NCBI GenBank assembly: GCA_024654265.1 | Contig: JANLIO010000005.1 | Location: 1 to 33,120, forward strand | From: a bacterium | GTDB taxonomy: Bacteria; Patescibacteriota; Patescibacteriia; 2-12-FULL-60-25 | Direction: 5' to 3' | DNA: 33,120 nt | Part shown: positions 1-33,120 of the stretch, in pieces | How positions within the stretch are numbered: position 1 is the first letter of the stretch | How the letters are laid out: the number at the start of each line of letters is the position of its first letter | Notes under the pieces: model-generated | Databases searched by the model: none | What the model was told of the DNA's origin: nothing | The model's input: only the letters and a program-made list of their open reading frames with translations | Translations under genes and position numbers: made by a program

Positions 1-492
1 GGGCAAGAGCGTGGGCTTCGGAGTGGGACCGAGAATGTTTCCGGAATGATTGGAATGGCAGAATCACTTGAGCGTTCAGTCGCGCTTCGTGAAAAAGAAA
101 ATGTGCGTCTCACGAAACTTCGTGATCATCTTATCGACGGACTCCTTACGATTCCAAAGTCACGATTGAACGGTCACACAACCGAACGGCTTCCAAATAA
201 CGTGAATGTATCTTTTTTGGATATTGAGGGCGAGGCTGCGATTTTGTATCTTGATGCGGAAGGGATTTATGCTTCAACCGGATCCGCATGTGCGTCATTG
301 TCATTGGATCCGTCGCATGTCATTCTTGCGATAGGTATGTCGTATGAAGCGGCACATGGTTCCATTCGGTTTTCCTTGGGTCGGGAGACAACGTTGAAAG
401 ATATTGATAGGGTGATACAGGTAATGCCCGGTGTCGTGGAACGGTTGCGGAAAATTTCACCCGTGAATCTCGACATGAAACATTTTGGATGA
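1..492 (+). CDS. nifS: Cysteine desulfurase (NifS/IscS family), C-terminal part, 5' truncated by the window
   Basis: Frame 1 is open from base 1: GQERGLRSGTENVSGM..., then STGSACAS (active-site Cys loop) and GSIRFSLGRET; stop TGA at 490-492. Confidence 0.93.
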   Translation, partial: GQERGLRSGTENVSGMIGMAESLERSVALREKENVRLTKLRDHLIDGLLTIPKSRLNGHTTERLPNNVNVSFLDIEGEAAILYLDAEGIYASTGSACASLSLDPSHVILAIGMSYEAAHGSIRFSLGRETTLKDIDRVIQVMPGVVERLRKISPVNLDMKHFG

Positions 493-532
493 TCTGTCAT
501 CCTGAACGTATTTGGGATTTTTTGTCACAGTT

Positions 533-655
533 CCGTCATCTCGACCGAGGAGGCTCTGCTTGTACCGTCATCTCGACCAAGGAGGCTCTGCTTGTACCGT
601 CATCCCGACCGAGGAGGCTCTGCTTGTACCGTCATCTCGACCGAGGAGGCTCTGC
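533..655. repeat. Tandem repeat, 32-bp unit, about 3.8 copies
   Basis: ccgtcatctcgaccgaggaggctctgcttgta starts at 533, 565, 597 and 629 with 1-2 substitutions; the last copy is truncated at ctctgc. Confidence 0.95.
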
Positions 656-732
656 GACGAGTGGAGAGATCCCTTTTATAATGAAATCATTTCCTTTGAA
701 GAGGGATTCCTCCGCTACGGTCGGAATGACGG
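629..732. repeat. Imperfect inverted repeat (REP/MITE-like) merged with the last tandem unit
   Basis: Left ccgtcatctcgaccg...gagagatccctttt; right aagagggattcctccgctacggtcggaatgacgg. Confidence 0.6.
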
Positions 733-813
733 AAGGAGAAGTGAGATATCCCCCAAAGGGATTCGAGATTTACCTCGTAGTCTCATACGGGGGCAGAATA
801 ATAGGTACATCAT

Positions 814-1500
814 ATGAAAGATCAAATTGAAACATCATCTGTAGACGCTCGGAAGGGAGACGTTGTGACACGGTCGAAAGATCGTGGGTGGTTTTATACG
901 GATGTTGTGAAGGATCATTTTTTTCATCCGCGAAATTTTATGGATGATGAGTCCGAATACGTGGATGCATCAATGGGAATGGTTGGTTCACCGGCGTGCG
1001 GAGATGCAATGAAGGTATGGATCAAAGTTGATCCGGAGACGGAACGTATTATTGATATGAAATGGAAGACGTTTGGATGTGGGTCTGCGATTGCGTCCAC
1101 TTCGATCATGTCTGTGATGGTAACGGAAGATGGTGGGATGACGTTGGACGACGCACGAAATCTCACTCCGCAAAAAATCATGGAGCGACTCGGCGGACTT
1201 CCTGCGCGCAAAGTACATTGTTCCGTGTTGGGTGATAAGGCGCTTCGTTCCGCGATTAACGATTGGTATCGAAGACAAAAACGACATGACAAAATCCAAG
1301 TAGAGCAAGGACGGTTGATTGATAAAATATTGCGAGTCACAGATTTGGATATTGAAGAGGCTGTGTTGGACGGTGCGACAACGTTGGAAAAAGTGCAGGA
1401 GAAAACAAAAGTTGGAACCGGTGATCCATCATGTATCCCCGAGGTTGAACAGTTGATCCGCTTTTATCGCGAAAAGTTTTTTGGCGTAGATCCGGTATAA
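814..1500 (+). CDS. nifU: NifU/IscU-type Fe-S scaffold protein with a C-terminal BFD-like domain
   Basis: GSPACGD, FGCGSAIASTS and HCSVLG scaffold Cys motifs; C-terminal ILRVTDLDIEEAVLDGATTLEKVQEKTKVGTGDPSCIPEVEQLI resembles a BFD domain. Confidence 0.88.
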   Translation: MKDQIETSSVDARKGDVVTRSKDRGWFYTDVVKDHFFHPRNFMDDESEYVDASMGMVGSPACGDAMKVWIKVDPETERIIDMKWKTFGCGSAIASTSIMSVMVTEDGGMTLDDARNLTPQKIMERLGGLPARKVHCSVLGDKALRSAINDWYRRQKRHDKIQVEQGRLIDKILRVTDLDIEEAVLDGATTLEKVQEKTKVGTGDPSCIPEVEQLIRFYREKFFGVDPV

Positions 1501-1560
1501 AAAAACCGGCACCACGAGGATGGTACCGGCGATCTTGCGATCATGGAGAAAGGAGCGGAA

Positions 1561-1585
1561 CCCCGAGAGGGTCTCGGGGTTATTT
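1561..1585 (+). terminator. Hairpin, possible intrinsic terminator after nifU
   Basis: ccccgaga-ggg-tctcgggg followed by ttatttt; also lies at the 3' end of the convergent minus-strand gene. Confidence 0.5.
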
Positions 1586-2236
1586 TAGTGTTCTACGATA
1601 GGCTTGGCTGATCTCGTCGAGTTGAGCCTGTTCTTTTGGAGACATTTCCCTCGAAATATCCAGCGTGGGGATGCGGGAACTCCTTGGTTGTTTCGTTGTT
1701 CCCGGCAGAAACGGACCGCTGGAACCGGACTGTCTCGTGCCACCTCTTCGAGAAATGGGCAAATTTGAGAGCTCTGGTGAAAGCTCTTTTTGAAGGGCTG
1801 GCGATTTCATTTGAGGTGCCAAGCCCTCCATTGTCGCAGGACCATCACCTTCTTCGTCAAAGTCGACGTCGTCTTTGAAAAACATCGCCATTGCTTCTTC
1901 GGTATGCTTTTTTAAGCATCCTCGGAATGCACTGATGAAGCTTTCAGGAATCATTTCCCAGTCGATTCCGAAAAAGTCTAGTAGAGACTGAAACAGTTCC
2001 GATTGGCCTTCCATGGCATTCATGACTCTTGATGAGACCTCGATCGTGAGCGCGCCTTCCGAAAACATGGTTTTGATGCCATGTCGCTCTCTGTATAGTG
2101 CGCTTACACGATTGGCGAGATCAGCGTTTTCACGCAAGAGTACGCTGAGCCTGGTTTCCAGCTTCTTGATTTCATTTCGAAGCTTTTGATTTTCCAGACT
2201 ACCAAAAACTGGCGGTGGAAGCGTTTCTTTTGACAT
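1580..2236 (-). CDS. Hypothetical coiled-coil-containing protein
   Basis: Long ORF; start at MSKETLPPP supported by upstream AGGAGG; heptad-like N-terminus; low-complexity C-terminus. Confidence 0.65.
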   Translation of the reverse strand: MSKETLPPPVFGSLENQKLRNEIKKLETRLSVLLRENADLANRVSALYRERHGIKTMFSEGALTIEVSSRVMNAMEGQSELFQSLLDFFGIDWEMIPESFISAFRGCLKKHTEEAMAMFFKDDVDFDEEGDGPATMEGLAPQMKSPALQKELSPELSNLPISRRGGTRQSGSSGPFLPGTTKQPRSSRIPTLDISREMSPKEQAQLDEISQAYRRTLK

Positions 2237-2358
2237 GATGTCCTCCTGGTTTGGGTTTGTCGATGAACAATGGAGGCTACCCCATTTTGAAGATCCTGTC
2301 AAGCTATGTTGACATTTAATATCATATCGCATTTGCATGATGTGATCATCTGCGATGT

Positions 2359-3519
2359 TTACTTTTTTTGAAGTATAAAAATGTTTCGTGTGACAAATTG
2401 ACCCTCACGATGATATTGGAGAGGGGAGTCTGGAAGAATAGTAAAATGTTTTTGAACAAAAAGATCCTTGGAAAGATTCACGAAGGCGTGTCCATTTTTT
2501 GTTTGAAAAGATGGCCATACGCAAACGAGCTTCCCATCCTTTTGGAGAAGGGAATGGAAAATGGGGAGAGCATCTTGCCACAAGGATGTGATTTCTTCTG
2601 CATTTTTTTCCAGCATGGTTTCTGATTCATCGCCTTTGAGCGGTGGGCCAAGGTGTCCTTCCGTGACAATGGCGTCGACAGGTCCTAATTTCTTTTTGTT
2701 CAAATGTCGAACATCTGATAAAAATATTTCTATCTTGGAACCTGATTCAGGATCAGCGATTTTTTCTTGGATGAGCCACTTTGTATTTTTTTCGCTTGCA
2801 GATACTTGATTTTTATCATTGTCTGAACCAATGATTTTTTTTGCATCGGTTGCAAGCTCTGTTTCCATAAGGATTGTTCCTGATCCGCAGAATGGATCAA
2901 GAAGCGTTCCGTCGGCGGGAAGCGTCGCGAGGTTCACCATCATGCGTGCGAGCTTAGGTGGGAGCATGCCAAGACGCGCAGATCGTGCTGGGCGATCATA
3001 ATCTCGGTGGCTCCATGCATCTGCATCTTGAACGTGTGTTGTGAGACCAACGTGGATGATTTCGCCATCAGCGATCAGAATGAAATCATATCCCTCTGTT
3101 GTGAGTTTCATTTTTGCGACTGCGGCAGGCGAGAGGATCTTCTCGTCTTTTGACGTTACCCAACGTGCGGATCGGCCTCGTGATTTCAATTCGCGTTTCA
3201 GTGCTTTTCCGAGGAGATCTGATTTGAGACGTTTTGATCCAAATACAGAAAGACCAAACAAGACGCGTTCTTTGCGCGGTATTTGTTCGATGATGTCGGC
3301 AAGTTGAGATGAGTCAAATTTCGCGGTTGGGAGTGTTGCAACAATATCACCAAGCTTTACGGTTCCGCCAAGCGAATTCATCCGTTCAGCCCCATTCCAG
3401 TCGTCAGATTGGGCGAGAAGAGCGGTTCCGATCATTTGGACATCCTCAGAAGGATGAGACGCGCAAAACTCAGCTTTACTAAGCAATGGGTGGCTTCCAA
3501 GGATAGAGAAGTGATTCAT
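2359..3519 (-). CDS. THUMP/Trm11-like RNA guanine-N2 methyltransferase (UPF0020 type)
   Basis: LLDPFCGSGTILMETELA (SAM motif I), SDNDKNQVSASEKN, VDAIVTEGHLGPPLKG; start chosen at MNHFSILGSHPLL. Confidence 0.75.
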   Translation of the reverse strand: MNHFSILGSHPLLSKAEFCASHPSEDVQMIGTALLAQSDDWNGAERMNSLGGTVKLGDIVATLPTAKFDSSQLADIIEQIPRKERVLFGLSVFGSKRLKSDLLGKALKRELKSRGRSARWVTSKDEKILSPAAVAKMKLTTEGYDFILIADGEIIHVGLTTHVQDADAWSHRDYDRPARSARLGMLPPKLARMMVNLATLPADGTLLDPFCGSGTILMETELATDAKKIIGSDNDKNQVSASEKNTKWLIQEKIADPESGSKIEIFLSDVRHLNKKKLGPVDAIVTEGHLGPPLKGDESETMLEKNAEEITSLWQDALPIFHSLLQKDGKLVCVWPSFQTKNGHAFVNLSKDLFVQKHFTILPDSPLQYHREGQFVTRNIFILQKK

Positions 3520-3700
3520 GGCGACAGTATGCTCGAATCTGCGTAGCTTGTCACTTGACGATGCGAACAATATATGGTTGTATGACAAGTCGTTCTTCGA
3601 CAATCTCTGCGCGCGAAATGCGCCGGGGAATACAGACTCTTCTCTGCAATTGTAGAGAAAAAGACATCGGAAAATCCAAACAAAGGGAAATGGAGGAACC

Positions 3701-5554
3701 ATGAAATTCCGAACGTTCAAACAGGTGCTTTTTGTGGCGGTCGCTTTCGTGGTCGCCCTTTTTGTCACCGTAGCTTCGGCAATGCCGGAGACCGGGAAGT
3801 TTCAGGTCGTTCATCGAACCGAGGAAGACGCGACGAAGGACTCTCGTCCTCACGTCGTCGTTGGACCGCGTGTTCAGGTGGATCAAATCGTGACCGCGTT
3901 TGCCGTCATGTACAAGAATGCGACCGGGAAAGAGTTGACGTGGCAGGTGATCCAAGCGGAGAACGCGAAGAACACCATCCCCGTTTGCAAGATCCCGGGT
4001 GATGGCCCGATGTGGCGCGGGCGTGGTGACACGTCGGTGTGGGAAAACTGTCCGGAAGAACACCGGACGGTTGCGTTGATCGCCGGCTCTTCCGGCGTGA
4101 TCCGGATTCCTATGCACAGCGTGGAAACGTACGGTCAAAAGATGCAACGCCTGCAGAAGCAAGACGCTTGTCTTAAAAGCGTCGAATGTATGACGAAGCG
4201 ACTTCGGGAGTTGGGTGCTCCGGCTCCGAAGGTCGAGGTCAATCAAAAGAAGGCGGATGAAAAGCCGTCGAGTACTTCAATCCCCGAAGCATCGAGTTCG
4301 GTGCCGGTGGGGCCACAGCGTACGCCTCACGCAAAACGGGTGGATACGGATGAGAAGTTGAAATCGGTTTTCACTCTCGACCCCCCGTTTGCAATCATTG
4401 GTGTCATGATGTTGCTCCTTGGTCTTGTCGTCAGCTTCAAGAAGGGCTATGCGCAAGGCAAGACGCAGGGCCACAAGCTGGGTCGAGAAAGAGCCCTTGA
4501 AATTGGGCGTCTCGCAGGTCGCGAGGACATCTTGGCCGTTGTTCGCGAACTTCCGACTTTGAACATCTCGTTTATCTCGGGACCAATTGAGTTGGACTCG
4601 TTGGGTTCGATGCAACGAGCGGTAGTGAAGTCATTGCCACTGAAGCCACGCGAAAAATCTCTTGCTCCGAAGAAGGATCTGGAAACGGCGACACAGAAGA
4701 TCGCGGATTTGGAGCGCAAGGTGGAAGAGCTCGAGATCGAGAAAAAAGCATCGGCTCGATCCGCGGATGAACAAGCAGTCGCACTCCGTGCGAAGTTGGC
4801 GGATGAGAAGAAAGCTCTGCAGGAAGCAAAAGACGCCATCGCGAATCTCGCTTTCGAGCTTCGTCAGTTGCAGGATGAACTTGACGCTTTGAGAAGCAGG
4901 CCGTCTGTCGTCGTGTATGGTCAATCGGGGATTCTCATGTCTACTGACGAACTCGTTGCGCGTCTCGATGACGAGGACGCCTTTGATGGTGAGGAGACGG
5001 TTGTTCGTGAGAGGAATGATGGTGCGAAGAGTGCTCAGCAAGAGCCCGCGTCTCTCGCTCGTCAAATCGCTGAGAAAGATGCTCGGATTGCTGAACTTGA
5101 ATCCGAGGTTCGAACGGCGAGGGAGTTGGTCGAAAGTAGCAATGAACAGGCTCGAGCTTGTGTCAGAGCACACAGTGATGTGAGTACATCGCTAGAGCAT
5201 GCCCGTCAGGAAATCAAGTCGCTGTCAGCACAAAGCAACGCGACCGATCTGCGGAAGCTAGCGAAACCCGGTTTTGATGAGGCGCTTCGGCTCACAGAGC
5301 GGGCACTACGTCATGGCTTGGGTGATACTGATAATCCCTTGCAACTCAGTTTGCAGGGTTTTACCTCTTTGCTCTATATCCTGGGGCGAAAGGTTGAACC
5401 TTCTCCAGAGCTGATCTTGACTATCCCGACGGAAACAGCTCGTAATTTGATCCAGGTTGAGGATCATTACCTGTCTCAGCTCGTTGAGGCACTTGCCGGC
5501 TACGGAGCGCAACCGCTTCGAGAAACACAGTCATTCCGACCGAGTATCGTTTAG
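3701..5554 (+). CDS. Hypothetical membrane-anchored coiled-coil protein
   Basis: N-terminal signal-like MKFRTFKQVLFVAVAFVVALFVTVASA; internal TM PFAIIGVMMLLLGLVVSF; long Glu/Lys/Ala coiled coil; SD GGAGG before the ATG. Confidence 0.75.
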   Translation: MKFRTFKQVLFVAVAFVVALFVTVASAMPETGKFQVVHRTEEDATKDSRPHVVVGPRVQVDQIVTAFAVMYKNATGKELTWQVIQAENAKNTIPVCKIPGDGPMWRGRGDTSVWENCPEEHRTVALIAGSSGVIRIPMHSVETYGQKMQRLQKQDACLKSVECMTKRLRELGAPAPKVEVNQKKADEKPSSTSIPEASSSVPVGPQRTPHAKRVDTDEKLKSVFTLDPPFAIIGVMMLLLGLVVSFKKGYAQGKTQGHKLGRERALEIGRLAGREDILAVVRELPTLNISFISGPIELDSLGSMQRAVVKSLPLKPREKSLAPKKDLETATQKIADLERKVEELEIEKKASARSADEQAVALRAKLADEKKALQEAKDAIANLAFELRQLQDELDALRSRPSVVVYGQSGILMSTDELVARLDDEDAFDGEETVVRERNDGAKSAQQEPASLARQIAEKDARIAELESEVRTARELVESSNEQARACVRAHSDVSTSLEHARQEIKSLSAQSNATDLRKLAKPGFDEALRLTERALRHGLGDTDNPLQLSLQGFTSLLYILGRKVEPSPELILTIPTETARNLIQVEDHYLSQLVEALAGYGAQPLRETQSFRPSIV

Positions 5555-5578
5555 AGCGAATCGGTCCTACTCAGTTAC

Positions 5579-5613
5579 GGGCCCGCACGAACTTCACGTG
5601 TGGGCCCTATTTG
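5579..5613 (+). terminator. Intrinsic terminator
   Basis: gggcccgcacgaacttcacgtgtgggccc then tatttgtt. Confidence 0.75.
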
Positions 5614-5708
5614 TTATCTGATGGATTGACGCTATTCTCATTCCGTGATAGCGTTCTCGCACAATTTACTCATATCGGTCCGCTCTCTCACCGATCAACG
5701 CGGAGAGA

Positions 5709-5811
5709 CCCCCACACCTTTTTCGCACGGTTCGCAATAGAATCGACCACATGAAATGAGATTGGGTTCATCTTGCATGATCCCAAATCGTGGACAAAAA
5801 AGGTGTGGGGG
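5709..5811. repeat. 15-bp perfect inverted repeat in the rpsF leader, 73-bp spacer
   Basis: cccccacaccttttt (5709-5723) versus aaaaaggtgtggggg (5797-5811). Shares CCCCACACCTTT with the repeat in the 23S insertion. Confidence 0.85.
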
Positions 5812-5825
5812 CGAAATATGAACTT

Positions 5826-6380
5826 ATGAAATACGAACTTCTTTATATTATTCCTGCAACCATTGCAGATGACGAGCTCTCTTCAGTAGAAGGGAGTGTG
5901 AGTGCACTTCTTGAAAAGCATGGTGCACAAACGATTGAAAGTACTCGGCTTGGAAAGTTGCGTTTTGCGTATCCGATCAATAAAACGCGATATGGTCATT
6001 ACACGTTAGTTCATTTTGACGCGGAAGGTGAGTCCATGGCGAAAATTGACATGGAACTTCGCATCTTGAACACAGTTCTTCGATATATTGTTTTGAAGCA
6101 GGAAGATACATCGAAAAAACCATTTACGCTCGTACAATTTACAGAGGTGAATGTTGATTCAAAGGAAGTTGGACGACGACGAAAGAAATCATCAGATGAT
6201 GAAACAGAAAAACCAGCACGAGAGGAGATTTCATCCGGTGTAAAAGCAATTGAAGGAGATGAAACGGCTGTAAAGGAAGATGTTGTTGAGGAAAAGAAAG
6301 AAGATGCTCCAGCCTTGACGGATCAAGAGCTTGAAAAGAAATTAGACGATGTTCTTACAAAAGATGAGAAAGAAGCGTAA
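5826..6380 (+). CDS. rpsF: 30S ribosomal protein S6 with an acidic C-terminal extension
   Basis: MKYELLYIIPATIADDEL...RLGKLRFAYPINKTRYGHYTLVHF; in rpsF-ssb-rpsR order. Confidence 0.93.
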   Translation: MKYELLYIIPATIADDELSSVEGSVSALLEKHGAQTIESTRLGKLRFAYPINKTRYGHYTLVHFDAEGESMAKIDMELRILNTVLRYIVLKQEDTSKKPFTLVQFTEVNVDSKEVGRRRKKSSDDETEKPAREEISSGVKAIEGDETAVKEDVVEEKKEDAPALTDQELEKKLDDVLTKDEKEA

Positions 6381-6392
6381 TCTATAGATCAT

Positions 6393-6860
6393 ATGAACTT
6401 GAATCGAGCCATGATTATCGGGAACCTTACACGGGATCCCGAGCTCCGCACAACAACGACGGGGCAGAACGTGTGTAATTTCAGTATTGCGACCTCCTCG
6501 CAGTGGAATGACGCACAGGGTCAGAAGCAGGAACGCGTTGAATATCACAACATTGTTGCATGGGGACGTCTCGCGGAAATTTGCGGACAATATCTTGCAA
6601 AAGGACGGAAGGTTTACCTTGAAGGTCGTTTGCAGACACGCGAATGGGAAGCACAGGACGGAAGCAAAAAAAGCCGAACAGAAATTGTTGCTGAAAATAT
6701 GATCATGTTGAGTTCTCCACCGGCGGGTGGTGCGGGTGCAACGAATGAGAGTGCGCCAGCGGTTAAGCAGACCGCAAATCCGGTCGTTGCTTCAAGTGAG
6801 CCGGTCATTGATCAGGGGACAGGAGAAGAAGAAATTCGAATTGAAGATATTCCATTTTAA
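6393..6860 (+). CDS. ssb: Single-stranded DNA-binding protein
   Basis: MNLNRAMIIGNLTRDPELRTTTTGQNVCNFSIATS...; acidic C-terminus EEEIRIEDIPF. Confidence 0.96.
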   Translation: MNLNRAMIIGNLTRDPELRTTTTGQNVCNFSIATSSQWNDAQGQKQERVEYHNIVAWGRLAEICGQYLAKGRKVYLEGRLQTREWEAQDGSKKSRTEIVAENMIMLSSPPAGGAGATNESAPAVKQTANPVVASSEPVIDQGTGEEEIRIEDIPF

Positions 6861-6863
6861 GTT

Positions 6864-7082
6864 ATGACACCAATCAAAAAACAGTCACGTCATTGTCACT
6901 TCTGCCGAGTGAGCTCGGAAGCAGTCGACTTTAAAGATACAGATACATTGCATCGCTATCTTTCTTCGTTTGGAAAGATCGTTTCGCGAAAGCGTTCGGG
7001 TGTGTGTCCATGGCATCAGCGAAAGTTGGCGGTTGCGGTGAAGCGCGCGCGCTTCATGGGACTTCTCCCATACGCCGTTTAA
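6864..7082 (+). CDS. rpsR: 30S ribosomal protein S18
   Basis: CHFCR...VDFKDTDTLHRYLSSFGKIVSRKRSGVCPWHQRKLAVAVKRARFMGLLPY. Confidence 0.96.
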   Translation: MTPIKKQSRHCHFCRVSSEAVDFKDTDTLHRYLSSFGKIVSRKRSGVCPWHQRKLAVAVKRARFMGLLPYAV

Positions 7083-7088
7083 ATTGTG

Positions 7089-7149
7089 AACGCGTAGCGC
7101 GAAACACGTCACGTATTTATAATGTGTGACGCGTTACGAGTTACGCGTT
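7089..7149. repeat. Imperfect inverted repeat (20/24) between rpsR and epmA
   Basis: aacgcgtagcgcgaaacacgtcac (7089-7112) versus gtgacgcgttacgagttacgcgtt (7126-7149). Confidence 0.7.
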
Positions 7150-7157
7150 TTGCGTTT

Positions 7158-8099
7158 ATGAAATTAAAAAATATCCAAACACGATCTGAGGTCGTGACCA
7201 GTATCCGAGCATGGTTTGATGCAAAGGGATTTACCGAGGTTCATACACCTCGGCTTGTTGGGTTGCCTGGGCAAGAACCACATCTTGAGCCATTTTGGAT
7301 GGAGGTGCAGGAGCAGGGTGGCACACAGAAGACGCAGAATGTTGCGCTGATCACATCTCCCGAGTACGCGATGAAGCGTTTGCTTGCTGAGGGCATGGAG
7401 AAGATTTATGACGTAGGTCCGTGTTTTCGAAATGGAGAGCCGTGGGACGGATCTCATGATCCGGAATTTTTAATGTTGGAGTGGTATCAAAAAAGCATCT
7501 CTCTTTCCGAGCTTATGGATCAAACCGAGGAGATGGTGCGAGGCGTGGCAGAACGAATGCGGATTGCGCCATCTGCGCTTTCGCGAAGTTGGCGTCGGAT
7601 GACGGTCGCGGAAGCGTTTCGTGAATATTTGGATATGGATCTTGAATCGATGTTGGAAGATTTTGATGAAGATGAATTTTTTAAATTGTTTCTTACTCAC
7701 ATTGAACCAAAGCTCTCAAAAAATCAGCCAACATTTTTGTATCGTTACCCCGTGCAACTCGCATCACTTGCAAAGCCGTGCGACGACGATCCGCGATTTG
7801 CGGAACGGGTTGAGTTGTATATTGGCGGTTTAGAAATCGCGAATGGATTTGAAGAATTAACTGACGAGGACGAACAACGACGTCGGTTTCTTGAAGAGCA
7901 AAAGACGCGAAAAGAATCTGGCAAAAAAACATGGCCTCTCGATGAATCATTTTTATCTGCACTTCCAAAAATGGGTCCAACGGCCGGGATTGCGTTTGGC
8001 GTTGATCGTCTTGTGATGGTATTTACGGGATCAAAATCGATAAATGATGTTATTCCATTTTCCGCAAGAGAACGATTCAGTAACGAGATGAAGGATTGA
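7158..8099 (+). CDS. epmA: EF-P lysine ligase EpmA/PoxA-type (short class II LysRS-like protein)
   Basis: Class II catalytic core: FRNGEPWDGSHDPEFLMLEWY and GIAFGVDRLVMVFTGSKSINDVIPF; no anticodon-binding domain; directly upstream of efp. Confidence 0.88.
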   Translation: MKLKNIQTRSEVVTSIRAWFDAKGFTEVHTPRLVGLPGQEPHLEPFWMEVQEQGGTQKTQNVALITSPEYAMKRLLAEGMEKIYDVGPCFRNGEPWDGSHDPEFLMLEWYQKSISLSELMDQTEEMVRGVAERMRIAPSALSRSWRRMTVAEAFREYLDMDLESMLEDFDEDEFFKLFLTHIEPKLSKNQPTFLYRYPVQLASLAKPCDDDPRFAERVELYIGGLEIANGFEELTDEDEQRRRFLEEQKTRKESGKKTWPLDESFLSALPKMGPTAGIAFGVDRLVMVFTGSKSINDVIPFSARERFSNEMKD

Positions 8100-8134
8100 C
8101 GGAATCATCATTTTTCTGCACACTCTGGCCAACT

Positions 8135-8695
8135 ATGTCATCTCCATCTGAAATCAAAAAAGGTATTGTCATCAAGCACAATAATGACTTGTGGGTCGTT
8201 TCCGAATTTCAACATATCAATCCCGGAAAAGGAGCTGCGTTTGTGCGTACAAAGATGAAGAATGTAAAGAATGGAAAATCGTTGGATCAAACGTATAAGG
8301 TTTCCGAGAATATCGACATCGTTCCGATGGAGTACCGTTCAATGCAATATTTGTTTCACGACACGACAGGCCACACGTTCATGGATACACACACGTATGA
8401 CCAGATCGTCATGGCGGATGCAGAGGTGGGTGATGACGCGAAATATCTTTCAGAAGGATTGGGCGTCATTGTCGCCATGTATGATGGACGACCCGTCGCG
8501 CTTCAACTTCCAAAAAAATTAACATTTAAAATTATTGAAACAGAGCCGGCGGTGAAAGGGGATACCGCAAGTGGGAATGTTTCAAAAGAAGCGAAAGTGG
8601 ACGCTGGATTTGTGGTGCACGTTCCAATTTTTATCAATCAAGGAGACAGTGTTGTTGTGAATACGGATACGGGTGCGTATGTGGAGCGAGCATGA
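8135..8695 (+). CDS. efp: Elongation factor P
   Basis: FQHINPGKGAAFVRTKMKNVKNG (modifiable Lys in the PGKG loop), YRSMQYLFHD, DTGAYVERA C-terminus. Confidence 0.95.
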   Translation: MSSPSEIKKGIVIKHNNDLWVVSEFQHINPGKGAAFVRTKMKNVKNGKSLDQTYKVSENIDIVPMEYRSMQYLFHDTTGHTFMDTHTYDQIVMADAEVGDDAKYLSEGLGVIVAMYDGRPVALQLPKKLTFKIIETEPAVKGDTASGNVSKEAKVDAGFVVHVPIFINQGDSVVVNTDTGAYVERA

Positions 8696-8919
8696 GCGCG
8701 TGTATGCGCAAGAAAATACTCGAAAAATTTGCCACTCACCGTTCGTTTGCGGAGGCGGATGTCCGACAGCTCGTTACGGATATTTCGTTGGAGATGGGAT
8801 TTGGGTTGTCACGGCTTGATGTGCCGGCACAACGCCACAACCGCACTCCGGAATCTATCAGTTGGCTGGAAGATGCACTCGTCGCCGAAGGGGAGCGACT
8901 TCTCAAATTAGAACGATAA
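8692..8919 (+). CDS. Small hypothetical protein (75 aa)
   Basis: ATGA overlap with the efp stop codon suggests translational coupling; no recognised domain. Confidence 0.45.
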   Translation: MSACMRKKILEKFATHRSFAEADVRQLVTDISLEMGFGLSRLDVPAQRHNRTPESISWLEDALVAEGERLLKLER

Positions 8920-9672
8920 TGAGATCGTATTCGACGACAAAAGATCGTCCGAACCTTTGACGGTGGTGAACGCCGTGAATTCCGTATCGGTCGTGTATTG
9001 GATCGTGAGCTCGCACCATGTGAATTCGCAGATGGCGAGGATGGGATCAAACCGCGTCCGTCCTTCGATGATGCTGGACCATCCGCGGTTTTCCACGGTT
9101 GCGGAATCCAATCGCAGAACGGCTTCGTGCGTGCTCGTTGCGTTTTCGAGGAGCGTCAGCACGGGCGCGGGTCGTGATTTCATATGTTGGGCAAGCTGGC
9201 GGATTGCGGTCGTGACATCGGAATTCATTTCTTCACCCTCTTCAATCGGTTCATCTTCGTCATAATCCATGAAGGATGTAACAGGCACATCGTGAACCAG
9301 CGAATTCCAATCTTCTCCGTAAATGTCCTGTGCGACTTTTTCGCTCGTCAGCCAGTGGATGAGCCCGGTTTGGGACACGGTGTACACGCGAGGGTCGGAT
9401 TCGATTTTTATCAAGCTTCCGGGGCGGTATGTGACGTTTCCGCCGAGTGGTAGTACAGCGATGTCTTCATCCGTCACTTCCACGACATCGTCGAAATTGT
9501 CATACCAACTTTTGTAAACGCTCTCGTTCGGAAAGACAAACCGCTTGTCGTCATATGCGTAATAAACTGCGGGGGACGATGCATTTTTGATCAAAAGACC
9601 GGTGGGGGATGCGGCAGAGGACGGATGCGGGAGCATGAGCGCGAGGATCATGATGGGGAGAAAGTGTTTCAT
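8908..9672 (-). CDS. Secreted hypothetical protein
   Basis: Signal peptide MKHFLPIMILALMLPHPSSAA; repeated modules such as AVYYAYDDKRFVFPNESVYKSWYDNFDDV and RPGSLIKIESDPRVYTVSQTGLIHWLTSEKVAQDIYGEDW. Confidence 0.72.
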   Translation of the reverse strand: MKHFLPIMILALMLPHPSSAASPTGLLIKNASSPAVYYAYDDKRFVFPNESVYKSWYDNFDDVVEVTDEDIAVLPLGGNVTYRPGSLIKIESDPRVYTVSQTGLIHWLTSEKVAQDIYGEDWNSLVHDVPVTSFMDYDEDEPIEEGEEMNSDVTTAIRQLAQHMKSRPAPVLTLLENATSTHEAVLRLDSATVENRGWSSIIEGRTRFDPILAICEFTWCELTIQYTTDTEFTAFTTVKGSDDLLSSNTISLSF

Positions 9673-10592
9673 GTTCGAGAGGATAGCAAATCCGCGCGTG
9701 GCGCGCGAGCCGATTCGGCGGCGCGGATGATGAGATCCGCAATATCCATTCCTGTCGCTTTTTCAAGCATTTTAAATCCAGGGTTTGCGTTTATCTCAAT
9801 GACGCGTGGTCCATTTTCGGATCGAAGAATATCAATGCCCATGATATCCAATCCACACTCTTTAATAATTTTGTCGATAACGATCATTTCGTTTTTCTTG
9901 AGCGTTATTTTTTTTGCGCCACCTCCTAAATGACTGTTGGCACGAACATCTCCTTTTCGCGCACGACGTTGCATGACTCCGGCAACTTTTCCGTCGACAC
10001 AAAAGACGCGAAGATCGCGACGTTTCGCACCAACGACAAACTCTTCGATAATGACCGCGTTTCCATCGCGCACGCCAAGGTAATCAACGATTGGAGAAAA
10101 CGATTCTTTGTTCTCTGCGTAAAAAACGCCGGTTCCTTGCGTACCAAACGCCGTTTTTAGGATCAGTGGAAATCCGATTTTATTCGCGACTCTTAATGCA
10201 TCCGCAGACGTTTTTGCAATCGCCCATTTTGGAGTTGGGATGTCATGTTCTAAAAACCATGCATGTTGAGCGAGTTTATTTTTTGATCGCGCGACCGCAT
10301 GTTCGTCTCCATTCATTATTACGTACCCCGCACGTTTTAAAAACGTGAGGTTGAACATGTGGATTGAAGGTTCTTCTGTAAAATTAGGTCGGTTAATAAT
10401 GACATCAAACTTACCTAATGGTTTTGATTCATGAAGAATGGCACCGGTATTTGTAAATGCTAAGTAAGGTTCAAGGATTCGAACCATGGTGTGGCCTCGT
10501 TGTGTGCCGGCTTCCATAAGCCGTTCGGCTCCGTTTGGCGAAGAGGAGGATTCAGGACGAAATGCGGTTGCAGTCAATATTCCAATTCGCAT
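9669..10592 (-). CDS. RimK-family ATP-grasp ligase
   Basis: FPLILKTAFGTQGTGVF, VIIEEFV, DLRVFCVDGKVAGVMQRRA, GVRANSHLGG-like VRANSHLGGGAK, VIEINANPGFK. Confidence 0.88.
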   Translation of the reverse strand: MRIGILTATAFRPESSSSPNGAERLMEAGTQRGHTMVRILEPYLAFTNTGAILHESKPLGKFDVIINRPNFTEEPSIHMFNLTFLKRAGYVIMNGDEHAVARSKNKLAQHAWFLEHDIPTPKWAIAKTSADALRVANKIGFPLILKTAFGTQGTGVFYAENKESFSPIVDYLGVRDGNAVIIEEFVVGAKRRDLRVFCVDGKVAGVMQRRARKGDVRANSHLGGGAKKITLKKNEMIVIDKIIKECGLDIMGIDILRSENGPRVIEINANPGFKMLEKATGMDIADLIIRAAESARAPRADLLSSRT

Positions 10593-10717
10593 AATATTGT
10601 GATGAGTTTGAGGCTATATGAAATCATCCTTTTTGAATTTTGTCACTCTTTCTTGTTCCTGTTTTATGTCACAATACACACATGTGTAAAGAGAGTGGGT
10701 AGGTATTGCTTTCGCAT

Positions 10718-10746
10718 TTGAAAAAAGATCGAATCTGCGCTAGGAT
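10718..10746 (+). promoter_or_regulatory. Promoter of tRNA-Leu
   Basis: TTGAAA-17 nt-TAGGAT, 10 nt upstream of the tRNA. Confidence 0.65.
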
Positions 10747-10756
10747 CGCATCGCCT

Positions 10757-10843
10757 GCATAGGTGGCGAAATTGGTAGACGCGCCAGCCTTAGGAGCTGG
10801 TTTCCGCGAGGAAGTGAGGGTTCGAGTCCCTCCCTGTGCACCA
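10757..10843 (+). tRNA. tRNA-Leu (anticodon UAG), CCA encoded
   Basis: Acceptor gcatagg/cctgtgc; anticodon stem-loop ccagc-cttagga-gctgg; long variable arm; T arm gagggttcgagtccctc. Confidence 0.95.
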
Positions 10844-10997
10844 TCGCGTTGAACGCGATTCCTTTTTTTGAGAAGAATGCGACGTTGAACGTCGTAATAC
10901 AATTTGATCTTATCGCGTTGAACGCGATTCCTTTTTTTTGAGAAGAACGCGACGTTGAACGTCGTAATATAATTTAATCTTGTCGCGTTGAACGCGA
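10844..10997. repeat. Tandem array of about 70-bp units carrying two related palindromes
   Basis: tcgcgttgaacgcga at 10844, 10913 and 10983; cgacgttgaacgtcg at 10880 and 10950. Confidence 0.93.
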
Positions 10998-11016
10998 GCT
11001 TAGATTATGAACACAT

Positions 11017-11052
11017 AAAAAAGAAACGACGTTTATTGTCGTTTCTTTTTTT
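11017..11052. terminator. Bidirectional intrinsic terminator
   Basis: aaaaaagaaacgac-gtttatt-gtcgtttctttttt, 14-bp perfect stem. Confidence 0.85.
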
Positions 11053-11067
11053 GATGGAGTGTATTGC

Positions 11068-12423
11068 CTAAGCGGCTTTTTTCTTTGTAATCACATCCGT
11101 AACCACTTCCTTCGGAACACGTGCAGAAACAATGGCGATGTCATCGTCCTCTTTGTAGGTGGTTCGTGCTTTTGAGATTTCTCGAAAAGTATCCAGACGG
11201 TTTATTTGAGATCTTCCTCCTAATGACGAGCTACTTGCCATTTCGACGAGATTCATCTCGTCGGTTTCCTGACTTTCAAATTTATCGATGACACCGTCCG
11301 TCGCGAACAGAATTTCCTCTCCTGGATTTAAAGATCTGAAAACAAGAGATGGATCAGGATCAGATCCGCCGAGCGCTTGGGTCAACCTTATTTTTAATCC
11401 TGTATATGTATATTCCTTTGTAAGTCCAGGGAGTACTTCAATAGGAAACGTTTTCCTCTCCTCTGCGTCTTTGTTCGTGCCCTCGTTATCAGCTCGTTTT
11501 TCATCTTCTTCTTGGTTTTTCATTTCGTCCAAAAGTTCTGGTGTCAGCGCACCCGTTTTTATGAGATAACGAAATAGTGAATCTTCTTTTGTAAGTGCTT
11601 CTATGAGACCGTTTTCTTTTTTCAAAAAAGCACCGCTATCTCCGGCGTTTGCGATAATCGCCCAATGTGAACCGTCTGGAGTTGTATGAATGGTGCCAAC
11701 GCAGATTGTGGATTTCCCTTTTGTCTTTTTTACATCCACGTGCGTTGCTTTGATCGCTTCGATAAGTGCCAACCCTTTTTTTCCTATAGATGGATCTTCC
11801 TGCATGATTTTTTCGATTTCATCAATTGAATTTTTTCTAATCTCGAGTTGATTTCCAAAATCTTTTTGTCCTTGATATGCGAGCTCAGCATTCGCGAGTC
11901 GCTGAACGACGCGTGGCGTATCAAGGCTCATGATATTTTTAAGCTCATCCGCAAAATGTTTCGAGATTGATGTTTCCGCTTCTTTGCTTGCAAGGTCTCC
12001 AAAGCCTTCACCGCCAAGGCCATCTAACACGCCGAGTAAACCCGTCTCCGGATCTGCGATAATATTATCTTGATTCCTATTTTGTTTTCCCATTTCTTTA
12101 TCTTTTTTCCGCGCGTTTTTTGCTTCAAGCGTCGCCACAACTTCGAGGCCGGGAAAACCTTTAATCTCAAATGCTTCCACGACATCAGGTTCTTGCAGTT
12201 CACCCGGCTCGCGTGTTTCAAGGAGGTCATCTTCTGCGAGTTCCATAATCTCTTCTTCTTGTTGAGGTATGTATTCAGTTCCGCGTGAAGGATTTGAACG
12301 CGTATCAGAATCGGGAATGACCTCAATGTCGTCATCCATCAATTCATATTCTGCTTCGTGTGGAATTGGTACTGGAGTTTCTCGTTTTGAAAATGGATTT
12401 GGTAATGCGCCTTCTGGATTCAT
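11068..12423 (-). CDS. PP2C-family protein serine/threonine phosphatase-like protein
   Basis: RNQDNIIADPETGLLGVLDGLGGEGFGDLAS, ANAGDSGAFL, LTQALGGSDPDP, GEEILFATDGVIDKF, DDDIAIVSARV. Confidence 0.82.
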   Translation of the reverse strand: MNPEGALPNPFSKRETPVPIPHEAEYELMDDDIEVIPDSDTRSNPSRGTEYIPQQEEEIMELAEDDLLETREPGELQEPDVVEAFEIKGFPGLEVVATLEAKNARKKDKEMGKQNRNQDNIIADPETGLLGVLDGLGGEGFGDLASKEAETSISKHFADELKNIMSLDTPRVVQRLANAELAYQGQKDFGNQLEIRKNSIDEIEKIMQEDPSIGKKGLALIEAIKATHVDVKKTKGKSTICVGTIHTTPDGSHWAIIANAGDSGAFLKKENGLIEALTKEDSLFRYLIKTGALTPELLDEMKNQEEDEKRADNEGTNKDAEERKTFPIEVLPGLTKEYTYTGLKIRLTQALGGSDPDPSLVFRSLNPGEEILFATDGVIDKFESQETDEMNLVEMASSSSLGGRSQINRLDTFREISKARTTYKEDDDIAIVSARVPKEVVTDVITKKKAA

Positions 12424-12474
12424 ATTTTTTGAAATTGAATGTTTGAATAGAGCAAGAATAGTATGTATCGATTA

Positions 12475-12789
12475 TTATTTTTTAATCTTTTTTATTTGAT
12501 GAAACGGATGATCTTTCGGCATTAATTTGTTTAGTATGGACATGCGGATTTTAAATTCATCCGCACTACACGAATTTTTCCAATCGGAAATAAGGAGATT
12601 TATTTGTGTTTTACTTTTTTCTTCTGCAAGTGACTCAATGAGCCACATAACAAATGTTCCGGTGCTCTTATCAGGATCCTCACCGGCGATCCATTCATAA
12701 AATGACTTGTCATTTCTTTTTCCTTGATCCGCAGGATCAAGACCAATCTGACAGGGTACGCTTTTTACTTTAAGATCTTTTATTTTCAT
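12475..12789 (-). CDS. Hypothetical protein (104 aa)
   Basis: ORF between, and apparently co-transcribed with, two long minus-strand ORFs. Confidence 0.6.
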   Translation of the reverse strand: MKIKDLKVKSVPCQIGLDPADQGKRNDKSFYEWIAGEDPDKSTGTFVMWLIESLAEEKSKTQINLLISDWKNSCSADEFKIRMSILNKLMPKDHPFHQIKKIKK

Positions 12790-12792
12790 ATA

Positions 12793-14349
12793 CTAAAGTG
12801 ACAAGGCGAGCCCAAGTTTTTGATTTACTCTTTTGATAAAAGGAATAAATCCAGAACCCTTTGTCAGTTTATCAACGACGCCAAAAAGTGAACGAGTATC
12901 TAGTTTTAGCCGAGCGGTCCATGTGACTCCCATGATAGCCGCTTTTCCGAGGTGCCCTTGATGAGTTGCATTGGGACTATCCGCTTGCACGATATCTCCT
13001 TCTTCATCAAATTTACAAACATTCAATCCTTTCCCGAGATCAACAAGCTCCTCCATTGTAAGGTCGCCTGCGAGTGCGCGTTCTTTTAATTTGGAATATT
13101 GATTGTTCATCAGATTCTCTACAAGATTTGTCTGCATTTCCTTCTTCTTCTCAGGGTTATGTATTGAAGAAATAACTGAGTGAATCGCTTTTACTAAATT
13201 TTTTTCAAACGTAGGAAGGATCATGTCTCGAAATACCATTCCACGAATTTCTTTTTCGTTCCATGGTTTTGGGCCGAGTTCGGTTTTTGTTTTTCCTGGT
13301 AGTTTTTCTGCCATGGTAGGAATATCGACATCAGAGATCCTTGCCCATACATACGATCCGATTTTAATGTTTGCGACAAACTCGGCCTCTTCCAGTTGGT
13401 ACTTTTTTATAAGTTTTAAGTTTCCGAGTAAAAAATTAGCGCCATCGCTACTTCCGCGAGCTTCCTTATCAACGATAACAAGAAGGTCCTTTAATAGTCT
13501 GCGCCCTCCTTTAGGGTCGTTTTCTTTTGCAGGTTCTTTTTCTATAACAAATCCAATTTCGGATACATATTTCGTGTCTGGATTTTCAGCCATGTTTTGA
13601 ACGTGCATCGCTGGAATACGTTGGCCTGTTTCATTTGTTTTCCAGAACAGTTGAACTCGGCGGGCCAGAGCATCGAGTTGTTGACCCTTGGTAAGTTGTT
13701 CGTACAGTTCATTGATCGAATCAAGTGAAAGAAAAGCATCCATTCGTTCAGGGTCATTGAATAGCGCAAGCCAATCCTCATTCTTTTTAGAGTAGGGTAA
13801 TCCAACTTCATGAAAGTTCTGTTTGAATACGGAGTGGACAAATTGTTCTTCTTCAACGCCAAGGATATCTGGTATTCGATTCTTTAGATCAAATAAACGA
13901 TTTTGTTGCATTGTTTTTTTATCGAGCGGTTTGAGTTGTTTGAATTGTTTTGTTGGATCGGTTGTATCGAGGAGGGGGCCGATATCGTCACTTCCTGCTT
14001 CCATGAGATCTATCCAAATTTCCGCCTCCTCCAGTCGGAGCATTTTTTCACCGTGTTTTAAAAAATTTTCGTTTAAACTCATCACGCGTTTACGAAATTT
14101 TTTTTCAGAAAAAAAATGTTCAGCAAATTTGTTGGTACACCGTTCCTGTTGCACCATGTAATCAATCATCGGCTGTCGTTGTTCAGGAGAGAGAAGCGAT
14201 TCGATTTTATCAAATAATTCAAGATCTTCATTTTTCTTTTCACCGGACTTAATCGCCTCGACAACGTTGGTAAATTCAAAGGACGTTTTAGGTTTATGTA
14301 TTTGAGGAACGACGACCTCTTGACCAGTGACTTTTTCTTGCATTTTCAT
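12793..14349 (-). CDS. Hypothetical protein (518 aa)
   Basis: Long ORF; possible acyltransferase-like segment RRLLKDLLVIVDKEARGSSDGANFLLGNLKLI...IGSYVWAR (weak). Confidence 0.65.
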   Translation of the reverse strand: MKMQEKVTGQEVVVPQIHKPKTSFEFTNVVEAIKSGEKKNEDLELFDKIESLLSPEQRQPMIDYMVQQERCTNKFAEHFFSEKKFRKRVMSLNENFLKHGEKMLRLEEAEIWIDLMEAGSDDIGPLLDTTDPTKQFKQLKPLDKKTMQQNRLFDLKNRIPDILGVEEEQFVHSVFKQNFHEVGLPYSKKNEDWLALFNDPERMDAFLSLDSINELYEQLTKGQQLDALARRVQLFWKTNETGQRIPAMHVQNMAENPDTKYVSEIGFVIEKEPAKENDPKGGRRLLKDLLVIVDKEARGSSDGANFLLGNLKLIKKYQLEEAEFVANIKIGSYVWARISDVDIPTMAEKLPGKTKTELGPKPWNEKEIRGMVFRDMILPTFEKNLVKAIHSVISSIHNPEKKKEMQTNLVENLMNNQYSKLKERALAGDLTMEELVDLGKGLNVCKFDEEGDIVQADSPNATHQGHLGKAAIMGVTWTARLKLDTRSLFGVVDKLTKGSGFIPFIKRVNQKLGLALSL

Positions 14350-14377
14350 ACGATAGATATATCACGTGAACATAAAA

Positions 14378-14413
14378 AAAACACCCCCAGCATAACGTTT
14401 GCTTGAGGGGTGC
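14378..14413 (-). terminator. Intrinsic terminator of the SGNH hydrolase gene
   Basis: Minus strand: cacccctcaagcaaacgttatgctgggggtgtttttttt. Confidence 0.7.
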
Positions 14414-14431
14414 TGAGCAGAATATCTTTGT

Positions 14432-15052
14432 TCAAAGGAGTTCCGCAGTGAATACGGCCCAGTGAATGGCAATGGCTGTTGCGCCTGTAAAGTTGGGCTC
14501 AATAACCTTGGTAAGCCAAGGGTCTTTCGACCAGAAACCATGACCGCGAAAGAAGAACTCGAGATCACACAGTTTGGCGCTGTACATCCGAGCGAGTCTA
14601 CGAATGCCGTTGTTGAACATTGTGAGTCCAAGGCCGGCTTGACTCGGCATACACATATCTTCGAATCGCTGATGTTGTCCGTCGGTTGGGTCGTAAACCG
14701 TATTGAGGATCAACAGGGCGTTGTACTTGGCGATATGATCGAGAATGATCTTGATGCGCTGAAGAACTTTGTCCACGATTTGGTGCCAGCCAGTTTGTGT
14801 GGTCGGAAGGGATTCTTGAAAAGCAGTCACAGCCAAAAGGTCATTACCACCTACCGTGAGTGTGATGATATCGGGTTTTTCCGTCACACGCGTAAGGTCA
14901 TCGAAGACATTGAACGTTGTCCATCCATCTTGTGTGAGATTTTGGAATGGATCAGCTTTGATGATGCGTGCGAATTGATTTGCCGCACCACCATATGGAA
15001 CGCCAGTGTAGTCATCGATCGAAATTGAGTCACCGAGAGCGAGATATTTCAT
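14432..15052 (-). CDS. SGNH/GDSL-family hydrolase
   Basis: MKYLALGDSISIDDY (block I GDS), TVGGNDLL (block III GxND); SD GGAGG before the ATG. Confidence 0.82.
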   Translation of the reverse strand: MKYLALGDSISIDDYTGVPYGGAANQFARIIKADPFQNLTQDGWTTFNVFDDLTRVTEKPDIITLTVGGNDLLAVTAFQESLPTTQTGWHQIVDKVLQRIKIILDHIAKYNALLILNTVYDPTDGQHQRFEDMCMPSQAGLGLTMFNNGIRRLARMYSAKLCDLEFFFRGHGFWSKDPWLTKVIEPNFTGATAIAIHWAVFTAELL

Positions 15053-15141
15053 GGTCGCCTCCTATCTTGAGTTGAAAGTTCAGTTTTTCTCCTGAGAGCT
15101 TTTTAGCTTATTTTGAGCATTTTGTCAAGTAGCCTTATCGT

Positions 15142-15615
15142 TTATTTGTGATACTCCTTCCCTCTCACAATCATCTCTGCACGGTAGAGTTGTTCAAGGA
15201 GGACGATGCGCGCGAGGATGTGGGGGAGTGTTATTTTTCCAAATGAGATGATGTGATTTGCCTGACTGCGAATTTCATCTGAAAGCCCCCATGAGCCTCC
15301 GATGAGGAAGACGAGAGATTCGCCGTTTTGAGACCACGTTTCGATGTTGTGCGAAAGCGTGGCTGAAGGCACCTCTTTTCCGGTTTCATCGAGTGCAATG
15401 ATGATGGCATTTTCTGGGAGTGATTTGAGGAGGGAGTCAGCCTCGGTTTGGAGGGTATTTCCGATATTCGGTTTTGCGGAGTTGGAATGGCCCTCGGGAA
15501 GCTCGATAATGGATACGTTTACAAAAGGTTTAAGGCGCTTTTCATATGATTGAATCGCTTCTTTTTGCCATGGGTCATTTGCCTTACCAATTGCTCGAAT
15601 AATGATCTTTTTCAT
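15142..15615 (-). CDS. rlmH: 23S rRNA (pseudouridine1915-N3)-methyltransferase
   Basis: LDETGKEVPSATLSHNIETW, LVFLIGGSWGLSDEIRSQANHIISFGKITLPHILARIVLLEQLYRAEMIVRGKEYHK. Confidence 0.95.
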   Translation of the reverse strand: MKKIIIRAIGKANDPWQKEAIQSYEKRLKPFVNVSIIELPEGHSNSAKPNIGNTLQTEADSLLKSLPENAIIIALDETGKEVPSATLSHNIETWSQNGESLVFLIGGSWGLSDEIRSQANHIISFGKITLPHILARIVLLEQLYRAEMIVRGKEYHK

Positions 15616-15621
15616 ACGAGC

Positions 15622-15650
15622 TTTATATCGTTAAAAGAGACACTTGACAA
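15622..15650 (-). promoter_or_regulatory. rlmH promoter
   Basis: Minus strand TTGTCA (15650-15645), 17 nt, TATAAA (15627-15622); ATG begins 6 nt after the -10. Confidence 0.65.
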
Positions 15651-15672
15651 CAAAGGAGACACGAACTAATAT
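15644..15672 (+). promoter_or_regulatory. 23S-5S operon promoter
   Basis: TTGACA (15644-15649), 17 nt, TAATAT (15667-15672). Confidence 0.75.
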
Positions 15673-15788
15673 ACCCGCACTTCAACCCATGTCCAGATTT
15701 CGATCTTGGACCTCTGGAGACCGCAAATGCGAAACCACGAATGAGTATTGACTCACACTAAGGCGCAACGGATCTCTAGAAATTAGAG

Positions 15789-15820
15789 AACCGCTTGGTC
15801 GCCACCAAGTGGTTTTTGTT
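15789..15820 (+). terminator. Terminator-like hairpin within the 23S leader
   Basis: aaccgcttgg-tcgcca-ccaagtggtt then tttttgttt; 10-bp stem with one G.U. Confidence 0.65.
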
Positions 15821-15860
15821 TCATGCGCGGTGTTGGGGGCGAACCTCGACAACAAAAGAT

Positions 15861-15892
15861 CCATGATGAATAAATATCATACGTACAAGGTA
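15861..15892 (+). other. 5' arm of the pre-23S processing stem
   Basis: ccatgatgaataaatatcatacgtacaaggta is complementary to 19944-19977 downstream of 23S. Confidence 0.8.
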
Positions 15893-16572
15893 TGTAAAAA
15901 GTACCTTGTGTATGTGTCCTTCGGGATGCATGCACAAAATTGAAATAACACGTAAGGGCGTACGGTGAATGGCTAGGTATTGAGAAGCTGATGAAGGACG
16001 TCGCAGCCTGCGATAAGCCTCGGTGAGGTGGCAAGCAACCTATGATCCGGGGATTTCCGAATGGGGAAACCCATCCTAATGAAGTTGGGATACCTACAGC
16101 TGAATATATAGGCTGTATGGGAGGCACCCGGGGAAGTGAAACATCTCAGTACCCGGAGGAAAAGAAACAAACAAATGCGGACCTCTCATCTCTCGCGGAC
16201 TCTTCGGAGATCGCGTTGAGATGAGCTGTCCGTATGCATTCCGTTAGTAGCGGCGAGCGAACACGGAGGAGCCCAAACCATCATCTGTGAACGCGTGAAC
16301 CGAATTGAGCACTTGTGTTTGATGAGGCCGCGCGTGACGAGCTTAGGCTGTCGCAGAAGATGGTGTTGCGGACAACACAATTCCGTAATCCTAAGATTTG
16401 GAGACAATTATTTTCTCTATAGTCGAGTTTCCTGGAAAGGAAAACCAAAGAGGGTGATAGTCCCGTAGATGAAATAGATGTAAAAATTGTAGTGTTGATC
16501 CAGAGTACGACGGAACTCGAGAAATTCCGTCGGAAGCAGCCACGACGATGTGGCAAGGCTAAATACTTCTCA

Positions 16573-16605
<33 letters not shown>

Positions 16606-16670
16606 CTGAAAAGAAGCCCGGGAGGGCGATGAAATAGTATCTGAAACCGTATGCCTACAAAGAGTCAGAG

Positions 16671-16997
16671 TCCCCACACCTTTCAGATTTTGTGATATCA
16701 GAGAAATCTGGTAGCTGTAGATGTATGCATTACTTCTACATTCTCAAAAGTGAAAAAGATGGAAAATTATACAAAGGATTTACGAATGATCTTCGTAAAC
16801 GATTTCAATCTCATCAAACAGGACAAAATGTTTCCACGAGATTGAGAAGGCCGTTTCGGCTTGTATATTATGAAGCGTATTCTTCAAGAGCAGATGCCTT
16901 TAAACGAGAGCAACAGATGAAAAAAACGGCAAAGGCATGGGCGCAGTTGAAAAGAAGAATAGAAAAGAGCATTCAGGAAATCTGAAAGGTGTGGGGA
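16671..16997 (+). mobile_element. Helix-25 insertion (IVS-like) with 20-bp perfect inverted repeat enclosing a GIY-YIG ORF
   Basis: tccccacacctttcagattt (16671-16690) versus aaatctgaaaggtgtgggga (16978-16997). Flanking 23S gtcagag...tgatggcgttcc matches the helix 25 region. Confidence 0.88.
16725..16985 (+). CDS. GIY-YIG nuclease superfamily protein encoded inside 23S rRNA
   Basis: MHYFYILKSEKDGKLYKGFTNDLRKRFQSHQTGQNVSTRLRRPFRLVYYEAYSSRADAFKREQQMKK; alternative GTG start at 16692. Confidence 0.88.
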   Translation: MHYFYILKSEKDGKLYKGFTNDLRKRFQSHQTGQNVSTRLRRPFRLVYYEAYSSRADAFKREQQMKKTAKAWAQLKRRIEKSIQEI

Positions 16998-17496
16998 TGA
17001 TGGCGTTCCTATTGAAGAATGAGCCGACGAGTGATCTCGGTGTTGCAGGTTAAGTTCCTGCGGGAATGAAGCCACAGTGAAAGCGAGCCTGAATAGGGCG
17101 CAAGTAGCACCGAATCGACCCGAAACCCGGCGATCTAACCATGACCAGGGTGAAGTCCGCCGAAAGGCGGATGGAGGCCCGAACCCACGCGCCGTGCAAC
17201 ACGCGGGGATGAGTTGTGGTTAGCGGAGAAATTCCAATCGAGCCGGGTAATAGCTGGTTCTCCCTGAAATATATTTTGGTATAGCGCTGATTAATAGCAT
17301 AACGGGGGTAGAGCACTGAATGGGGTAGGGGGCTTCGGCCTACCTCCTCCAACCAAACTCCGAATACCGTTATGTGTTCCCAGCAGTCAGTCCGTGGGGG
17401 CTAAGCTCCATGTGACAAAAGGGAAACAGCCCAGATCGCAGACTAAGGTCCCTAACTGTATGCTAAGTGTGAAAGGCAGTGGGGCGGCTTAAACAA

Positions 17497-17558
<62 letters not shown>

Positions 17559-18360
17559 TGCCCTGCGCCGAAAACTTACCGGGGCTCAAGCATACGACCG
17601 AAGTCGCGGGCTTCGACATTTATGTCGGAGCGGTAAGGGAGCATTCGCATCGGCGCTGAAGCTATATCGCGAGGTATGGTGGAGCGGTGCGAAGAGAGAA
17701 TGTCGGCATTAGTAACAACAAGACAGGTGAGAATCCTGTCCCCCGTAAGCCCAAGGTTTCCAGGGCAACGAGAATCGCCCCTGGGTTAGTCGGTCCTAAG
17801 GCGAGGCCGAAAGGCGTAGTCGATGGACAGCAGGTTAATATTCCTGCACTACCTTGGTGTTTCGATGGAGAGACGCATTCTTGCATTTTCCGAGAATCTC
17901 GGAATGATTCTTCGGGCGCGAAGGGGTGTGATGTAGGCAAATCCGCATCACGTAAGCCTCGTTGTGAGCGCGAGCCGGCCGTAAGGCTGGCAAGGGAAGA
18001 GAATGGGGTGCCTAGAAAATCTTCTAGAGCTAACACCAAGGTAACCGTACCGGAAACCGACACAGGTGGGCGGGCATAAGTGTGCCAAGGGGTACGAGAG
18101 AAGCATCGTTAAGGAACTCGGCAAAACAGCGACCGTAACTTCGGGATAAGGTCTGGCTGCCGCAAGGTAGCCCGCAGCTAAAGACGCCAACCGACTGTTT
18201 ACCAAAAACACAGCTCCCTGCTAAACCGCAAGGTGATGTATAGGGGGTGATGCCTGGCCAGTGTCAGAACGTTAAGCGGAGAGGTTAGACGACTTCGGTC
18301 GTCAAAGCTTTGAAGTCAAGCGCTGATGAACGCCGGCGATAACTATAATCGTCCTAAGGT

Positions 18361-18706
18361 GAATATCCACGTTGCCTTAGTGAGGTGAGAGCCCTCCTTT
18401 GAACTTCATTTTTGCCAATGAAGAGGTAGAAGAAAATTTGGCTATATGCTGGAATCCCTGAGTATCTTAAGCGACTCGGATAATCATTTTGATTATCCAG
18501 TAATACGGCTTTAAGTGCAGGCAATCAGCAGGAAAGACTGAAATGAATCACCGGATCAATTGGATCCATGTTTATTTCAGAATCCTCAGAGACTACACGC
18601 CAAACTCCAAGACAACTTGGATGAAGATATAGTCCGAACTGCATGGCGACATGCAGAGTCTGATTTGGAACATCAGACCGATTCAAGCAGATCGTAACAA
18701 TATTCG
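18361..18706 (+). mobile_element. Group I intron in 23S after E. coli-equivalent U1931, no ORF
   Basis: 5' exon CTAAGGT pairs with IGS GCCTTAG (18374-18380), ending in U.G; P7 GACTA (gagactacacg) with TAGTC (aagatatagtccg); intron ends in G; exons rejoin as cctaaggt|agcgaaattcc. Confidence 0.93.
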
Positions 18707-19254
18707 AGCGAAATTCCTTGTCGGGTGAGTTCCGACCCGCACGAATGGCATAACGAGTTGGCGACTGTCTTGACGATGCACTCGGTGAAATTGCAATTGA
18801 GGTGAAGATGCCTTGTACGCGCAGTGGGACGAAAAGACCCCGTGAAGCTTTACTATAGCTTGATATTGAGTTGTGGCTTAGCATGTTCAGCATAGGTGGG
18901 AGCCTTCGGGCAACAGTGAGATACCACCCTTGCCCTGTTACAACCCTTATCCCTACCCGTGAAACCGGGGAGGGAGACAGTATCTGGTGGGTAGTTTAAC
19001 TGGGGCGGTTGCCTCCTAAAGAGTAACGGAGGCGTTCACAAAGGTCAGCTAGGTGCGGATGGAAATCGCATCGATACCGCAATGGGAAAAGCTGGCTTAA
19101 CTGCAAGACCTACAAGTCGAGCAGATGGGAAACCAGGACATAGTGATCCGACCGTACGATATCGGACGGCGGAAGCTCAACGGATAAAAGCTACTCCGGG
19201 GATAACAGGCTGATCTCCCCCAAGAGTCCACATCGACGGGGAGGTTTGGCACCT

Positions 19255-19549
19255 TAATATCGGGGTGCTACAGGAGTGATCCTGTACCAAAAATTCGGCT
19301 TATAACGGTGAAACCGTAAGTGATTATGTGGTTCTAAAATCACACGGCAATACCGTGGGAAGTCCTCCGACAACAGTTGGAGTGACCCCGTAACGACTGA
19401 TCCGAAAGGAAAGAGTTCTGATGAAAAATCAGGGCTAACACGCCGACTCTTATCAACAAAATCGAGACTATGCCGAACAGGGCTACGGTCCGAGATAAGA
19501 AGAAGATATAGTCTGATCCTGTGAGAAATTACAGAAAAATAACCGACAG
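19255..19549 (+). mobile_element. Group I intron in 23S after E. coli-equivalent U2500, no ORF
   Basis: 5' exon GGCACCT pairs with IGS GGGTGCT (19263-19269), ending in U.G; P7 GACTA with TAGTC in aagatatagtctg; ends in G; exons rejoin as ggcacct|cgatgtcggctc. Confidence 0.93.
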
Positions 19550-19595
<46 letters not shown>

Positions 19596-19609
19596 TTGGC
19601 TGTTCGCCA

Positions 19610-19661
<52 letters not shown>

Positions 19662-19943
19662 CTGTCTACTGCGCGCGTGGAATTTTGAGGAGACGGATCT
19701 CTAGTACGAGAGGACCGAGATTCACGAACCTCTGGTGTACCGGCTGTTCCACCAGGAGCATCGCCGGGTAGCTAGGTTCGGTACGGATAAACGCTGAAAG
19801 CATATAAGCGTGAAGCCGTCTCCAAGATGAGAATTCATTTGAGGGCCCTTCGAGACGAGGAGGTCGATAGGCCGTACGTGTAAGGCGCGTGAGCGCTTAA
19901 GCGGAGCGGTACTAATAGCCCAATGTTATTTCTTCACAATTTA

Positions 19944-19977
19944 CTACCTTTGTACGTATGATACTTGTTCATCATGG
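19944..19977 (+). other. 3' arm of the pre-23S processing stem
   Basis: tacctttgtacgtatgatacttgttcatcatgg is complementary to 15861-15892. Confidence 0.8.
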
Positions 19978-20040
19978 ATAAAAAGCTTAAGAATCGGGAA
20001 TTTTTTCAAGATCTTCTATAAATAGAGATCGTGATGAATT

Positions 20041-20158
20041 CCCGGTGGCTGAAGCGGTGAAGATACACCCGTTCCCATTCCGAACACGGCAGTTAAGCTC
20101 ACCAGCAGTGATGGTACTTGGGGTAAACCAACCCCTGGGAGAGTAACCCGTTGCCGGA
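20041..20158 (+). rRNA. rrf: 5S ribosomal RNA
   Basis: cccggtggctgaagcggtgaagatacacccgttcccattccgaacacggcagttaagctcaccagc...gggagagtaacccgttgccgg. Confidence 0.93.
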
Positions 20159-20164
20159 CCATAG

Positions 20165-20196
20165 AACCTCAACAGAAATGTTGGGGTTTTTTGTTT
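20165..20196 (+). terminator. Intrinsic terminator of the rRNA operon
   Basis: aacctcaacagaaatgttggggttttttgttt. Confidence 0.8.
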
Positions 20197-20215
20197 GGGG
20201 ATTACTTCGAAAATG

Positions 20216-21193
20216 CTAGGCTTCTCGTATGATTTCGAAGCCGTTGAAACTGCCGGCGAGAGCGAGGCCTATGATTTTTCCGGAGCAGATTTTTTTTGAG
20301 CGTATTTGAGATGCAATTTCGTTGATTGTCGCTCCGGATCCCACGACATCATCGATGAGGAGGATGTTTTTAAAGGTTTTTGTTTCCTCAACCACCATTG
20401 ATTGCTGGGCATTTTCAATACGTTCATCAAGTTTTGAAAGTGTTTTTTGAGGAACGATAATCGGCGTTCGAATCTTAGTAATTTTCATTGATGGTACAGA
20501 CAGGCGCAGTTGATTCTCTAGTTCCTTTAAGAATTGAACTTTTCGTTGGACGGTGTGTGGGATAAATCCAATGGCATCAATCTTGTGCCGTTTTATTGTA
20601 TCTAGAATACGATCATGCACTTCTTTCGCAATTATATTCATAAGTGTATGACTTTGACTCTGTTTTGCGTACAAAATGAGCTCGCCGAGCTTCGTCTTTC
20701 CAAAACGTTCAATTGTATAGAATTCAAGGTAATACAATTCGTCTAGATAAACGATTGGGAATGTTTGTTTGATTTTACGCAAACCATTAATAAGACCATT
20801 TTCTTTGTACGTATCAAATTTTTTTACGCTTGTAACGTATTCGGTTGATGTTTTTACCGGATCAATTTTTCTCACATCGCACCATCTGATGAATGCCTTA
20901 ATTCCAGTTTGCAATTCACCGCTTGGTGTAATCTTTAAGAAATTTTCATTAATGAATCGTTCAATTTGAGGATCAAATGAGTAATGCTTTTGAATTTCAG
21001 ATGTACGCACAACACTATAAAAAACTTTTGGTGGCGTGCCTTGTTTTTTCAATATTCCATTTTCAACAAGTTTAGAGAGATGTCGAAAAACCGCAGGTGG
21101 TGTCAGTCCAATATGGGCAATAATATCCTTGGGGGATACTTGTTGCTGTGTTGAAATAAATTCAATAATTCGGTCTTTTGTCTGCGTCTTCAT
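20216..21193 (-). CDS. Winged-HTH regulator fused to a phosphoribosyltransferase-type domain
   Basis: N-terminal KDIIAHIGLTPPAVFRHLSKLVENGILKKQG (wHTH); C-terminal KNILLIDDVVGSGATINEIASQI (PRPP loop). Confidence 0.82.
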   Translation of the reverse strand: MKTQTKDRIIEFISTQQQVSPKDIIAHIGLTPPAVFRHLSKLVENGILKKQGTPPKVFYSVVRTSEIQKHYSFDPQIERFINENFLKITPSGELQTGIKAFIRWCDVRKIDPVKTSTEYVTSVKKFDTYKENGLINGLRKIKQTFPIVYLDELYYLEFYTIERFGKTKLGELILYAKQSQSHTLMNIIAKEVHDRILDTIKRHKIDAIGFIPHTVQRKVQFLKELENQLRLSVPSMKITKIRTPIIVPQKTLSKLDERIENAQQSMVVEETKTFKNILLIDDVVGSGATINEIASQIRSKKICSGKIIGLALAGSFNGFEIIREA

Positions 21194-21200
21194 GTATATA

Positions 21201-21230
21201 TAGTATACTGTGTACTATATACTATGTCAA
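21201..21230 (-). promoter_or_regulatory. Promoter with overlapping dyad for the HTH-PRTase gene
   Basis: Minus strand TTGACA-17 nt-TATACT, 8 nt before ATG; TAGTATA-10 nt-TATACTA dyad overlaps it. Confidence 0.65.
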
Positions 21231-21421
21231 GATGTATGTCGTTCATAGCCAGAATTTATATATAAAAAAACGTTCAATTTTGAAGTTTTGTGTATTATGC
21301 GCTTGATCCTAGAAGTACGATCTCACTCTATTTTAAAAAATATCCAAAAGATAGACCAAGTTTCTCTGTAATATCTATCCAACGTCACAATTCGCGGAAA
21401 CGAATGATGAATTTGGATTGA

Positions 21422-21445
21422 TCCGCCAAAAGGGTTTTTTGGCGG
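21422..21445 (-). terminator. Hairpin terminator of the downstream minus-strand gene
   Basis: ccgccaaaagggttttttggcgg. Confidence 0.5.
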
Positions 21446-21461
21446 TAAGGAAATGAATGAA

Positions 21462-21923
21462 CTAGAGGTGAGCAACAGGGGATTTGATGTGAAGGCATGG
21501 ATTTTGCGCGAAAAGTCGTGCGATTGTTTCCATCATGTCTGCACGGGAGTAGACGAGTGGAAGGTCGTTACTACCAACCTGTTGCATGAACAGGAGGCGT
21601 GGAATGAGCGGATAGTCGCTTGAACTGTAGGATTTACACGATTCTATTGATCGTGAGATCTTCGGCTGATTGAGGGAAAGAGATATTTCGCCGTCATCTG
21701 GGTGACATTGATACTCAATTCTGCTAAAGAAAAGCTCAAAATCGTTGAGTTTGATGACCATATACGGCCCGCCGAGTTTGAAACTGTGCCCAGGAGTGCA
21801 TATTTGGACACCGAGCTGTTCTTCCTTTGCTGGATTTTTGGCAGGAACAGGTTCCCGTCTCATCGGCGTTTGCGAACAACCGGCGATGAGGTAAATTGCG
21901 AAAAATTTCCTGAAACGACTCAT
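21462..21923 (-). CDS. Putative lipoprotein
   Basis: MSRFRKFFAIYLIAGCSQ lipobox-like; SD AGGAGG upstream. Confidence 0.6.
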   Translation of the reverse strand: MSRFRKFFAIYLIAGCSQTPMRREPVPAKNPAKEEQLGVQICTPGHSFKLGGPYMVIKLNDFELFFSRIEYQCHPDDGEISLSLNQPKISRSIESCKSYSSSDYPLIPRLLFMQQVGSNDLPLVYSRADMMETIARLFAQNPCLHIKSPVAHL

Positions 21924-22131
21924 GGATCCTCCTTTGAATGTGCTTTTTTGATCTTAACAGGGTAATCCTGCAGAGGAAAGCGAGGACTCCTTGGCATTGA
22001 AGATTACATGGGCGTCTGTTTAGGCCACTTATGGCAACAAACATCAGATGATAGGAATTTTTTCAGAGGTTGAAAATATATATCAATATCGGTAAGATCT
22101 TTTTGCATTTCGCGCCTTTAAGGAGGACAGG

Positions 22132-22821
22132 ATGAGCGTACTAAATCAGAGACTGTTTCGTGGTCCGAAAGGATCTGATGTGCTTCGATTCTTGAAATCA
22201 AGAGAAGAACCATGGGATGCACTTGAAAGACTTGCGATTTTGATGGAATCCTTCAGAAATAGATCAAAAGGCCAGCGAAAGCCACCTAAATGGGAGCTAT
22301 TGCGTCGTTTGGAGTCTACATTGCTTGATAACCATAAGGGGGCTGTGGATATCGTGGGGGCAGCTCGAGTCTTTGGTGGAGAAGGGCTCAAATCTGATAG
22401 CTCAGTATACATAAAAGGCCCCATTTTTCTGGGAAAAAATGTAGTATTGCGCGCCGGTGTTGTTATCACTGGGCCTTGCTATATCGGAGACGGAGTTAAG
22501 ATCGGCCATAACTGCCGAGTGAAGGACACAATTGTTTTGGATAGATCGGAACTTGTGTTTGGAACACACTTGTCTGGTTGTGTCATTGGTAGGAACGTTC
22601 GCTTGGACAAGGGCGTTCAGATCGCTGATAGTCCGATTCCTGATTGGTTCCTGCAACGATATCCTTCGCTCTCATCATATGGGGCGGCAATTGGTGATGA
22701 CACAATTCTGGAACCAGGGGCATTACTTGGGTCTGGGGCTGTCCTTCTACCTAGGACTCACATGGAGCTTGGGACGAAGCGACGGCCTTCCGGGATTTAT
22801 TCCGGAAGAATAACAGACTGA
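22132..22821 (+). CDS. Left-handed beta-helix (hexapeptide repeat) protein, nucleotidyl/acyltransferase-like
   Basis: VYIKGPIFLGKNVVLRAGVVITGPCYIGDGVKIGHNCRVKDTIVLDRS...IGRNVRLDKGVQIA; SD AAGGAGG. Confidence 0.8.
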   Translation: MSVLNQRLFRGPKGSDVLRFLKSREEPWDALERLAILMESFRNRSKGQRKPPKWELLRRLESTLLDNHKGAVDIVGAARVFGGEGLKSDSSVYIKGPIFLGKNVVLRAGVVITGPCYIGDGVKIGHNCRVKDTIVLDRSELVFGTHLSGCVIGRNVRLDKGVQIADSPIPDWFLQRYPSLSSYGAAIGDDTILEPGALLGSGAVLLPRTHMELGTKRRPSGIYSGRITD

Positions 22822-22836
22822 TAACAATCTTCTTCT

Positions 22837-22868
22837 AAGAGCCACTCACGAATAGTGGCTCTTCTGTT
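22837..22868 (+). terminator. Intrinsic terminator
   Basis: agagccactcacgaatagtggctcttctgtt. Confidence 0.65.
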
Positions 22869-22915
22869 ATAATGAAATCAGAAATTTGAGCTGGAAAAAT
22901 CGCTGGTGAATATTT

Positions 22916-23071
22916 ATGAAATCGAAAAATAATAAAACCGTTAAGGAGCTCATTCGGGATCATGAAAAGATTGAACACGATCTTGGGTATTGGTTGGAGC
23001 ACGTGTCGCATTGGGCGCTCCTTTTATTTGCATCAATTCTTTCCGTCTTTGTTATTTCAACTTTTTTTTAA
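22916..23071 (+). CDS. Small single-pass membrane protein (51 aa)
   Basis: MKSKNNKTVKELIRDHEKIEHDLGYWLEHVSHWALLLFASILSVFVISTFF*; below the ORF-track cutoff. Confidence 0.45.
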   Translation: MKSKNNKTVKELIRDHEKIEHDLGYWLEHVSHWALLLFASILSVFVISTFF

Positions 23072-23255
23072 ATTAGGGTCGTCAGTTTATCCACACCCAT
23101 ACAAATTGAGAATCTTCGCTACATACAGCAAAGATTGTGTATATTGAACATATATTGGATACAATGGAGACACGTCAAGATTCGTCGCGCTCCTTTTAAA
23201 CCCACCCAACTCACTCATGGCGAACGACGACGCAAAACATTACTGCATTTGAAAG

Positions 23256-23282
23256 GCACCCCGGATGACGGGGTGTTTTTCA
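23256..23282 (+). terminator. Intrinsic terminator
   Basis: gcaccccggatgacggggtgtttttc. Confidence 0.75.
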
Positions 23283-23300
23283 TTGTGCTATACTTTACCC

Positions 23301-24056
23301 ATGGCAAAGAAAACAACTACGAATAAAAAAGAGGTGGCCTCAGCAGTGGAGAAGGCTCCAACATCGCTTGTCGTTGCATGGGTCGGAATTGGCCTTCTCA
23401 TCACGATCATTCTTGTCGGGGTGGTAATTGGTCCACTTCGGTTAAAGCAGTCTGCTACGGAGGCTCCAAGTGTTGAGATGAGCCTGTTGGAAAAGATTGG
23501 TCGACATATTGCTATACCGACTGATGAGGATCCAACAATCGCCCGAGTGGAAGATGTGGAATCCATGCGACAAAACAACCCAACGTTTTATGAGAATGCC
23601 TCAGAAGGAGACGCTTTAGTTGTTTGGTCGAATTTGGCGGTTCTTTATTCAGAAGATAAAGATCTTGTCCTTTCAGTTCTCCCGTTAGAGTTAGGATCGG
23701 CTGATAAAGTGATTGTAGAAAAGAAAGACGAGGCTGAAATTGCTGTCGATTTGCTTAAAAATGAGCAAGAATTGGTAAAAATTGAAGTTTTAAATGGTAC
23801 GTACGTTGCTGGTTTAGCTCGTGTTGCCAACGATTCACTAGAAGAACAGGGCTTTACAACGATGCGACCTCGCGATGCTCGGCATAAAGGATATGAAAAA
23901 TCTATCATTATAAAGAGAATTGATCAGGATTTGCCTGAAATAATGAGTTTATTGCAGGAACAATTTGGAGCAGAGGTTGTAGACCTCCCTGAAGCAGAAA
24001 CGATTATTAACGGTGATATCATTGTTATCCTTGGTAGCAATTATCCACTCGAGTGA
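23301..24056 (+). CDS. Membrane-anchored protein with LytR C-terminal domain
   Basis: TM LVVAWVGIGLLITIILVGVVIG; LVKIEVLNGTYVAGLARVANDSLEEQGF (LytR_C signature). Confidence 0.78.
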   Translation: MAKKTTTNKKEVASAVEKAPTSLVVAWVGIGLLITIILVGVVIGPLRLKQSATEAPSVEMSLLEKIGRHIAIPTDEDPTIARVEDVESMRQNNPTFYENASEGDALVVWSNLAVLYSEDKDLVLSVLPLELGSADKVIVEKKDEAEIAVDLLKNEQELVKIEVLNGTYVAGLARVANDSLEEQGFTTMRPRDARHKGYEKSIIIKRIDQDLPEIMSLLQEQFGAEVVDLPEAETIINGDIIVILGSNYPLE

Positions 24057-24102
24057 AGTTATCCACAGTTTGTGCATAGGCTTGATATTTGAAGAAAAGA
24101 TT

Positions 24103-24130
24103 AAAAATAGCTCAACCATGGGCTATTTTT
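24103..24130 (+). terminator. Intrinsic terminator
   Basis: aaaaatagc-tcaaccatgg-gctattttt. Confidence 0.7.
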
Positions 24131-24241
24131 ATATATGTACGATTCTTTCTATAATGTGTGTATGCCCTGAAACCATCAGGGAGCAAATTGTTCGGTTCAT
24201 TCGTGCTTGTGAACCAAACCATTCCCTTTTACAATTCACGC

Positions 24242-25483
24242 ATGCGAATCATTATCGACTTTCACCTTCACTCGAAATGGTCGCGAGCGTGTTCAAAAGA
24301 TCTCACTATCCCGAATATCGCTCATGCGTGCGAGCGAAAGGGGATACATTTTTGCGGGACCTCCGATGCTTTTCATCCCGCGTGGAGAAAGGAAATAGGC
24401 ACTGAGCTTGAGGAGCTCGGCAATGGCGCCTTTCAATTGCGCGATGGGCGATCGCGTACTCGCTTCCTACTCTCAACCGAGATCTCCTGTATCTACAAAC
24501 GAGGCGGTCGTGTCCGACGTGTACATCACGTTCTGCTCTTTCCAAGTCTCATGGCTTTGGATCGTCTCACACAGAAGTTAACTGACCGAGGTTGTAACCT
24601 GAAAAGTGATGGTCGTCCTATTGTCGGTATTGACTCCGAGGATTTATTGAAAATGGCACTCGAAGTTGATCCTGAAATTCTGCTCATTCCTGCACATGTG
24701 TGGACCCCGTGGTTTGCACTGTTCGGATCAAAATCCGGATTTGATTCAATTGAAGAATGTTTTGGCGAGATGTCAAAGTATATCTATGCAATTGAGACAG
24801 GTCTGTCCTCTGATCCAAAGATGAACGCAAGACTTTCTGCGCTTGATTCTGTTCTTTTGGTTTCGAATTCTGACGCTCATTCATTGAGAAATCTTGGGCG
24901 TGAAGCAAATGTTTTTGAAATGTCTGAGCCTTCATACGACGAGCTACGTCGTATTTTGGTTCAGCACGATCGAAAATCTTTTATTGAAACAATTGAATTT
25001 TTTCCTGAAGAAGGAAAATATTTTGCCGACGGACATCGATCTTGTCAGTTTTGGTGCGCACCAGAGAAAACGAAGAAGCTTGGTAATCTATGTCCAACTT
25101 GTGGAAAGCCTCTTACCATTGGTGTTGCAAATCGAATAAATGAAATCGCGGATCGTTTTGATCATCTTGATGCGTACATACAACCGCACCGTTCAATTAT
25201 TCCACTTGCTGAAATAATTTCATCCGTCGTTGGAGTTGGCGTTCAGTCAAAAAAAGTAAGAACTGAATATGATCGCATTGTTTCAGACGAACGTTCTGAA
25301 TTCGATGTCCTTCTTCATACTTCATCTGAGGATCTAAAGCGTACAACATCTCCAGAAATTGCTGAGGCGATTATGATGACACGTGAGGGCAACGTTGATG
25401 TAAAACCCGGATATGACGGCGAATTTGGCGTTATTACGCCTCATATGACGGGTGGTTTATCCATTCGAAATCGCTTTTTGTAA
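24242..25483 (+). CDS. PHP-domain endonuclease Q (EndoQ) family protein
   Basis: MRIIIDFHLHSKWSRACSKDL, IPAHVWTPWFALFGSKSGFDSIEECF, SNSDAHSLRNLGREAN, GKYFADGHRSC...LCPTCGKPLTIGVANRINEIADR. Confidence 0.88.
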   Translation: MRIIIDFHLHSKWSRACSKDLTIPNIAHACERKGIHFCGTSDAFHPAWRKEIGTELEELGNGAFQLRDGRSRTRFLLSTEISCIYKRGGRVRRVHHVLLFPSLMALDRLTQKLTDRGCNLKSDGRPIVGIDSEDLLKMALEVDPEILLIPAHVWTPWFALFGSKSGFDSIEECFGEMSKYIYAIETGLSSDPKMNARLSALDSVLLVSNSDAHSLRNLGREANVFEMSEPSYDELRRILVQHDRKSFIETIEFFPEEGKYFADGHRSCQFWCAPEKTKKLGNLCPTCGKPLTIGVANRINEIADRFDHLDAYIQPHRSIIPLAEIISSVVGVGVQSKKVRTEYDRIVSDERSEFDVLLHTSSEDLKRTTSPEIAEAIMMTREGNVDVKPGYDGEFGVITPHMTGGLSIRNRFL

Positions 25484-25505
25484 GAATTATTGAAATTTGT
25501 ATTTT

Positions 25506-25559
25506 AAAGCCACGTACGCAATTAAGACGATCGTCATAATTACGTACGTGGCTTTTTGA
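25506..25559. terminator. 50-bp near-perfect palindrome, probable terminator
   Basis: aaagccacgtacgcaattaagacga|tcgtcataattacgtacgtggcttt, then ttgat; 23/25 pairs. Confidence 0.7.
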
Positions 25560-25562
25560 TAA

Positions 25563-25591
25563 AAAATACACCACATTGAGTGGTGTATTTT
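25563..25591 (-). terminator. Intrinsic terminator of the histone-like gene
   Basis: aaaatacaccac-attga-gtggtgtatttt. Confidence 0.75.
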
Positions 25592-25613
25592 CCTCCTGGG
25601 ATCCAAGGAAGTC

Positions 25614-25820
25614 TTAACGCTTCTTTTTACGCTTTGCAGCTGGCTTTCGCTTCGCTACCTTCTTGGCAGGCTTTCGCTTCGCTACTTTCTTTTTCGCTGG
25701 CTTTCGCTTTGCGACTTTTTTAGCAGCTGGCTTTCGCTTTGCGACTTTCTTCGCTGGCTTTCGCTTTGCGACTTTTTTAGCAGCTGGCTTTCGCTTTGCT
25801 GTTTTCTTTTTTGCAGGCAT
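25614..25820 (-). CDS. Lysine-rich histone H1-like protein (68 aa)
   Basis: MPAKKKTAKRKPAAKKVAKRKPAKKVAKRKPAAKKVAKRKPAKKKVAKRKPAKKVAKRKPAAKRKKKR; SD GAGGTGA. Confidence 0.85.
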   Translation of the reverse strand: MPAKKKTAKRKPAAKKVAKRKPAKKVAKRKPAAKKVAKRKPAKKKVAKRKPAKKVAKRKPAAKRKKKR

Positions 25821-25961
25821 ATATTCACCTCGCTTTCTATTTTGTTTCGTTTCGAATTTTTTTTCGAATACGATGTCCACATATATTAATTCGTGAACTA
25901 CAAAAAGTATAACATGAATAATAAAATAATTGTCAAAAAATAAAACAAGTGTCAACAGTTG

Positions 25962-26870
25962 TTACGCACGTGTTGATAAAAAAATTTTCTTTTTTGTTTT
26001 TTGTATCAACAAATCTTTTTCAAGACGTGTAAGCATTCGTTCCAACCATGCCGAATCTTCCTGTTCAGAAAATGTTTCATCAATTTTTTTTCCAAGTGTT
26101 GAAATAAGAATTGCGTCATTCGAAATGCACGCAAGAATACGTCCGCGGTATATCCGATCGGGAAACGGTTTGTTGAGATGATGTTTTTCCATTCCTTTTT
26201 TTTGTGGAGTGTGATCATTAAATGACACACCTTTTTTTTGCGCACGACATGTACTCTTCAGGGGACATTGCGAACAGTTTGGATTTTTTGTTGTACAGAT
26301 GAGAGAACCTAAATCCATAAAAGCGGGCGCAATTTCCCATGTTTTTCCTTTTTTTGGGATGTATTTTTTAAGTGCGCGGTGAACACGTTCGTGATCCGTT
26401 TGTTGAGGGAACGCAATTCCACAAAACGCTCGACCTGCGACACGACGAACGTTTGTGTCGATTGCGATTGTTCGTTTGTGATTTACGAATCCCGCGAGCA
26501 CGGCACTTGTGTATGGTCCGACGCCGGGAAGTGCACGCCAAGAAATTTCATCTTGCGGAACACCTTCTTCAGTGACACGTCTCGCAGAATCACGAATCAT
26601 GATTGCGCGACGGTTGTACCCAAGTCCGGACCATGCACGAATCACGTTTGCATTTGATGCATCAGAAAGTTTTTTCCATGTCGGAAATATTTTTAACCAT
26701 GTTCTAAACTTGGGGATAACTCGATCGACTTGCGTCTGCTGTAACATGATTTCTGAAACAAAAATTTTGTATGCATCCGGATTTCTGTTTGCATCCATCA
26801 CATCACGCCACGGAAGTTTTCGTTTGTGCGTACGATACCAGCGAAGCAATTTTGCAATCGCATGATCCAT
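25962..26870 (-). CDS. mutY: A/G-specific adenine glycosylase
   Basis: KLPWRD, VSEIMLQQTQVDRVIPKF, ALPGVGPYTSAVLAGF, AIDTNVRRVAGRAF, AFMDLGSLIC...CSQCPLKSTC. Confidence 0.92.
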   Translation of the reverse strand: MDHAIAKLLRWYRTHKRKLPWRDVMDANRNPDAYKIFVSEIMLQQTQVDRVIPKFRTWLKIFPTWKKLSDASNANVIRAWSGLGYNRRAIMIRDSARRVTEEGVPQDEISWRALPGVGPYTSAVLAGFVNHKRTIAIDTNVRRVAGRAFCGIAFPQQTDHERVHRALKKYIPKKGKTWEIAPAFMDLGSLICTTKNPNCSQCPLKSTCRAQKKGVSFNDHTPQKKGMEKHHLNKPFPDRIYRGRILACISNDAILISTLGKKIDETFSEQEDSAWLERMLTRLEKDLLIQKTKKKIFLSTRA

Positions 26871-26871
26871 A

Positions 26872-27573
26872 TTATTTAAATGTCATTGTTGCAAGAATAT
26901 CTTGAACGCGATTTTGTTTTCCAATTTTTCCTGAAGGATCGTGAATCCAAATTAAATGAGTCAGAACACCTTTTTGTTGAACGCGAAGGACATAGTTTGG
27001 ATCACTTTCGAGTTTCGTCTCTCCAAATACACCGGTAACAACACGATCTTGAATGAGAAACGATACGGTTGACGTTGTTATGAGCTGTGATTGCCAATCG
27101 CTCTCTTTTTCCGCGGAATAGGGGATGATTGAGAGCCACGTTGAATTTTCACGATCTTCCACGTCTGACGTGAGCTGTTGTTCTGAATTTTGAACTTCTT
27201 TTGCCCCTGCCGGAATTTTTAGAGAAATGCCAAGATCAACAGAAACGAGTTCGCTCCAACGATATGTTGTGTAGCTACTTGGGTATGTCAGTTGAACCGC
27301 AGATGCCATTAAAATTCGCTCTTCCTCAAGCGCTACGATTATCTTCTCCGCTCTCGTGACCTCGCCATTTGCCTCTTCAAGCTTCTTGTTTGCTTCCTCA
27401 ACAGCACGAAGGTTCTCTTCTCGAGCTATTTCCGCATTTTTTTGTGTTTCAACAAGACGATCCGCGAGATCTTTTCTATCGTGATTTGCTTTTGCAAGAA
27501 ATACGCCTATTCCGCCGGCCGTGACGAGTGCGCCCAATAGAATGCCGATGATAATCTGTGTTGCCCGTTTCAT
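26872..27573 (-). CDS. Membrane-anchored hypothetical protein with coiled coil
   Basis: MKRATQIIIGILLGALVTAGGIGVFLAKA (TM), coiled coil, C-terminal beta-rich region. Longer ORF rejected because it runs antisense through a tRNA. Confidence 0.7.
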   Translation of the reverse strand: MKRATQIIIGILLGALVTAGGIGVFLAKANHDRKDLADRLVETQKNAEIAREENLRAVEEANKKLEEANGEVTRAEKIIVALEEERILMASAVQLTYPSSYTTYRWSELVSVDLGISLKIPAGAKEVQNSEQQLTSDVEDRENSTWLSIIPYSAEKESDWQSQLITTSTVSFLIQDRVVTGVFGETKLESDPNYVLRVQQKGVLTHLIWIHDPSGKIGKQNRVQDILATMTFK

Positions 27574-27615
27574 GGGAAAACTGTAGCGGAAGGGAAAGGA
27601 GAGGGGAAGACGTGG

Positions 27616-27644
27616 TTGACAAGCCACCATTTTGACGATATGCT
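27616..27644 (+). promoter_or_regulatory. Promoter of tRNA-Ala
   Basis: TTGACA-17 nt-TATGCT. Confidence 0.6.
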
Positions 27645-27665
27645 CCTCACGCGAAAATGACACAT

Positions 27666-27741
27666 GGGCCGTTAGCTTAGTTGGTAGAGCGCCGCGTTTG
27701 CAACGCGGAGGTCGTGGGTTCGAATCCCACACGGTCCACCA
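27666..27741 (+). tRNA. tRNA-Ala (anticodon UGC), CCA encoded
   Basis: Acceptor gggccgt/acggtcc with G3.U70; anticodon arm ccgcg-tttgcaa-cgcgg; gtgggttcgaatcccac T arm. Confidence 0.97.
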
Positions 27742-27745
27742 TACA

Positions 27746-27773
27746 AAAACATCACATGAAGGGGTGTTTTTTT
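27746..27773 (+). terminator. Intrinsic terminator after tRNA-Ala
   Basis: aaaacatcacatgaaggggtgtttttttg. Confidence 0.6.
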
Positions 27774-27775
27774 GT

Positions 27776-29206
27776 TTAGGCTGCTTGTTGTTGTTTTGGT
27801 ATGGGATCTTGCAAGGTATTTATTAAGAATCCCGGCATAAGATTGTCTGCTGTTTGAACTTTTGGCGGCCGACGGTTTTTTATAAGGTAATTAAGCCGTT
27901 CTGCAAAAGCACTCAGCTCCACTGATGCAATTTTTTCGTGAGGAAAAAGGAGTGCGAATGTTTCTTGCAATTGTTGATATCGAAGATCACGAGCGGATGA
28001 CTCGCCTTTTAGGTGTCGGTTAATACCTTCCGTGAGAAAACGTAGACCTTGCATTGACTCATCATCTAATTGCCAGTCTTCGTGTTGAAGCGCCACTTCA
28101 TAGGGAACTGAAACAATTATGTCCGGCATGACTGTTCCCTCGCCTAAATCAAGCGTTAGGCCCATTGAGTTTCCATTGTCAATCGCATAAAATTTTTCTC
28201 CGGCTTTGTCATACATGATGTTTCCAGTATTTCGATCTGAACTGTTTGTTAAATAATCAAAACAGGCAATTTGCATGAATGATTTTGCGGCGGGATGTTT
28301 GGGTCCGAGTATTAGGAGGTCCGTTAAAGTAAGGTAATCCAAAGTCCGTGGAGGTTTTTCTGGGTCAGTAGCTTGAACAGCTTCTTGTACAGACATAAGA
28401 TCATCTCCAACATTTTCTTGTCTAAAGACTGTCAAAGGAACAATATCCCATTGAATAAATTCATTTATTCGACTTGCGGCTAATTCACGGATTGGCAATG
28501 ATCCACTTTCAACGCCAAGTCGCCATGTAAGAAGATCAAGTGAATAGGGGAGCTCTTCAGCAGGAATATCATAACGCGTTGAGAACATCTCGTAATAATC
28601 TTCACGCTGATCATATCTATGAACAAAATCTTGAAGATCATCTGGTGCCTGTTTCTTTTTTGTTTCAAACCGTTTTTCCTCTTCATTCCATACTTGGTAC
28701 ACTTCGTATACAACGTTATCTGTAGGGTCCACTTGAAAAGCCGACTCATTACTTTTGGCTTTCACATAGGCGGTGGCAGGAGGAGGACCTTCGTATGTTC
28801 TTATGGAAATTCCATTTCGTCCTTTTTCCTCAGCATTTGTTATTTCTTTTTTTGAAGTTTCTGGGCTTTTTGCCAATGCTTGGATACGTAAGAATTTGTC
28901 TTCTGCTTTTTTTACTCCTTCTATAAATTTACCGACGTTTTGAAGCGACATTTCAAAGGGACGAGTCGTAAGTTTTGACGGATCAAGAAAAGTTTTTTTA
29001 TCAATTGATTGTGAAGCGATAAAAATTTCAAGATTTTTTTCACGTCTTTTTCTCTCTTCAATACTAAAATCCGCTTCAGATTTTTCAACGTTTTCTTCCG
29101 GATATTCTACTTCATCCGGTTCAATCTCTTCAATCTCTTCTCTTTTTTGCATCGAAGGTAATTCTTTCGCTGGGTCTGGCGTAGGTATTTTTTCAGGGAG
29201 TCCCAT
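27776..29206 (-). CDS. PI3/4-kinase-like protein
   Basis: RELAASRINEFIQWDIVPLTVFR; catalytic-loop-like ACFDYLTNSSDRNTGNIMYD...KFYAIDNGNSMG. Confidence 0.6.
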   Translation of the reverse strand: MGLPEKIPTPDPAKELPSMQKREEIEEIEPDEVEYPEENVEKSEADFSIEERKRREKNLEIFIASQSIDKKTFLDPSKLTTRPFEMSLQNVGKFIEGVKKAEDKFLRIQALAKSPETSKKEITNAEEKGRNGISIRTYEGPPPATAYVKAKSNESAFQVDPTDNVVYEVYQVWNEEEKRFETKKKQAPDDLQDFVHRYDQREDYYEMFSTRYDIPAEELPYSLDLLTWRLGVESGSLPIRELAASRINEFIQWDIVPLTVFRQENVGDDLMSVQEAVQATDPEKPPRTLDYLTLTDLLILGPKHPAAKSFMQIACFDYLTNSSDRNTGNIMYDKAGEKFYAIDNGNSMGLTLDLGEGTVMPDIIVSVPYEVALQHEDWQLDDESMQGLRFLTEGINRHLKGESSARDLRYQQLQETFALLFPHEKIASVELSAFAERLNYLIKNRRPPKVQTADNLMPGFLINTLQDPIPKQQQAA

Positions 29207-29208
29207 AA

Positions 29209-29484
29209 TTAACTTTTTTTAATCGGTGATTGGCGAAATCTTTGGTATGGATTTTCTTGACGCAGTAATAGTCCAAGAAAGTGTTTCCCATCTTTTGGGA
29301 GAGTGGGTGTGGCTCTTGTGAGAGGAGTAGATGCGCCTACTCTTTCTAACGTCACTCGCATCGCTTCTGGCAGTCCGGAAAGATCTGCGGATCCATCTTC
29401 ATTTAATCCAATTCGAATTGGATCTTCAACTTCATTTCCTACAGCATCAATCGGGAAATAATAGACTTCTTTTATGTCTTCCAT
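29209..29484 (-). CDS. Small hypothetical protein coupled to the kinase-like gene
   Basis: 91-aa ORF; its stop is 2 nt from the kinase ATG; AMRVTLERVG...GKHFLGLLLRQENPYQRFR. Confidence 0.6.
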   Translation of the reverse strand: MEDIKEVYYFPIDAVGNEVEDPIRIGLNEDGSADLSGLPEAMRVTLERVGASTPLTRATPTLPKDGKHFLGLLLRQENPYQRFRQSPIKKS

Positions 29485-29503
29485 ATGCGGATAGGATAGA
29501 TAA

Positions 29504-29548
29504 AAAACGCGCAGTTGTCATCCGTTGTGGATTTAACGTGCGCGTTTT
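29504..29548 (-). terminator. Intrinsic terminator of the dehydrogenase gene
   Basis: aaaacgcgca (29504-29513) / tgcgcgtttt (29539-29548), 10-bp perfect stem; T-run on the minus strand. Confidence 0.6.
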
Positions 29549-29578
29549 CTTTTCTTTCGAATGAAGAATTTACAAATT

Positions 29579-30562
29579 CTACACCTTCGTTGGATTTAAC
29601 GGCTTTTTTCCTGATAGAACGGCGATGATGTTTTTCGCCGCGATCAGGCTCATTTCCTCTCGCGCTTCGATTGTTGCGCTTGCTGTGTGTGGCGTGAGAA
29701 TAACGTTATTCATTTTGCGAAGTTCGTACGAATCTTTCGGGTCGCAGTCAATGAGTGGCTCGCATTCATACACGTCCAATCCTGCGCCACCGATGTCTCC
29801 GCGTGCGAGCGCTTTAACGAGCGCTTTTTCATCGACAACGGGTCCGCGCGATGTATTGACGAGAAATGCTGTTTTCTTCATCATTTTGAGTTCTTTTGTG
29901 CTGATGAGGTGTCGTGTCGTTGGGAGGAGGGGAACATGGAGTGATACAAAATCCGCTTCCTTTAAGAGCTGTTCCTTGGATCGGTACTTTGCCTGCATTT
30001 TCTTTTCGAGATCCGGATTGCGTTTAATATCTGAGTAGATAATTTTCAAACCAAAGCCATCATGCATGCGACGTGCAATGGCGACACCGATATTCCCCGT
30101 TCCAATGATGCCGAGTGTCTTGCCAATGACGTCGGTTCCAAGAAGCATTTTTGGCCCCCATCCACGATATTTCCCTGCGCGTGTAAAGTCATCTGCTTCG
30201 ACGATGCGATGAGCAAGACCAAACATGAGTGCAATCGCGTGCTCAGCGACAGCTTCGGAGACTTTTGCGGATGGTGTGTTTGTAACGATGATTCCGCGCT
30301 TTTTTGCTGATTTCAAATCAATATTATCAAAACCAACCGCATAGTTCGCAACCATCTTCAATTGAGCGCCGGCCGATTCAAACACGTCGTCATCTATTTT
30401 TTCGGTAAGAAGTGAGAGGATCGCATCAGCTCCTTGCACACCCCGAAGAAGTTCTTTGCGTGGAATTTTTTGGTCTTTCGGATAAATTGTGACGGTGTAT
30501 CCTTTTTTCTTGAGTTCCTTAATTCCGGATTCGGGGATAGCTCGTGTGACAAAGATATTCAT
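29579..30562 (-). CDS. D-isomer specific 2-hydroxyacid dehydrogenase
   Basis: GKTLGIIGTGNIGVAIARRM (NAD-binding), NYAVGFDNID, VNTSRGPVVDEKALVKAL, DVYECEP, LTPHTASAT. Confidence 0.93.
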   Translation of the reverse strand: MNIFVTRAIPESGIKELKKKGYTVTIYPKDQKIPRKELLRGVQGADAILSLLTEKIDDDVFESAGAQLKMVANYAVGFDNIDLKSAKKRGIIVTNTPSAKVSEAVAEHAIALMFGLAHRIVEADDFTRAGKYRGWGPKMLLGTDVIGKTLGIIGTGNIGVAIARRMHDGFGLKIIYSDIKRNPDLEKKMQAKYRSKEQLLKEADFVSLHVPLLPTTRHLISTKELKMMKKTAFLVNTSRGPVVDEKALVKALARGDIGGAGLDVYECEPLIDCDPKDSYELRKMNNVILTPHTASATIEAREEMSLIAAKNIIAVLSGKKPLNPTKV

Positions 30563-30613
30563 AGAGGGGAATTTAGAATTTAGAATGTTGAATTTGGAAG
30601 AGGGTGCGAGTGG

Positions 30614-31624
30614 CTAGATCTTTGTGATTTTTACACGTTTCATTGCAAGGACGCTCGGAAAGCGCGAGAGAATCCCATTTTTTGCACCCATGTGCGTCAC
30701 GACACCGTGCGCGTTTAGCATGGCAATCGCAAGCGCTTTTTCAAGATTTCCTGTTTTTATGGCGCCGGCAACAAATCCACTTCCAAAGGCATCGCCTGCA
30801 CCAGTAGTGTTCACACGTTTTCCTTTCAGTGTCTTCGCGTGCCACGTGACACCGCGTGAATGAACGTATGCGCCATTGGCACCATCTGTGATTATCAGAG
30901 CTTGGCGGGGGAGCGGGGCAAGTCGATGAATGGCAAAATCGATGTGACGTGGTGAAACGTTGGTGAGTTCAGCGGCCTCCTCTCGGTTTAAGCTTAAGAT
31001 ATCGCAATCGAGAATATACGGTGTTAAATATTCAAGCCCTAATGCTAATTCACTTCCACCTGGGTTCCATGCGACATGGATTTTCTTTGAACGTACGTGT
31101 TCAAATATTGATTGGAGAAGTGTTTTCTTTCCGGCGATTGAAGTGAGGTAGAGCCAATCCGTTTTGAGCGATTTCCATGGAATGATTTTCGGATCAATTT
31201 CACTCGAAGCACCGCGATAACTTAAAATGGAACGATGTCCTTCTTTTGAAAGGAGAACAGCTGAATAGCCGGTATTTAATTTTGAGTCTATTTGAATGTG
31301 CGACGCATTGATTCCATGCTCGTCGAGCATGCGGGTGATTGCTTCTCCGGCAATATCTTTCCCAAGACGAACAATGCAAGATGTTGAAAAGCCAAGTCGG
31401 GCAAATGTTGCTCCTGCATTTGTTGCGCCTCCACCTGTATCAAAAGAGACCTCGTCTAATTTGAGTTTTGAACCCATTGGGAAACAAGCGTCCACTCCAT
31501 CTGGCGCGTGTGTATCTTTTTTTTGCATGAACGCATCGCTCCGCAAAAAAACATCCTGCACCGCAGAACCGATGGTGATAATATCGAACGTGCTCGTTTT
31601 TTTCTTTGCTGTTTTCCGAGCCAT
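30614..31624 (-). CDS. PfkB-family carbohydrate kinase
   Basis: GGGATNAGATFARLG, VNTTGAGDAFGSGFVAGA (C-terminal PfkB signature). Confidence 0.92.
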   Translation of the reverse strand: MARKTAKKKTSTFDIITIGSAVQDVFLRSDAFMQKKDTHAPDGVDACFPMGSKLKLDEVSFDTGGGATNAGATFARLGFSTSCIVRLGKDIAGEAITRMLDEHGINASHIQIDSKLNTGYSAVLLSKEGHRSILSYRGASSEIDPKIIPWKSLKTDWLYLTSIAGKKTLLQSIFEHVRSKKIHVAWNPGGSELALGLEYLTPYILDCDILSLNREEAAELTNVSPRHIDFAIHRLAPLPRQALIITDGANGAYVHSRGVTWHAKTLKGKRVNTTGAGDAFGSGFVAGAIKTGNLEKALAIAMLNAHGVVTHMGAKNGILSRFPSVLAMKRVKITKI

Positions 31625-31648
31625 GATCGTATTGTATCATGTGTTCAC

Positions 31649-33120
31649 ATGAAAAACATGACACAGCGTCTCGCATTTGTTCTTCTTTTTCTTTTTGCAT
31701 TTCCTTTTGGAGTATCTGCGCGGGAAGTGATCCGTGATTTTTCAGTTCGCGCTGAGTTAAAACCAGATCGAACATTCATTGTTACGGAGCAAATCGATTA
31801 TGATTTTGGTACGGAAAATAAACACGGTATTTATCGAACCGTCCCCGTAAAGTATCTTCGGAATGGTGTAAATTATAATTTGAATTTGAAAGTCCTTTCC
31901 GTGTTTCAGGATGGCGCTGAGGCATCCTATCGTGTGTCACGCTCCGGTGGGGCGGTTGAAGTTCGTATTGGTGATGCGGACGTTCTCATACGCGGACCGC
32001 ATACATATCTCATTACATACCAAACAGATCGAGCGATTAATTTTTTTGATGACCATGAGGAGCTTTTTTGGAACGTGACTGGAGATGAGTGGGTTGTTCC
32101 AATCCAGCACGCGTCATTTACACTTTTCCCACCGGAAACCGCTCTTCCTGCAACGATGGATGCACTGTGTTTTACAGGAGTGTTTGGATCAACAGATTCT
32201 GAATGTGAACGTGATGACGGATACGATTTGATGATGCAAACAACGGGAGAACTTTCTCCGGGTGATGGGTTTACAATTGTATTTTCATTCCCAAAGGGAA
32301 CAATACTTCCGCCAACCGCTTTGGGTACTGTGTATTCTTTTTTTAGCGATAATTGGCATTTCACGCTTCCGTTTATTGCCTTGTTTATCATGGCATTTTT
32401 GTGGATCATCCTTGGGCGCGATCCAAGTACAGGGTCAATCATTCCGTTTTATGAATCCCCGGATGGATTGTCACCGGCTGAAATTGGAATGATTCGTGAT
32501 GAAGGTGCGTTTTCACGAGATGCTATGATTGCGACGATATTTTATCTTGCAACGCGCGGGTATCTTCATATTAAGGCTGAGAAAGATGGAAAGGCTTTTG
32601 GATCAAAGACAACTTTTTCATTTATTCGAAAAAAACCGGCGGATGATAATCTTGGAGAAGATGAGAAGGTATTATTGGATACGATCTTCGCAAAAGGGGA
32701 CACGGCAAAGCCTTCAGATTTGCGGAATGCAGATTTTATCCGCGCCACAGCAAAGATGGAAAAGAATCTTTGGCAAAGCGTGCAGGCGAAAAATATATTT
32801 GTTGGGAAACCGGTTGCGTTACGAGTGAAATGTATCTTTCTTGCCATTGTTATCGGTTGGGGTCTTGGTATCGCGCTTCAGACTCGACCGTTTGGCTCTA
32901 CAGCCGGGATGTTGACCGGTGTTATTGTTGTCTTGATTGGTTGGCATATGCCGAGACGCACAAAAGAGGGTGCAAAATTGTATGGAAAGATTTTGGGATT
33001 TCAGGATTTTTTGAAAGTGACGTTAAAAGATCGTCTTGCATTTCACGATGCACCTCAACGATCGCCCGAACAATTTAATGAGCTTCTCCCATTTGCGATT
33101 GTTCTTGGAGTTGAGCGCGA
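31649..33120 (+). CDS. DUF2207-type membrane protein, 3' truncated by the window
   Basis: MKNMTQRLAFVLLFLFAFPFGVSAREVIRDFSVRAELKPDRTFIVTEQIDYDFGTENKHGIYRTVP...HTYLITYQTDRAINFFDDHEELFWNVTGDEWVVPI. Open to the window end, so absent from the ORF track. Confidence 0.85.
   Translation, partial: MKNMTQRLAFVLLFLFAFPFGVSAREVIRDFSVRAELKPDRTFIVTEQIDYDFGTENKHGIYRTVPVKYLRNGVNYNLNLKVLSVFQDGAEASYRVSRSGGAVEVRIGDADVLIRGPHTYLITYQTDRAINFFDDHEELFWNVTGDEWVVPIQHASFTLFPPETALPATMDALCFTGVFGSTDSECERDDGYDLMMQTTGELSPGDGFTIVFSFPKGTILPPTALGTVYSFFSDNWHFTLPFIALFIMAFLWIILGRDPSTGSIIPFYESPDGLSPAEIGMIRDEGAFSRDAMIATIFYLATRGYLHIKAEKDGKAFGSKTTFSFIRKKPADDNLGEDEKVLLDTIFAKGDTAKPSDLRNADFIRATAKMEKNLWQSVQAKNIFVGKPVALRVKCIFLAIVIGWGLGIALQTRPFGSTAGMLTGVIVVLIGWHMPRRTKEGAKLYGKILGFQDFLKVTLKDRLAFHDAPQRSPEQFNELLPFAIVLGVER

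Follow-up and report, generated by a model that had tools for sequence, protein, structure and literature searches.

The perfect 15-bp inverted repeat upstream of rpsF in the genome under study (G000; other G and L numbers denote genomes and loci of relatives) likely belongs, as an ORF-less, MITE-like copy lodged in hairpin P3 of the rpsF mRNA leader, to a family of small mobile elements with a GIY-YIG nuclease as the putative mover. The family, found in this Patescibacteria-type bacterial class, has CCCCACACCWWW inverted repeats as its ends, and its gene-carrying members encode only a GIY-YIG nuclease of ~85 aa. We are confident that the rpsF repeat belongs to this family, and the repeat itself is real and not a product of chance. 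A MITE-like relative of the GIY-YIG element and a regulatory stem had been put forward as competing hypotheses in the preliminary description of this DNA; here they are not alternatives, since the repeat appears to be a mobile element inside a regulatory RNA. Coordinates (Table 1) refer to the window, that is, the whole stretch of 33,120 nucleotides that was analysed.

Table 1. Features of the rpsF leader and operon and of the 23S element, in window coordinates.
Feature	Position	Strand	Basis or remark
P1 5′ strand UCAUAUCG	5670..5677	+	Fold, leader model; pairs with 5812-5821
Conserved G(G/U)CC stretch, here GGUCC	5677-5681	+	Follows P1 5′ strand
P2 hairpin, UCUCUC 5684-5689 / GAGAGA 5703-5708	5684..5708	+	Fold, leader-model alignment
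Left arm CCCCCACACCTTTTT	5709..5723	+	Sequence, fold, leader-model alignment; forms the 5′ side of leader helix P3
ORF-less type-A element, 101 bp, CCCC to GGGG	5710..5810	none	Size class of 56 relatives
Element interior, 73 nt	5724..5796	none	Two small hairpins predicted: CGGUUC-GCAAUA-GAAUCG and one around UUGGGUUCAUCUUGCAUGAUCCCAA
Right arm AAAAAGGTGTGGGGG	5797..5811	+	Sequence, fold, leader-model alignment; 3′ strand of P3
P1 3′ strand CGAAAUAUGA	5812..5821	+	Fold, leader model; shortly upstream of rpsF start codon
rpsF (ribosomal protein S6), first of rpsF-ssb-rpsR	5826..6380	+	Pfam Ribosomal_S6, E 3e-20; TIGR00166
ssb	6393..6860	+	Pfam SSB, E 3e-39
rpsR (ribosomal protein S18)	6864..7082	+	Pfam Ribosomal_S18, E 3e-20
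Gene-carrying type-A element, 325 bp	16672..16996	+	Helix 25 of 23S, in its distal hairpin
Perfect 20-bp terminal repeat TCCCCACACCTTTCAGATTT	16671-16690/16978-16997	inverted pair	Sequence
GIY-YIG nuclease gene, 86 aa	16725..16985	+	Pfam PF01541, 58.6 bits vs cut-off 22.6

The rpsF repeat and its partner in the 23S rRNA gene

The two arms of the rpsF repeat are exact reverse complements with 73 nt between them, as first described. Left-arm positions 5710-5721 are a 12-mer, CCCCACACCTTT, common to the rpsF repeat and the 23S element, which has four sites in the window: 5710 (+), 5799 (-), 16672 (+) and 16985 (-). These four occurrences are also the total for the whole genome (872,652 bases, 94 contigs), where they make up two inverted pairs, one in the rpsF leader and the other, which holds the GIY-YIG gene, at the ends of the insert in 23S; these are the two pairs already noticed within the window. 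Past CCCC the rpsF repeat runs on as ACACCTTTT, which is the terminal sequence of the element family, and its 13-mer CCCCACACCTTTT is also present in 23S and 16S elements of other genera. The distance from CCCCACAC to GTGTGGGG at rpsF is 85 nt, within the 70-100 spacing class described below and with the ends in inverted order, and no ORF of at least 60 aa was found inside the 101-bp element. The terminal repeats excepted, the rpsF copy resembled neither the 23S element nor other copies in its interior. It counts against the explanation favoured here that G000 has only two type-A copies, a single one of them ORF-less, and that their interiors have nothing in common; in single relatives the ORF-less copies number as many as 13 for type A and 36 for type B.

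The partner repeat in 23S is present as noted earlier but is longer than had been seen, being perfect over 20 bp. At the corresponding helix 25 site, G007 and G008 have an ordinary short hairpin. The GIY-YIG insert does not lie in a group I or group II intron, Rfam placing group I introns only elsewhere in 23S; the 23S gene (15942-19934) also contains two of these, at 18401-18656 and 19244-19535. Near helix 45 of 23S, two relatives (L016 in G008, L020 in G007) have a hairpin, CCCCACACCTTT-ctaacc-AAAGGTGTG, that resembles a compact family copy. Another GIY-YIG gene of G000 lies among repeated TGTCATCCCCG..CGGGGATCCAGGA palindromes of a REP-like family (L008, G000:C54:3348-6569).

Related elements in other genomes

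The distribution of the family was observed directly in three spacing searches with CCCCACAC and GTGTGGGG across 381 genomes of the class, using the reversed pattern as a control. At a spacing of 281-311 there were nine copies (control 0), eight of which enclose a GIY-YIG ORF; at 70-100, the ORF-less class, 56 copies in 24 genomes (control 1), with up to 13 per genome; and at 4-34, a compact form, 81 copies spread over 42 genomes (control 3). Because the middle search returned 56 copies against one, about 2% of CCCCACAC-N70..100-GTGTGGGG pairs are expected by chance, which bears out the initial impression that the shared motif was unlikely to be accidental. Gene-carrying type-A elements measure about 280-325 bp and ORF-less ones about 90-115 bp (88-113 in the 46 inspected), and both occur in many genera. 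The proposal of a MITE-like, ORF-less relative is supported by the fact that GIY-YIG and ORF-less elements have the same ends and that copies in relatives carry 6-bp target duplications.

Several further observations concern where the ends occur. Among CCCCACAC sites within 3 kb of each other on the complete set of G121 contigs, 18 pairs are convergent against 2 divergent and 6 tandem. In palindrome-rich genomes (G122, G227, G153, G135, G258, G121) the closest GIY-YIG genes have the same ends. Flanking repeats were absent for most family members when the surroundings of all GIY-YIG genes were searched, so the repeats belong only to some nuclease lineages. Rfam returned no family for the elements themselves. 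Viral contigs were considered as carriers of the elements and rejected, as the 10 pattern matches in them include none with GIY-YIG and serve instead as a negative control. One interior motif (GGCGAAGCCGCCTTACGGCTT-like) is common to ORF-less elements of both repeat types in several families (L137, L138, L131, L132, L124, L331, L332), and this similarity of sequence suggests that interiors may have been exchanged between the types. At L236 (G093:C75 around 62100), a GIY-YIG element whose ends are CCTCTCAACTTTTTGAGAA apparently lies in a protein gene, the 5′ coding part of which is repeated after the insert.

Target duplications and nuclease lineages

Direct hexamers stand flush with CCCC...GGGG in the type-A ORF-less copies of relatives, with 5 or 6 of 6 positions matching in 17 of the 46 inspected and 0-2 in every shifted register; re-pairing within flank classes gave p < 1/5000. 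The duplicated hexamers, such as ATAAAT, GTCAAC, GCGTGC and GTAAAC, follow RYNNRY, so that the repeat often extends one or two pairs into the duplication; the shuffle behind the p value respects this. No such duplication flanks the rpsF copy, which tells against the explanation favoured here. Type-A copies in RNA genes, RNase P RNA and rRNA among them, mostly lack one too, GIY-bearing ones included, and over the type-A GIY copies the mean is 2.1 of 6 hexamer matches, which is at chance.

A second family, type B, was reached through an inverted-repeat census of G121 and the ends of two GIY genes, which together gave CCCGTTAGA...TCTAACGGG. As an independent replication, this pattern has 158 ORF-less copies spread over 31 genomes (control 0), with duplications of 5-6/6 in 22 of 44 and 0-1 in other registers. 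At a spacing of 245-275 it occurs 13 times, in 11 of 323 genomes (control 0), and 10 of the 13 copies encode GIY-YIG; these GIY copies have duplications too (mean 4.1/6, re-pairing p = 5e-5). On a tree of 85 GIY-YIG proteins the two repeat types are separated by one change, compared with 8.3 for shuffled labels, and the separation of type-A from type-B nucleases recurs in 100% of 200 bootstrap trees. Since the types separate this cleanly despite coexisting in single genomes (G007, G093, G121, G227, G263), the ends travel with the nuclease lineage. A single clade of type-A nucleases bearing terminal inverted repeats within all GIY-YIG proteins was also considered: they are clustered (0/500 shuffles), but monophyly was unsupported (AU test p = 0.39) and was not retained.

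On these grounds we judge it somewhat probable that the GIY-YIG protein is the transposition enzyme. It is possible, though unlikely, that the elements are mobile but are moved by an unrelated transposase, the GIY-YIG protein being a passenger or an accessory nuclease of homing type. GIY-YIG enzymes are not known for 6-bp target duplications, and the general lack of duplications at type-A GIY copies would fit such an arrangement, as would G093, a genome with 13 ORF-less type-A copies in which the best GIY-YIG gene abuts one copy, no GIY-YIG gene has a matching repeat on both sides and no larger element with the same ends was found. Against it, no other gene was found within the repeats; the nuclease lineage co-segregates with the repeat type in both families; type-B GIY copies have duplications; and, over the G121 genome as a whole, genes of 270-300 bp with repeats on both sides are GIY-YIG genes. 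The sole larger structure in G121 is a 520-aa serine recombinase gene between unrelated 137-bp inverted repeats (G121:C15:61366-63240), possibly an invertible segment or an effect of assembly. This recombinase was rejected as the mover, its CCCCACACC lying ~100 bp inside the 137-bp arms. Serine recombinases would not produce 6-bp duplications.

Copies in structured RNAs and the rpsF leader

Type-A elements with a GIY gene and type-A elements without an ORF share sites in structural RNAs. Helix 25 of 23S hosts the former in G000 and the latter in G095, and the 3′ hairpin of RNase P RNA carries GIY in G007 and is ORF-less in G072 and G227. At a 5′ site in RNase P RNA, GIY copies are found in L088 (Falkowbacteria) and G121 and an ORF-less copy in G138. 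Other GIY copies are in 16S (G218, G315), beside tmRNA (L089) and at tRNA genes (G121). The rpsF copy conforms to this pattern, as it too is in a hairpin of a structured RNA.

Transfer RNA genes are involved in two further ways. Elements of ~98-117 bp, of both types, contain whole tRNA genes, for Ala (L151 in G258), Val (L154 in G138) and Leu (L170 in G121), and additional enclosed genes are those for Val at L316 (G170) and Ala at L317 (G149); these are apparently mobile or element-bounded tRNA genes. Other small GIY-YIG genes have an intact tRNA gene on one side and, on the other, a partial duplicate of that tRNA, usually its 5′ half, which is broken up by short palindromes; this arrangement was seen in Patescibacteria and in Flavobacteriaceae (L097, L099, L101, L105, L106, L107, L110). 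The tRNA-flanked genes suggest a second, tRNA-targeting mode of GIY-YIG insertion.

The rpsF leader was characterized from the pattern in 30 relatives of the family, 13 of which were aligned for covariation. Their common order is P1, G(G/U)CC, the hairpins P2 and P3, then the other strand of P1 and the start codon. Covariation over the 13 relatives is 0.529, compared with 0.211 when shuffled and at most 0.147 when slid (16 pairs, 85% paired), and 13 of the 16 pairs have both-sided changes. The resulting covariance model recovers most other leaders of the family. It aligns G000 at 5667-5828 with P1, GGUCC and P2 present, 92 nt inserted in P3 and its end on the rpsF ATG, at a score of only 2 bits (E = 2), kept low by the penalty on the 92-nt insertion. 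The basis of the assignment in G000 is position and architecture, and on this model the repeat very probably occupies P3. The G000 leader also folds better than its shuffles (z = -4.3; 0/200 as good).

The earlier suggestion of a regulatory stem, to be checked by the conservation of that stem in relatives, held in one respect: the leader covaries in relatives and the repeat occupies its conserved, covarying stem position P3. The spelling of the 15-bp repeat is not kept, and the repeat sequence itself is not the conserved feature. P3 of relatives is short and spelled differently from CCCCACACC, which is therefore not what regulation conserves. The accompanying idea that the stem sequesters a G-rich sequence was not borne out, as no good Shine-Dalgarno sequence is masked and 14 nt separate the G-run from the ATG; relatives likewise have no obvious Shine-Dalgarno sequence at rpsF. 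Rfam searches at relaxed thresholds with the G000 leader and six relatives' leaders gave chance-level matches only and no curated rpsF_leader family. By analogy, the ligand of the G000-type leader is probably S6:S18, and with P1, CC and P2 kept, autoregulation may well still operate with P3 enlarged.

It is improbable that the rpsF repeat is merely P3 elongated by ordinary drift, with convergence as the source of the 12-mer that it shares with the 23S element. Such an origin would be helped by the CCCC...GGGG at the base of P3 in several relatives and is in keeping with a P3 conserved by covariation, with the enlarged P2 or P3 of other relatives (G036, G004, G002) and with the lack of a target duplication at the rpsF copy (AGAGAC / GCGAAA, 1/6). 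Drift would not account for the continuation past CCCC into the family's terminal sequence, the 101-bp span within the family size class, pairs that are ~56 times commoner than in the control, a 12-mer found elsewhere in the genome only where the 23S element begins and ends, or a 13-mer that recurs in elements of other genera. A third reading, in which the hairpins are not mobile DNA but recurrent terminators or RNase III-type processing stems with a class-wide preferred sequence, is very improbable: compact copies are terminator-like, all copies have strong stems and some enclose whole tRNA genes or flank 16S rRNA, but at rpsF the stem stops 14 nt short of the start codon and lacks a U-tract, the 100-bp copies show 6-bp direct repeats in a single register, several of them stand just after separate terminators, gene-carrying copies have the same ends, and interiors and sites differ between copies, as they do for insertions.

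Proposed mechanism and significance

Returning to a mobile element within the rpsF leader, the GIY-YIG nuclease would recognise the terminal repeats, excise or copy the element from its CCCC end and open RYNNRY targets with a 6-nt stagger, which would yield the 6-bp target duplications. ORF-less copies would be mobilised in trans. The arms could fold into a peripheral helix in transcribed RNA genes, where insertions at hairpin tips may be tolerated because the arms form such a stem. We lean slightly towards regarding the elements as a transposon class with an 85-aa GIY-YIG protein as its only enzyme, marked by C-rich ends, 6-bp RYNNRY duplications, mobilisation in trans, tRNA-bearing hairpins included, and survival in hairpins of essential RNAs, here the rpsF leader.

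To our knowledge, GIY-YIG is absent from the accepted recombinase types by which prokaryotic transposons are classified. A target-duplicating, terminal-repeat element with GIY-YIG as its only gene would, if confirmed, add a transposon type. It would also offer a reason for the abundance of small GIY-YIG genes in Patescibacteria genomes and for the intron-less GIY-YIG inserts in Patescibacteria rRNA genes, and would account for dispersed hairpins that could otherwise be read as terminators or riboregulators. The rpsF case illustrates how a mobile hairpin can become part of an mRNA control element, and the GIY-YIG enzyme is small enough for direct in-vitro work. In the open-access papers to which the search was confined, there was no description of a bacterial GIY-YIG terminal-repeat element and no paper joining GIY-YIG with repetitive extragenic palindromic elements. 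Mobile DNA of this kind appears to be previously undescribed, though priority is not certain.

Comparison with known systems

The elements resemble the MITEs of bacterial insertion sequences in being short and ORF-less with terminal inverted repeats, in the duplications seen in relatives and in having gene-carrying partners with the same ends. They differ in that the partner encodes a GIY-YIG nuclease and not a DDE-type transposase, that insertions favour hairpins of structural RNAs and that the rpsF copy has no duplication. REP palindromes and their RAYT (TnpA-REP) genes are also comparable, as gene-less dispersed palindromes with a single-gene relative that has the same palindromic ends. RAYTs belong to the HUH/Y1 enzymes, and 6-bp target duplications are absent from REPs. 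In the present elements, unlike REP/RAYT, the gene is GIY-YIG (PF01541) and is flanked by terminal repeats as an inverted pair; no Y1/HUH transposase was found with the elements, nor any other gene inside the repeats.

Fungal mitochondrial GC clusters and double-hairpin elements insert into rRNA genes and intergenic DNA, and we know of no protein encoded by them. They too are mobile hairpins (compare PMC4478555), but in a different genome and with different ends. The known rpsF_leader is an mRNA structure that binds S6:S18 (PMC4647458). The leader described here agrees with it in lying upstream of rpsF in rpsF-ssb-rpsR, in a conserved cytosine pair between helices and in a helix adjoining the start codon, and it differs in being a three-helix junction (P1-P2-P3) with no Rfam match, in which P3 is replaced by a mobile element in G000.

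A further precedent is a survey of rRNA insertions in CPR bacteria (J Bacteriol 2024; PMC11270868), which, in the part available to us, describes GIY-YIG inserts that are not group I/II introns as sparse, poorly conserved in site and non-homing. That part of the survey reports no terminal repeats, duplications or ORF-less relatives. It has in common with our findings the same 23S site, a stem-forming insertion and GIY-YIG inserts outside introns. What sets the present elements apart from that account, as far as it is available to us, are the family-wide ends, the target duplications, the ORF-less relatives and the sites outside rRNA, which include an mRNA leader.
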